DNA of 49,418 nt from assembly GCA_009773735.1 (NCBI GenBank), contig WSYG01000006.1:1-49418 (forward strand), written 5' to 3'. Position 1 is the first letter of the stretch. Each line of letters begins with the position of its first letter. This DNA comes from Erysipelotrichaceae bacterium. Lineage in GTDB: Bacteria; Bacillota_I; Bacilli_A; Erysipelotrichales; Erysipelotrichaceae. The notes beneath the pieces are model-generated. The model had not been told where the DNA came from. It made no database searches and saw nothing but the letters and a program-made list of their open reading frames with translations. Shown one piece after another: positions 1 through 49,418 of the stretch. The position numbers and the translations under genes were made by a program.

Positions 1-68
1 AAGGATTCACGAAAGCAGAGAATGAATTAAGTCTACTATTCGAAACCGAAGAACACGAAGAAAGCTAA
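1..68 (+). CDS. C-terminal end of an unidentified protein (partial)
   Basis: One frame is open from the window edge (first full codon at base 3) to a TAA at 66-68. It encodes about 21 residues, a very acidic Glu-rich tail ending EEHEES. The other two forward frames close earlier. Nothing identifies the family; the call rests only on the open frame and on the non-coding character of what follows. It could be a chance open frame. Confidence 0.4.
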   Translation, partial: GFTKAENELSLLFETEEHEES

Positions 69-408
69 CCCAGTTTACACAAGATATTTGACAGTACCAG
101 TTGATTTATGAATATTGACATAAATATTTAAAAAATTTGCATATTTCATCAAATTTCCTTTGTGGTATAAGGGTTTTAAGGTATAATGACGCAAAGGAAA
201 TGGATGGATTATCCATTATAAATTCGAGATTCAGCGCAAGATTTTACAAAAGATCTTGATGTCACCAAACCTTTTGCAGTGGGGTAGACTGTCAGTGTTT
301 TGGTGAAATCACATGGGGAAGTGAGTCTTACTTAACTCTATTTATAATGCTTCTTCCAAATATTTAAAAAGCATCTTTTATATTTGATGCCAATGAGATC
401 GGAGAACT
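69..408 (+). ncRNA. Structured leader or small RNA region, unidentified
   Basis: This 340-base gap holds no credible gene. From the promoter at 160-187 a transcript would start near 194 and pass several hairpins: 199-217 (7-bp stem, 5-base loop), an AAGAT/ATCTT stem near 239-258, a larger two-part stem 262-306 (TCACCAAAC against GTTTTGGTGA, with an inner GCAGT/ACTGT stem), a GGAAG/CTTCC stem near 315-358, and GCATC/GATGC at 371-390. The last lies just before the SD of the DUF7000-like gene. I could not match it to TPP, SAM, purine, preQ1, c-di-AMP, T-box, 6S or SRP RNA from memory. It may be a regulatory leader of the 409 gene or an independent RNA. Confidence 0.35.
160..187 (+). promoter_or_regulatory. 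Promoter for the 69-408 leader
   Basis: TTGTGG at 160-165 and TATAAT at 182-187 are separated by 16 bases. The start would lie near 194, leaving a leader of about 215 bases before the gene at 409. Two further TTGACA boxes at 88-93 and 115-120 lack a good -10 at the right distance. Confidence 0.6.
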
Positions 409-894
409 ATGGAGTCTTTAAACAAGGAAATTAGGGAATATACTTTACAGTTAAGTCAAGGACATATTCAAAAAGCATATCGAGGAATCTTATCCTTTAT
501 GTCCGAATTAAGGACTAACCTTGAGCGAAACTACCCAGATTATACTTTAAGTTCAATGTATGCAGGTTATTTGGACATGAGTTATTTTGCGTTTACACCA
601 CTTCAATTGAAACGTAAGAAATTAAAGATTGCCATTGTTTATCTTCATGGTGAAAACCGATTTGAAGCATGGTTGACTGGTTTTAATCGTCAGACACAAA
701 CTGAAGTGATTGAATCGCTACGGGAAAAAGACTTAAAGCAATTCACTTTGTCTGAAACAGGGACGGGTGTAGATTCGATCATTGCTTATCCAATAATAAA
801 AAGACCAAATTTCAATAAACCTGAGCATTTGAAACAACAGATTGAAATCAATACATTACTCTTTATCAAAGAGATGGATAATCTACTGAAATAA
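409..894 (+). CDS. DUF7000-like hypothetical protein
   Basis: A 161-residue soluble protein with no signal peptide or membrane segment. The N-terminus (LNKEIREYTLQLSQGHIQKA, then a GILSFMSELR stretch) and the LDMSYFAFTP and IAIVYLHG segments match my memory of the DUF7000 family found in Bacillota, whose function is unknown. An SD-like GGAG at 400-403 precedes the ATG. It is transcribed alone, with a long structured leader upstream and a clear terminator at 919-938 downstream. Family assignment is from recall and not searched; no role is proposed. Confidence 0.6.
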   Translation: MESLNKEIREYTLQLSQGHIQKAYRGILSFMSELRTNLERNYPDYTLSSMYAGYLDMSYFAFTPLQLKRKKLKIAIVYLHGENRFEAWLTGFNRQTQTEVIESLREKDLKQFTLSETGTGVDSIIAYPIIKRPNFNKPEHLKQQIEINTLLFIKEMDNLLK

Positions 895-918
895 GAAGTA
901 TGAGTCACAAGCATCTAT

Positions 919-938
919 AACGCCGAAGGGCGTTTTTA
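919..938 (+). terminator. Intrinsic terminator after the DUF7000-like gene
   Basis: Stem AACGCC (919-924) with GGCGTT (929-934), loop GAAG, followed by a T run at 933-937. It separates the 409 gene from the cadC promoter. Confidence 0.85.
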
Positions 939-947
939 TTATAATGC

Positions 948-1003
948 TTGACGAAGAGCTAGTGCAGTTCTATAATATGAACATATGAACAACTATTCAT
1001 ATG
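948..1003 (+). promoter_or_regulatory. Promoter and metal-sensor operator of the cadC-cadA operon
   Basis: TTGACG (948-953) and TATAAT (971-976) are spaced 17 bases apart. Just after the -10 lies a perfect inverted repeat, CATATGAA (982-989), six bases, TTCATATG (996-1003), of the kind bound by ArsR/SmtB/CadC repressors. It covers the expected transcription start near 983. Autorepression relieved by Zn, Cd or Pb is the natural inference. Confidence 0.8.
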
Positions 1004-1018
1004 ATATGGAGACAAGTT

Positions 1019-1390
1019 ATGACACTTCGAGCTGAACTTATAAAATGCGACTGTAATGTGATACACCAAGATATCGTGGATCACGTCAAGACTAAAATGC
1101 CTGATCAAGATTCAATTCAGGATCTATCTCAGTTTTTTAAGATCTTCGGAGATTCAACACGTTTAAAAATCTTATCTGCTTTGTTTGAATCTGAAATGTG
1201 TGTTTGTGATATGGCAACTTTATTCAATATGACTCAGTCCTCTATTTCACATCAACTGAGTGTTTTAAAACAAGCACGCATGGTTAAATATCGCAAAGAT
1301 GGTAAAGTTGTTTACTATGCATTAGATGATCATCATATCCAACATATCTTCGATCAAGGATTGACCCATATCAAAGAAAATAGAAAGTAG
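1019..1390 (+). CDS. cadC: ArsR/SmtB-family metal-sensing repressor, CadC/ZiaR type
   Basis: A 123-residue winged-helix repressor. The start at 1019 is chosen because GGAG (1008-1011) fits it; an upstream in-frame ATG at 1001 lies inside the operator. Two metal-site signatures are visible. The alpha-3N type site combines the N-terminal CDC (C10, C12) with CVCD (C61, C63), as in CadC. The alpha-5 type site D104-x-H106, H117, E120 matches the D-x-H-x10-H-x2-E pattern of SmtB. The recognition helix is MTQSSISHQLSVLK. Having both sites suggests Cd/Pb as well as Zn sensing. It sits 4 bases upstream of the metal ATPase and is almost certainly its repressor. Confidence 0.88.
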   Translation: MTLRAELIKCDCNVIHQDIVDHVKTKMPDQDSIQDLSQFFKIFGDSTRLKILSALFESEMCVCDMATLFNMTQSSISHQLSVLKQARMVKYRKDGKVVYYALDDHHIQHIFDQGLTHIKENRK

Positions 1391-1394
1391 AACC

Positions 1395-3497
1395 ATGACT
1401 AAAAACACCACTACCGTCATTCTTGACGGTCTAGATTGCGCCAATTGCGCTTTAAAAATAGAAGAGGCTGTAAATAAAATCGAAGGGGTCTCACATGCGA
1501 CCTTGGATTTTACAACACAAAAACTAAAGGTTGAATATGTCAGTTCGTTACAAGAATCCAAAGTCTTGGAATTGGCTACAGCCGAAGCATTACGAATAGA
1601 ACCTGGTTTAAGTGTTCTTATTGATGGTCAGCCAAAAGTTGAAACAGACAAAAAATGGACACAAGAACATTTGGGTTGGATGAGTGGAACATTGATCTTT
1701 GGGATCGTTACACTTTTACAACTCAATGAAACATTAGAGTTGGTCCTTTATGGAGTAAGTTATCTTTTAATTGGTTATGACGTATTGGCGCGTGCACTTA
1801 GAAACACACTGAAGGGTCAGATGTTTGATGAGAACTTTTTAATGAGTATCGCTACGATTGGTGCTTTTGCGATAGGTGAATATCCTGAAGGTGTTGCGGT
1901 CATGCTGTTTTATAAGGTTGGTGAGCTTTTTCAAAATCATGCGGTAGATCATTCACGAAAATCGATCGCTGCTTTGATGGATATTCGACCAGATGTAGCC
2001 AATGTTGATCGTGGTCTAGGATTTGTCAAAGTATCTCCTTTAAGTGTTGAAGTTGGTGAAGTGGTTTTGATTAAAGTTGGTGAGAAAGTGCCATTAGATG
2101 GAATCATCATTGAAGGTAATTCACTTTTAGATACATCATCGATTACAGGTGAGTCATTGCTTAAAGAAGTTTCTGTTGGGCAGGAAATCTACTCAGGAAC
2201 CATCAATAAAACAGGTGTTTTAAAAGTAGAAGTCACAAAATCTTACAAAGATTCAACTGTCTCAAAAATTCTTGATTTGGTTGAAAATGCCAGCAGTAAA
2301 AAGGCTACAACTGAACAATTCATATCGAAATTTGCGAAAGTTTATACTCCAATCGTTGTGTTTGTTGCATTAGCGTTGGCTTTTATTCCGCCTTTGGTCA
2401 TCCCTGGTGCACAATTCCAAGATTGGCTCTATAGAGCTTTGGTTTTCCTTGTTGTGTCATGTCCTTGTGCATTGGTGATTTCCATTCCTTTAAGTTATTT
2501 TGGAGGAATAGGCGGCGCATCAAAACATGGTATCTTGATGAAAGGCGGGAATTATTTAGAGGCACTTAAGTCAATCGATACCCTTGTTTTTGATAAAACA
2601 GGAACTTTAACTAAGGGTCAGTTTACAGTAACAAAGATTGTATCATTATCAAGCAGTTCTCAAGATGACATCTTGAAGGCAGCAGCACTCGCAGAAAGCC
2701 ATTCAAATCATCCGATCGCTTTATCGATCATGAAAGCATACGGTAAGGTCAATCAAGACATCATCAAATCCGTTGAAGAAAACTCTGGTTTAGGACTAAA
2801 AGTAATCACACTTGATCAATCCATTTTAGTCGGCAATGAGAAGTTTATGAATCAAAACGGATTCTCGATAGAGTTTAGCGATCAAGATCAAACCACTGTT
2901 CATGTCGCAATCAATGGAGTTTATGCTGGATATCTTTTGATTGAAGATGAAATAAAAGGTGATGCGGTAGAAACCATTAGGCAACTCAAAAATTTGGGCA
3001 TCCCAAGAATCGTAATGTTGACTGGGGACAGTGATAAAGTAGGGAATAGGATTGCTCAACAACTTGGGATCGATGAAGTGTATACAGAACTAATGCCTCA
3101 AGATAAAGTTGAAAAGGTAGAGTGGCTTGAAAGTCATAAACAAAGCAAAGGTAAGTTGGTGTTTGTTGGAGATGGCATCAATGATGCCCCAGTATTGACC
3201 AGAGCTGATGTTGGGATCGCTATGGGAGCATTAGGATCAGATGCAGCGATTGAAGCAGCTGATGTGGTACTTATGACAGATGAACTTAGTAAAATCGTTT
3301 CAGCCATTCATTTGGCTCGTTATACACAAAAAATAGTCTGGCAGAACATTATCTTTGCCTTTGTTGTTAAAGGTGTGGTACTTGTGTTAGGCGCTGGTGG
3401 AGTTGCAACCATGTGGGAAGCTGTTTTTGCCGATGTTGGGGTAGCTTTGTTGGCTGTTTTTAATGCCCTTAGAATTCTTAATCGTAAATTTGACTAA
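1395..3497 (+). CDS. cadA: Zn/Cd/Pb-exporting P1B-type ATPase (CadA/ZntA)
   Basis: A 700-residue heavy-metal-exporting ATPase. One N-terminal HMA domain carries GLDCANC (C15, C18). The core holds the TGES actuator motif, the SCPC transmembrane metal motif, the DKTGTLT phosphorylation site, an HP motif (ESHSNHP) and the GDGINDAP hinge. The last membrane helices end FADVGVALLAVFNALRIL, where the Asp matches the Zn/Cd-type (P1B-2) transport site and not the Cu type. About eight membrane helices are expected. It follows cadC by 4 bases, so it is regulated through the operator at 982-1003. No terminator separates it from the deacetylase downstream. Zn versus Cd specificity cannot be fixed from sequence alone. 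Confidence 0.93.
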   Translation: MTKNTTTVILDGLDCANCALKIEEAVNKIEGVSHATLDFTTQKLKVEYVSSLQESKVLELATAEALRIEPGLSVLIDGQPKVETDKKWTQEHLGWMSGTLIFGIVTLLQLNETLELVLYGVSYLLIGYDVLARALRNTLKGQMFDENFLMSIATIGAFAIGEYPEGVAVMLFYKVGELFQNHAVDHSRKSIAALMDIRPDVANVDRGLGFVKVSPLSVEVGEVVLIKVGEKVPLDGIIIEGNSLLDTSSITGESLLKEVSVGQEIYSGTINKTGVLKVEVTKSYKDSTVSKILDLVENASSKKATTEQFISKFAKVYTPIVVFVALALAFIPPLVIPGAQFQDWLYRALVFLVVSCPCALVISIPLSYFGGIGGASKHGILMKGGNYLEALKSIDTLVFDKTGTLTKGQFTVTKIVSLSSSSQDDILKAAALAESHSNHPIALSIMKAYGKVNQDIIKSVEENSGLGLKVITLDQSILVGNEKFMNQNGFSIEFSDQDQTTVHVAINGVYAGYLLIEDEIKGDAVETIRQLKNLGIPRIVMLTGDSDKVGNRIAQQLGIDEVYTELMPQDKVEKVEWLESHKQSKGKLVFVGDGINDAPVLTRADVGIAMGALGSDAAIEAADVVLMTDELSKIVSAIHLARYTQKIVWQNIIFAFVVKGVVLVLGAGGVATMWEAVFADVGVALLAVFNALRILNRKFD

Positions 3498-3518
3498 AAT
3501 AGGTAAGGAAATTTATCG

Positions 3519-4184
3519 ATGAACAAAATGATAGCGTTAAGCTTTGATGATGGAACAATGAACGACGAACGACTTGTAAGACTTTTAGACTCCTATCAAA
3601 TCAAAGCTACTTTTCATTTAAATGGTGGTTTATTTCCATCATCTGATCAAACAACAGAAGGAGATCGACTCCCATTAAATTGTTTAAAAGCTTTATATAC
3701 AAATCATGAAGTTGCTGCACATGGATTTACACATCCCGACTTAACTAAACTGAGCGATCATGAAATTCATATGGAATTGATCAAAGATATTGAAGCGTTA
3801 GACCACGGTTTTGATCAATCGACATTTGGCTTTGCTTATCCATTTGGTGTATATGATGATCGTGTCATTGGACAACTCACAAAAACCAAACTTGTTTATG
3901 CTAGGACCATTGAAGATACACATCGTTTTGATGTCCCCAAAGATTTTTACCATATAAATCCAACCTGTCATTGTAAAGATATAGATCTGTTGAATCTCGC
4001 AGATCAATTTGTTCACTTATCTTCAAAGGAACCCCAATTCTTCTTGGTTTGGGGACATTCGATTGAATTTGTGACTAACGAAGATTGGGCTCGGTTTGAA
4101 GAATTTCTCAAACGTGTATCTCATCAAGAAGACATCTTTTATGGGTCTATTCTTGAGTGTATTGCTCATCTTAAAAAACAATAA
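3519..4184 (+). CDS. Polysaccharide deacetylase (NodB-homology) family protein
   Basis: A 221-residue carbohydrate esterase family 4-like protein. Motif 1 is SFDDG (D10, D11), motif 2 is HGFTHP (H68, H72, metal ligands) and motif 3 is AYPFGVYDD; a late WGHS may supply the second catalytic His. It has no signal peptide or N-terminal helix, so it probably acts in the cytoplasm, unlike secreted peptidoglycan deacetylases. An AAGGAAA site precedes the ATG. It lies 21 bases after cadA without a terminator and may be read through from that operon, though no metal-resistance role is evident. The substrate is unknown. Confidence 0.8.
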   Translation: MNKMIALSFDDGTMNDERLVRLLDSYQIKATFHLNGGLFPSSDQTTEGDRLPLNCLKALYTNHEVAAHGFTHPDLTKLSDHEIHMELIKDIEALDHGFDQSTFGFAYPFGVYDDRVIGQLTKTKLVYARTIEDTHRFDVPKDFYHINPTCHCKDIDLLNLADQFVHLSSKEPQFFLVWGHSIEFVTNEDWARFEEFLKRVSHQEDIFYGSILECIAHLKKQ

Positions 4185-4234
4185 AAATAATCAAAATTCT
4201 AGTCGATCATTCAAAATATGCATAAATAGAGTCA

Positions 4235-4243
4235 TGTTATAAT
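4235..4243 (+). promoter_or_regulatory. Extended -10 promoter for the DUF1801 gene
   Basis: TGTTATAAT at 4235-4243 is an extended -10 element (TGn-TATAAT). No good -35 lies 17 bases upstream, which is usual for extended -10 promoters. The start near 4250 leaves a short leader containing AAGGAG before the ATG at 4268. Confidence 0.55.
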
Positions 4244-4267
4244 GGACATAACAGTTAAGGAGTTTCT

Positions 4268-4660
4268 ATGAATCAAACACCAAAGTTACCAGAAAATATT
4301 GATGAATATATTGCACTTTTTCCTTCTGACTTACAAACAAGAATGCAAGAACTTAGAAAACTGATTCGTGAAACAGCCCCCGAATCCAATGAACGAATGG
4401 CTTATCAAATGCCGACGTTTTATTACTATGGAAATCTGGTGCACTTCGCATGCTTTACGCATCACATTGGTTTTTTTCCTGGATCTTCCGGTGTAGAACA
4501 TTTTTTACCAGAACTAAAAGGGCTAAAAACTTCTAAAGGAACCATTCAGATCCCACACAAAATGGACCTACCCCTTGAACTCATTAAACGCATCGTTGAA
4601 TTCAGGATTCTTGAGAATGCTCAAGAAGGTCAACTTAAAAAGAAAAAGAAAAATGTTTGA
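4268..4660 (+). CDS. DUF1801 (YdhG-like) protein
   Basis: A 130-residue soluble protein. It opens with an IDEYIALFP segment, then LQTRMQELRKLIRETAPE and an AYQMPTFYYYGNLVHFACFTHHIGFFPG core, the hallmark pattern of the DUF1801/YdhG family, a frataxin-like fold proposed in Bacillus to be an iron chaperone. The C-terminus is a Lys-rich tail (KKKKKNV). AAGGAG precedes the start. The stop overlaps the next gene by 8 bases, so the pair is translationally coupled. A paralogue lies at 9012. Biochemical function is uncertain. Confidence 0.8.
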   Translation: MNQTPKLPENIDEYIALFPSDLQTRMQELRKLIRETAPESNERMAYQMPTFYYYGNLVHFACFTHHIGFFPGSSGVEHFLPELKGLKTSKGTIQIPHKMDLPLELIKRIVEFRILENAQEGQLKKKKKNV

Positions 4661-5024
4661 TCTTAAAGTTAAAATAAAATCCATTAAACTTATGATCCCT
4701 ACCTTATATTTCGCTATGAAACATAAGGAAACTCCGATTTTTCCTAAGGTTTTAGCGGCCATTGTGGTAGCTTACGCATTATCACCCATCGATTTGATAC
4801 CTGACTTTATACCTGTATTAGGGTTTCTGGATGATGCGGTGATCCTGCCCGGTTTGATTGCCTTGATCATCAAATTGATCCCTCAGAAGATCTTGGAAGA
4901 GTGTAAAGAACAAGCTCGAGTCATGTGGGATGGAAAAGCACAGCACAAGTGGATTTATGCATTACCAGTTATCATCATCTACGCACTTGTGATAATATGG
5001 GTTGTTTCATTAATAGTTTCATAA
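4653..5024 (+). CDS. DUF1232 (YkvA-like) membrane protein
   Basis: A 123-residue protein with the DUF1232 signature: AYALSPIDLIPDFIPVLGFL followed by DDAVILPGL. The hydrophobic signature region and a C-terminal helix (VIIIYALVIIWVVSLIV) make it a small integral membrane protein. The start at 4653 is the one nearest the upstream stop and overlaps the DUF1801 gene by 8 bases; upstream in-frame ATGs (4575, 4617) would lie deep inside that gene and lack an SD. The family is widespread and of unknown function. Confidence 0.8.
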   Translation: MFDLKVKIKSIKLMIPTLYFAMKHKETPIFPKVLAAIVVAYALSPIDLIPDFIPVLGFLDDAVILPGLIALIIKLIPQKILEECKEQARVMWDGKAQHKWIYALPVIIIYALVIIWVVSLIVS

Positions 5025-5082
5025 ATGTGTATATTTTTACTGTAAGAGAATAGAATAATTTTCAAATTGATCTTGTTCATCA

Positions 5083-5111
5083 TTGACACCTCCATATTGC
5101 TCCACTATAGT
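5083..5111 (+). promoter_or_regulatory. Strong promoter of the serC-serA operon
   Basis: TTGACA (5083-5088), 17-base spacer, TATAGT (5106-5111). The start near 5118 gives a leader of about 38 bases with a GAGG SD at 5144-5147. No attenuator-like structure is obvious in it. Confidence 0.8.
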
Positions 5112-5155
5112 TTAAGTGTATTTAAACAAGGCCAAAGCGCCAGTGAGGACACAAC

Positions 5156-6238
5156 ATGGCACGAGTAATTAACTTCTCCGCAGGACCATCGATCTTACCC
5201 AAACCTGTTTTATTAAAGATCCAAGAAGAATTATTGGATTATCAAGGGTCTGGTCAATCCGTTATGGAGATGAGTCATCGATCTGATTTTTTTATGGGGA
5301 TCATTGAGCAAACCGAGGCTGATTTGAGATCATTGTTGAATATTCCTCAAAACTATAAAGTTTTGTTTTTGCAAGGCGGAGCTTCTCTTCAATTCTCAAT
5401 GGTTCCAATGAATTTAATGCATAAATATCATAAAGCTGATTTCGTCATTACAGGTGAATGGGCTAGAAAAGCAGCCCAAGAAGCGAAACGTTATGGAGAA
5501 GTCCATATCGTCGCATCATCAGAAGATAAGAATTTTAATGTGATTCCAAAATTTAAAGCTAAAGATTTTTCGAGTGATGCGGATTATATTCATTATGTGT
5601 CCAATAACACTATTTTCGGGACACGGATCACCAACTTTCCAGATGTTTCAGGAAAAGTTTTGGTATGTGATATGAGTTCTGATATACTCTCTCGTCCTAT
5701 TGATGTATCAAAATATGGCATCATCTTTGCAGGAGCGCAAAAGAATATGGGAATCGCAGGATTGACCATCGTGATCATCCGTGAAGATTTGATCGGTTTG
5801 GTACCAAATCTACCCCCCATGCTGGATTATAAAGTTCAAGCAGAACATGGATCTATGTATAATACCCCGTCTTGCTTCAGTATTTATGTGGCTGGATTGT
5901 GTTTTAAGTGGATCAAAGATCTGGGTGGTTTAACTGAAATGGAGCACCTAAACAATGCCAAAGCAAAGCTGCTTTATGATTATCTGGATGAAAGCTACTT
6001 CTTTGCACCTACGATCCAAAATAAAAATGATCGCTCTATCATGAACATATGTTTTTTGACCCCAACCAAAGAATCCGACAAATCATTCATCAATTATGCT
6101 GAAATCAAAGGATTGATCAATTTAAAAGGTCATCGTTCAGTCGGTGGAATGCGAGCCTCATTATACAATGGAATGCCCATTGAAGGTGTTGAGGAATTGA
6201 TTCGTGTGATGCGCGAATATGAAGATCTACAGAGGTGA
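5156..6238 (+). CDS. serC: Phosphoserine aminotransferase
   Basis: A 360-residue class V PLP aminotransferase converting 3-phosphohydroxypyruvate and glutamate to phosphoserine. Typical SerC landmarks are the N-terminal NFSAGPSILP, the FLQGGASLQFSMVPMN phosphate-binding stretch, the PLP-lysine region IIFAGAQKNMGIAG, a YNTPSCFSIYV segment and the C-terminal GHRSVGGMRASLYN. Length is normal for the family. It begins a two-gene operon with serA, 3 bases apart, under a strong promoter. Confidence 0.96.
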   Translation: MARVINFSAGPSILPKPVLLKIQEELLDYQGSGQSVMEMSHRSDFFMGIIEQTEADLRSLLNIPQNYKVLFLQGGASLQFSMVPMNLMHKYHKADFVITGEWARKAAQEAKRYGEVHIVASSEDKNFNVIPKFKAKDFSSDADYIHYVSNNTIFGTRITNFPDVSGKVLVCDMSSDILSRPIDVSKYGIIFAGAQKNMGIAGLTIVIIREDLIGLVPNLPPMLDYKVQAEHGSMYNTPSCFSIYVAGLCFKWIKDLGGLTEMEHLNNAKAKLLYDYLDESYFFAPTIQNKNDRSIMNICFLTPTKESDKSFINYAEIKGLINLKGHRSVGGMRASLYNGMPIEGVEELIRVMREYEDLQR

Positions 6239-6241
6239 ACC

Positions 6242-7420
6242 ATGTTTAAAGTAAAAACACTCAATGAAATTGCCCCAGAAGGTTTAGAATTGTTATCCAA
6301 CAAATACGAAATCACTGAGTTGGAAGATGCTGATGGCATCTTAGTAAGAAGTGCCAATTTACTTGAGAAAGCTTTTGAACCAACGCTAAAAGCCATTGCT
6401 CGAGCAGGCGTAGGAGTCAACAATATCCCCACTGAACGCTGCGCAAAAGCCGGTATCGTGGTTTTTAACACACCAGGAGCCAATGCAAATGCCGTTAAAG
6501 AAATTGTTTTGGCAGCCTTGCTGATTTCCTCACGCGAAATTTATGAATCCATTGAATGGACAAAATCTTTGCTTGAAAAAGGTAAAGAAATTCCAAGGTT
6601 AGTTGAAGCTGGTAAGTCGAAATTTGGGGGTCCCGAACTCAAAGATAAAACCATTGGGGTCATAGGTTTAGGCGCCGTTGGTGTATTGGTTGCCAATGCA
6701 GCCCAAAGTTTAGGAATGAATGTTTTAGGGTATGACCCTTATATTTCAGTAGATAGTGCTTGGGGTTTATCGCGAAACATAAAAAGGTCCTTGTCTTATG
6801 ATGAAATCTTTATTGCTTCGGATTACCTAACTCTACATATTCCATATGTTGAAGAAACAAAAAACTTCATTAATGAAAAAGCCATCGCAAAAATGAAAGA
6901 AGGGGTCCGAATCTGCAATTTTGCCAGAGGGGAACTGGTAGATGATCAAGCCATGGCTTTAGCGCTTGAACGTGGAAAAGTAGCCAAATATGTAACAGAT
7001 TTTCCAAATGAACAGGTTTTACAGATGAAAAATGTGATTGCGATCCCTCATTTAGGGGCATCTACTCCAGAATCAGAAGTCAATTGTGCTATGATGGCAG
7101 TAAGAGAACTCACAGACTATTTAGAAAACGGAAACATTAAAAATTCTGTCAATTATCCAGATTGTGACATGGGTACATGCATCAGCAATGCACGTTTAGC
7201 CATCCATCACCAAAACATCCCAGGCATGGTTTCTGCAATCACAACGATTTTAGGTGAGCACAAGCTCAACATCGCGACGATGCAGAATATGTCTAAAAAA
7301 GGATGGGCATATACTATGGTAGATGTCGATGGCAAATTATCAGAACAAATCGTTGATAGTTTATCCAAGATCGAAGGCGTTGTTAAAGTGCGTGTGATCA
7401 AAGGTCTTGTGACCTCTTAA
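6242..7420 (+). CDS. serA: D-3-phosphoglycerate dehydrogenase
   Basis: A 392-residue NAD-dependent enzyme for the first step of serine synthesis. The Rossmann motif is VIGLGAVGVLVANAAQSLGM, with the catalytic region NFARGELVDDQA and the His/Glu segment PHLGASTPESE. A C-terminal ACT domain (NIPGMVSAITTILGEHKLNI) suggests feedback control, classically by serine. There is no large intervening domain, so it is the short SerA form, common beside serC in anaerobic Bacillota. SerB, needed to complete the path, was not recognised in the window; a HAD phosphatase at 30625 is of Cof type and not an obvious SerB. Confidence 0.95.
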   Translation: MFKVKTLNEIAPEGLELLSNKYEITELEDADGILVRSANLLEKAFEPTLKAIARAGVGVNNIPTERCAKAGIVVFNTPGANANAVKEIVLAALLISSREIYESIEWTKSLLEKGKEIPRLVEAGKSKFGGPELKDKTIGVIGLGAVGVLVANAAQSLGMNVLGYDPYISVDSAWGLSRNIKRSLSYDEIFIASDYLTLHIPYVEETKNFINEKAIAKMKEGVRICNFARGELVDDQAMALALERGKVAKYVTDFPNEQVLQMKNVIAIPHLGASTPESEVNCAMMAVRELTDYLENGNIKNSVNYPDCDMGTCISNARLAIHHQNIPGMVSAITTILGEHKLNIATMQNMSKKGWAYTMVDVDGKLSEQIVDSLSKIEGVVKVRVIKGLVTS

Positions 7421-7448
7421 CAAGTAATCTAGAAAGAAGGGTTTACTT

Positions 7449-8258
7449 ATGACATTTGAATGGTTTCTTGAATTAAATCCTGTTGTTCAAGCATTGCTTG
7501 GGACTTTGTTTACTTGGGGTGTGACTGCTTTGGGTGCAGCCATGGTTTTCTTCTTTAAGGAAATCAAACGCACGGTCTTAAATGCCATGTTGGGTTTTGC
7601 GGCAGGCGTTATGATCGCTGCTTCATTTTGGTCTTTATTGGCTCCAGCCATTGAAATGGCTGAAATGGAAGGCTTCCCTGGATGGTTACCTGCAGTGGTT
7701 GGATTTTTAAGCGGCGGTGCATTTTTGTGGGCAGTCGATAAACTGATGCCTCACTTACACATGTTTAATAAAAAACCCGAAGGACCCAAGACATCTTGGA
7801 ATAGATCAGTCTTATTGGTTTTGGCCATTACCTTACACAATATCCCTGAAGGATTAGCGGTTGGGGTTGCCTTTGGGGCAGCTGCTTCAGGCTATTCTGG
7901 ATCAACAGTCATGGGTGCGATTGCAGTTGCGATTGGGATTGGAATTCAGAATTTTCCTGAAGGAGCAGCTGTATCTGTACCTTTGCGTAGAGAAGGTCTA
8001 TCTCGATGGAAGTCATTTCTATATGGTCAAGCATCAGGCGTCGTAGAACCAATTGCTGGAGTCTTGGGTGCCTTGTTGGTCATCACCATGAAACCGATCT
8101 TGCCTTATGCACTGGCCTTTGCAGCAGGGGCAATGATCTATGTCGTCGTTGAAGAACTGATCCCTGAAGCGCAAAACGATGAAAAAACCGATGTGGCAAC
8201 CATCGGAGTTATGTTGGGTTTTGCGATCATGATGTTTCTGGATGTGGCTTTGGGTTAA
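7449..8258 (+). CDS. ZIP-family divalent metal transporter
   Basis: A 269-residue membrane protein of the ZIP (ZupT/GufA-like) family. TM4 carries [15 protein letters not shown] and TM5 carries [19 protein letters not shown], the paired metal-binding helices; EELIPEA lies near the end. It has about eight helices and a His-containing loop ([10 protein letters not shown]). The likely cargo is Zn(II), with Fe or Mn possible, imported into the cytoplasm. The SD is GAAGG near 7436. Its terminator (8268-8311) lies within the 3' coding part of the convergent DUF5131 gene. Confidence 0.9.
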
Positions 8259-8259
8259 C

Positions 8260-8976
8260 TTATTTAGACCAGTCAAGTTTGGCTTTCATTGCCTGATCAG
8301 ACTGGTTTTTTCTTGGGATCTTATAAAGAACTCCATCTTTGATCAAGTTGGCTCCAGTTTGATGATAATGAAACGAGATGTTTTTTGAGATGGCTTGCTC
8401 TCTAAGTGACAAGACCCATTGATAATCACAGGGTCTCGCATCAGGACCAGATTCACCACCGGCTAAAACTTGTTGTATCTTATCACTTAAATATGGACTT
8501 AAATCGATGGCTTCCAGTAATGGTTCGCAACAGATAATGCGATGTTGAAGTGGAGCATTGATAAAAATAGGTAAACGAGCATCGGCTTCTTTTTGATTTT
8601 CAACGGTACATCCAATGACGACATTCGGATAACCTTCATTCCAATCTTCCGGTAAACATTCTTGTAGCCGTGAAATTCGTTTGGTCAAAAAGATAAAAGT
8701 AAGGTCACTTCTGATCTTCATCATGCGCCATACTTCATTTCTCCAAGCATCAGCATCTTCGACTAAAAAATCAGAACTAAAGCATGTGTATACCAACTCG
8801 CCAGAAGGAATGATATAGTTTCCTTGACGATTAAGTCTTAAAGGCAACTCAAAAGACCTGTTTTTCTTAACGATTGATGAATCTCGATTGTATTGGGCAT
8901 CCATACGATATACGTAACAATGCCGACAACCTTCTGAGATCTTGTGGCATCCATGCCAAGGATTGTATAACACCAT
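8260..8976 (-). CDS. DUF5131 (phage Gp37/Gp68-like) Cys-rich protein
   Basis: A 238-residue protein. The N-terminus YNPWHGCHKISEGCRHCYVY has the Trp and clustered Cys pattern of DUF5131, a family with a radical-SAM-like layout; FIFLTKR, GCTVENQ, CEPLLE and a GGESGP motif are also typical. The reaction is unknown. I choose the ATG at 8976: the longer frame starts with TTG at 8994 and its extra residues do not look conserved. TATAAT lies exactly six bases before this ATG, suggesting a leaderless message. Though often phage-borne, here it stands alone among housekeeping genes. Confidence 0.75.
   Translation of the reverse strand: MVLYNPWHGCHKISEGCRHCYVYRMDAQYNRDSSIVKKNRSFELPLRLNRQGNYIIPSGELVYTCFSSDFLVEDADAWRNEVWRMMKIRSDLTFIFLTKRISRLQECLPEDWNEGYPNVVIGCTVENQKEADARLPIFINAPLQHRIICCEPLLEAIDLSPYLSDKIQQVLAGGESGPDARPCDYQWVLSLREQAISKNISFHYHQTGANLIKDGVLYKIPRKNQSDQAMKAKLDWSK
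8268..8311 (+). terminator. Terminator of the ZIP gene, embedded in the opposing CDS
   Basis: ACCAGTC (8268-8274) pairs with GACTGGT (8300-8306) and is followed by T at 8306-8311. The loop is long (25 bases). The element lies wholly within the last codons of the minus-strand DUF5131 gene. Confidence 0.65.
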
Positions 8977-8982
8977 ATCACT

Positions 8983-8988
8983 ATTATA
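8983..8988 (-). promoter_or_regulatory. -10 box placed for leaderless expression of the DUF5131 gene
   Basis: On the minus strand TATAAT is followed by six bases and then ATG (8976). Transcription should begin at or next to the start codon. The -35 region is weak, and there is no SD. Confidence 0.4.
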
Positions 8989-9011
8989 AGTCAAAAAACT
9001 AAAGGAGATTT

Positions 9012-9452
9012 ATGGAAAACAACATCGATGCATATATCGCAAAATTTAGTGATCAAGATCAAGCAGTGATTCAAAAATTACGCACAGTTATCAAAGGTCA
9101 TTTGCCTAGTGGTTTTGAGGAACAACTTAATTATGGGATGATAGGTTATGTGGTACCACATTCGATCTATCCAAAAGGCTATCGTTGTGATCCGAAATTA
9201 CCGTTACCATTTATGGGAATTGCCCGCCAAAAACAAGCGTTCACGTTTTACCATATGGGAATCTATGGAGATCCTGATTTATTGGAATGGTTTATCTCTA
9301 GTTATGAAAAATCTTATGGGAAACTAGATCATGGGAAATCTTGTTTTCGTTTCAGAACTAAAGAAAAGATCCCGTATGAACTGATTGGGACCTTGGTTGA
9401 AAAAATAAGTGTTCAGGACTGGATTGATACGATGGAGAAAACTACGGCTTAA
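9012..9452 (+). CDS. DUF1801 protein (second copy)
   Basis: A 146-residue relative of the 4268 protein. It opens with NIDAYIAKFSDQDQAVIQKL, then a FEEQLNYGMIGYVVP core and an AFTFYHMGIYGDPDLLEWF segment in place of the shorter copy's GFFPG region. The larger insert (HSIYPKGYRCDPKLPLP) places it in a different DUF1801 subgroup, so it is not a recent duplicate. SD AAAGGAGA at 9001-9008. It is divergent from the DUF5131 gene across 35 bases and its stop overlaps the convergent LtaS-like gene by 11 bases. Confidence 0.78.
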   Translation: MENNIDAYIAKFSDQDQAVIQKLRTVIKGHLPSGFEEQLNYGMIGYVVPHSIYPKGYRCDPKLPLPFMGIARQKQAFTFYHMGIYGDPDLLEWFISSYEKSYGKLDHGKSCFRFRTKEKIPYELIGTLVEKISVQDWIDTMEKTTA

Positions 9453-11385
9453 GACTGTTGGAGATGATCTTCCAATAATCATTTTCAAAGAATTTTTGTG
9501 AGTAATAGAATTTAGCACTGACTTGTTTGATCATCGCATCCACATAGGTGGTATTGGGAACAACCCCTTTTTTGTATATGAATTCTTTTGTTTTCGCATT
9601 ATACCGACCAACACTGGTGATGAAACTACGATCTACGAAGATGATCAAGGGTTCTTGGTTACTAAAGATATCAGAGCCCATCATCAATCTGGACTCATAT
9701 TTGACGCCCATTAAATTAGAAATTGTAGGTAAGATATCCATACTGGAAACAAGTTTGGTGATTGTTTCACCTTTCATTTTTGAATTGTAAATAACGACAG
9801 CACTGCGATACAGCTCAAATGTTGTATCGATCTTTTGACCATTGTTGAGTTCTGTAAACATGTCATCTTTTAAGTAGTAAGGATAATGATCAGCACTTAA
9901 GACAATCAGTGTTTTATCTAGTTTACCAGCTTTTTCAAGTTCATCCAAGAGGTACTTTAAAGCTCGGTCAAGTTCAATTTGAGTTGCGAGATAACCTTGG
10001 ACATATTCAGAATAGGGCAGATCTTTAACTAATGGTCTATTCTTTGAGGCAATCATATTGCCTGTCCAAGTATAGTTAGGATGACCTGAAACCGTCATAT
10101 AGTAGATATGGAATTTATCCTTATTGATAAACATAGGAATTGTTTCTATCATCATGGTCACGTCAGATTGTGGCCATAAGTTGGTATCGGTCAAACCGTT
10201 CCCAACCCCCATATAGGTGTACCCTAAATTCGGATGCGATTTATCTCGATCATAGTACGTATATAAGTGGTTATGAAAGGCATAGGTCGCATATCCTAGT
10301 TTCTTAAGTTGATGACCCATGACGAAGCCCATATCGTTAACTGAAGACTCCGATAAAGTCCATACACCAGATTTAGGAATCAAACTGGTGAATTGCACAT
10401 ATTCCCCATCAGATGTTGAAACACTCCAAATCGGATTGTAGAAGTTAGGGATGTAGATGCCTTGATGAACCATCTTATATAAGGTTGGGGTAATGTCTTG
10501 TCTGACCGCATAATGAGAGAAAGATTCTGCCGTAATCAAAATCAAGTTGTAGTCTTTATAAATCCCAGTCTTAATGTTTTGACGGGTAGCTGTTCTGGAT
10601 TTAAAATATTCATGCATAGCGATAAGTGTTTTATTGGTCGTATTTTTAATAAGTTCATCAAATGGGATGTCCAGTTTGTTATAAGCGGCAGGATTTCCAG
10701 GATCTGAATCATCATCGTCATCGATCACATCAGGGACTCGTGTGGCATTGACCAAACCCATGTTTTCACGAACCAAACGTGTCACATCGACGGTAAACGA
10801 GGTCAAAACACCCAAAGTCTTCACAGAAGCTATGACTTCAGGATGATAGACATAGGCATCATAGGTCGCATCATCTTTGTCTCTCATCGTGATTTGAAGC
10901 AATGTAGCCCCATACAAAATAGTAAAAACCATCAGTCCAATCCCGATTTTCTTAAAAGATAATTTTGATGCGGCTAGGTTTTTACGAACAAACAGTAATA
11001 AGACAAAGGGTAAATAGAATAAAAACAAGATATATAGATTCTCTTGAATCAAAGTAATAATTTCGCGATAATAACTGGCCGCAACTTGATTGACCCTTAA
11101 GAAGGAATAGGCGATATAAAAAGTATCAAAGAAGTAATAGTAGTAGACTTGTGAACCCCATATGAAGGTCAACATCACTACAGCGCTATAAAACACAATA
11201 CGGGTATGTTTAAAGGAGAAGGAAATTAAAGTCAGGAGTAAGGCATACCACAAATTAAAGACAAAAGGCAACAAATCCATGGACTTGTTTAGGGTAAAGA
11301 ATCTTAAAATAATCTCAAAGTACGTCAACAACCCTAGATAAATCATGTAATAAACAATTGGTTTCTTAATGCGGTTTTTCTTCAT
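9442..11385 (-). CDS. Lipoteichoic acid synthase-like membrane sulfatase-fold enzyme
   Basis: A 647-residue LtaS-type protein with about five N-terminal membrane helices (to about residue 165), a linker with an Asp-rich patch (DDDDDSD) and an extracellular sulfatase-fold domain. Predicted catalytic and metal residues, numbered from the 11385 start, are E287 (LITAESF), T324 nucleophile (SVSTSDGEY), and D499 and H500 (SADHYPYY). LtaS transfers glycerol phosphate from phosphatidylglycerol to build teichoic chains. The start is ambiguous: an in-frame ATG at 11397 overlaps the hydrolase gene further. It is coupled to and downstream of the alpha/beta hydrolase. A glycerophosphate transferase on another glycolipid is possible. 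Confidence 0.82.
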   Translation of the reverse strand: MKKNRIKKPIVYYMIYLGLLTYFEIILRFFTLNKSMDLLPFVFNLWYALLLTLISFSFKHTRIVFYSAVVMLTFIWGSQVYYYYFFDTFYIAYSFLRVNQVAASYYREIITLIQENLYILFLFYLPFVLLLFVRKNLAASKLSFKKIGIGLMVFTILYGATLLQITMRDKDDATYDAYVYHPEVIASVKTLGVLTSFTVDVTRLVRENMGLVNATRVPDVIDDDDDSDPGNPAAYNKLDIPFDELIKNTTNKTLIAMHEYFKSRTATRQNIKTGIYKDYNLILITAESFSHYAVRQDITPTLYKMVHQGIYIPNFYNPIWSVSTSDGEYVQFTSLIPKSGVWTLSESSVNDMGFVMGHQLKKLGYATYAFHNHLYTYYDRDKSHPNLGYTYMGVGNGLTDTNLWPQSDVTMMIETIPMFINKDKFHIYYMTVSGHPNYTWTGNMIASKNRPLVKDLPYSEYVQGYLATQIELDRALKYLLDELEKAGKLDKTLIVLSADHYPYYLKDDMFTELNNGQKIDTTFELYRSAVVIYNSKMKGETITKLVSSMDILPTISNLMGVKYESRLMMGSDIFSNQEPLIIFVDRSFITSVGRYNAKTKEFIYKKGVVPNTTYVDAMIKQVSAKFYYSQKFFENDYWKIISNSLKP

Positions 11386-12319
11386 AAAGGTTCTCATTGA
11401 TGAAACTCAACACTTGTGTTTTATAGTCTTCTTGGTTCAGCGGATAAGTTAAGGCATGAACTGCATTTTCATACTGAATAAGCTGCTTTTTACACTTCAA
11501 CGCTTGATAGAGATCATTACTCATGAGATACGGAACAAACATGTCTTTAAGGCCATGGATAATGAGTGTTGGAACTGTGATCTGAGCAGCATTTTGAATG
11601 GGAGAAGCATCTTCAAAGCTAAACCCAAGTATTGTTTTACACCACACAGAGCCTAGTGAAATCAAAGGAAATGAAGGAAGATGAAATATTTCTTTAAACT
11701 GTCGTTTAAATTGTTGATTAAGATTAGAAAAACCTGAATCTGAGATTACAATCTTCACATCATCAGGACAATCATGGCCTGCTAGGCTCAAAACTGTTGA
11801 ACCACCCAAGGAAATTCCATGCAAAATGACTGGCAAAGTGTGTCCTCGAATTTCTTTCATCGTTTGGATCCATTGCCTAGTATCTTCTTTCTCAAGATAA
11901 CCAAAACCCAAATAACGACCAGCACTTTGTCCATGAGCCCGCATATCCAAACTTAAAATATCAACATCCATGTTATCTCGATATAATTTCGCAAAAATCG
12001 CCATATTTTTACCTTGCGAAGTATATCCATGATGTAGGATTACCAAGGCTTTTGGTGCTTTATCACAAGGTAAATAGTACGCATGCAGTTTTAAATTGTC
12101 GCGACTTGTAATCCAAAGATCTTGAGGTTTTTGCTGAAATAACCAAGGCTCAAAAGTCTTAAAAATACTGTAGTCTACTGTTTTGATATCTTTGCTTCGC
12201 CTAATCCATTTTTTCTTCATATTGCTAAATCCCAATTGAAAAAATAGATAGCTTAAACCAAGCAAAATCAAGGCAAACAGGATGATGATAAGGGTTATGG
12301 TCAACTGAAAGTCTTGCAT
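11366..12319 (-). CDS. Membrane-anchored alpha/beta hydrolase
   Basis: A 317-residue serine hydrolase. An N-terminal helix (TLIIILFALILLGLSYLFF) probably tethers it to the membrane. It has HHGYTSQGKN (oxyanion region), nucleophile elbow HGISLGGS, acid region HGLKDMFVP and catalytic His in ENAVHAL. This is the pattern of BEM46/YqkD-like hydrolases with uncertain, possibly lipid or ester, substrates. The stop overlaps the start of the LtaS-like gene, so the two form an operon that may act on the same envelope lipids (inference). A TATTAT box lies six bases before the ATG. It is divergent from the ArsR-like gene. Confidence 0.85.
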   Translation of the reverse strand: MQDFQLTITLIIILFALILLGLSYLFFQLGFSNMKKKWIRRSKDIKTVDYSIFKTFEPWLFQQKPQDLWITSRDNLKLHAYYLPCDKAPKALVILHHGYTSQGKNMAIFAKLYRDNMDVDILSLDMRAHGQSAGRYLGFGYLEKEDTRQWIQTMKEIRGHTLPVILHGISLGGSTVLSLAGHDCPDDVKIVISDSGFSNLNQQFKRQFKEIFHLPSFPLISLGSVWCKTILGFSFEDASPIQNAAQITVPTLIIHGLKDMFVPYLMSNDLYQALKCKKQLIQYENAVHALTYPLNQEDYKTQVLSFINENLYEEKPH

Positions 12320-12341
12320 AATGATATAATACCATTATAAA
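12314..12341 (+). promoter_or_regulatory. Promoter of the ArsR-like gene
   Basis: TTGCAT (12314-12319) and TATAAA (12336-12341) are spaced 16 bases apart. The start near 12348 leaves a GAGG SD (12350-12353) before the ATG. The -35 overlaps the start codon of the divergent hydrolase gene, so the two genes could interfere with or co-regulate each other. Confidence 0.5.
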
Positions 12342-12358
12342 CAAAAAATGAGGTCGAA

Positions 12359-13066
12359 ATGATAGATCCATCTTTACTTAAAAGCATACAGAATCAAGAG
12401 TTTGGAGAGCCAGAAATATTCGCTCAACGCGATGCTAGACTCGCTCAACAAACCCTCCACCACCACCCCGCAAACAATGCCCAAGACGCCTTTTTATTGA
12501 TGGCATGTGCCAATCTCATCAATGCCTATATTAAACAAGTCAAAGATCCTAAAGATGATTTTTCATACAGTTTTAAATTCAAGGTCTCTGAGTTGGCTGA
12601 AACGTGGTCGCTTCAACCTCTAGAAGGTGTCAAAGTCATCCGTTATAAAGATGTGACTTATATCGAAATCAATCCTTTACAGTTTAGTTTCCATCATCTA
12701 CAAGATGAACCAGCAGTGGCACTTTCTACCATCCAAGATCCTTGGGCGAAACTCAAACTTCAGCCTTTCGCTCAACGCATTTTATACAGCGCCATCGATC
12801 AATTCCCAGTTAGCAGTGAAACCTATGCCTTACAACTCAAAGCTCTATCCGACCATACGCGTTTACAAATTTTCCAGTTGGCTAAAGAAGGAGAAGTATG
12901 TGCCTGTGATCTAATCAAACAGTTTAATTTGACACAGCCTACCTTATCTTTCCATATGAAACAATTGGTTCAATGTGGATTGATGTTGGCTCGTAAAGAA
13001 GGTAAGTGGGTTAAGTATCGTTTAAATCTTTTCGCGGCCTATAAATTGAAGCAACATCTTCAGTAA
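12359..13066 (+). CDS. ArsR-family regulator with a long unknown N-terminal domain
   Basis: A 235-residue protein, about twice the usual ArsR length. Residues 155-235 are a standard ArsR winged helix: LKALSDHTRLQIFQLAKEGE, then CAC (C181, C183), the As/Sb-type thiol site, and helix LTQPTLSFHMKQL. Residues 1-150 match no family I recognise; they include a His cluster (HHH, 34-36) and look globular and soluble, so they may be a sensor or dimer domain. Neighbours are a divergent membrane hydrolase and, 109 bases downstream, a thioredoxin-like disulfide protein often found in arsenic-type clusters. No arsenite permease is present. Confidence 0.8.
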   Translation: MIDPSLLKSIQNQEFGEPEIFAQRDARLAQQTLHHHPANNAQDAFLLMACANLINAYIKQVKDPKDDFSYSFKFKVSELAETWSLQPLEGVKVIRYKDVTYIEINPLQFSFHHLQDEPAVALSTIQDPWAKLKLQPFAQRILYSAIDQFPVSSETYALQLKALSDHTRLQIFQLAKEGEVCACDLIKQFNLTQPTLSFHMKQLVQCGLMLARKEGKWVKYRLNLFAAYKLKQHLQ

Positions 13067-13103
13067 TCATCAAGGCTTGTATTTTTGTTTAAATGGTTTA
13101 TCA

Positions 13104-13121
13104 TATAGACGGTTATCTATA
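13104..13121. promoter_or_regulatory. Inverted repeat, candidate ArsR operator
   Basis: TATAGA (13104-13109), six bases, TCTATA (13116-13121) forms a perfect dyad in the gap between the ArsR-like gene and the disulfide protein. Size and spacing resemble ArsR-family sites, including the N6 spacing seen at 982-1003. Binding is inferred only. Confidence 0.4.
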
Positions 13122-13174
13122 CAAAATGTTTAGATGATTCAATGCCACCACGGCAGCTTGATCTAGGAGGAATA

Positions 13175-13447
13175 ATGATCATAAAAATACTTGGTATCGG
13201 TTGTTCGAATTGTATCAGACTTGAAGAAAACACACGTACTGCACTTAAAAACCTTGGCTTAACTGCTGAAATCGTTAAAGTAAAAGATATGGTGGATATA
13301 GCAACCTATGGAATCATGAGGACACCTGGCTTGGTCATCGATGAAAAAGTCGTGTCTTATGGAAAAGTGCTGAATGTCCAAGAAGTCATGGCACTATTAA
13401 ATAAGCCTGGCCAAATCAAACTTGAATCTAATCGAAGTTTGTTATAA
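13175..13447 (+). CDS. Thioredoxin-like redox-active disulfide protein (MTH895/TM0996 family)
   Basis: A 90-residue thioredoxin/glutaredoxin-fold protein with GIGCSNC near the N-terminus (CxxC), a GIMRTPGLVID cis-Pro segment and a C-terminal VQEVMALL helix. The start at 13175 follows an excellent AGGAGG SD; an ATG at 13142 upstream of that SD is ignored. Family members usually accompany ArsR regulators and DUF318 (UPF0718) permeases and may reduce thiol-bound metalloids or disulfides. Here the permease is absent and the partner is the long ArsR-like regulator. A dyad at 13104-13121 could bring both under one control. Confidence 0.85.
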   Translation: MIIKILGIGCSNCIRLEENTRTALKNLGLTAEIVKVKDMVDIATYGIMRTPGLVIDEKVVSYGKVLNVQEVMALLNKPGQIKLESNRSLL

Positions 13448-13448
13448 T
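13422..13448 (+). promoter_or_regulatory. Promoter for a leaderless VanY message
   Basis: TTGAAT (13422-13427) and TATAAT (13443-13448), spacer 15, lie inside the end of the upstream gene. TATAAT is followed by six bases and then the ATG at 13455, so transcription should start on the start codon. No SD is present. Confidence 0.5.
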
Positions 13449-13454
13449 TGAATC

Positions 13455-14519
13455 ATGAAAGTAAATAAGCCATTACAGTCTCTTATTATTGCTTCACTTA
13501 TTTTTCTTTTGGGAATTACGACACTTAGGTTAATCGTTCCAAAACATCAGGCTTTTAATACGCTAAGTTTTGTGAATGAAAAATTGATTACCCAAGGATA
13601 TTCACTTAAAGAAACACAACGAATACTGGATCAGCTTCCTGTAGAAGCTCAAATCAGATTATCCACCCAACCTTATCAGAAATATGTGGTTGAAAGAGAA
13701 TTGTATCCTTTCTTTGAAAGCTTATTTGATTTAGGATATACCAAAAAAGAAATCAACGTGCTCGGTTTATTAGATCGTTCTATTTTGATTCAAGTGATAG
13801 AAGGTAAAGTGATCGAAGATCCCGTTGCTTGGTTTAATACAGATTTTTTCTTACCCAGTAAAATGATCAGATACCTTGATTTCCAACGCATAAAACCTTC
13901 TTATTCATACCGTAAGATCGTAGAACTTGTGAATACGAATCGTGATCGTGAAGTCTATACAGAGACCATTTTGGCTGACTTTGAAGCGTCGATCTTACTG
14001 GTCAACAAGTATCACTATGTTCCTAAAGAATATGTCCCTGACAACCTTGTAGAGGCTAAGGGATGCGGTAGACCAACCTTGCAAGCAGATGCTGCCAATG
14101 CATATGATTTGATGTGTCAAGCCATTACCGACGCTAAATTACCTTTAAGCACATCCACGTCTTATCGATCCTATGCATTTCAATCTATACTCTACAACCA
14201 GTATCTAAAAATCTATGGTAAAGCAGAGACGGACCAATTCTCAGCTCGACCAGGATATTCTGAACATCAAACAGGTTTAGCGGTCGATGTAAATGCTGGA
14301 GTAGGAGGCATGGGACTTTTCATAAACAGTGATAGTTATGACTGGATGATCGCTAATGCCCATCGATTCGGGTTCATATTGCGATATCCACAAGGCAAAG
14401 AAGATGTTACTGGGTATCAGTTTGAGTCTTGGCATTATACTTATGTAGGGGTCGACATCGCAAATTGGATCAAAACAAAAGGCATTACGCTCGACGAAGC
14501 TACACACTTCATACAGTAG
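13455..14519 (+). CDS. VanY/LdcB-type D,D- or L,D-carboxypeptidase, membrane anchored
   Basis: A 354-residue protein with an N-terminal membrane anchor (SLIIASLIFLLGITTLRLIV). Residues about 30-195 form a helical region with LGYTKKEINVL-like repeats. A C-terminal peptidase M15B domain has the STSYRSYAFQ substrate segment and metal motifs SEHQTGLAVDV (SxHxxGxxxD) and ESWHYTYVG (ExWHxxY). It trims peptidoglycan stem peptides outside the cell, in line with MurB and VanZ elsewhere in the window. D,D versus L,D specificity cannot be read from sequence. The TATAAT-N6-ATG layout suggests a leaderless transcript. Confidence 0.88.
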   Translation: MKVNKPLQSLIIASLIFLLGITTLRLIVPKHQAFNTLSFVNEKLITQGYSLKETQRILDQLPVEAQIRLSTQPYQKYVVERELYPFFESLFDLGYTKKEINVLGLLDRSILIQVIEGKVIEDPVAWFNTDFFLPSKMIRYLDFQRIKPSYSYRKIVELVNTNRDREVYTETILADFEASILLVNKYHYVPKEYVPDNLVEAKGCGRPTLQADAANAYDLMCQAITDAKLPLSTSTSYRSYAFQSILYNQYLKIYGKAETDQFSARPGYSEHQTGLAVDVNAGVGGMGLFINSDSYDWMIANAHRFGFILRYPQGKEDVTGYQFESWHYTYVGVDIANWIKTKGITLDEATHFIQ

Positions 14520-14521
14520 CG

Positions 14522-14527
14522 TATAAT
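14522..14527 (+). promoter_or_regulatory. -10 box for corA
   Basis: TATAAT 32 bases before the corA ATG, with GGTGATC as SD just before the start. No clear -35 is present at 16-18 bases upstream, so confidence is limited. Confidence 0.4.
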
Positions 14528-14558
14528 ACAGTAAGGTATACACTAGAAAAGGTGATCT

Positions 14559-15545
14559 ATGGATAAAATATCAATAAATGCAGGTGTAATTGTATACAAT
14601 GCTGATACATTGCTGAATCTAAGCTATGACGATTATGTCAAATGGAAAAAGAAACCAAGTTTTACACCTGATGTCGTTTGGATCAACATCGATGATAAAC
14701 AATCTTTTCAAAGCGCCAAATCTTTGATCGATACCTATCATTTTCATCCAATTTTGTTGGAATATGCTCAAGAAGACAATCGTAGAGCTTCTTTACAATT
14801 GGTAGAAAAAGAACTCTTCATGGTTGGTAAGATGATGTATTATGCCAAAGAAGAACTCATCTTTGAACAGATTTCCATGATTTATCATGAAGGATTGTTG
14901 GTGACGATTGGGGAACTTGTAGGTGATGTCTATGATTCAATCAGAGACCGGCTTCAAAACCCTCAAGATCCATTAAGAGGCAGAAAAACAGACTATCTTT
15001 TATATGCTTTGCTCGATCGTTTGGTTGATGCCTATTTTGATGTCATTGCTGAAATTGAAGATGATGTTGAAGATCTTGAAGAACGTGTACTGCATGTTCA
15101 TGCCCAAAAGAACTTACATGAGATCAGAACCTTAAAGCGTGATTTATTGTATATGCACAAACATGTTTGGCCGCTTAGAGATGTGTTATCGAGACTATCT
15201 CATGGTGAACAAACGATTACTTTGGAGACTCAGATCTATTTAAGAGATGTTCAGGATCATTTGTATCAAGTCTTAGACTCAGTCGATACATTACGAGAAG
15301 TCTTGTCTTCCTTAGTCGATATTTATTTGTCCAATGCCTCCATCAAGATGAATGAAATCATGAAAGTCTTGACCATCATATCGACCATCTTTATTCCTTT
15401 AACGTTTATTGCGGGTGTCTATGGGATGAACTTTAAATACATGCCTGAGTTGACCTGGATCTATGGGTATCCTTTAATTCTAGGGGTCATGTTGATGGTT
15501 GCGATAGGTTTACTGATATACTTCAAACGAAAGAAATGGTTCTAG
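14559..15545 (+). CDS. corA: CorA-family magnesium/cobalt transporter
   Basis: A 328-residue CorA-type channel. A long acidic, helical cytoplasmic domain (EIEDDVEDLEERVL, willow helices) precedes two C-terminal membrane helices. The signature YGMNF closes TM1 and is followed by the periplasmic-type loop KYMPELTW. The Lys/Arg-rich C-terminus FKRKKWF follows TM2. Length and layout are normal. No Mg-sensing leader (M-box) is present: only 32 bases separate the -10 from the start. A hairpin with a short T run overlaps its stop codon. Confidence 0.93.
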   Translation: MDKISINAGVIVYNADTLLNLSYDDYVKWKKKPSFTPDVVWINIDDKQSFQSAKSLIDTYHFHPILLEYAQEDNRRASLQLVEKELFMVGKMMYYAKEELIFEQISMIYHEGLLVTIGELVGDVYDSIRDRLQNPQDPLRGRKTDYLLYALLDRLVDAYFDVIAEIEDDVEDLEERVLHVHAQKNLHEIRTLKRDLLYMHKHVWPLRDVLSRLSHGEQTITLETQIYLRDVQDHLYQVLDSVDTLREVLSSLVDIYLSNASIKMNEIMKVLTIISTIFIPLTFIAGVYGMNFKYMPELTWIYGYPLILGVMLMVAIGLLIYFKRKKWF

Positions 15546-15564
15546 AGTCAACTTTGACTCTTTT
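15545..15564 (+). terminator. Short terminator at the corA stop codon
   Basis: GAGTCA (15545-15550), loop ACTT, TGACTC (15555-15560), then TTTT. The stem begins in the stop codon of corA. It lies only 15 bases before the phosphatase start, so it may act as a partial terminator. Confidence 0.55.
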
Positions 15565-15578
15565 AGAAAGTGATACCT

Positions 15579-16301
15579 ATGATTCATTATGTACGTTTAC
15601 CACTAGAAGGTACCACCAATACCCGTGATTTAGGCGGATATTCAACCAAAGATGGCCATTCTACGAAATGGCAAGTTTTCTTGCGTTCAGATGAATTGGT
15701 GCTCCTTAGTGATCAAGATAAGAAATTCTTAGAAGACTATGGCTTAAAAACCATCATCGATCTAAGAAGCGAGACGGAATTATCCTCACGACCCAATCCT
15801 TATCTTAACCATGATCAGATCCATTACCATAATGTATCTTTGTTTGAAAAAGCAGATCCTAAAAGCCTAGCTACCTTAACTTTGGATTCTTTGGGTGGCA
15901 TGTATGTAGACATGCTTATCAATCATAAAAATCAGATCAAAACCGTCATGGAAATCATTGCTGAAGCCTCAGAAGGTTCGATCCTGTTTCATTGTGCTGC
16001 AGGTAAAGATCGTACAGGGGTCATTGCGATGTTGCTGTTAGGGCTGGCAAAAGTGCGTAATCGAGACATCGTATCCAATTATGAAGTGAGTCATACCAAC
16101 CTGAAACGCAATGCATACTTTAAAGAAAACAAGGATACCTTATCTCATCTAATGGGTTCCACCAATACCAATATGGAAGATACTTTGCGGTATTTATACG
16201 AGCATTATCCTTCGATCGAAGCTTATCTCTTGGATATTGGATGCACACAAGAGATGCTTGATAAAATCAAAGCACGTTTTATTTTAAAGGCTCAAATATG
16301 A
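15579..16301 (+). CDS. Tyrosine-protein phosphatase, IphP/Y_phosphatase3 type
   Basis: A 240-residue phosphatase with the N-terminal NTRDLGGY motif and the P-loop HCAAGKDRTGV (CX5R plus Asp/Arg), typical of the bacterial PF13350 group that acts on phosphotyrosine and sometimes phosphoinositides. There is no signal peptide. I use the ATG at 15579; a GTG at 15570 would add three residues. The stop overlaps the SDR start by 4 bases, so the two are coupled. A role in dephosphorylating envelope or kinase targets is possible but not shown. Confidence 0.87.
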   Translation: MIHYVRLPLEGTTNTRDLGGYSTKDGHSTKWQVFLRSDELVLLSDQDKKFLEDYGLKTIIDLRSETELSSRPNPYLNHDQIHYHNVSLFEKADPKSLATLTLDSLGGMYVDMLINHKNQIKTVMEIIAEASEGSILFHCAAGKDRTGVIAMLLLGLAKVRNRDIVSNYEVSHTNLKRNAYFKENKDTLSHLMGSTNTNMEDTLRYLYEHYPSIEAYLLDIGCTQEMLDKIKARFILKAQI

Positions 16302-17077
16302 GAAAGTTTACCCTGATTACTGGCGCATCAAGTGGTTTAGGTTTAGATTATGCCACTGAATATGCCAAAGCCAATGAAAACCTGATCTTGATCGCAAGAA
16401 GAATCGATCGCTTAGAAACCATCAAAGCTGATTTATTAGCCAAGTATCCCATAGAAGTATTGATCTATCGTGTTGATTTATCAGATCAAAAACAAACAGA
16501 CCAGTTTCTTGATCAAATCCCTAAAGATATATTTGTGGTTCGATTGATCAACAATGCTGGATTTGGACATCATGATGCATTTGAGGATTATCCCAATGAA
16601 GTGGTATCGGGGATGATCGAAGTCAATGTCTTGGCTCTTACGCGTTTGGCTCATTATTTCATTCCCAAAATGAAAGCAGCACAAGAAGGCGAGATCCTTA
16701 ATGTCGCATCGATGGCAGCTTTTACACCGGGTCCATTTATGGCAGAATACTATGCCACCAAAGCCTATGTCGTGTCATTCTCAATGGCACTGCACGAAGA
16801 ACTCAAACCTTTCAAGATCAAAGTCAGTGCCTTATGTCCTGGTCCTACGCATACCGAATTTGGTCAAGCAGCCAAGTATAAACATCATGATGGGATACAA
16901 AGCAAGGTATCTATGGCATCATTACCCGTCGTAAAAATGTCGATCAAAGCCCTTAAGCAAAATAAAAAAATCGCTGTTCCTGGTTTTACAAACAAGATCC
17001 TCAAAGTATTGATGAGCATCATACCCTTAAGCATCAGTTCAAAAGTCATTTCTAGGATACAAAAACAGAGGTTTTAA
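16298..17077 (+). CDS. Short-chain dehydrogenase/reductase
   Basis: A 259-residue classical SDR with cofactor motif TGASSGLG, NNAG, catalytic Ser in NVASMAAF, and YYATKAY (YxxxK). An Arg pair (LIARRIDRL) after the second strand favours NADP(H). A hydrophobic C-terminal stretch (ILKVLMSIIPLSIS) may associate with membrane. The substrate is unknown. It is coupled to the tyrosine phosphatase. Its last codons form half of the bidirectional terminator shared with queT. Confidence 0.88.
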   Translation: MRKFTLITGASSGLGLDYATEYAKANENLILIARRIDRLETIKADLLAKYPIEVLIYRVDLSDQKQTDQFLDQIPKDIFVVRLINNAGFGHHDAFEDYPNEVVSGMIEVNVLALTRLAHYFIPKMKAAQEGEILNVASMAAFTPGPFMAEYYATKAYVVSFSMALHEELKPFKIKVSALCPGPTHTEFGQAAKYKHHDGIQSKVSMASLPVVKMSIKALKQNKKIAVPGFTNKILKVLMSIIPLSISSKVISRIQKQRF

Positions 17078-17088
17078 GCCTCTGTTTT
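17062..17088. terminator. Bidirectional terminator inside two convergent gene ends
   Basis: AAAACAGAGG (17062-17071), loop TTTTAAG, CCTCTGTTTT (17079-17088). The arms are perfectly complementary, with T runs on both strands. The overlapping stop codons of the SDR and queT genes (17074-17077) lie in the loop, and the stem arms encode the last residues of each protein. Confidence 0.85.
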
Positions 17089-17592
17089 AAATAGTTTTGT
17101 TTTCTTAAGCATTTGTACTAAAGGATAACCAATGAGGATGACGCTGATGGCTTCTCCAATCGCAACGCTCAGAGCATAAAAGACAAACATGCCTAAAGAC
17201 TGTGGTCCGAAAACAAGCATCAATTCATATCCGATGATTAGTCCATTGATCACGATCGGCATGAGTAAAGATACAACAGGAATATTTTTAAATGTAATTG
17301 TTCTAAATCGATACGTCAACAAAGCTGCGATCAATGTGGCCAAGGTGCCCCACAACACATCCCAATAACCCAGGATATTGACTCCCGTTGCGGCTCCAAT
17401 CAGATTGGTCAGTGCACAACCTAAACTCAAAGACCAGATTGGCCAAGGAGCTAAAAGCGGTAAAACGGTTAAGGCTTCTGAGATACGAACTTGGACTGGT
17501 CCAAATGAATAGGGGGCCAATACGAAAGATAAGGCCGTATAAAGTGCCGCAATTATTGTTATTTGAACCCAAATCTTTAATTTTTTACGCAT
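17074..17592 (-). CDS. queT: QueT-family queuosine-precursor ECF transporter S component
   Basis: A 172-residue, five- to six-helix membrane protein. The motifs LYTALSFVLAPYSFGPVQVR, ISEALTVLP, GCALTNLIGAATG and LGYWDVLWGTLATL are diagnostic of QueT, the substrate-binding subunit of an energy-coupling factor (ECF) transporter for preQ1 or preQ0. The EcfAAT module is not in the window and is presumably shared. queT is often controlled by a preQ1 riboswitch; here the leader is only about 16 bases, so there is no room for one. Convergent with and overlapping the SDR gene. Confidence 0.92.
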   Translation of the reverse strand: MRKKLKIWVQITIIAALYTALSFVLAPYSFGPVQVRISEALTVLPLLAPWPIWSLSLGCALTNLIGAATGVNILGYWDVLWGTLATLIAALLTYRFRTITFKNIPVVSLLMPIVINGLIIGYELMLVFGPQSLGMFVFYALSVAIGEAISVILIGYPLVQMLKKTKLFKTEA

Positions 17593-17595
17593 AGG

Positions 17596-17625
17596 TTGTC
17601 CTTTAACGTAGGTATTGTATATAAT
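17596..17625 (+). promoter_or_regulatory. tcdA promoter
   Basis: TTGTCC (17596-17601), spacer 18, TATAAT (17620-17625). The start near 17632 gives a 14-base leader without a clear SD before the ATG at 17646. Confidence 0.5.
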
Positions 17626-17642
17626 AATAGCGGAACTTTCAA
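17614..17642 (-). promoter_or_regulatory. queT promoter
   Basis: On the minus strand TTGAAA (17637-17642), 17-base spacer, TACAAT (17614-17619). It overlaps the divergent tcdA promoter, whose TATAAT is 17620-17625, so the two probably compete for polymerase. Confidence 0.7.
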
Positions 17643-17645
17643 GTG

Positions 17646-18344
17646 ATGAATCAATTTAAACGAATCCAACTCTTACTTAACGATGAACAATTCAACAAAC
17701 TTCACACAACCCATGTGATGGTTTTTGGGATGGGTGGGGTAGGCAGCTTTGTTTGTGAAGCCCTAATTAGAAGTGGAATTGGTCAGATTTCATTGGTCGA
17801 TCACGATGATGTAGAGATCACCAACCTCAATCGTCAATTGATCGCAACCCATCAAACCTTGGGTACAAAAAAAGTTGAATCCATGAAAGAAAGATTATTA
17901 TCAATCAATCCTGAGGCTAAGATCAACATTTATCCCATCTTCTATAATGAAGACAGTAATATTTCACTAGACGGCGTTGATTATGTGGTCGATGCGATCG
18001 ACAGTGTTCCTTCTAAGATTTCTCTGATGGCGCAATGTGAAAAAGCAGGTGTACCGATGATCATGGCGTGTGGCACAGGGAATAAAATGAATCCACTTGA
18101 TCTACGAGTCAGTCAACTTTATAAGACGGACATGGATCCTTTAGCAAAAAAACTAAGAACACTTGCGAAAGCAAGGGGTTTAAAAAGTGTTAAGGTCGTC
18201 TATTCGATCGAGGCTCCACAAGTTACCCTTCAAGAAAAAGGGACCTATGAAAAAGTCATTATCGGCTCAATGGTGTTTGTGCCTGGGTCAGCAGGATTAC
18301 TGATTGCCAGTGAAGTCATAAAAGATGTACTTAAAATGGTATAA
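17646..18344 (+). CDS. tcdA: tRNA threonylcarbamoyladenosine dehydratase (TcdA/CsdL)
   Basis: A 232-residue E1-like (ThiF/MoeB fold) enzyme that cyclises t6A37 of ANN-decoding tRNAs to ct6A using ATP. It has the nucleotide-binding loop VFGMGGVGSFVCEALIRSGI, the VDHDDVEITNLNRQL segment, VDAIDSV, and the insertion MDPLAKKLRTLAKARG typical of TcdA. It lacks the zinc Cys motif of MoeB/ThiF. I start at ATG 17646; GTG 17643 is one codon longer. Partner CsdA/CsdE genes are not adjacent, although a desulfurase-like gene lies at 21268. Confidence 0.92.
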   Translation: MNQFKRIQLLLNDEQFNKLHTTHVMVFGMGGVGSFVCEALIRSGIGQISLVDHDDVEITNLNRQLIATHQTLGTKKVESMKERLLSINPEAKINIYPIFYNEDSNISLDGVDYVVDAIDSVPSKISLMAQCEKAGVPMIMACGTGNKMNPLDLRVSQLYKTDMDPLAKKLRTLAKARGLKSVKVVYSIEAPQVTLQEKGTYEKVIIGSMVFVPGSAGLLIASEVIKDVLKMV

Positions 18345-18362
18345 TAAGAAAAAAGGAAATTT

Positions 18363-19082
18363 ATGGAAAAAGAACTTAGAATCGCGGTTTTAATCGATGC
18401 TGACAATGTCTCAGAGAAATATGTACGAGTCGTCTTTGACGAAGTGTTGAATCATGGGACTGCCACTTATAAAAGAATCTACGGAGATTGGACTAAACCC
18501 CAGTTTGCGAAATGGAAAGATGTCTTACTGAATTATAGTATTTCACCGATTCAACAATATGGTTATACCCAAGGCAAGAATTCAACCGATTCTGCTTTGA
18601 TCATCGATGCGATGGATATTTTATATTCAGGTAATGTCGATGGCTTTTGTATCGTATCTTCGGACAGCGACTTTACACGCTTAGCATCACGTTTAAGAGA
18701 AGCAGGGAAGTATGTATTGGGTATGGGTGAAAAGAAGACGCCACAGCCTTTTATAGCTGCCTGTGAGAAGTTTAAATATCTTGAAGTCTTATTGAAAGAC
18801 TACACCCCTGAATCCATTGACGATAAAGGTGTCAAAGCCAATAAGAATGATCTAACTGAAATGATCACATCGATCATCAAAGAAAACAGTGATGATGATG
18901 GTTGGTCATTCATGGGTGAAATTGGCAACTATATCTCTAAACGTATGCCTGAATTTGATACTCGTAACTATGGCTATCAAAAACTAACCCCTTTGATTTC
19001 TTCAATGAAGATCTTTGAGATCCAATCCAGAAAGACCCCTAATCCTAACATCACACATAAGTACGTGAGAATTAAAGAGTGA
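18363..19082 (+). CDS. NYN-domain nuclease with C-terminal LOTUS/OST-HTH domain
   Basis: A 239-residue LabA/DUF88-type protein. The NYN (PIN-like) domain spans residues 5-145 with acidic residues in LIDADN, STDSALIIDAM and SSDSDFTRL. A linker leads to an OST-HTH/LOTUS winged helix (about 165-235, MITSIIKENSDDDGW... LTPLISSMKIFE). NYN domains act as metal-dependent RNases, and LOTUS domains bind RNA (G-quadruplexes in some cases). TATAAT at 18340-18345 and AAAAGGAAA precede the start, so it may have its own promoter within the tcdA end. The RNA target is unknown. The next gene, murB, follows by 3 bases. Confidence 0.9.
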   Translation: MEKELRIAVLIDADNVSEKYVRVVFDEVLNHGTATYKRIYGDWTKPQFAKWKDVLLNYSISPIQQYGYTQGKNSTDSALIIDAMDILYSGNVDGFCIVSSDSDFTRLASRLREAGKYVLGMGEKKTPQPFIAACEKFKYLEVLLKDYTPESIDDKGVKANKNDLTEMITSIIKENSDDDGWSFMGEIGNYISKRMPEFDTRNYGYQKLTPLISSMKIFEIQSRKTPNPNITHKYVRIKE

Positions 19083-19085
19083 CCT

Positions 19086-19961
19086 ATGGCATATTTGACT
19101 TTAAAAAACACATCACTTAAGAAATACAATTCATTAGGATTGAATGTACAAGCAGCCCAGCTTTATTTACCTTTGGATTCCCAAGGACTTTTAGAAGTTC
19201 TAGAACTGACTAAAACAACCAAAAGGATCTTGATTGGGAAAGGCTGTAATATCCTACTTACTAGAGAATATTATGATGAATCCTATGCCTTCATCATTAC
19301 GACGATGGAAGATGATTTGGTGTTGACAGAAACTGAACTGATCGCGGATGCTGGGGTCAATTTAAGCCGTTTGGCTTGGTTTGCCTTAGAACAATCGCTT
19401 GGTGGTTATGCTTTCTTAGAAGACATTCCTGGAACCGTCGGGGGGGCTTTGATTATGAATGCAGGTCAGTATGAATTCAGCTTTGGACAGTTGGTCAACT
19501 GGATCGATTTGTATGACACAACGACCAATACTTTATCGCGTATCATTCCTGATAAAGATTACTTTACCTATCGTCAATCCAAGATCTCATCCCATGAGAT
19601 CGTCATAAGAGCTGGTTTAAAAACTGAACCAGGCAATGATGAAGAAACACTCACAGCCATCTTAAAATATAAGAAAGATCGATATCTTAAACAACCTCGT
19701 AAATATCCCAATGCGGGATCTGTATTCAAACGTCCATATAAAGAAGGACAGTCTTATTATGTCTGGAAATTATTCGATGAGGTAGAACTGCGTGGACATC
19801 AAATCGGAGATGCTCAAGTCTCTGAAAAGCATCCTGGTTTTATTGTCAATTGTGGTAATGCAAAACCTCAAGATATGGTAGATCTTGTCAAAGAATGCCA
19901 AAAACGCGTCAAAGAACATTTTGACATTGATTTAGAACTGGAGTGGAAGGTCATTGATTAA
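19086..19961 (+). CDS. murB: UDP-N-acetylenolpyruvoylglucosamine reductase
   Basis: A 291-residue FAD enzyme that makes UDP-MurNAc, committing the cell to peptidoglycan. It starts NTSLKKYNSLGL and has FAD-site LIGKGCNILL, IPGTVGGALIMNAGQY, YRQSKIS, catalytic Ser in NAGSVFKRP and catalytic Glu in the final DLELEWKV. The layout matches the short type IIb form of Bacillota. It lies between the NYN-LOTUS gene (3 bases) and hflX (8-base overlap). Its presence argues for a walled cell. Confidence 0.95.
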   Translation: MAYLTLKNTSLKKYNSLGLNVQAAQLYLPLDSQGLLEVLELTKTTKRILIGKGCNILLTREYYDESYAFIITTMEDDLVLTETELIADAGVNLSRLAWFALEQSLGGYAFLEDIPGTVGGALIMNAGQYEFSFGQLVNWIDLYDTTTNTLSRIIPDKDYFTYRQSKISSHEIVIRAGLKTEPGNDEETLTAILKYKKDRYLKQPRKYPNAGSVFKRPYKEGQSYYVWKLFDEVELRGHQIGDAQVSEKHPGFIVNCGNAKPQDMVDLVKECQKRVKEHFDIDLELEWKVID

Positions 19962-21189
19962 TACATTACTGATTGCGGTAAGACACCAAAATAACCCTGA
20001 TTTTGAACTTGAAGTCCAAGAAACTGTCCAATTGATAGAAGCCTGTGATTTGACCCATTGTATGACCGTCATTCAAGGTATGGAAGAGAAAAATGTTGCG
20101 ACTTATTTTAAAAGCGGAAAACTTGAAGAAATAAGAACGCATATTGAAGCACAGAATATTGATGTCATTGTTACGCAAGACGAATTGAGCCCTTCTCAAC
20201 ATCGCAATTTAACTGAAATCTTAGAGACTGAAATCATCGATCGAACCCACTTGATCCTTTTGATCTTTGCGAAAAGAGCCAAAAGCCGTGAGGCTCAGCT
20301 TCAAGTCGAAGTCGCTACTTTACAATACCTCTTACCTAGAACGATGATGACGTATCATTCAGTCGGACGTCAAAGATCAGGAGGAGCCCGCAATAAAGGT
20401 TCAGGTGAACAATTCGCAGAGCTTAAGCGCAGAACTTCGAAGCATTTATTGGATAAGGCTCAAGAAGCCCTTAAAGCCATGGAAACTCAACGTGAGACCC
20501 AAAGACGTGCCCGACAAAAAAATCAAGTTTTTACCTGTGCTTTGGTGGGTTATACCAATGCGGGAAAATCGACCTTGCTGAATGCACTTGTTACGTATAC
20601 AGGTCAATCCGATGATAAAAAAGTATCGATGAAAAATCGCTTGTTTGAAACCTTACAGACCGCTTCGCGCTCAATCACACTTAAAGGCAACCCAATGATC
20701 GTTACAGATACAGTTGGATTCGTATCTCATTTACCTCATGGTTTAATCAAAGCTTTTAGATCGACTTTAGAAGAAGTCAAAGATGCGGATCTTTTGATTC
20801 ATGTGGTTGACAGCAGTTCTATATTAGCCGGAATCCAAAGCGAGATCACCATATCAACCCTGACAGAAATTGAAGCTGCAGATAAACCGATGATCACGGT
20901 CTACAATAAATTCGACATCGCCATCAGTGCCATACCTTCAAAAGCAATCGCAATTAGTGCATTAAACGGGACCAACATCGATGAATTGGTCGATATGATC
21001 ATCATTAAGATGAACGAGATCCAACCTTTGTATACCTATCTTATCCCTTATGATCAAGCGCATTTACTTGAGAAACTAAAGAAAGAAAGTCAAGTCGTCA
21101 GTACTTTAAATACTGATGATGGCTTCATGATTTCTGTAAGATCTCATAAAATCTTGCCTAACTTCAAAGTTTATTTAAAGCATAAATAA
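19954..21189 (+). CDS. hflX: HflX-family ribosome-associated GTPase
   Basis: A 411-residue GTPase that splits or rescues stalled ribosomes. The N-terminal domain contains LQVEVATLQYLLPR and the GGARNKGSGE glycine-rich linker, followed by a coiled-coil segment (RRTSKHLLDKAQ). The G domain has GYTNAGKST, DTVGFVSHLPH, and YNKFD. The start is TTG at 19954, inside the end of murB, with GGAG at 19941-19944 and GAAGG nearer; no in-frame ATG fits the conserved N-terminus, and MINTLLIAV is the expected opening. Terminated at 21212-21240. Confidence 0.93.
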   Translation: MINTLLIAVRHQNNPDFELEVQETVQLIEACDLTHCMTVIQGMEEKNVATYFKSGKLEEIRTHIEAQNIDVIVTQDELSPSQHRNLTEILETEIIDRTHLILLIFAKRAKSREAQLQVEVATLQYLLPRTMMTYHSVGRQRSGGARNKGSGEQFAELKRRTSKHLLDKAQEALKAMETQRETQRRARQKNQVFTCALVGYTNAGKSTLLNALVTYTGQSDDKKVSMKNRLFETLQTASRSITLKGNPMIVTDTVGFVSHLPHGLIKAFRSTLEEVKDADLLIHVVDSSSILAGIQSEITISTLTEIEAADKPMITVYNKFDIAISAIPSKAIAISALNGTNIDELVDMIIIKMNEIQPLYTYLIPYDQAHLLEKLKKESQVVSTLNTDDGFMISVRSHKILPNFKVYLKHK

Positions 21190-21211
21190 GATCAAATTAA
21201 TATTAGAGTAT

Positions 21212-21240
21212 AAAAAGGCGTTCAAATGAGCACCTTTTTT
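21212..21240 (+). terminator. Intrinsic terminator after hflX
   Basis: AAAAAGG (21212-21218) pairs with CCTTTTT, with inner pairs GTTC/GAGC around an AAAT loop and one mismatch. A T run ends at 21240. Confidence 0.8.
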
Positions 21241-21267
21241 CTTGATATGATAAAATAAATAAGACTT

Positions 21268-22386
21268 ATGATCTATCTCGACTATAGTGCCACAACCCCC
21301 ATTGATCCTCGGGTCACTGAAAAGTGGGTAAGTGTTGAAACCAGCTTTTATGCCAATGCCAACAGCGACCATATTTTGGGTCGTGAAAGCAAGCGTAACA
21401 ATGATGAATCGATCCGTATCATCGCGGATTATTTTAAGGTATTACCTAAAGAAGTCATCATCATGTCTTCAGCAGTTGAAGCCAACAACACGGCCATAAA
21501 AGGACTTGCAGAGAAGTTTCCGCAAAAAACACACATCATCTCATCGGCGTTGGAACACGCTTCTGTGATAGGGGCATTGAGTTTCTTGGACCAAAGAGAT
21601 TATGAGATTGAAACTTTAGGTTTAGATGATGAAGGTCGTTATGATTTAGATCAACTTAATAAAATGATCCGCGAAGATACACTATTGGTTACTTTGATCG
21701 GTGTCGATTCTGAAACTGGCATCAGACAACCCATTGAAGAAGCAGGGAAGCTTTGTCATAGGCATCACGTGTTCTTTCATTCAGATATTACGCAACTTGT
21801 TGGGAAAGGACATTTCGATCTCACCGACATCGATATGGCCAGCGCTTCAGCCCATAAAGTTTATGGACCTAAAGGGGTAGCCGTACTCATCAAGAAAGCA
21901 TCTGTGCCTTTGATTCCATTACTTCATGGCGGACATAGTTTTACCCCATATCGATCATCGACTCCTCAAAATGGATTGGTTGCAGCCTTTGCGGAAACTC
22001 TACGATTATCTTCACTTGAATTTGATGATCGTTTCATCAAAGTCGAGAAGTTAAATGTTTATCTCAGAAGTAAACTTGAAGTATTTCCAGAGATCCATAT
22101 CAATTCGAATCAACATTCGATCCCGCATCTTTTCAACATCAGTATCCAAGGATCACGACCTGAAGAAGGTCTGGCATATTTTTCTGATCACGGGCTTTGT
22201 TTTTCATCCAAGAGCGCATGCAGCGGTCAAGACGAGTTTTCAGCCTCAGTCTATGCGATTACCAGAGACAAAGCATTGGCCTCATCATCGTATCGTATCA
22301 GTCTCTCACACTTAACCACTGTGGAAGAATTAGACAGTTTGATCAAGGTCATGAAAACCTATTGTAGTAAACTATGCGAAAAATAG
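21268..22386 (+). CDS. Cysteine desulfurase-like class V PLP enzyme (NifS/IscS group)
   Basis: A 372-residue PLP enzyme beginning IYLDYSATTPIDPRV, as in NifS/IscS. PLP Lys is K197 (SAHKVYGPKG) and the persulfide Cys is C318 (SKSACSG). Motifs such as SSAVEANNTAIKG (usual ATEANN/SGTEANN) and EHASVIGALSFL deviate slightly from housekeeping IscS. No iscU/sufU or thiI lies beside it. Instead the stop overlaps a thioredoxin-like gene and then a thioredoxin-CcdA fusion, suggesting a dedicated sulfur or redox pathway. There is no SD, and a TAAAAT box lies only 11 bases upstream of the ATG. Confidence 0.85.
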   Translation: MIYLDYSATTPIDPRVTEKWVSVETSFYANANSDHILGRESKRNNDESIRIIADYFKVLPKEVIIMSSAVEANNTAIKGLAEKFPQKTHIISSALEHASVIGALSFLDQRDYEIETLGLDDEGRYDLDQLNKMIREDTLLVTLIGVDSETGIRQPIEEAGKLCHRHHVFFHSDITQLVGKGHFDLTDIDMASASAHKVYGPKGVAVLIKKASVPLIPLLHGGHSFTPYRSSTPQNGLVAAFAETLRLSSLEFDDRFIKVEKLNVYLRSKLEVFPEIHINSNQHSIPHLFNISIQGSRPEEGLAYFSDHGLCFSSKSACSGQDEFSASVYAITRDKALASSSYRISLSHLTTVEELDSLIKVMKTYCSKLCEK

Positions 22387-22634
22387 TCATCGTGTCGGCA
22401 GTATGGTGCCATGCTTGTCTCACCATGCGCAAAAGAATCAAAGCACTTAAAGAAAAATATCCTGAGTGGATCTGGGTCGACCTCGACTTGGATTTAGATG
22501 ATGATGTCGTAGACCCTTTAAAAGTCGGGAAATTGATTCCTGTCTTTATTATTTATGAAAACGACGTTGAAGTGAAGAGAATCGCTGGCGAAATGAGCCA
22601 AGACGCGTTAGAAAGCGAACTAAACTATGTTTAA
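22374..22634 (+). CDS. Small thioredoxin-like protein
   Basis: An 86-residue thioredoxin-fold protein with the active site AVWCHAC (C12, C15) near the N-terminus and a cis-Pro segment KLIPVFIIYEN. It has no signal peptide, so it is cytoplasmic, and it is shorter than a standard Trx. It overlaps the desulfurase-like gene by 13 bases and the next gene by 8. The context suggests it delivers electrons to, or receives them from, the membrane protein that follows, or reduces the desulfurase persulfide (inference). Confidence 0.85.
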   Translation: MRKIVIVSAVWCHACLTMRKRIKALKEKYPEWIWVDLDLDLDDDVVDPLKVGKLIPVFIIYENDVEVKRIAGEMSQDALESELNYV

Positions 22635-23811
22635 AAAAACCCTTGTGGTTTTAGCGATATTATCAGCCTTATTTTCAATGATGATCACGACTAAAGCCTA
22701 TGATAAGACCCATATTTATTATTTTTATGCGGAAGGTTGTATTACCTGTGCTGCTGAAGATAAGTACTTGATTGAACTAGAAGCCAAAGATCCAAACATC
22801 GTGATCCACAAATATGAGATCGCCTTTGATAAAGAAAATCAAGCATTGGTCAAACAACTCGATGAAGTCCTCAACATCAAGATCAAATCGACCCCAACAT
22901 TGGTCATCGGTCGTAAAACCATTGTTGGTTTTTCTAAGAATTCGACAGAATCGAATATTGAAAATTCGATTGAATTCTTCCGTAAAAACAATGTTCGAGA
23001 TGTGATAGGTGAACTATTGGGTTTTGTTGCGCCTGGGGAAGGATTTGATATCGACCCTACTGAAGGCACGATCAAATTGCCATTCTTTGGAGAAGTCAAT
23101 GCCAAAACCATATCCTTGCCTTTATTGGCTATTGTTCTTGGAACCTTAGATGGTTTTAATCCATGTGCGATGTGGGTATTGTTGCTTTTGATCAGTATGC
23201 TGTTTCATCTTGAACAGACCTGGAAGAAATGGTTCTTAGGGGGTCTTTTCTTAGCGACAACAGCCGTCATGTATTTTATGTTCATGTTGACTTGGCTCAA
23301 CATTACCTTGCTCTTTGGAACCATTACTTATATTCGTTTATTGATCGCAGCCATTGCGTTGATAGGTGGAGTCGTCAATATAAGGACTTACCTAAAAACA
23401 AAGCCCGGTTGTGAAGTCATCGATGATCGTAAACGTAAGAAAATATCAATACGTATCAAACAGATCTTTGCCCAACCAGTCTTGGTTTTGGCTTCTATTG
23501 GGGTCGTTGTTTTGGCCATCAGTGTCAATTTGGTTGAACTGATTTGTTCTGCTGGATTACCGGTTATTTATACCCAAGTATTATCAATCCAAAATCTAAG
23601 CGGGATCCAATATATCCTATATCTTCTTTTATACTTGCTATTCTTTATGGTGGATGATATCATCATTTTCGTCATCGCAATGAAGACAGCTCAACTTACA
23701 GGCATCTCTACGAAGTATTCTCGTAATGCTCACTTAATCGGGGGAATCCTGATGATTATTCTAGGCATTATGATGATTTTTAGACCAGAGTGGTTGATGC
23801 TAAAATTCTAG
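22627..23811 (+). CDS. Exported thioredoxin domain fused to a CcdA/DsbD-like membrane transporter
   Basis: A 394-residue two-part protein. A signal-like helix (LVVLAILSALFSMMITTKA) leads to an extracytoplasmic thioredoxin-like domain with GCITC (C38, C41) and KSTPTLVIG. From about residue 160 it has six or so membrane helices with C180 in GFNPCAMWVLL and C307 in ELICSAGLP, placed like the paired intramembrane Cys of CcdA/DsbD. The fused order (Trx first, membrane domain second) differs from classic DsbD. It should pass electrons from cytoplasmic thioredoxin to outside disulfides. It is co-transcribed with the small thioredoxin and the desulfurase-like enzyme. Confidence 0.83.
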   Translation: MFKKTLVVLAILSALFSMMITTKAYDKTHIYYFYAEGCITCAAEDKYLIELEAKDPNIVIHKYEIAFDKENQALVKQLDEVLNIKIKSTPTLVIGRKTIVGFSKNSTESNIENSIEFFRKNNVRDVIGELLGFVAPGEGFDIDPTEGTIKLPFFGEVNAKTISLPLLAIVLGTLDGFNPCAMWVLLLLISMLFHLEQTWKKWFLGGLFLATTAVMYFMFMLTWLNITLLFGTITYIRLLIAAIALIGGVVNIRTYLKTKPGCEVIDDRKRKKISIRIKQIFAQPVLVLASIGVVVLAISVNLVELICSAGLPVIYTQVLSIQNLSGIQYILYLLLYLLFFMVDDIIIFVIAMKTAQLTGISTKYSRNAHLIGGILMIILGIMMIFRPEWLMLKF

Positions 23812-23812
23812 G

Positions 23813-23840
23813 TTGTTATGCGTGAAAATAAGTCTATAAT
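23813..23840 (+). promoter_or_regulatory. Promoter of the polyamine operon
   Basis: TTGTTA (23813-23818), spacer 16, TATAAT (23835-23840). The start near 23847 gives a 21-base leader with an AAAGGTGA SD. It separates speA from the redox operon; no terminator was seen between them. Confidence 0.65.
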
Positions 23841-23867
23841 AAAATTGTAAAAAGAGTAAAGGTGAAG

Positions 23868-25316
23868 ATGAAAAATACACAAAACAGAGCGCCTATAGCG
23901 GAAGCACTGATTAAAAACGTCTCTAAAAGAACTGTCAGTTTTGATGTTCCAGGACATAAACAAGGGCAAGGCAATCCGTTGCTTAGGAATTTTTTGGGTC
24001 AACAAGCCCTACAATACGATGTCAATAGCCGTCGAGATTTGGATAACTTGATCCATCCGACTGGCGTTATTTTAGAAGCAGAGAAATTGGCAGCCAAAGC
24101 CTTCAAAGCGGGACATGCCTTTTTTATTGTGAACGGAACTTCAGCTGCAGTTCAAGCCATGGTCATGAGTGTTGCGAAAAAAGATGAAAAAATCATCATG
24201 CCTAGAAACATCCATAGAAGTGCCATCAATGCCTTGATCTTAACCGGAGCGGTTCCTGTCTATGTCAATCCTGGGATCGATTTAACTTTGGGCATATCAC
24301 TAGGGATGAGCTTAAAAGATGTAGCTTTAGCGATTGAAGAACATCCCGACGCCAAAGCCATTTTTGTCAACAATCCGACTTATTATGGCATTTGTTCAAA
24401 TCTAAGTGCGATCGTTGAATTGGCTCATGCACATAAGATGAAAGTCATTGTCGATGAAGCCCATGGGACCCATTTTTCTTTCAATAAAAAATTGCCGATG
24501 AGTGGTATGGCTGCTAAAGCCGATATGTCAGCTGTCAGTATGCATAAAACAGGGGGTTCTTTGACCCAGTCTTCTTTCTTATTGATCAAAGATGATAAAG
24601 ACACCAATCGCGTCCGCAAGATCTTAAATTTGACCCATACGACCAGTGGATCTTACCTATTGACCGCATCACTGGATATCTCAAGAAAATATCTCGCTTT
24701 AAATGGCGAAAAACTGTTTAGTAAGGTCATTGATTTAGCGGATTATGCCCGTGGTGAAATCAATGAGATCGATGGATACTATGCTTTTGGAAGAGAACTC
24801 ATCAATGGGGATACCATCTATGATTTTGATGCCACAAAACTATCGGTCAATACATCAGGGACTGGACTCAATGGGATCGAAGTCTATGATCTCTTGCGTG
24901 AAAAGTATGACATCCAAATCGAATTTGGAGATCTTGGGAACATTTTAGCGATGATTTCAATGGGGGATACGACCACCAAAGTAGAACGTTTGATTGGTGC
25001 TTTAGATGACATCAATGATGTGTATGCGAAAGACTCGATCTTACTTAAGACTCAAGAATACATCCATCCGATCGTCAGATTGACGCCTATGGAAGCTTTT
25101 AATGCCAAACAGAAGAAAATCAAGCTGCTCAATAGTGCAGGTCGCATCAGTGGTGAATCGGTGATGGCGTATCCACCAGGCATCCCAGTATTAGCACCAG
25201 GTGAAGAAATCACGTCAGGAGCCATCGATTATATCTTATATGCTAAAGCACATGGTAGTTTCATTACCGGTATGGAAGATGATAGTTTAGAAACCATTAA
25301 GGTTTTGGAGGTCTAA
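23868..25316 (+). CDS. speA: Arginine decarboxylase, Orn/Lys/Arg decarboxylase fold-I type
   Basis: A 482-residue PLP decarboxylase of the Bacillus SpeA/YaaO group. It opens SFDVPGHKQGQGNP, then FFIVNGTSAAVQAM, VDEAHGTHFSF and PLP Lys K227 in SMHKTGGSLTQ; the C-terminal domain has the ESVMAYPPGIPVLAPGE segment. Length suits the short Bacillota form. Arginine is the likely substrate because agmatinase follows in the same operon; lysine decarboxylase activity cannot be excluded. I start at ATG 23868 with SD AAAGGTGA; GTG 23862 lies inside the SD. The stop overlaps the speE start. Confidence 0.88.
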   Translation: MKNTQNRAPIAEALIKNVSKRTVSFDVPGHKQGQGNPLLRNFLGQQALQYDVNSRRDLDNLIHPTGVILEAEKLAAKAFKAGHAFFIVNGTSAAVQAMVMSVAKKDEKIIMPRNIHRSAINALILTGAVPVYVNPGIDLTLGISLGMSLKDVALAIEEHPDAKAIFVNNPTYYGICSNLSAIVELAHAHKMKVIVDEAHGTHFSFNKKLPMSGMAAKADMSAVSMHKTGGSLTQSSFLLIKDDKDTNRVRKILNLTHTTSGSYLLTASLDISRKYLALNGEKLFSKVIDLADYARGEINEIDGYYAFGRELINGDTIYDFDATKLSVNTSGTGLNGIEVYDLLREKYDIQIEFGDLGNILAMISMGDTTTKVERLIGALDDINDVYAKDSILLKTQEYIHPIVRLTPMEAFNAKQKKIKLLNSAGRISGESVMAYPPGIPVLAPGEEITSGAIDYILYAKAHGSFITGMEDDSLETIKVLEV

Positions 25317-26170
25317 TGGAACTTTGGTTTACGGAAGAACATTCCGATGATGTCCGTTTTTCGATTCGTATCGTTAGACAACTCTTTTCTAAACGCTCAA
25401 AGTTTCAACAAATCGATATCTTTGAATCCAAAGAATTCGGTAAAGTCTTGGTTTTAGATGACTCCATTGTCATCACCGAAAAAGATGAATTTATTTACCA
25501 TGAAATGATGGTCCATGTCGCATGCGCAGCAAACCCAGATCTACGAAAAGTATTGGTCATTGGGGGCTCTAACGGTGGTTGTGTACGTGAACTCATCAAA
25601 TATCCTTTTATCGAAAAAATCGATGTGGTCGAAGCTGACGATGAACTTCTCAAAGCCTGTAAAGTTCAATTTCCTAAGATGAACAAATCATTTGAAGACC
25701 CACGTGTATCCGTTATCGTTTCTGATGGATTAAAATACGTACGAAAACTGGACAATATCTATGATTTGATCCTGGTCGATTCAACGGATCCTTTTGGGCC
25801 TAACGAAACTTTCTTTACCCGAGAATTCTATGGGAACTGCTTTACCGCACTGACCAAACAAGGCATTTTAGTGACCCAACAAGAATCTCCATTCTATCCT
25901 CAAACAGCAGCCGCGATGGTTCGCGCTGTAACTCGTATGAAAGAGTTGTTTGGGATCTTGAAATTGTATCAAGCTCAGATCCCTTCGTATCCATCCGGTC
26001 ATTGGCTATTTTCTTTTGCCAGTAAAGATGCCCATCCGATCAAAGATCTGGATCCTGTGTTTTGGAATGAATTGAAAGTTAAGACCCGATATTACAATGA
26101 AGAAATTCATGCGGGATGCTTTGCTTTGCCTAACTACATCAAGGAGGACATACTGAGTGAAATTAAATGA
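25316..26170 (+). CDS. speE: Spermidine synthase (polyamine aminopropyltransferase)
   Basis: A 284-residue enzyme that transfers aminopropyl from decarboxylated SAM to putrescine. N-terminal beta domain LWFTEEHSDDVRFSIRI, then QIDIFESKEFGKVLVLDD, the Rossmann domain with catalytic VDSTDPFGP, and QQESPFY. The usual nucleotide loop GGGDGG reads GGSNGG (residues 83-88), so the Asp is Asn at 86. This may alter donor or amine preference. SpeD, which makes the donor, is not in the window. Overlaps speA by one base and speB by 14. Confidence 0.92.
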   Translation: MELWFTEEHSDDVRFSIRIVRQLFSKRSKFQQIDIFESKEFGKVLVLDDSIVITEKDEFIYHEMMVHVACAANPDLRKVLVIGGSNGGCVRELIKYPFIEKIDVVEADDELLKACKVQFPKMNKSFEDPRVSVIVSDGLKYVRKLDNIYDLILVDSTDPFGPNETFFTREFYGNCFTALTKQGILVTQQESPFYPQTAAAMVRAVTRMKELFGILKLYQAQIPSYPSGHWLFSFASKDAHPIKDLDPVFWNELKVKTRYYNEEIHAGCFALPNYIKEDILSEIK

Positions 26171-27023
26171 AAATATAGCGACCTTTGTCGGTTGTAAAAC
26201 AAGTTATGAAGATGCTGAAATCGTATTGTTTGGAGCACCGTTTGACTCCACCACATCCTATCGTCCAGGAACTCGTTTTGGACCTTCTGCAATCAGAACT
26301 GAATCGATTGGACTAGAAACTTATTCGCCTTACAGTGATGGTGATTTGACCGATTGTAAGGTATTTGACTCCGGTGATTTGGTTTTGCCTTTTGGATCGG
26401 CTGAAAGAGCACTGGATGAGATCTATGATCGAACCAAGAACATCTTAGAAGATCATAAGATTCCGTTTATGATCGGTGGTGAACATACGGTAACGTTTGG
26501 TGCTTTTAGAGCCGTATTCGAAAAATATCCTGATGTCCATATGATCCATTTTGATGCGCATACAGATTTAAGAGACACTTATTATGGAGAATACTTATCC
26601 CATGCGACGGTAATACGGCGTTGCCATGACTTAACAGGCGATAAGAAAATCTATCACTTTGGGTTAAGAAGCGGCGCAAAAGATGAATTTGTATTCGCTC
26701 AAGAACACGATATCTTAGAAAAACACAGCTGTAAGACATTAGATCATGTCTTAACGAAACTTAAAAATAAACCTGTCTACATCACCATCGATCTGGATTG
26801 TTTAGATCCATCATTTTTTCCAGGTACAGGTACTCCAGAAAGCGGAGGCATCAGTTTCATGGATCTCTTAGATTCCATCTTAAAGATGAGTCATCTCAAA
26901 GTCGTAGGAATGGATCTCAATGAACTGTCTCCAATGTATGATTTGTCTCAAGCGTCAACTGCTCTAGCGTGTAAGTTGACACGTGAAAGCTTGATTGCCT
27001 TATCCTTGAATCGTCAACGTTAA
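26157..27023 (+). CDS. speB: Agmatinase
   Basis: A 288-residue ureohydrolase that converts agmatine to putrescine and urea. The di-manganese motifs are GGEHTVTFG, HFDAHTDLRD and TIDLDCLDPSFFPGTGTPE, the last being agmatinase-like (GTGTPE). The N-terminus FGAPFDSTTSYRPGTRFGP is typical of SpeB. The start is GTG at 26157 with AAGGAGG nine bases upstream; the nearby ATG at 26167 is out of frame. It sits last in speA-speE-speB, followed by a terminator. A second, arginase-like ureohydrolase lies at 45303. Confidence 0.94.
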   Translation: MKLNENIATFVGCKTSYEDAEIVLFGAPFDSTTSYRPGTRFGPSAIRTESIGLETYSPYSDGDLTDCKVFDSGDLVLPFGSAERALDEIYDRTKNILEDHKIPFMIGGEHTVTFGAFRAVFEKYPDVHMIHFDAHTDLRDTYYGEYLSHATVIRRCHDLTGDKKIYHFGLRSGAKDEFVFAQEHDILEKHSCKTLDHVLTKLKNKPVYITIDLDCLDPSFFPGTGTPESGGISFMDLLDSILKMSHLKVVGMDLNELSPMYDLSQASTALACKLTRESLIALSLNRQR

Positions 27024-27044
27024 AGAGCCCACCTAGGGCTCTTT
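27022..27044 (+). terminator. Terminator of the polyamine operon
   Basis: AAAGAGCCC (27022-27030), loop ACCTA, GGGCTCTTT (27036-27044), starting in the speB stop codon. The T run is short (TTTGTTT). Confidence 0.8.
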
Positions 27045-27063
27045 GTTTAGAATAAATATTTTT

Positions 27064-27477
27064 TTACTTCTTTTCTAATAAGACTTTGATGTCTTTTAGG
27101 ATGCTTAATTCATTTTCAACTGGGGCAACAGGTTCAACTACTACTATTTTTGCTTCTTCTTTACGTTTTAGTTTGGTCAAAGCTCGGATCATGATGAAGA
27201 TCGAAAAGGCGATAATCAAGAAATCAACGACATTTTTGATAAAATTACCAGCCATGATCGCGACTGCGGCTTTTGTTTCTGTGGCTTGAACCAAAACAAT
27301 CTTGATGTCGCTGAAATTTAAGCCCCCAGTCAATACGGATACGATGGGCATGATCAGATCATTGACCAATGATGTTACGATCTTGCCAAATGCAGAACCG
27401 ATGATGACCCCAATAGCCAATTCCATAATGTTCCCTTTAGATGCGAAATCTTTGAATTCCTTAAAAAATTGTTTCAT
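27064..27477 (-). CDS. mscL: Large-conductance mechanosensitive channel
   Basis: A 137-residue MscL. It has the N-terminal amphipathic FFKEFKDFASKGNIMELAIG, TM1 GVIIGSAFGKIVTSLVNDLIMP, a periplasmic loop, and TM2 NFIKNVVDFLIIAFSIFIMIR, ending in the cytoplasmic KLKRKEE helix. It is an osmotic emergency valve forming homopentamers. GAGG precedes the ATG. Monocistronic on the minus strand, divergent from the TSUP gene, whose upstream gap holds a TTATAAT box on the minus strand. Confidence 0.96.
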   Translation of the reverse strand: MKQFFKEFKDFASKGNIMELAIGVIIGSAFGKIVTSLVNDLIMPIVSVLTGGLNFSDIKIVLVQATETKAAVAIMAGNFIKNVVDFLIIAFSIFIMIRALTKLKRKEEAKIVVVEPVAPVENELSILKDIKVLLEKK

Positions 27478-27541
27478 GGTGTACCTCTACCCTCTGTTTT
27501 TATTATAACGCTGTGATAGAATAAAAACCAGTGAGGGTAGA

Positions 27542-28282
27542 ATGGAAAAACTTTGGATTTTAGGACCTTTAGTCTTTCTGGCTGGTTTCATAGATTCGAT
27601 TGCGGGAGGTGGAGGACTGATTTCACTTCCGGCCTATATTTTTGCGGGCATTCCCATTCACTTAGCCATGGGAACCAATAAACTATCTTCATCGATCGGG
27701 ACTTTTACCGCATCGATTACGTTTTTTATACATAAGAAAATCTGGATCAAACTGGCTTTGGTTTCGGCATTATTTGCCTTGATTGGTTCATGGATCGGTG
27801 CCAGTATGGCACTATGGGTCTCAGAAACAGCCCTTAAAACCGTTTTGATCCTTGTCTTACCTGGTATGGCTCTGTTTGTCTTAAGACCACGCAAAGAAGT
27901 TGTGATCACCCCTAAAGATAAATTTCCTTGGGTGCAAATAACGCTCATTACCTTTTTAGTCGGGATGTATGATGGGTTTATTGGACCAGGGACAGGAAGT
28001 ATGTTGATCTTTGGCTTTGTTTCTGTGATTGGGATGAGTTATACACAGGCATCTGCCAATGCCAAGGTGGTTAATTTAGCCTCAGGGATCGCCGCATTGA
28101 TTACCTTTGGGTTTAGTGCACAAGTCGATGTGTTACTGGGATTAAGTGCCGCCTTATTTAGCATCACCGGTAATGTGGCAGGATCTTTGATGGCTGTTAA
28201 ATATGGCAAAAAATTGATTCAGCCACTCTTACTGGTTGTTTTTGGGATCTTGATGATCAAGATGATCATGGATGTGATCTAA
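27542..28282 (+). CDS. TSUP (TauE/SafE) family anion exporter
   Basis: A 246-residue, eight-helix membrane protein. The paired repeats are FIDSIAGGGGLISLPAYIFAG in the first half and YDGFIGPGTGSMLIF in the second, with NKLSSSIGT and NAKVVNLASG after each, the signature of the TSUP family that moves sulfite, sulfonates, thiosulfate or other small anions. The substrate is not readable; nearby cysteine and sulfur genes make a sulfur anion attractive but unproven. SD GAGGGT at 27533-27538. The downstream exonuclease gene follows after 3 bases. Confidence 0.88.
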   Translation: MEKLWILGPLVFLAGFIDSIAGGGGLISLPAYIFAGIPIHLAMGTNKLSSSIGTFTASITFFIHKKIWIKLALVSALFALIGSWIGASMALWVSETALKTVLILVLPGMALFVLRPRKEVVITPKDKFPWVQITLITFLVGMYDGFIGPGTGSMLIFGFVSVIGMSYTQASANAKVVNLASGIAALITFGFSAQVDVLLGLSAALFSITGNVAGSLMAVKYGKKLIQPLLLVVFGILMIKMIMDVI

Positions 28283-28285
28283 CAT

Positions 28286-28843
28286 ATGAAGCTCTGTATC
28301 ATCGATTTTGAGACCGCCAACAATCATCCAGCCAGTGCATGTAGTATTGGACTGGTTGTCTTTGAAGACGGGGTTGTAGAATATGAAGGCGTCTATCTGA
28401 TCAAACCTGATCCTGAACATGCCTTCTTTGATCCATTCAACATTTCCATCCACGGCATTCAACCAGAAGATGTTGAAAATGCGCCAACTTTTGAAGAATT
28501 ATGGCCACTTCTTAGACCTTGGTTTCATCAGAATCTGTTGGTTGCGCATAATGCGATGTTTGATATGAGTGTACTTAATGCTTTACTGCTTCAATATGGG
28601 ATCTCAAAACCATTATGTACCTATATCGATACAGTAGAAATCGCACGTCGTTTATGGCCATTTTTACCCAATCATCGATTAAATACGGTCTGTGATTATT
28701 TAGGGATTTCCCTAAATCATCATGAGGCCTTAAGCGATGCCCGTGGTTCAGCCCTCATTTTGATGAATGCAATGGCTACTGTTGAAGATTACGATATTAA
28801 TTCTTTCATTTTGCATCTAAAACTGAAAGAAAGAGCTCTGTAA
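28286..28843 (+). CDS. DnaQ-like 3'-5' exonuclease (DEDDh)
   Basis: A 185-residue RNase H-fold exonuclease. ExoI motif IDFETANNHP (D, E), ExoII VAHNAMFDMSVL (D), and ExoIII HEALSDARGSALI (H-x4-D) complete the DEDDh set. It is a stand-alone epsilon-like domain without polymerase or helicase fusion, resembling YprB/PolC-exo-like proteins used in repair or RNA trimming. The cis region HGIQPEDVENAP is typical. It lies 3 bases after the TSUP gene; no separate SD is clear, so it is probably coupled. Confidence 0.88.
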   Translation: MKLCIIDFETANNHPASACSIGLVVFEDGVVEYEGVYLIKPDPEHAFFDPFNISIHGIQPEDVENAPTFEELWPLLRPWFHQNLLVAHNAMFDMSVLNALLLQYGISKPLCTYIDTVEIARRLWPFLPNHRLNTVCDYLGISLNHHEALSDARGSALILMNAMATVEDYDINSFILHLKLKERAL

Positions 28844-28854
28844 GAATATTCTTG

Positions 28855-28883
28855 TTTACATTTTCGCTTTCATCTTTTACAAT
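28855..28883 (+). promoter_or_regulatory. Promoter of the pyrophosphatase-like gene
   Basis: TTTACA (28855-28860), spacer 17, TACAAT (28878-28883). The start near 28890 leaves about ten bases before the ATG at 28900, so part of the AGGTGAGG SD lies upstream of the transcript. Confidence 0.6.
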
Positions 28884-28899
28884 GAAAGGTGAGGTGTGT

Positions 28900-29292
28900 A
28901 TGAGTCAATTAGAAAACAATGCTTTTTTCTGGCAAAAACTGGATACGCTGTACTTCTCATCCTCTATTGTCATCACGCAGCCTGCAGGGTCTGCGCATCC
29001 TCAATATGGGAACCTTATTTATCCGGTCAACTACGGATATTTAAGCGATACTTTAAGTCAAGATGAGATGGGGATCTCAATTTATAAAGGGACCTTATCA
29101 GCCAATCAAGTTAATACGATCTTGGTTGCGGCAGATATCTTGAAAAAAGACATCGAAGTCAAACTCTTGGTAGGATGTTCAGTCCAAGAAGAAGATGCGA
29201 TCTTAAGATTTACCAATCAAACAGACTTTCAAAAAACAGTCTTACTAAGACGAGGTACAGAAGTTCCGTCTTGGGGTTTCTCCGAACAATAA
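28900..29292 (+). CDS. Inorganic pyrophosphatase-like protein, probably inactive
   Basis: A 130-residue protein resembling a short family annotated as inorganic pyrophosphatase in Bacillota. It keeps the NLIYPVNYGYLSDTL strand (family: YPVNYGYIPDT) and AADILKKDIEVKLLVGC, where family I enzymes have the same order. The metal-binding acidic motif DGDPxD is replaced by a DEMGISIYKG segment, so normal pyrophosphate hydrolysis is unlikely. I start at 28900, after AGGTGAGG; a 48-base upstream extension lies over the promoter. A hairpin terminator follows immediately. Confidence 0.65.
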   Translation: MSQLENNAFFWQKLDTLYFSSSIVITQPAGSAHPQYGNLIYPVNYGYLSDTLSQDEMGISIYKGTLSANQVNTILVAADILKKDIEVKLLVGCSVQEEDAILRFTNQTDFQKTVLLRRGTEVPSWGFSEQ

Positions 29293-29313
29293 ATGTCCGT
29301 CATGGACATTTTT
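29291..29313 (+). terminator. Hairpin terminator between the pyrophosphatase-like gene and rlmD
   Basis: AAATGTCC (29291-29298), loop GTCAT, GGACATTT (29304-29311), T run 29309-29313. It begins in the stop codon and ends only six bases before the next ATG (29319), occupying the place where an SD would be. Confidence 0.8.
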
Positions 29314-29318
29314 AAACG

Positions 29319-30638
29319 ATGCAAGTAAAAATAGAAAAATCCGGAATCAATGGCGAAGGTATCGCCTATATCGATCGTAAACCTGTCTTTATCGAAGGGG
29401 TTTTACCCTATGAAATCGTAGAAATCAAGATCACACAGACACAATCAACCTATCTTAAAGGAGAACTTTTACGCATCGTAAAAGCCAGTCCTTTTAGAAT
29501 CCAAGCGCCGTGTCCTGTCCAAGCGACATGTGGGGGCTGTGCACTGATGATCACCACCGTTGCTCAGCAAGAAAAAATAAAGTTGGATCATCTTAAACAA
29601 GCCCTAGTTAAATACATGGGCAACATCGATTTTAGATTGATCAAACCGATGGTTTCTAATCCTAAGCCTTTGGGATATCGCAATATGTTTAAATTACCTG
29701 TAAGAAGTGAAAAGGGGAAGTTGGTCAGTGGTCTGTATTCTGCCAATTCCAATCATTTCGTTAAAGCAGATCATTGTTTGATCCATTCCGATGAATTAGA
29801 AGCTGCCAAGATTCAAATCTTAGAGTGTTGTGATGCACATCAGCAAGAAGCTTTTAGTTTTGAAACCATGCGTGGCATTCGTTATTTGATCTTAAGAGGC
29901 TTTGAAGGCCAATTTCAACTCACATTGATCATTGGTGAAAATAAGATCCCCGATGAACTGATTACAGATCTGATGAAAATCCCTAGTTTAAAATCCATTT
30001 ATCTCAGCATCAATACAGACCGCCATGCGCATGATCCTTTTGGGACCATACTAATCCACAAGGCAGGATTAAAAACCATTCCTGTGACCTTAAATGGGCT
30101 CAGGTATGAACTTTCACCCACGGCTTTCTTTCAGCTCAATACCATACAAGCTTCTGCCATTTTTAATAAAGTAGTTCAATTGGTCAAAGCAGATGATGTG
30201 GTGTTGGATGCCTATTGTGGGGTAGGGGCCATGAGTTTACCTTTGGCTCAAAAGGTTAAAAAAGTCATTGGTTTAGAAATCAATCTGGCATCGGTTAAAG
30301 CTGCCATAGAAAATGCATCGCTCAACAAGATCGATAATGTTTCCTTTACTCAAGGCGATGTACAAGTGATCTTGCCGACCCTATTGAAGACAGAAAAAAT
30401 AAGTGCATTGGTTATGGATCCTCCGCGCAGTGGATTAAGCAGTCCCATGATTGAAACTTTACTCAATTCCAACATCGATCATTTGATTTATGTTTCTTGT
30501 AATCCTTCAACTTTAGCCAAGAATCTAGCTGAATTAAAAAAGAAGTATACGATTGTTTCGTTGACTCCTTTTGATTTATTTACGCAATCACCGCTTTTAG
30601 AAGTTGTGGCAGACCTCAAACTGATCAAATCAGTTTGA
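29319..30638 (+). CDS. rlmD: 23S rRNA (uracil-C5)-methyltransferase, RlmD/RumA family
   Basis: A 439-residue SAM-dependent RNA methyltransferase. An N-terminal TRAM domain (VKIEKSGINGEGIAYIDRK) is followed by an iron-sulfur ligand set C65-x5-C71-x2-C74 (CPVQATCGGC) plus a later Cys in ADHCLIH. The catalytic domain has FFQLNTIQAS, DAYCGVGAMSLPLA, MDPPRSGLS and nucleophile Cys in YVSCNPSTLA. Specificity among U747, U1939 and tRNA U54 is not readable. No SD is present; the preceding terminator hairpin fills that position. The 3' end overlaps the convergent HAD gene by 14 bases. Confidence 0.9.
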   Translation: MQVKIEKSGINGEGIAYIDRKPVFIEGVLPYEIVEIKITQTQSTYLKGELLRIVKASPFRIQAPCPVQATCGGCALMITTVAQQEKIKLDHLKQALVKYMGNIDFRLIKPMVSNPKPLGYRNMFKLPVRSEKGKLVSGLYSANSNHFVKADHCLIHSDELEAAKIQILECCDAHQQEAFSFETMRGIRYLILRGFEGQFQLTLIIGENKIPDELITDLMKIPSLKSIYLSINTDRHAHDPFGTILIHKAGLKTIPVTLNGLRYELSPTAFFQLNTIQASAIFNKVVQLVKADDVVLDAYCGVGAMSLPLAQKVKKVIGLEINLASVKAAIENASLNKIDNVSFTQGDVQVILPTLLKTEKISALVMDPPRSGLSSPMIETLLNSNIDHLIYVSCNPSTLAKNLAELKKKYTIVSLTPFDLFTQSPLLEVVADLKLIKSV

Positions 30639-31428
30639 AATGCTTAAGTGCATTATAGATTCCATCTTGCTCAAGATCGCTGGTCACATAATCAGCGATC
30701 TTTTTTAAATTCTCGGTCGCATTGCCCATCGCGATCCCAATCCCAGCTTTTTTAACCATACGCAGATCATTATCCGCATCCCCAAAGACCATGACTTCGT
30801 CCCAAGTTAGATCTAGTAAATCTAAGACATCTTCGATGCCTCTTGATTTATGAATGTCTTTGTCATAGATGTCCATGCCCCAACTAAATGCTCTGGTAAA
30901 GGTCCAATTGGGAAACAAATCTTTTTGATTGATGATTTTTTGAACATCACCGACAAGAAAGATGCCCATCGCCATATCTTTATCCAACACATCAGGATCA
31001 TTATCGGCATCTAAGAAACGTCCAGCTGGATCTTCACCATGTCCATAATGTTTCGCAAAAAGATCATATTCATTTAAGATCACGATTTGTTTCGAACATT
31101 TACATCCTAACGCAATCTTTTCTTTCTTACATATTTCTAATAATCGAAGGATGTCGGCTTTATCCAGATCATGTCTTTTAATGATCTTATGGGTTCTGTC
31201 CATGACACACTGACCATTGATCACCACATAATAATCACTGTCTATGACTTCATAGACTTGAGGTTTGATGAAGTAAGGGGCACGACCAGTGGCCACCAAG
31301 ACTTTATAGCCTTTTTCATGTAGGGTTTGAATGGCGATGACGGCAGAAGGCTCAATGATTCTCTTTTTTTCAGAGACCAAAGTATTATCGATGTCGAATA
31401 CGACCATTTTGATGTTGCTGGGTTCCAT
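30625..31428 (-). CDS. Cof-type HAD hydrolase
   Basis: A 267-residue HAD phosphatase of the Cof/YidA class IIB group. Motif I is VVFDIDNTLV, motif II includes ATGRAP, and motif IV is VMVFGDADNDLRMVKKAGIGIAMGNA. Such enzymes dephosphorylate sugar phosphates, PLP or nucleotides; the substrate is not predictable. I choose the ATG at 31428 because GGAGAA sits eight bases upstream; the open frame continues to 31554 with no conserved residues. The 3' end carries the rlmD terminator in antisense. Divergent from the LigB-type gene. Confidence 0.88.
   Translation of the reverse strand: MEPSNIKMVVFDIDNTLVSEKKRIIEPSAVIAIQTLHEKGYKVLVATGRAPYFIKPQVYEVIDSDYYVVINGQCVMDRTHKIIKRHDLDKADILRLLEICKKEKIALGCKCSKQIVILNEYDLFAKHYGHGEDPAGRFLDADNDPDVLDKDMAMGIFLVGDVQKIINQKDLFPNWTFTRAFSWGMDIYDKDIHKSRGIEDVLDLLDLTWDEVMVFGDADNDLRMVKKAGIGIAMGNATENLKKIADYVTSDLEQDGIYNALKHFKLI
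30673..30706 (+). terminator. Strong rlmD terminator embedded in the opposing HAD gene
   Basis: AAGATCGCTG (30673-30682), 10-base loop, CAGCGATCTT (30693-30702), then T to 30706. The perfect 10-bp stem and U tract work on the plus strand, 35 bases past the rlmD stop, yet the whole element is coding sequence of the minus-strand HAD gene. Confidence 0.85.
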
Positions 31429-31481
31429 ATTTGTTTCTCCAAACATAAGTTTAACATAGACATTCACACCGGTCATATCGT

Positions 31482-31509
31482 TTGAAATAAATTGTTTCAT
31501 CTTTATACT
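31482..31509 (+). promoter_or_regulatory. Promoter of the LigB-type gene
   Basis: TTGAAA (31482-31487), spacer 16, TATACT (31504-31509), followed by a GAGG SD at 31519-31522. Confidence 0.65.
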
Positions 31510-31527
31510 TATGAATACGAGGACATT

Positions 31528-32295
31528 ATGAAAAAAGCATTCTTTATGGCCCATGGGGCTCCTACGATATATTTAGAAGACAATGATTATACGCAGTCTT
31601 TAAAAAACTTTAAACAACACAACCCAGAAATCAAGAAACTGGTTCTTATGTCGGCTCATTTTGAATCACCGATCATACGAGTTTCTACATCAACCACTTA
31701 TGAAACGATGTATGATTTTGGAGGTTTCCCAAAAGAACTTTATGAAGTCAAAATGGAAACGAAAGGTGATCCTTCTTTATCCCAACAGGTTTTATCATTA
31801 CTAGATAAAGCCGGATTTAAAGCCAATGCCATAGAAGATCGACCTTTAGATCATGGTGCATGGACCCTACTTAAGCTCATAGATCCACAAAACACTTGTC
31901 CAGTTGTATTGATGTCGGTAAATCCTTTTGAAGAACCAAGACAACTTATGAAGATCGGAGAGGCTTTTAGATCATTAAGTGATGACACAGCGTTTATCTT
32001 CTCTGGAGGTTTGGTTCATAATTTGGGATGGTTAGGTTATGGCGATCAAGCAGACCCAAAAGCTTTGCGTTTTTGGACATGGTTAGATCAAGCCATACAA
32101 AACAAAGATACCCAAGCTTTACTGAATTATGCATCTCAAGTTGATGCGAAATTAGCTGTTCCCAGACCTGAACATTTCATCGGGTTTTTCAGTGTCTATG
32201 GTTTTATGCATGACCAAGATCAAGTTCATTTATTAAATCATATGTTTCAGTTTCAAACCTTAAGTTTAGATTACTATACGTTTATTAGAAAATAG
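31528..32295 (+). CDS. LigB-superfamily dioxygenase-like protein (YgiD/DODA type)
   Basis: A 255-residue protein of the class III extradiol dioxygenase (LigB) fold. It has MAHGAPTIYLE near the start, MSAHFESP, a YDFGGFPKELYE loop, RPLDHGAWTLL, and SGGLVHNLG, the His-bearing motifs of the DOPA 4,5-dioxygenase-like YgiD group that binds Zn or Fe. Bacterial members are poorly characterised and often sit in anaerobes, so ring cleavage is uncertain. The ATG at 31528 follows GAGG; an upstream ATG at 31492 lies inside the promoter. Monocistronic. Confidence 0.85.
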   Translation: MKKAFFMAHGAPTIYLEDNDYTQSLKNFKQHNPEIKKLVLMSAHFESPIIRVSTSTTYETMYDFGGFPKELYEVKMETKGDPSLSQQVLSLLDKAGFKANAIEDRPLDHGAWTLLKLIDPQNTCPVVLMSVNPFEEPRQLMKIGEAFRSLSDDTAFIFSGGLVHNLGWLGYGDQADPKALRFWTWLDQAIQNKDTQALLNYASQVDAKLAVPRPEHFIGFFSVYGFMHDQDQVHLLNHMFQFQTLSLDYYTFIRK

Positions 32296-32411
32296 TTAAT
32301 TATCGATACGATTTATAATTGCAAATGTAAAATTGCATCAAAAAATATGGTGCTTATAAGGAGCCTACTTTTTGATATTTATCATTTGTTCGAAGCAAAC
32401 TTATGCTGTGC

Positions 32412-32417
32412 TATAAT
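32412..32417 (+). promoter_or_regulatory. -10 box of the tRNA-Ala gene
   Basis: TATAAT 12 bases before the mature tRNA 5' end, with a weak -35 (TTCGAA at 32389-32394, spacer 17). The 134-base gap upstream holds nothing else recognisable. Confidence 0.55.
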
Positions 32418-32429
32418 TAAAGTGCCCAT

Positions 32430-32505
32430 GGGGGTATAGCTCAATTGGTAGAGCACTTGGTTCGCAATCAAGGGGTCGAGGGTTCGAGTCCCTTTACCTC
32501 CACCA
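32430..32505 (+). tRNA. tRNA-Ala (anticodon CGC)
   Basis: A complete 76-base cloverleaf with encoded CCA (32503-32505). The acceptor GGGGGTA pairs with TACCTCC and contains the G3-U70 wobble that marks alanine tRNAs. D stem GCTC/GAGC, anticodon stem CTTGG/TCAAG with loop TTCGCAA, anticodon CGC at 32463-32465, and T arm with TTCGAGT loop. It reads GCG only. It stands alone with its own promoter and terminator. Confidence 0.95.
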
Positions 32506-32516
32506 AACGATAAATG

Positions 32517-32539
32517 AAACCTAATCATAGGTTTTTTTT
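32517..32539 (+). terminator. Terminator of the tRNA-Ala gene
   Basis: AAACCTA (32517-32523), loop ATCA, TAGGTTT (32528-32534), with an eight-T run (32532-32539). Confidence 0.85.
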
Positions 32540-32561
32540 ATGGTTTTTTCCCATAACTTAC

Positions 32562-32590
32562 TTGGGAAGAGGTTGGCTCTGTGTTAAAAT
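32562..32590 (+). promoter_or_regulatory. Promoter of the vanZ-to-galE operon
   Basis: TTGGGA (32562-32567), spacer 17, TAAAAT (32585-32590). The start near 32597 is about five bases before the ATG at 32602, so the message is nearly leaderless and has no SD. Confidence 0.55.
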
Positions 32591-32601
32591 GTTAATGTCT
32601 T

Positions 32602-33066
32602 ATGATAAAACTCAAGTCATTGAAAAACATATTTATTGGTTATGTGGTCATTCTGGTTTATGGGATGGTTATTTTTAATCGAAATCTCGATTTTAGCTGG
32701 ATCGTGACAGGTGGAATTGATCGGCTCAATGCGATGATGGCAGATACCACAAACCTTACTCTATTTGCGACCATCAACCGTTATTTAGGGGTACTGGATC
32801 GACCTAGCGGGTTTGGTTTGTTTTTGTATAACGTGATTGGAAACATGCTGATTCTGATTCCTTTTGGGTACTTCTTTCCGATGGTCAATAAATCCGTTAA
32901 GAAATGGTGGATTTTTCTATTGGTAGCCTTGGTGTTTATCTTGTGTATCGAAGCGATGCAATATGTATCGATGAGTGGTTCACTGGATGTGGATGATGTG
33001 TTATTGAATTTGATGGGGGCCATGATCGGTTATTTATTATGTCCTGCCAAAGAAAAAGCGACTTAA
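32602..33066 (+). CDS. VanZ-family membrane protein
   Basis: A 154-residue protein with four membrane helices. NVIGNMLILIPFGYFFP and the late MSGSLDVDDVLLNLMGAMIGY segment are characteristic of VanZ, a family linked to teicoplanin resistance and to envelope functions but without a proven reaction. It opens a run of five closely spaced genes ending with galE, and its promoter leaves almost no leader. A small AAGCGA/TCGCTT hairpin without a T run overlaps its stop. Confidence 0.87.
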   Translation: MIKLKSLKNIFIGYVVILVYGMVIFNRNLDFSWIVTGGIDRLNAMMADTTNLTLFATINRYLGVLDRPSGFGLFLYNVIGNMLILIPFGYFFPMVNKSVKKWWIFLLVALVFILCIEAMQYVSMSGSLDVDDVLLNLMGAMIGYLLCPAKEKAT

Positions 33067-33087
33067 TTCGCTTAGAAAGCTTGACCT

Positions 33088-34326
33088 ATGTTTAAATTCA
33101 TCGATCAATACCGCGGTTTAAACCGTGACATCTATATCTTGTTTGTGGGACGTGTAATTGGGGCACTGGGGACTTTTATATGGCCCTTATTGACATTGAT
33201 CCTTAAAGTTAAATTAGGCTATACTGGCAAACAAATCGCTATTATCATGGTGCTTGGTTTTGCGACCAATTTACCAGCCCATTATTGGGGAGGAAGATTG
33301 ACCGATCGTTATGGAAGAAAAAAGATCATCGTCATTTCTAATCTATTGATGGTCAGCTGTTTCTACATCAATGCGATGATCCCGATATCTATATTAACGG
33401 TTGTGTTATTTTTCTTCTCGAGTTTCTTTGGGACAGTTCAAGGTCCTGCTTACGATGCGTTGTTGGCGGACAAATCAACTTCAGATCAGCGCGCAAAAGC
33501 GTATTCTTTAAGTTATATGGGCTTTAATCTAGGATTTATATTGGGTCCTGCGATTGGAGGTTTCTTGCTTAAAGATTTGTTGTGGCTGGCTTTCCTGGTT
33601 GATGGGACAACATCATTACTTGGAACTGTACTGATCATGTTTATGATTAAGGATACCAAACTCAGTGAGATTAAACATACACTGAATGCTTATGAACAAA
33701 CCAAAGATGGTGAAAGTACTTTATCGATCATCTTTAAATCGAAGACGCTTTGGATCTATCTGGCTTGTAGTTCTTTGGTCGGTTTAATGTATACTCAAAC
33801 CAATTTTCTCTTGCCTTTACAGCTCGAAAAAACATTACCCAATTACTCTGAGATCTATGGCTTTATGTATTCACTCAATGGGTTGGTCGTTATCCTTGCG
33901 ACACCTGTCTTGACCTATTATCTTAAAAGGGTCAATGAAGTCAATAAGTTTGGGATCGCTATTTTCTTCTTTATGAGCAGTTTTATGGTATATGCTTTCT
34001 TAGGGTCCATTATTCCACTTTTGTTTATCGGTATGATTATCTTTACCATCGGTGAAGTCATCAATACCATTGCCAATGCGGCTTATTTCTCTAGACGGGT
34101 TCCAGCATCACACCGAGGAAGGATCTCATCGACTTTAGGGATCATCTCAGCGGTGATTGGTTCGATCGCACAGATCTCATTTGGATTCATTGTCGATTTA
34201 TTGCCTTATCAGATGGCTTGGCTCATCATCATATCTTTAGGATTCTTGGCTTTAAGTTTAATCCCACTGTTTAGGCGCAGTGATCAAAAGAATTATCACC
34301 TACTATATATGGAGCAAACACTATGA
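33088..34326 (+). CDS. Major facilitator superfamily transporter
   Basis: A 412-residue protein with 12 predicted membrane helices. The loop 2-3 motif GGRLTDRYGRKK is the classic MFS signature, and a central cytoplasmic loop follows helix 6 (KDTKLSEIKHTL). The FFGTVQGPAYDALLADKS and GFNLGFILGPAIGGFLL segments recall drug:proton antiporters (motif C-like GPxxGG). The cargo is unknown: drug efflux is the default guess, export of a glycan precursor is possible from context. The stop overlaps the next start by four bases. Confidence 0.88.
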   Translation: MFKFIDQYRGLNRDIYILFVGRVIGALGTFIWPLLTLILKVKLGYTGKQIAIIMVLGFATNLPAHYWGGRLTDRYGRKKIIVISNLLMVSCFYINAMIPISILTVVLFFFSSFFGTVQGPAYDALLADKSTSDQRAKAYSLSYMGFNLGFILGPAIGGFLLKDLLWLAFLVDGTTSLLGTVLIMFMIKDTKLSEIKHTLNAYEQTKDGESTLSIIFKSKTLWIYLACSSLVGLMYTQTNFLLPLQLEKTLPNYSEIYGFMYSLNGLVVILATPVLTYYLKRVNEVNKFGIAIFFFMSSFMVYAFLGSIIPLLFIGMIIFTIGEVINTIANAAYFSRRVPASHRGRISSTLGIISAVIGSIAQISFGFIVDLLPYQMAWLIIISLGFLALSLIPLFRRSDQKNYHLLYMEQTL

Positions 34327-34556
34327 ATCTACTTCCCATCATTTTCTTTCCGTTTATTATCATTCCATTTATTGCCTTACTGTTTGTTGTGGCCCCACTT
34401 ATCATCGGATTTTTGGTATATAACGATGCCCGTAAGCGGGGTGTCGCATCACCTGGGATGTGGGCCATTGTAGCCATGTTGGTCCCGTTTTACATCGGAT
34501 TATTGCTTTATCTATTGATCGGATCGACCCAGACAAATTCTGGAGATCGTCCATGA
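34323..34556 (+). CDS. Small two-helix membrane protein, unknown function
   Basis: A 77-residue protein. The first hydrophobic stretch (IIPFIALLFVVAPLIIGFLV) is followed by a short basic loop YNDARKRGVASPGMW and a second helix (AIVAMLVPFYIGLLLYLLIG). The loop and helix order resembles small proteins with a PLDc_N-like or VYxDARKRG motif that have no known role. It overlaps both neighbours (ATGA at each junction), so it is translated with the MFS and CpsB-like genes and may be an accessory subunit of either. Confidence 0.75.
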   Translation: MNLLPIIFFPFIIIPFIALLFVVAPLIIGFLVYNDARKRGVASPGMWAIVAMLVPFYIGLLLYLLIGSTQTNSGDRP

Positions 34557-35377
34557 GTTACATCGACCTACATAACCATTGCTTTGCTGGGATGGATGAT
34601 GGAGTAAAAACAGATGAAGAGTCTTTGTTGATGCTCAACACAGCATTAAAAAGCGACATCAAACTCATCTATGTGACCCCTCATCGTGAACCCAAAGGTC
34701 GCTATAATCCAGATAATGAAACAGTAATTCAAGCATGGCAGCACCTCAAAGAGTTGGTTTTTACCCATGATTTGGACATTGAAATTCGATATGGGGAAGA
34801 ATTTAGAATTAGGACAGATTCCATTGAACTCATCAAAAATAATGAGGTTTTATGCTATACGGATACAGATTATGTCTTGGCTGAATTTACGAGAACCAAT
34901 GCTTTCTCTAAACTGGTTATGCAAACTATTTCTGCTTTTCAAGAACAAGGCAAAAAAATACTGATTGCGCATCCTGAACGCTATTTTGATGATGTTCATG
35001 AAGGGGTAGAGCACTGTAAGAAGTGGGTCAGTATGGGCTGTTACCTACAAATCAACCGGACATCTTTGTTGGGAGTCCATGGGGATTATGCTGAAAAAAT
35101 TGCCCATCGTTTGATCAAACTCGGTTTAGCTCATGTGATTGCCAGTGATGCTCATGAAGGCAAAGGCGTAAGAGTATGTCGCTTAGATGATGTTTTCTTC
35201 ATGGTCAAAAAGAAATATAGCCTACATGAAGCCAATATGCTTTTTCATACCAATCCTGAATTATTAACACAAAACAAAGATTTACAAAGCATTAAGAAAC
35301 CTAAAAAACGCCTTGTTTTACTTTCAAAACTCAAGATTAAAAAGAAAACCAAAGCATCCCCAATCAAAGGAGAATGA
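34553..35377 (+). CDS. PHP-family tyrosine phosphatase, CpsB/YwqE-like
   Basis: A 274-residue metal-dependent phosphatase. It starts YIDLHNHCFAGMDDG, the PHP motif of CpsB/YwqE (usual form DxHxHxLxGxDDG), then YVTPHREP, GEEFRI, AHPERY and ASDAHEG, which supply the remaining metal ligands. These enzymes dephosphorylate BY-kinases that control capsule or exopolysaccharide. The kinase is not in the window. The C-terminal 30 residues are Lys-rich and extend beyond the fold. The start at 34553 follows GGAG. GalE downstream fits a polysaccharide role. Confidence 0.88.
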   Translation: MSYIDLHNHCFAGMDDGVKTDEESLLMLNTALKSDIKLIYVTPHREPKGRYNPDNETVIQAWQHLKELVFTHDLDIEIRYGEEFRIRTDSIELIKNNEVLCYTDTDYVLAEFTRTNAFSKLVMQTISAFQEQGKKILIAHPERYFDDVHEGVEHCKKWVSMGCYLQINRTSLLGVHGDYAEKIAHRLIKLGLAHVIASDAHEGKGVRVCRLDDVFFMVKKKYSLHEANMLFHTNPELLTQNKDLQSIKKPKKRLVLLSKLKIKKKTKASPIKGE

Positions 35378-35379
35378 AT

Positions 35380-36384
35380 ATGGCACAAAAGAAAATCTTA
35401 TTGACGGGTGGACTAGGTTATATCGGTTCACATATCATCGCTTCAATGGAAGATCCAAGCTTGGTCGTGATCGCTGATAATTGTTCAAACTGTGATATTG
35501 AACAAATCGATCGACTTAAACAATTGGTTGCTTTAGAAAGACACCAAGTTTACTTGGTCGATTGTACAGATCTCAATGCTTTTGAAGTTATATTCAAAGA
35601 AAATGAGATCGATACTGTGATCCATTTGGCAGGTTTAAAAGCAGTTGGTGAATCGGTTGCGAAACCGATAGAATATTACACCAATAACCTCAATGCGACT
35701 TTAAATGTATTGACCTTATGCGATCGATATCATGTCAATCGTTTGATTTTTAGTTCTTCCGCAACCGTGTATGGACCTCAGGTCTCACCGATGAACGAAT
35801 CGATGACTTTACTTAAGACCACCAATCCATATGCTGAAACCAAAGCCATCAGTGAACGCATGATCGAAGATTATTGTGTTGTTCATCCAGAAATGGCCGC
35901 AACTTCATTGCGTTACTTTAACCCTGTAGGAGCCCATCCTAGCGGCATCATCGGGGAATTCCCTAAAGGGATACCTAATAACCTCTTGCCTTATGTTCAA
36001 CAAGTAGCCAGCGGCAAACGGCCTTGGCTCAATGTCTTTGGGAATGATTATGAAACATCTGACGGAACACCGATTCGAGACTATATCCATGTGTTGGATC
36101 TGGCATCTGCACATCTTTGTGTGTTGAAATCTCCACAAGCAGGATATCGAATCTACAATGTAGGAACTGGCGTTGGAACATCGGTCTTAGGTTTGGTTCA
36201 TGCGTTTGAAGATGCCAATCAACTGACGATCAAAACCAAGATTACTGATCGAAGAAGCGGGGATGTGGCTGAAAGCACAGCAGATGTCTCTAAAATAAAA
36301 AAAGAACTGGGTTGGGTCAGCCATTATACGATCCAAGACATCTGTAAAGATGCCTGGAATTTTGAACAAAAACACTCAAAATAA
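35380..36384 (+). CDS. galE: UDP-glucose 4-epimerase
   Basis: A 334-residue extended SDR. It has the NAD motif LTGGLGYIGSH, VIHLAGLKAVGES, SSSATVYG, catalytic Tyr/Lys in NPYAETK, RYFNPVGAHPSG and IRDYIHVLDLA, all standard for GalE. It interconverts UDP-Glc and UDP-Gal for glycan synthesis. I use the second ATG (35380), seven bases from AAAGGAG; the ATG at 35374 is too near the SD. Last gene of the vanZ-galE run. Confidence 0.94.
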   Translation: MAQKKILLTGGLGYIGSHIIASMEDPSLVVIADNCSNCDIEQIDRLKQLVALERHQVYLVDCTDLNAFEVIFKENEIDTVIHLAGLKAVGESVAKPIEYYTNNLNATLNVLTLCDRYHVNRLIFSSSATVYGPQVSPMNESMTLLKTTNPYAETKAISERMIEDYCVVHPEMAATSLRYFNPVGAHPSGIIGEFPKGIPNNLLPYVQQVASGKRPWLNVFGNDYETSDGTPIRDYIHVLDLASAHLCVLKSPQAGYRIYNVGTGVGTSVLGLVHAFEDANQLTIKTKITDRRSGDVAESTADVSKIKKELGWVSHYTIQDICKDAWNFEQKHSK

Positions 36385-36407
36385 CAGTGTTTAACCGTAT
36401 TCAGATT

Positions 36408-36436
36408 TTGTGAACCCACGTTTTATATCGTATAAT
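36408..36436 (+). promoter_or_regulatory. Promoter of the Fe-ADH gene
   Basis: TTGTGA (36408-36413), spacer 17, TATAAT (36431-36436). The 53-base leader contains an AGACA/TGTCT hairpin and no clear SD before the ATG at 36496. Confidence 0.7.
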
Positions 36437-36495
36437 ATAGTGTATTGATTTTAATAGACAGTCATCTTTGTCTTTCACACTAGAGTAAAACCAAC

Positions 36496-37629
36496 ATGAA
36501 CCCCATTTCACTACCAACCCACCTTCATTTCATCGAGCCAAGTGCCTTAAGTGCACAGCTGATCAAAACTGTATCCGGTCATAAAACAGCGCTTTTCATC
36601 ACTGAAAGTGCAGTCACACGACTGAATCTTTTACCCATGATCGAAGCGATGAAGAAAAAAGGTGATTTGAAGTGGATCCATCAAATTTCATCCAACCCTA
36701 CTTATCAAGACATCACGATGACTTTAAAAGCTTTAAAGGATAGTGATTATACCTTGTTTATTGCGATAGGCGGGGGCAGTACTTTGGATATCGCTAAAAG
36801 CGCTGCTGCTTTATTATCGATGAATGATCATGTTTTGGATGATGCGAAAGTATTAAAAGCCATTCAGAATAAAACATATCTTAAACAAACGACACGTCCT
36901 GAATTGATTGCGGTTCCAACAACGGCAGGGACAGGTAGTGAATTGACCCGTTGGGCAACAGTTTGGGATTTTAGCAACACTGCGAAATATTCCATTGAAA
37001 CCCCAACGCTTGCCTTTGATACAGCGTATATCGTGATTGAGTATACGGTGAGTATGCCTTTGCGTTTGACCTTATCGACTGGACTGGATGCTTTGACGCA
37101 AGCTTCTGAGGCATATTGGGCCAAATCAACCTCACCTGCAGTTCAAACCTTAGCGCTTAAAGCGATTCGTTTGATCATTAGAAACTTACCTTTGGTGCTA
37201 AGAAACCTTGAGTCCTATGAACTCCGTAAACAAATGATGATTGGATCTTTGTTGGCAGCCATGGCATTTAGCAATACCAAAACAACGGCCTGTCATTCTA
37301 TGTCTTATCCTTTGACTTTAAAGTTCCAATTGGATCATGGATTGGCCTGTGCGATGACCTTATCCGATATCTTAAGACATAATCTCAGTGCTTTATCCAA
37401 TCCAGAAAGTGTCTATGAAGCATTCAACATCAACAATCCTGAAGAACTATGGGCTTGGATCGATAAGACTTCTGAAGGCATTGCGTCGATGAAGCTGTCA
37501 GATTATGGGGTCAAAGCTGAAGATATTGATGAGTTGGTCGCCTTGTCTTTCACCCTTGGAAGAATGGACAACAATCCTATTGAAGTTACCCCAAAACATG
37601 TCGAGAATATCCTGAGACTTCATTTATGA
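36496..37629 (+). CDS. Iron-containing alcohol dehydrogenase
   Basis: A 377-residue group III ADH. NAD loop AIGGGSTLDIAKSAAAL, substrate region VPTTAGTGSELTRWATVWD, metal ligands in STGLDALTQASEAYW and ACHSMSYPL, and LDHGLACAMTL. The TRWATVWD segment followed by a KYSIE stretch recalls the phosphonate-associated branch (phosphonoacetaldehyde reductase), but no phosphonate genes are nearby, so the substrate is open. Monocistronic, with a promoter 60 bases upstream; no terminator was found before apbC. Confidence 0.86.
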   Translation: MNPISLPTHLHFIEPSALSAQLIKTVSGHKTALFITESAVTRLNLLPMIEAMKKKGDLKWIHQISSNPTYQDITMTLKALKDSDYTLFIAIGGGSTLDIAKSAAALLSMNDHVLDDAKVLKAIQNKTYLKQTTRPELIAVPTTAGTGSELTRWATVWDFSNTAKYSIETPTLAFDTAYIVIEYTVSMPLRLTLSTGLDALTQASEAYWAKSTSPAVQTLALKAIRLIIRNLPLVLRNLESYELRKQMMIGSLLAAMAFSNTKTTACHSMSYPLTLKFQLDHGLACAMTLSDILRHNLSALSNPESVYEAFNINNPEELWAWIDKTSEGIASMKLSDYGVKAEDIDELVALSFTLGRMDNNPIEVTPKHVENILRLHL

Positions 37630-37696
37630 TGAAGTTTTTTAATGGCTACAAACATTATTATGAATAGTTATGATACACATTTTTTAAGCCTAAGCG

Positions 37697-37702
37697 TATA
37701 AT
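37697..37702 (+). promoter_or_regulatory. -10 box of the apbC-cysE operon
   Basis: TATAAT, with a poor -35. The leader carries AAAGGA (37717-37722) and a CTGTC/GACAG hairpin (37729-37744) between that SD-like site and the ATG at 37754. Confidence 0.5.
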
Positions 37703-37753
37703 GATAAAGCATTTAAGAAAGGACCAATCTGTCGAAGTTGACAGAAATACACT

Positions 37754-38548
37754 ATGTCAGAAAATCAAAATCTAGATCCTAAATTTAATCCATTTAAAGC
37801 TCGTCCTAAGAAGGAAACTAAAATTAAAAAGATGTTTGCGGTGGTCAGTGGTAAAGGCGGAGTCGGTAAATCGACTGTTGCGGCACTGCTCGCATCCCAT
37901 GCTCAAAAATCTGGTTTTCAAACAGGATTACTGGATGGGGATATCGTTGGACCATCAATGGGACAACTCTTCAATATTCATACACAAGCTTTTGGGAGTG
38001 TTGATGGGATCTTGCCTTTTGAGACCGAAAGCGGTCTTAAAGTCATCACCTCGAATATGTTGGTGGAATCGGATACGACGCCCATCTTATGGCGTGGGGC
38101 ATTGATCACCAACGCCGTTAAACAGTTCTACACAGATGTCGCATGGGGTCAGCTTGACCTTATGGTTGTGGATATGCCACCTGGAACTGGTGATATTGCC
38201 TTGACGGTCTTTCAATCCTTACCGATCGATGGGATCATCATTGTAACAACGCCTCAAGATTTGGTTTCCATGATCGTATCTAAAGCCATTGAAATGGCTC
38301 AAAAGATGAACATCCCGATTTTAGGCATCATTGAAAACATGAGTTATATGGATTGCGATGAATGCGGTAAACGTCATATGCCTTTTGGGATCAGTAAAGT
38401 TAAAGCGTTGGCTGAAAAATACAATCTGCCTGTGATTGCCCAGTTACCGATCGTCCCAGCCTTTAATCAATTGGCTGATGAAGGTCGTATCGAAGAAATC
38501 GACAGTGAAGATTTTAGCTGGTTGGTTGAAACTTTGATGGTGGAATGA
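37754..38548 (+). CDS. apbC: Mrp/ApbC-type iron-sulfur carrier ATPase
   Basis: A 264-residue P-loop ATPase of the Mrp/NBP35 family that carries and inserts [4Fe-4S] clusters. Deviant Walker A is [17 protein letters not shown], Walker B-like [11 protein letters not shown], and the cluster-binding CxxC lies in [15 protein letters not shown] is also diagnostic. There is no N-terminal DUF59 domain, so it is the short form. The stop codon overlaps the cysE start, coupling Fe-S delivery with cysteine synthesis. Confidence 0.92.
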
Positions 38549-39054
38549 TGTTTGAAACAGCCAGATCGATCAAACTAAGAGATCCTGCCGCAAAAAGTTT
38601 GATCGAAGTGATCTTGCTTTATCCAGGTTATCACGCGGTCATCTATCATCGTTTTGCCCATTTCTTTTATAAACTTCACCTATTTTTTATCGCTCGTTTG
38701 ATTTCTCAATACAATCGATTTATGACTGGTATTGAGATCCATCCTGGAGCCAAGATCGGCAAACGTTTGTTTATCGATCATGGGATGGGTGTCGTGATTG
38801 GTGAAACAGCTGAAATCGGTGATGATTGTACGATTTATCATATGGTTACGTTAGGCGGTGTCAGTTTAAATACGGTAAAACGTCATCCAACGTTAAAGAA
38901 TCGCATTATGATTGGGGCAGGGGCATCTGTCTTGGGTGCAGTAACGGTTGGGAATGATGTTAAAATTGGAGCCAATGCGGTCGTGGTTAGGGATGTTCCA
39001 GATGGTGAAACGGTCATTGGTCATCGCTTTGATCAGCATTCACATAAACCTTAA
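38548..39054 (+). CDS. cysE: Serine O-acetyltransferase
   Basis: A 168-residue left-handed beta-helix acetyltransferase that makes O-acetylserine for cysteine synthesis. [22 protein letters not shown] has the active-site His and Asp/Glu, then [14 protein letters not shown] and hexapeptide repeats. It lacks most of the long N-terminal helical domain of E. coli CysE, as in many Bacillota. ATG 38548 overlaps the apbC stop (TGATG); ATG 38545 is one codon longer. cysK is not in the window. Terminated at 39053-39071. Confidence 0.9.
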
Positions 39055-39071
39055 GCGGATATCCGCTTTTT
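39053..39071 (+). terminator. Terminator after cysE
   Basis: A perfect palindrome, AAGCGGAT (39053-39060) and ATCCGCTT (39061-39068), with a T run to 39071. It begins within the stop codon. Confidence 0.8.
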
Positions 39072-39096
39072 GTTTGAAATTACAAGTACCTTTCAT

Positions 39097-39125
39097 TTGA
39101 AACCAGACATTGTTTACCCTATAAT
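39097..39125 (+). promoter_or_regulatory. Promoter producing a leaderless message for the 39132 gene
   Basis: TTGAAA (39097-39102), spacer exactly 17, TATAAT (39120-39125), then six bases and ATG at 39132. The expected transcription start coincides with the A of the start codon. No SD exists between the -10 and the ATG. Confidence 0.75.
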
Positions 39126-39131
39126 AGATGC

Positions 39132-39905
39132 ATGTCTTACACACGACCACACAGAAAAAAACGCAAACTGAAGATTTTTAGATTAGTGATTCTTTGTGGA
39201 ATCATTGTTCTTTTAGGTCTAGGTTCTTTATGGACCTTCAATACTTTATTTAAGAAAGATCCTCAACAAGAAAACTTAGATGATGTCTTAGTCGAGATGA
39301 AAGGGACCTATACCCGTAAACTCATCGAAATCACCAATCCTTTTGAATACACCACAAATCGATTAGAAAAAGTTAAGATACTGGGCAAGGAAATCGATTT
39401 GGTGGCTTTATACAATAAGTATGGCATTTTGTATTATCTGGCAGAACCGTTGACCGAAGAAGAAATAAACGCCCAATTCTTAGAGATCTATTTGTTTATG
39501 AAGCCCATCTTTAAAGAAATCAATACTCGTGATTATACAAGTGAAAAACGAATCGATATGTTTGGTCATGAATATTCCAGTTCTACACAATATCTGCAAG
39601 TCGCAGAAGACTTTATCAATGGACTGATCGTGTTTGCGATTAAAATGAATGAGTCAACAGACTCAACGTTCAATATGTTTGATCGATCTTTCATATATGA
39701 TGATATTCGTGATTATGTCTTGTATAAAGAGCCAGAAGGGGTATTTATGCGGATGCAAGATAAACCAGCCACAATTACCCGTTATGAACGAGAATTGTTT
39801 GTCAAGATGTTTAAAGTCATGGCGATTATGCATCAAAATCTATATGCGAAATATGGGATCACCTACAAATGTGATCTGTGTCCAGTTCCAAAACCTGCGA
39901 AATAA
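39132..39905 (+). CDS. Membrane-anchored protein of unknown function
   Basis: A 257-residue protein I do not recognise. A basic N-terminus (RPHRKKRKLK) precedes a single membrane helix (RLVILCGIIVLLGLGSLWTF, residues about 17-36), giving a type II or uncleaved signal-anchor topology. The outside domain is charged and largely helical, with TEEEINAQFLEIYLFMKP and DEDFINGLIVFA-like stretches, and ends in CDLCPVPKPAK, a late CxxC. The promoter predicts a leaderless transcript. It ends at a strong bidirectional terminator shared with purA and has no operon partners. Confidence 0.8.
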   Translation: MSYTRPHRKKRKLKIFRLVILCGIIVLLGLGSLWTFNTLFKKDPQQENLDDVLVEMKGTYTRKLIEITNPFEYTTNRLEKVKILGKEIDLVALYNKYGILYYLAEPLTEEEINAQFLEIYLFMKPIFKEINTRDYTSEKRIDMFGHEYSSSTQYLQVAEDFINGLIVFAIKMNESTDSTFNMFDRSFIYDDIRDYVLYKEPEGVFMRMQDKPATITRYERELFVKMFKVMAIMHQNLYAKYGITYKCDLCPVPKPAK

Positions 39906-39915
39906 AATCAAAATA

Positions 39916-39949
39916 AAAAGGTGACGCTTAATCCTAAGCGTCACCTTTT
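39916..39949. terminator. Strong bidirectional terminator
   Basis: A perfect 15-bp stem, AAAAGGTGACGCTTA (39916-39930) with TAAGCGTCACCTTTT (39935-39949), loop ATCC. The A and T ends serve both the 39132 gene and the convergent purA. Confidence 0.92.
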
Positions 39950-39955
39950 AAATGG

Positions 39956-41236
39956 TTATTTTTTTCTCGTCATGATCTGTTCGCGATTTGGACCATTGGA
40001 GACCAAAGCAATCTGAACCCCAATCAATGCTTCCAAACGATCGACGTAAACTTTGGCTTCAATAGGCAAATCATCATAATTACGAATATGTGAGATGTCA
40101 CAATTCCAGCCTTTTAAGGTTTCATAGATGGGTACACTGTGTTCAAGACGGGTAATGTTGGGGAAGTGTTCCCTACGTTTCCCATCGACTTCATACGCCA
40201 CGCAGATCTTGATTTCATTTAAATAGCCCAAGACATCCAAATTGGTGACACACACATGCGTTGCGCCTTGGACCTGACAACCATAGCGTGTTGCGACCGC
40301 ATCAAAGTAACCCATGCGTCTAGGACGACCTGTTGTAGCTCCATATTCACCTGCATCGCCACCTTTTGAGCGTAAGATCTGAGCTTCTTCCAAATCATGA
40401 ATCTCGGTGACGAAAGGTCCAGCTCCAACAGATGAAGAATAAGCTTTCGTAACGGCCCATATTTCATCGATGGCTCTTGGTAAACCTGCCCCAATTGGAC
40501 CATAAAACGAAAGCGTTGAAGAAGACGTGGAATAAGGATAGATCCCAAAGTCTGGATCTCTTAAAGCACCCAACTGACCTTCCAGTAAAACAACTTTATG
40601 TTCATCCAAAGCGGTTTGGAAGAACTTGAACGTATCATGAACATAAGGTGCAATCATCGTTCTATAAGAGATGAGTTCAGCCATCAAGTCTTCTTTTTTA
40701 AGTGCTTCTTTACCATACAAGTGAACCAGTAAAGTGTTTTTTGCGGGTAAGATACGATCTAATTTCTCGGATAACCAATTTTCATCGAAGAGTTCTGAAA
40801 CTTGAAATCCAACTTTGGCATATTTATCGGAATAGAAAGGGGCAATTCCGCTTTTTGTGGAACCAAAAGCACCTTTACCTAAACGTTCTTCTTCATATTT
40901 ATCAAAATTGACATGATAACTCATGACGATTTGAACACGATCAGACACGATGATTTTAGGCGCAGGAACATTTCTGACTTCCAGATCATGAAGTTCTTTG
41001 ATGAAAGCAGGGATGTTTAAGGCGACCCCATTCCCAATGACATTGGTAATATGGCTGTAGAATACACCAGACGGAAGCATATGTAAGGCAAACTTACCAT
41101 AGCTGTTGATGATCGTATGACCCGCATTATTACCACCTTGATATCTGACAACGATATCGGATTCTTTCGCAAAGACATCGGTTAATTTACCTTTGCCTTC
41201 ATCGCCCCAATTGGCACCAACGACCGCTTTAATCAT
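39956..41236 (-). CDS. purA: Adenylosuccinate synthetase
   Basis: A 426-residue GTP-dependent enzyme joining IMP and aspartate in AMP synthesis. The N-terminal loop reads GANWGDEGKGKLTDVFA (usually GxQWGDEGKGK, so Gln is Asn), then RYQGGNNAGHTI, GSTKSGIAP, and RPRRMGYFDAVA. The C-terminal base-binding region SNGPNREQI differs from the common STGP form. It may belong to a divergent PurA subgroup but should be active. SD GGAG seven bases before the ATG. It follows and overlaps the COG2509 gene. Confidence 0.93.
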   Translation of the reverse strand: MIKAVVGANWGDEGKGKLTDVFAKESDIVVRYQGGNNAGHTIINSYGKFALHMLPSGVFYSHITNVIGNGVALNIPAFIKELHDLEVRNVPAPKIIVSDRVQIVMSYHVNFDKYEEERLGKGAFGSTKSGIAPFYSDKYAKVGFQVSELFDENWLSEKLDRILPAKNTLLVHLYGKEALKKEDLMAELISYRTMIAPYVHDTFKFFQTALDEHKVVLLEGQLGALRDPDFGIYPYSTSSSTLSFYGPIGAGLPRAIDEIWAVTKAYSSSVGAGPFVTEIHDLEEAQILRSKGGDAGEYGATTGRPRRMGYFDAVATRYGCQVQGATHVCVTNLDVLGYLNEIKICVAYEVDGKRREHFPNITRLEHSVPIYETLKGWNCDISHIRNYDDLPIEAKVYVDRLEALIGVQIALVSNGPNREQIMTRKK

Positions 41237-42623
41237 GTGTGTTCTCCTTTAGTTTTTTTAAGTAAAGATCGGCAACATATAAGCCATGAGCAGCTGCTTG
41301 AGATAATGAACGGGTAAAACCAGCCCCATCTCCAATCGCAAAAACATTGGGTAAATGGACCAATTCAAAATCAATGGTTTCTGGTCGAGCTGAATAGTAT
41401 TTACATTCAACCCCATACAGTAAAGTATCCGCATTGGCTGTACCTGGCGCAATTTCATCCAGAGCCATCAAGGTTTCAATGATGTTGTCGAGTTGACGTT
41501 TGGGCATACATAGTGATAAATCACCAGCCACGGCCTTCAGAGTCGGATGGACCGTATTTTGCGACAGACGTTTCTCATCGGTACGACGTCCCTGCATCAA
41601 ATCTCCAAAACGTTGAACCAAAACGGATCCGCCGCTGATCAAATTGCCCATATGGGCGACATGTCTTGCGTAATCAATGGGGTCATTGAAAGGCGTGGTA
41701 AATTTAATGGTTGCCAATAAGGCAAAGTTAGAGTTTGGTGTTTTTTTATTCTCTTCTTTAAACGAATGACCATTGACCGTCAAAATGTCATTGGTATTTT
41801 CCATAACGACATGTCCACGTTCATTGAAACAAAACATGCGGGTGATGTCTCCATATTTTTTAGATCTGAACCAAATCTTAGGTTCATAAATGATTTTTGA
41901 GAAATGCTTCCAGACTTCATAAGGCAGTTCGACACGAACGCCGATATCGACTTGATTGTTGATGAGGGGGATCTTGTTTTTAGCACACCAGTTTGAAAAG
42001 AAACGACTACCGGCTCTGCCTACCGCAAAAATGATCGCATCAGCAGAGATATCATGCGTTTGTTTATCTTTAAGATACGTGACAACTTTATTTTTACCAT
42101 CAACATCTTTGACTTCTGCATCTGTTAAGATGGTGACTTTATGGCGCAGAGCTTCCACAAGTTTAACCATGGTGAGATAATTCGCATCGGTGCCTAAATG
42201 TTTGACTTGGGCTTGTTGCATATGCAGATCATGCTGAAGACAAAGCGTCTTAAGCTCATCTGAAGGCATATAACGTTCTGTTGTTGCACCATGGCTGACC
42301 ATGATCGCATCGGCTTGTTCTATGTAGTTTAAAACGGTATGGTTGGGTAAAAAATCTGTTAACCAACCGCCGTATTCAGTCGAGATAATGTATTTTCCAT
42401 CAGAATAAGCTCCAGCACCAGCCAGTCCTTCCATGACGCCACAGGTTGGGCAATTGATACAAGAAGGGACCTTACCTGTGATGATGGGACAACTGCGATG
42501 GGTAATATCATGTCCTTTTTCAATCAGAGTAATTTTGAGGGTGGGTTGCTTTTCGATCAGACGAGTAGCAGCCATAAGGCCACTGATTCCACCACCGATA
42601 ATAACGACGTTGACTTTGTCCAT
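41229..42623 (-). CDS. COG2509 FAD-dependent dehydrogenase
   Basis: A 464-residue flavoprotein. The N-terminal Rossmann motif is VVIGGGISGLMAATRL with a IEKGHDITHR strand, followed by CINCPTCGVMEGLAGAGAYSDGK, a Cys-rich stretch typical of this uncharacterised family; VFAIGDGAGFTRSLSQAAAHG closes the FAD site. The reaction is unknown; members are often linked to anaerobic redox or nucleotide genes. I start at 42623 after GGAGG; the longer frame begins with TTG inside that SD. Coupled to purA by an 8-base overlap. Confidence 0.85.
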   Translation of the reverse strand: MDKVNVVIIGGGISGLMAATRLIEKQPTLKITLIEKGHDITHRSCPIITGKVPSCINCPTCGVMEGLAGAGAYSDGKYIISTEYGGWLTDFLPNHTVLNYIEQADAIMVSHGATTERYMPSDELKTLCLQHDLHMQQAQVKHLGTDANYLTMVKLVEALRHKVTILTDAEVKDVDGKNKVVTYLKDKQTHDISADAIIFAVGRAGSRFFSNWCAKNKIPLINNQVDIGVRVELPYEVWKHFSKIIYEPKIWFRSKKYGDITRMFCFNERGHVVMENTNDILTVNGHSFKEENKKTPNSNFALLATIKFTTPFNDPIDYARHVAHMGNLISGGSVLVQRFGDLMQGRRTDEKRLSQNTVHPTLKAVAGDLSLCMPKRQLDNIIETLMALDEIAPGTANADTLLYGVECKYYSARPETIDFELVHLPNVFAIGDGAGFTRSLSQAAAHGLYVADLYLKKLKENTHD

Positions 42624-42643
42624 AGGTTCCTCCAACGTCCATT

Positions 42644-42672
42644 ATTTTACCTTAATTGTATTCAATATACAA
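42644..42672 (-). promoter_or_regulatory. Promoter of the COG2509-purA operon
   Basis: On the minus strand TTGTAT (42667-42672), spacer 17, TAAAAT (42644-42649). Divergent from the OsmC promoter. Confidence 0.6.
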
Positions 42673-42678
42673 CCACGT

Positions 42679-42707
42679 TTGACAGTTCTGATGTCCTGTG
42701 TCAGAAT
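42679..42707 (+). promoter_or_regulatory. OsmC-like gene promoter with overlapping dyad
   Basis: TTGACA (42679-42684), spacer 17, CAGAAT (42702-42707). An imperfect inverted repeat (TTTGACA near 42678 and TGTCAGA at 42699-42705) covers both boxes, and TCTGA/TCAGA lies within it; a repressor such as an OhrR-type protein could bind there (inference). Confidence 0.5.
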
Positions 42708-42723
42708 AAATCCGAGGTGTTTT

Positions 42724-43116
42724 ATGGGAACTAAAGTAACTGCTGTTATAGATTTTAAGGATACATTTCAAGGACAACTTAAACTCAGAGAAGGTGTGCT
42801 CAATATTGGCTTGGCCGATCATGAAGCTAGACCTTATGATTTACTGCAAGGTGCACTGGTAGCTTGCCTACATTCAACCTTCTTGGATATCCTAGAAAAG
42901 AAACGCATGACCATAGAATTTGCCCATTATGAAGTCGAAGGCGAAAAACGCGATGAGATCCCAACGACTTTAAAAAGTGTCCATGTTTTGGTAACTTTGC
43001 CTCGTGGAAATGAAGAAGCATTGACGAAATCCATGGAACTGGCTAAAAAATACTGTTCTGTGTTCAATACAATCTCACAAGTTGCACAGATGTCGCTCGA
43101 AATCCGCTTTAAATGA
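42724..43116 (+). CDS. OsmC/Ohr-family protein
   Basis: A 130-residue OsmC-fold thiol peroxidase-like protein. It has RPYDLLQGALVACLHSTFLDIL, with the first conserved Cys, and AKKYCSVFNTIS with the second; the usual HxxCPxS context of the second Cys has lost its Pro and His, so peroxidase efficiency is uncertain. It may reduce organic hydroperoxides. ATG 42724 follows GAGGTG. The open frame extends far upstream in antisense to COG2509, which is a shadow. Confidence 0.83.
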   Translation: MGTKVTAVIDFKDTFQGQLKLREGVLNIGLADHEARPYDLLQGALVACLHSTFLDILEKKRMTIEFAHYEVEGEKRDEIPTTLKSVHVLVTLPRGNEEALTKSMELAKKYCSVFNTISQVAQMSLEIRFK

Positions 43117-43117
43117 C

Positions 43118-43145
43118 TTGATTTTACGATTTAGAGGTGTATGAT
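43118..43145 (+). promoter_or_regulatory. Promoter of ktrBA
   Basis: TTGATT (43118-43123), spacer 16, TATGAT (43140-43145). The start near 43152 leaves a 17-base leader with no SD and no room for a c-di-AMP riboswitch. An ATG-ATG-AGT-TAG mini-frame at 43141-43152 follows GAGGTG but would be upstream of the predicted start. Confidence 0.45.
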
Positions 43146-43168
43146 GAGTTAGTCCTCGGGCAAACAAC

Positions 43169-44569
43169 ATGAAAAAACGCACATTTTTAGATACATTTAC
43201 TTTTGGATCACTTAAACCTGCGCAGCAGATCGTTTTAAGTTTTGCTGGTGTTATACTAACTGGTGGTATTCTTTTGTCGCTGCCCATCAGTAATCAATCC
43301 ACAGCCGCTGTCGTACCATTTTTAGATCATCTGTTTACCGCAACTTCGGCAGTGTGTGTGACTGGATTAACAACCATCATTCCAGCAACCCAATACACTT
43401 TATTCGGTCAAATTGTCATCATATTTTTGATGCAAATTGGTGGTTTGGGCTTAATGACCATGATTGCTGCGTTTGTCATCTACTTGGGCAATAAAATGAC
43501 CTTATCGGATCGCTTATCGATCCTAGAAGCAACGAATCGTGCAGGTTTTCATGATTTTAAAAAGTTCGTATTGAACATTATAAAATATACGTTCATTTTT
43601 GAATTTGTAGGATTCTTGATTATGTTGTTTCAATTGGTACCAGAATATGGGCTATGGGATGGAATGTTTAAATCTTTGTTTACAGCAGTTAGTGCTTTCT
43701 GTAATGCTGGAATAGATGTTTTTGGTTCAACCAGCATGATTCAATATGTCAGTAATCCTGTGATGAGTTTGACGGTTTCGGCCCTCATCGTCATGGGTGG
43801 TCTTGGTTTTGGGGTTTGGTTTGATTTGTCACAAGCGTCAAAATCTATTCTGAGAAAAAAACTTGATGCTCGAAACATCATTCATCATTTAAGGGTCCAT
43901 ACAAAACTAGCTGTCTTTATGACGGTGATCCTGATTGCCTCTGGAATGTTGCTGATCTTTGGTATAGAATTTACCAATCCAGATAGTTTGGCTCCCCTTG
44001 ATTTTGGAAGCAAACTGATGTCCAGTTTATTTCAATCTGTTACGTTAAGAACTGCAGGTTTTGCGACCTTGAACATAGGATTATTGCGTCCAGCGACACA
44101 AATGATCATGATCGTGTATATGTTTATTGGGGGATCTCCAGGCGGTACAGCCGGTGGGATCAAGACCACAACCTTTGCGATACTGATCTTAATGATCTTT
44201 GCGGAACTAAGAAGTCAAAAAAACATCATTGTCTTTGGGAGAACCATAGAACGTGAACTCTTTAGAAAGGCATTCATTATCTTCTTTATCTTGCTTTCTA
44301 CTTTGTTTATTGGTATTTTACTCTTGAGCTTAACTGAACCCTTTGATGCTCTAGCCATTGTATTTGAAGCCACTTCAGCCATTGCGACAGTTGGCTTATC
44401 GATGGGAATCACAGCTTCATTAAGTGACTTTGGTAAGATCGTTATCATTGCCTTGATGTATTTAGGACGTATTGGTCCTTTGACCTTATTATTAAGCATT
44501 GGTAATCATACAAAACATATTAAAACAAATGGAATGACGTTTCCGTCTGCCAACATACTGATTGGCTAA
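43169..44569 (+). CDS. ktrB: KtrB/TrkH-family potassium uptake membrane subunit
   Basis: A 466-residue K+ translocating protein with four M1-P-M2 repeats. The selectivity-filter regions are ATSAVCVTGL, VSAFCNAGID, VTLRTAGFATL and TSAIATVGLS, matching KtrB with the single key Gly in each. It forms dimers gated by the KtrA ring. The terminal LGRIGPLTLLLSIGNH segment is typical. ktrA follows after 11 bases with AAAGGAG. Confidence 0.94.
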   Translation: MKKRTFLDTFTFGSLKPAQQIVLSFAGVILTGGILLSLPISNQSTAAVVPFLDHLFTATSAVCVTGLTTIIPATQYTLFGQIVIIFLMQIGGLGLMTMIAAFVIYLGNKMTLSDRLSILEATNRAGFHDFKKFVLNIIKYTFIFEFVGFLIMLFQLVPEYGLWDGMFKSLFTAVSAFCNAGIDVFGSTSMIQYVSNPVMSLTVSALIVMGGLGFGVWFDLSQASKSILRKKLDARNIIHHLRVHTKLAVFMTVILIASGMLLIFGIEFTNPDSLAPLDFGSKLMSSLFQSVTLRTAGFATLNIGLLRPATQMIMIVYMFIGGSPGGTAGGIKTTTFAILILMIFAELRSQKNIIVFGRTIERELFRKAFIIFFILLSTLFIGILLLSLTEPFDALAIVFEATSAIATVGLSMGITASLSDFGKIVIIALMYLGRIGPLTLLLSIGNHTKHIKTNGMTFPSANILIG

Positions 44570-44580
44570 AAGGAGCTCTT

Positions 44581-45249
44581 ATGAAACAGAAAACGTATGC
44601 GATCTTAGGTTTAGGGATCTTTGGATCAACAATTGCCAAGACCTTAAGCGAGTATCATTGTGAAGTCATTGGGATAGATACGGACATGTCCTGTGTTGAA
44701 CGGGTGTCTGAATTTGCGACCCAAGCTGTTCAGGCTGATTTCACCGACATTGAACAATTGCGCGAATTAGGAGTCCAAGATGTGGATGTTGCGGTCATCG
44801 CTGCAGGAAGCCGTTTGGAATCTTCAATCATGGCGGTCCTTCATCTAAAAGAGTTGGGGGTTCCTTATATTGTAGCCAAAGCGAAAAATAAGATCTATAT
44901 GCAGATCCTTTTGAAAATAGGGGCAGATAAAGTTATTCGTCCTGAAAAAGAAATGGGAGAACGTGTCGCCAAAACCTTATTGAGTCGCAATGTCGTTGAT
45001 ATGATCGATATCGATGATGATTATTCAATCATGGAATTGGCTGCACCTAAGGACTGGGTTGGCTCAGCACTTAAGAATCTAGATGTTAGAAATAAATTCG
45101 GATTGAATATTTTGGGTGTACGTAATGGTGATCATGCTAAACTTAATTTCAGTATTAATGGTGATTACATCGTGAAATCAGAGGATCAATTGTTGGTTAT
45201 CGTAGAAGCAAATAAGTTTGAGGCTATGGAGTATCAAGGAAAACTATAA
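44581..45249 (+). CDS. ktrA: KtrA/TrkA-family potassium channel regulator
   Basis: A 222-residue cytoplasmic RCK protein. An RCK_N Rossmann domain (LGLGIFGSTIAKTLSEYHCEV) with IDTDMS binds ATP/ADP or NAD(H), followed by an RCK_C domain (DWVGSALKNLDVRNKFGLNILGVR) that in Bacillota binds c-di-AMP. It assembles as an octameric ring below KtrB. SD AAAGGAG. The stop leads into a strong terminator. Confidence 0.94.
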   Translation: MKQKTYAILGLGIFGSTIAKTLSEYHCEVIGIDTDMSCVERVSEFATQAVQADFTDIEQLRELGVQDVDVAVIAAGSRLESSIMAVLHLKELGVPYIVAKAKNKIYMQILLKIGADKVIRPEKEMGERVAKTLLSRNVVDMIDIDDDYSIMELAAPKDWVGSALKNLDVRNKFGLNILGVRNGDHAKLNFSINGDYIVKSEDQLLVIVEANKFEAMEYQGKL

Positions 45250-45270
45250 GAACGGCAAGCCGTTCTTTTT
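45248..45270 (+). terminator. Terminator after ktrA
   Basis: AAGAACGGC (45248-45256) and GCCGTTCTT (45259-45267) with a T run to 45270. Confidence 0.85.
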
Positions 45271-45290
45271 CTTTTTATCGTTTCTTCGCT

Positions 45291-45296
45291 TATAAT
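45291..45296 (+). promoter_or_regulatory. -10 box placed for leaderless expression of the arginase gene
   Basis: TATAAT, six bases, ATG (45303). The -35 region is T-rich without a good match. No convincing SD lies between. Confidence 0.5.
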
Positions 45297-45302
45297 GAAG
45301 AC

Positions 45303-46130
45303 ATGATAAAACGAATTGGTATTGAGTTTATTGAAGGCTGTGGGATTCTTGGAGCTGATTTATCGATCAAATCCTTACAGGATATGTTGGTGTTCGATGA
45401 GATCCTATCTATTGATCCCAGTTTACAAAAAGACGAAGATCCACTTTACTTAAGTGCTGTGAGTGACTTTTGTCAAATCATTAAATCAACCATTAAAAGA
45501 ATTATAAGTGAGGGTCATTTTCCATTGGTTTTTGGTGGAGATCATGCGTTGGCCATTGGCAGTGTGTCTGGATCTTTAACGAAAGAGACAGGCGTGTTAT
45601 GGATCGATGCGCATGGTGACTGTAATACAGAACTTAGTTCCATCAGTAGAAGGATACATGGGATGCCTTTGGCTACTTTACAAGGCCATGGTCATCGTCG
45701 TTTGACTGAAATCAACGATGTGGTTTTAAAGTCTAACCATATCTTACAAATTGGAACTCATTTACTCGATCAACAAGAAGCAATCCAAATGAAAGAATGG
45801 GGAGTCCGTTCGATCATGATGGATGAGATTAGAACTTTAGGGTTAGAATGGATGATTCAAGAAGTTAAGCAATTTATGGATAAATATCCTAAGATTCATA
45901 TTTCATTTGATTGTGACAGTGTCGATCCTAGTGATGCCCCTGGTGTCAATACACCCTGTAAGAATGGATTTACACAAGAAGAAATATTGTCCATCTTAAA
46001 CGCAATAACCTTTGAATCGGTGGCCAGTATGGACATCGTTGAATATAATCCGTTAACGGATAATGGCAAAACCAAAGCCATGATACTTACTATCGATGCT
46101 TTGGTCCACCATAAGAAAGGGCTTATATGA
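45303..46130 (+). CDS. Arginase-type ureohydrolase
   Basis: A 275-residue ureohydrolase. Metal motifs are FGGDHALAIG, WIDAHGDCNT and SFDCDSVDPSDAPGVNTP, with the RRIHGMPLA segment typical of arginase (not agmatinase). DAHADxNT has become DAHGDCNT and SFDVDxxDP has become SFDCDSVDP, but all metal ligands remain. It is distinct from speB at 26157. It would hydrolyse arginine to ornithine and urea, or a related guanidino compound. The stop overlaps glpK by four bases. Confidence 0.85.
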   Translation: MIKRIGIEFIEGCGILGADLSIKSLQDMLVFDEILSIDPSLQKDEDPLYLSAVSDFCQIIKSTIKRIISEGHFPLVFGGDHALAIGSVSGSLTKETGVLWIDAHGDCNTELSSISRRIHGMPLATLQGHGHRRLTEINDVVLKSNHILQIGTHLLDQQEAIQMKEWGVRSIMMDEIRTLGLEWMIQEVKQFMDKYPKIHISFDCDSVDPSDAPGVNTPCKNGFTQEEILSILNAITFESVASMDIVEYNPLTDNGKTKAMILTIDALVHHKKGLI

Positions 46131-47632
46131 CCTCCTATATTTTAGCCATCGATCAAGGAACAAGCAGTTCACGAGCCATCATTTTCGATAAGCAACTCAA
46201 CATTGTTTCCTTAGGTCAAAAAGAATTCCCAAGCTATTATCCTCAACCATCTTGGGTCGAGCAAAATGCGGATGAGATCTTTGCCTCAGTGGTTTCTGTG
46301 GTCTCTGAGAGCCTAGCAAAAGCACGACTAAGTGGTAAAGACATCAAAGCCATTGCCATCACCAATCAGCGAGAAACAACCATCGTATGGGATAAAAACA
46401 CCGGTAATCCTGTTTATTTTGCCTTGGTTTGGCAATCTAGACAAACAGCCGACTTATGTGAAATCAAACGTAAGAAAGGTTTTGAGCCTTTATTTAAACG
46501 CAAGACAGGTTTGGTTTTAGATCCTTACTTTTCAGCATCCAAGATCCGATTTATCCTTGATCATGTTGAAAATGGTCAACAAAGAGCTGAAGCGGGCGAA
46601 TTGTGTTTTGGGACAGTGGATACTTGGTTGACCTATAAATTAACCAAAGGTAAGACATTTAAAACGGATGTTTCAAATGCGTCTCGAACTTTACTGATGA
46701 ATATTGCGACCTGTGAATGGGATGAAGAACTTTGTCGAGCTTGGAATATTCCGATGAACATGTTGCCTGAAATCGTGGATACCAGTACTTTGATCGGAGA
46801 AGTTGATCCATCTTACTTTGGGGCATCAATTCCAATCGCTGCTTTGGTTGGCGATCAACAAGCTGCTTTATTTGGTCAACTCTGCTTAAATCCTGGGGAT
46901 GTTAAAAACACCTATGGGACAGGTTGTTTCTTACTGATGAATACTGGGAGTGAAAAGATACAGTCAAAACACGGACTATTGAGTACCGTGGCTTGGCGTT
47001 TTAAGGGTAAGACGGTTTATGCATTAGAAGGCAGTGTGTTTATTGCAGGTTCTGCCATTCAGTGGCTTAGAGATGGTTTGGGTTTGATTCGACATTCTGA
47101 GGATTCTTGTCAGATTTGTAATGAAGTCAAAGAAAGTCATGGGGTCATTATCGTACCTGCTTTTGTAGGATTAGGAGCCCCTTATTGGAACTCTAATGTT
47201 CAAGGGGCGATGTTTGGTTTGACGCGTGGAACGACGGATCAACATATCGTAAGAGCGACCGTAGAGTCCATTGCCTATCAATGCAGTGATGTCATTACGG
47301 CCATGGGAAAGGATGCTCATCAAACCATCAAGAAACTGAAAGTTGATGGAGGAGCTTCACGGAATGACTTCTTGATGCAGTTTCAAGCGGACATCTTAAA
47401 TACAGATGTTGTTCGACCTATGATATCAGAAACCACGGCTTTAGGGGCAGCGATGTTGGCTGGTTTAGCCATTGGGATCTATAAAGATACCTCAGATCTA
47501 TCAAAGGTCTGGAAAGCCTCATTTGCCTTTAAACCAACAATGAAAGAGGAGGTTAGAGTGGCTAAGTTACAACGTTGGCAAATGGCTGTTCAAGCCGCCA
47601 TGGCCTTTAAAACCGATAACCATGAAATATAA
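46127..47632 (+). CDS. glpK: Glycerol kinase
   Basis: A 501-residue FGGY kinase that makes glycerol 3-phosphate. Phosphate loop AIDQGTSSSRAIIFD, WVEQNADEI, TNQRETTIVWDK, the ALVGDQQAALFGQ region, NTYGTGCFLLMNTG, and the C-terminal KVDGGASRNDFLMQFQADIL are all standard GlpK. Length is normal. glpF and glpD are absent nearby. Glycerol 3-phosphate could feed phospholipid and the LtaS-like pathway. It overlaps arginase before it and cutC after it. Confidence 0.96.
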   Translation: MTSYILAIDQGTSSSRAIIFDKQLNIVSLGQKEFPSYYPQPSWVEQNADEIFASVVSVVSESLAKARLSGKDIKAIAITNQRETTIVWDKNTGNPVYFALVWQSRQTADLCEIKRKKGFEPLFKRKTGLVLDPYFSASKIRFILDHVENGQQRAEAGELCFGTVDTWLTYKLTKGKTFKTDVSNASRTLLMNIATCEWDEELCRAWNIPMNMLPEIVDTSTLIGEVDPSYFGASIPIAALVGDQQAALFGQLCLNPGDVKNTYGTGCFLLMNTGSEKIQSKHGLLSTVAWRFKGKTVYALEGSVFIAGSAIQWLRDGLGLIRHSEDSCQICNEVKESHGVIIVPAFVGLGAPYWNSNVQGAMFGLTRGTTDQHIVRATVESIAYQCSDVITAMGKDAHQTIKKLKVDGGASRNDFLMQFQADILNTDVVRPMISETTALGAAMLAGLAIGIYKDTSDLSKVWKASFAFKPTMKEEVRVAKLQRWQMAVQAAMAFKTDNHEI

Positions 47633-48326
47633 ACTTGAAGTATGTTGCGGAAGTATCGAAGATGCTTTGGTTGCACAAAAAATGAAAGCAGATCGTATTG
47701 AATTCAATGGGGGACTAGAACTAGGTGGTTTAACCCCATCTTTAGGCGTGTTTAAAAAGCTCAGAGCTTTGGTTTCCTTGCCAATTATGGTGATGATCAG
47801 ACCCCATAATGGGATGTATCATTATAGTGAATTGGATTTTGAAGCGATGAAAGATGATGCCCGAATATTACTTCAAGAAGGCGCTGATGGGATCGTTTTT
47901 GGTTTCTTGACAAAACAAGGTAAGATCGATGAAGATCGTGTTAAAACCATGGTAGGTATCGCTCAAGGTAAAACCACGGTATTTCATAAAGCCATCGATG
48001 AAACTGATGACATCGAAGAAACGCTTGAGGCTTTGATTCGTTGTAAGGTAGATCGTGTCTTATTGGGTGGAGGTCTAGGCAAGATCGAAGAACATCTAGA
48101 AATTCTTGCGGATCTACAAGAAAAATATGGGCATGAGATTGAATTGTTACCTGGAGGTGGGGTTCGTAAAGACTTGGTCTTAAAAGTCATACAAACCACT
48201 AAGATCCATCAAATCCATATGACATGTAAACGTTTAGAAATCAATCCAAAAACAAAAACGATACATTATGTCGTTGATGAGGAAATCCTAAAAGAAGTTC
48301 AAACACTATTAAACAGCATCATTTAA
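47622..48326 (+). CDS. cutC: CutC-family protein
   Basis: A 234-residue TIM-barrel protein. EVCCGSIEDALVAQKMKADR, the LGGLTPSLG segment, MIRPHNG, GIVFGFLTKQG and the late LPGGGVRKDLV match CutC, named for copper homeostasis although its true reaction is unclear. It overlaps the glpK end by 11 bases, so arginase, glpK and cutC form one unit with no obvious common pathway. No terminator follows before the lipoprotein gene. Confidence 0.93.
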   Translation: MKYKLEVCCGSIEDALVAQKMKADRIEFNGGLELGGLTPSLGVFKKLRALVSLPIMVMIRPHNGMYHYSELDFEAMKDDARILLQEGADGIVFGFLTKQGKIDEDRVKTMVGIAQGKTTVFHKAIDETDDIEETLEALIRCKVDRVLLGGGLGKIEEHLEILADLQEKYGHEIELLPGGGVRKDLVLKVIQTTKIHQIHMTCKRLEINPKTKTIHYVVDEEILKEVQTLLNSII

Positions 48327-48367
48327 AATGATGGTTCTAAGTGTAAGAGGTGAATGAAGAGGTCTTT

Positions 48368-49315
48368 ATGAAGAGAATGATCACTTTAAGTTGTGTGCTG
48401 TTGATGGTATTAAGTGGATGCATAAAACAAATCGTCATCGATAAGGATCCTTATACCAACACCAATGCGGGTAAACTGCCTGAAGGTCGATATGAGATCA
48501 ATAGTCATCCATACTATGGGATAGGCTATATTTTTGATTTGTCTGATGAATCAGAATTCATCGACATGGAAGTCTATATCGTACATAGTGAAAAGGAGTT
48601 GGCGCTTTTGATGGCGATCCATATCGAGCAGTTGGCCCAAGATTTTTATTATGTGGAAGATCGAGAACTCAACTATGATAAGGTTTGGCCTTATTTATAT
48701 TCACTATTGGTCAATGAAGTGACCATCTTAGAAGACATAGTAGAGTTACCTGTTTCTAAACCAACCGAGACTTTCTATAAGTATACCTTTACTTATGAAT
48801 TTTCTACATTACATGAAGTTGAAAATACGATCGATGAATGGACGTATCCCTATAAATCAAGTTCATTTTCCGATCATGATAAAGCCGAATACAGCTTGGT
48901 AGACATGCTAAAAGAAGTTGAGTATGATGATGCTGCCGTAGATGATGAAACACGCACAGATGCAGCGTATAGTGCTTATGGTGTATTTGGTGAAGGTCAG
49001 GCTGTATGTAATGGATATGCTCAAGCTTACATGGGGATACTTAAAGATTTAGATGTTCCTTCGATCTTAATTGCGTCACAAATTGATGATCATGCTTGGA
49101 ATATGGTATTTGTTGATGGGGAGTGGAGTTATGTTGATGCTACATGGGAAGATGAATATTATGAGGCCAGTGAAGTGTGGTTTTATTTCTTAATTGATCA
49201 AACTGAACTGGAAACAGATCATAGATTTGATTCAGGTGCTGAAGATACATTAAATGCTAAGGAATATGTTGATTTTGCCAAATATGTATTCCCCCAAACA
49301 AAAGAAGCTCAATGA
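48368..49315 (+). CDS. Lipoprotein with transglutaminase-like domain
   Basis: A 315-residue exported lipoprotein. The signal peptide ends in lipobox VLSGC, so the mature protein starts at that Cys. A beta-rich, acidic middle region leads to a C-terminal transglutaminase-like core with Cys in GQAVCNGYAQAY, His in DDHAWN and Asp in YVDATWED. Such proteins act as cysteine proteases or cross-linkers on the cell surface; some accompany peptidoglycan enzymes. The start at 48368 follows GAGG; the frame opens at 48350 without a better site. Target unknown. Confidence 0.86.
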   Translation: MKRMITLSCVLLMVLSGCIKQIVIDKDPYTNTNAGKLPEGRYEINSHPYYGIGYIFDLSDESEFIDMEVYIVHSEKELALLMAIHIEQLAQDFYYVEDRELNYDKVWPYLYSLLVNEVTILEDIVELPVSKPTETFYKYTFTYEFSTLHEVENTIDEWTYPYKSSSFSDHDKAEYSLVDMLKEVEYDDAAVDDETRTDAAYSAYGVFGEGQAVCNGYAQAYMGILKDLDVPSILIASQIDDHAWNMVFVDGEWSYVDATWEDEYYEASEVWFYFLIDQTELETDHRFDSGAEDTLNAKEYVDFAKYVFPQTKEAQ

Positions 49316-49367
49316 GCTTCTTCAGACTGATGACAATTGCACCTTTTATAAGAGGTGCTTTTCTTTT
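49302..49367 (+). terminator. Terminators after the lipoprotein gene
   Basis: A near-perfect palindrome spans the stop codon (AAGAAGCTC 49302-49310, GAGCTTCTT 49314-49322) with little T run. A second, better one has GCACCT (49339-49344), AGGTGC (49353-49358) and TTTTCTTTT. Either may end the cutC-lipoprotein transcript. Confidence 0.65.
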
Positions 49368-49370
49368 GGG

Positions 49371-49397
49371 TATAAAAAAACAGCGAAATCGCTGTTT
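49371..49397 (-). terminator. Minus-strand terminator of a gene beyond the window
   Basis: AAACAGCG (49378-49385), loop AAAT, CGCTGTTT (49390-49397), preceded by an A run (T run on the minus strand). It implies a leftward gene ending just past 49418; no coding end could be defined inside the window. Confidence 0.65.
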
Positions 49398-49418
49398 GAG
49401 AGAGAAATATTGAAGTTT

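Follow-up and report, generated by a model that had tools for sequence, protein, structure and literature searches.

A conserved gene module of the class Bacilli comprising a NifS/IscS-like desulfurase, a small thioredoxin and a CcdA-like membrane protein suggests a link between cysteine-sulfur release and transmembrane thiol traffic

Three overlapping genes encoding a NifS/IscS-like desulfurase, a small thioredoxin (Trx86) and a CcdA-like membrane protein with a thioredoxin domain of its own (TrxCcdA) were found to represent a gene module that is conserved across the class Bacilli. The analysis suggests a coupling of cysteine-sulfur release to the movement of thiols across the membrane. The trio is located on a stretch of 49,418 nucleotides (referred to as the window), representing contig C60 of a genome of 1.94 Mb (82 contigs, 99% complete), and the nearest named matches of the window include Erysipelotrichaceae/Firmicutes MAGs. 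All three open reading frames were confirmed at the positions given below. Neighbouring frames overlap by 13 nt (desulfurase/Trx86) and 8 nt (Trx86/TrxCcdA), in agreement with a preliminary description of this DNA, which had placed three genes with these overlaps at 21268–23811. The following features were considered:

21268..22386, + strand: NifS/IscS-like class-V desulfurase, 372 aa, assigned by Pfam, IscS alignment, tree and residue conservation; PLP Lys197; His97, Asp173, Gln176, Arg343; persulfide Cys318; clade-specific Ser148 (IscS Asn155)
21709..21711, + strand: codon of Ser148, invariant in 50/50 trio desulfurases
22374..22634, + strand: Trx86, small cytosolic thioredoxin, 86 aa; WCHAC motif (C12, C15) and cis-Pro56; signal peptide not seen
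22627..23811, + strand: TrxCcdA, 394 aa; signal/anchor helix, predicted outside thioredoxin domain (C38, C41), six-helix CcdA-like membrane part (C180, C307), predicted cytosolic loop with C262
23410..23412, + strand: codon of C262, an invariant cysteine (87/87) in a positively charged loop joining two three-helix halves (KPGCEVIDDRKRKK)
23813..23840, + strand: promoter-like site TTGTTA-16-TATAAT (10/12), 3' of the trio and 5' of an Orn/Lys/Arg decarboxylase gene

Conservation was evaluated for 87 loci encoding the membrane protein (80 from a genome-contig collection, six from relatives, and the window; a few are near-duplicates). The small thioredoxin gene was found in 70 of these loci, and the order desulfurase, small thioredoxin, TrxCcdA in 53. 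Hence, the trio recurs in other genomes, and the lack of conservation in relatives considered in the preliminary description was not found. Loci with an upstream desulfurase gene originate from records whose titles name Bacilli, Bacillota, Mollicutes or similar groups; at the Patescibacteria loci, no desulfurase gene occupies this position. The thioredoxin and TrxCcdA genes are separated by at most 30 nt at all 70 loci and overlap at 46 of them, and the gap between the desulfurase and thioredoxin genes is likewise at most 30 nt in 44/51 cases, the other seven showing a gene-sized gap. Thus, the trio represents a conserved unit of tightly overlapping genes. Their flanks mostly differ (35 distinct upstream neighbours at 45 loci, 34 distinct downstream neighbours at 49 loci), and conservation amid such varied neighbourhoods rules out a local accident. 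Where loci with a gene-sized gap were read, i.e., in some MAGs, a dCMP-deaminase-like or pentapeptide-repeat-like gene is tightly packed between the desulfurase and thioredoxin genes (L041:5248-5736, L058, L091, L096; L063:5036-5671, L067, L070, L071).

Furthermore, an even sample of 198 Bacilli genomes was screened, with the window's own genome left out of the count. A clear match to the membrane protein was obtained in 25 genomes, and the desulfurase gene adjoins in 20 of these (counted from the search tables). Among the exceptions, three genomes (G178, G277, G316) encode thioredoxin–membrane protein pairs without a desulfurase and two have the pieces split. In the latter, G255 (L197:437-3656) and G241 (L210:297-3558), the desulfurase/thioredoxin overlap is kept and is followed by CysE-like (serine-acetyltransferase-like) and cysteine-synthase genes, the membrane-protein gene being located elsewhere in the genome. 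Trx–TrxCcdA pairs without an adjacent desulfurase gene were observed in Patescibacteria and some Bacilli (L047, L057, L065, L076, L080, L105, L191, L193, L195). DUF134-type genes are often found in the vicinity of the thioredoxin–membrane protein pairs of Patescibacteria (and of G046), in some cases together with a DUF5320-like gene (L047, L051, L054, L076-L078, L086, L087, L092, L100, L109, L120), and at L120 an Mrp-type ATPase gene is located 3' of the pair.

A second, reversed arrangement (type II, as opposed to the type I trio) was detected in other Bacilli via weak membrane-protein matches adjoining the highest-scoring NifS genes. At no fewer than 19 loci, i.e., at least L154, L155, L156, L157, L159, L160, L162-L166, L168-L174 and L181, genes for a Trx-CcdA-like membrane protein, a single-Cys protein of ~96 aa and a NifS enzyme follow each other in this order. 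The small protein possesses one invariant cysteine (19/19) within the motif D-x-x-P-C-[IV]-I-H (DDDPCIIH), and no match to it was obtained in Pfam, NCBIfam or PDB, either by sequence or by fold. A small thiol protein gene thus occupies the middle position in both arrangements. The type II membrane proteins are devoid of an equivalent of C262, and the type II NifS enzymes belong to a different clade from the trio desulfurase in a tree of 93 desulfurases. Since the type II desulfurase is of a different lineage, either the coupling originated on two or more occasions or one desulfurase was exchanged for another, and both scenarios point to function. The type II cluster of L154 is faced by a DUF134 gene and by a FeMo-cofactor (NifX-like) gene (L154:695-1489).

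The desulfurase encoded by the first gene matched Pfam Aminotran_5 (E 4e-52), and E. coli IscS was its best sequence match among solved structures. In accordance with its initial labelling as a NifS-type PLP enzyme featuring K197 and C318, both residues correspond to IscS K206 and C328 in the alignment and do not vary among the trio enzymes (C318 conserved in 53/53). H97, D173, Q176 and R343 are likewise invariant, and hence the PLP lysine, the catalytic histidine, the Asp/Gln residues and the substrate arginine of group I enzymes are present; the loop bearing C318 is 1–2 residues shorter than in IscS. In the above-mentioned tree (quick search without bootstrap, SH-aLRT support), the 50 trio enzymes included formed a single clade (SH-aLRT 99) with ThiI-linked desulfurases as sister group (joint support 96), and SufS, the IscS/NifS side and type II NifS were placed apart. 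The trio enzyme therefore falls outside housekeeping IscS, the grouping that the preliminary description had named as an alternative, and also outside SufS. The trio enzymes thus represent a separate clade with intact PLP and persulfide residues; their cysteine desulfurase activity is putative. Among close relatives from the other family of the order, two desulfurase genes (L199:2613-4572, L201:2429-4379) are followed by a gene for a PP-loop (ATP_bind_3) protein, TtcA-like by eye.

Scores of the trio enzyme were far below the NCBIfam cut-offs for IscS and NifS (238 vs. 643 and 248 vs. 531, respectively). Its second-best NCBIfam match was TIGR03235 DndA (238.6 bits; family cut-off 480); the enzyme fold is shared with the DndA/SspA desulfurases of DNA phosphorothioation, but no Dnd or Ssp genes were seen alongside the trio. 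Compared with the group I desulfurases IscS, NifS and B. subtilis NifZ/YrvO, the PLP Lys, His, Asp, Gln, Arg and loop Cys are common to all, whereas the trio enzyme differs in its own clade, in Ser148 replacing Asn155 and in having no IscU/NifU, ThiI or MnmA gene alongside. Assignment to the ThiI-linked (NifZ-type) desulfurases was rejected, the trio enzyme being sister to and not within that clade and thiI having its own desulfurase.

The second gene product matched PF00085 Thioredoxin with 32.7 bits (cut-off 23.5), and its C12 and C15 are invariant in 70/70 sequences, which substantiates the earlier view of a cytoplasmic thioredoxin of 86 residues with this cysteine pair. W11 and P56 are invariant as well, so that the thioredoxin profile, the WCxxC motif and the cis-proline are all present. 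With 28.7 bits, Trx86 scores below the TIGR01068 equivalog cut-off of 96.8 and is therefore a divergent thioredoxin.

For TrxCcdA, Pfam provided only a weak Thioredoxin_2 match. Five cysteines, namely C38, C41, C180, C262 and C307, are invariant in 87/87 sequences, of which C262 is missing from the preliminary description. An AlphaFold2 model (pLDDT 81) features a signal/anchor helix, a thioredoxin domain (residues 25–122; VIA Z 10.6 to 1v98) and helices read as six membrane spans. The model and this structural match agree with the outside thioredoxin domain bearing C38 and C41 that had been proposed before. C180 and C307 are placed in broken helices of the six-helix membrane domain, as in CcdA/DsbD relays. 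As the thioredoxin domain should be outside, and according to the positive-inside rule, C262 and its KRKK loop are expected to face the cytosol, with helix boundaries taken from the model. By sequence and model, the protein thus combines a thioredoxin domain on the outside with two cysteines within the membrane and an invariant loop cysteine expected on the cytosolic side.

The relationship to CcdA was evaluated by profile comparison. No Pfam DsbD_TM match was listed for any of the 39 aligned membrane-protein members, and DsbD_2 matched weakly (E 0.017) in two of the 39. The direct profile match between the trio membrane part and E. coli DsbD was not significant, and a fold search for the membrane part was uninformative because the thioredoxin domain filled the match lists. 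Type I and type II membrane proteins matched each other over their full length (hhalign, E 1.8e-37) and in the membrane part (E 5e-18), and type II matched E. coli DsbD (E 3e-5), the alignment spanning 209 columns and pairing both cysteines. The initial CcdA-like label is thus upheld as regards the invariant C180 and C307, but holds only indirectly, via the type II proteins; TrxCcdA is termed CcdA-like here rather than a CcdA.

CcdA/DsbD relays move electrons, and desulfurases feed cytosolic acceptors. The most likely reading, offered tentatively, is that the trio is dedicated to cysteine sulfur and is coupled to a transmembrane thiol relay of the CcdA type, both sides sharing Trx86 as partner. 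With cysteine or a close analogue as substrate, Cys318 of the desulfurase would acquire a persulfide. Trx86 would then take over this sulfur, releasing sulfide or holding the sulfur briefly, and would exchange thiols with C262 and subsequently with C180/C307. Upon reaching C38/C41 outside, the relay would enable the reduction or sulfuration of extracytoplasmic thiol proteins. As net effect, one co-expressed set would both release cysteine sulfur in the cell and supply thiols outside. A net outward flow of reducing equivalents, the sulfide being set free inside, appears somewhat more likely than export of sulfur atoms. The coupling had already been envisaged in the preliminary description and is now supported by gene order, i.e., by the trio in varied contexts and by the reversed arrangement; its direction and cargo (disulfide reduction or sulfur export) are what we infer.

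A precedent for the proposed Trx86 step is found in B. subtilis, where SufS generates a persulfide on SufU that is reduced by the thioredoxin system (PMC8300815). In both cases a thioredoxin acts, or is proposed to act, on a desulfurase-derived persulfide; the B. subtilis system differs in possessing the scaffold SufU and no membrane relay. Compared with CcdA/DsbD relays operating with ResA, TlpA or a DsbD-gamma-type outside thioredoxin, the trio shares the outside thioredoxin domain, the cytosolic thioredoxin partner and a membrane part of six helices, in which two cysteines are located in broken helices (motifs NPCA and ELICSAGLP), and relay activity is predicted. In contrast to these relays, the thioredoxin domain of TrxCcdA is N-terminal in the same chain, the invariant loop cysteine C262 is additional, Pfam DsbD_TM gives no match, and a dedicated cysteine desulfurase is encoded in the operon.

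The strongest competing explanation regards Trx86 and TrxCcdA as an ordinary reductant of outside thiols, the desulfurase being merely co-expressed and serving a separate purpose in the cytosol, e.g., the thiolation of tRNA or the catabolism of cysteine; it is considered rather unlikely. It agrees with the pairs standing alone in Patescibacteria and some Bacilli, with the nearest desulfurase relatives being ThiI-linked or followed by the PP-loop protein, and with the association of NifS and Trx with CysE/CysK in two genomes. The genome of the window encodes a paralog of the membrane protein (75% identical; L113:4849-9530, contig C18 of G000) with no desulfurase alongside; together with the Patescibacteria pairs, it shows that linkage to a desulfurase gene is not a constant feature of the membrane protein. 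This paralog is located between a large P-type-ATPase-like (metal-ATPase-like) gene accompanied by an ArsR-type gene and a gene for a Trx-like lipoprotein, with serine-recombinase-like genes nearby. The desulfurase-less pairs and the paralog next to the metal-ATPase-like gene indicate that the basic job of the relay is independent of the desulfurase. However, linkage in two desulfurase lineages, in opposite gene order and tight across varied neighbourhoods, is hard to explain as incidental.

Elsewhere in the genome, SufC-SufD-SufS-SufU-SufB genes were found at contig C58, a desulfurase gene overlapping thiI at contig C76, and an MnmA gene at a further locus without a desulfurase gene beside it in the stretch read. 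Scaffold, ThiI and MnmA genes are consequently lacking in the window, as stated in the preliminary description, but present in the genome. Against mere co-expression, ThiI is accompanied by its own desulfurase in the trio-bearing genomes examined, and MnmA is also present in trio-less genomes. Due to the SufCDSUB genes and the desulfurase–ThiI pair elsewhere, and MnmA also in trio-less relatives, a housekeeping role was rejected as main explanation. Likewise, housekeeping IscS, NifS or SufS was dismissed as the identity of the enzyme, given its separate clade, the absence of an adjacent scaffold gene (IscU, NifU, SufU) and SufS-SufU elsewhere in the genome.

Less probable still is a transmembrane sulfur relay, in which sulfane sulfur would pass from Cys318 via Trx86, C262 and C180/C307 to C38/C41 outside and be exported as protein persulfide. 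Here, the type II protein replacing Trx86 is instructive, as its single cysteine (19/19) is more in keeping with a carrier of persulfide than with a dithiol reductant; the lone invariant C262 could serve as docking point, and the gene for the small thiol protein is the central one in either arrangement. The CxxC motif of Trx86, however, is normal, and such motifs tend to resolve persulfides to sulfide; in addition, type II membrane proteins lack a C262 equivalent, and pairs without desulfurase exist. To our knowledge, no CcdA/DsbD protein has been reported to carry a persulfide, and none was found in the titles and abstracts of the open-access literature searched, which likewise weighs against this relay. 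The single-Cys protein thus favours sulfur carriage, whereas the desulfurase-less pairs and the paralog favour a basic electron or thiol role. It is equally improbable that a sulfur relay arose separately in Bacilli in two forms, one using the dithiol Trx86 and the other the single-Cys DDDPC protein.

A further explanation, considered very unlikely, is that the enzyme has the desulfurase fold but acts as a lyase on a substrate other than cysteine (for example, cystine, homocysteine, cysteine sulfinate or selenocysteine), which the reductant system reduces or delivers. It is prompted by Ser148, which was missed in the preliminary description and occupies the position of IscS Asn155 in 50/50 trio enzymes, so that the carboxylate-recognising asparagine is absent. 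Asparagine is found at this position in ThiI-linked (10/10), type II (19/19) and SufS (4/4) enzymes and in E. coli IscS. In the DndA structure paper, this residue (DndA Asn150) was proposed to recognise the substrate carboxylate and was called stringently conserved in desulfurases and selenocysteine lyases (PMC3343029). Ser224 in place of Gln/His is a second clade-wide change. Since Ser148 replaces the presumed substrate-carboxylate asparagine, L-cysteine is not certain as substrate, and substrate or rate of the trio desulfurase may differ from the norm. Nevertheless, the PLP lysine, His97, Asp173, Gln176, Arg343 and Cys318 are all kept, and a Parcubacteria desulfurase located downstream of TrxCcdA (L054, match 6982-8133) also has serine at the asparagine position.

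Regarding the preferred reading of a cysteine-sulfur module coupled to a thiol relay, each component belongs to a known kind. Neither their combination nor the loop cysteine, the clade with Ser148 or the reversed form was encountered in the family libraries and open-access papers searched. In line with the preliminary description, no named system of this composition was found in these libraries and papers. If the reading is true, a widely conserved operon joining desulfurase and relay, present in two forms with desulfurases of different lineages, would imply that the release of cysteine sulfur is linked by cells to thiol chemistry at their surface. It would also assign a function to an unrecognised membrane family, to an unassigned clade of desulfurases in which an active-site residue is altered, and to a single-Cys protein family that has no name.

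Membership of the trio in a downstream polyamine operon is unsupported, since the decarboxylase gene adjoins the trio only in a few close relatives and the promoter-like site lies between them, a weak indication. This site (23813..23840) possibly marks the end of the module, although sites of this type are no more numerous than expected by chance. Elsewhere in the window, an ArsR-like regulator gene is followed by a gene for a redox-active-disulfide-type protein of 101 aa with a CSNC motif (12359-13447), and a second ArsR-like gene is accompanied by a heavy-metal-ATPase-like gene (1001-3497).
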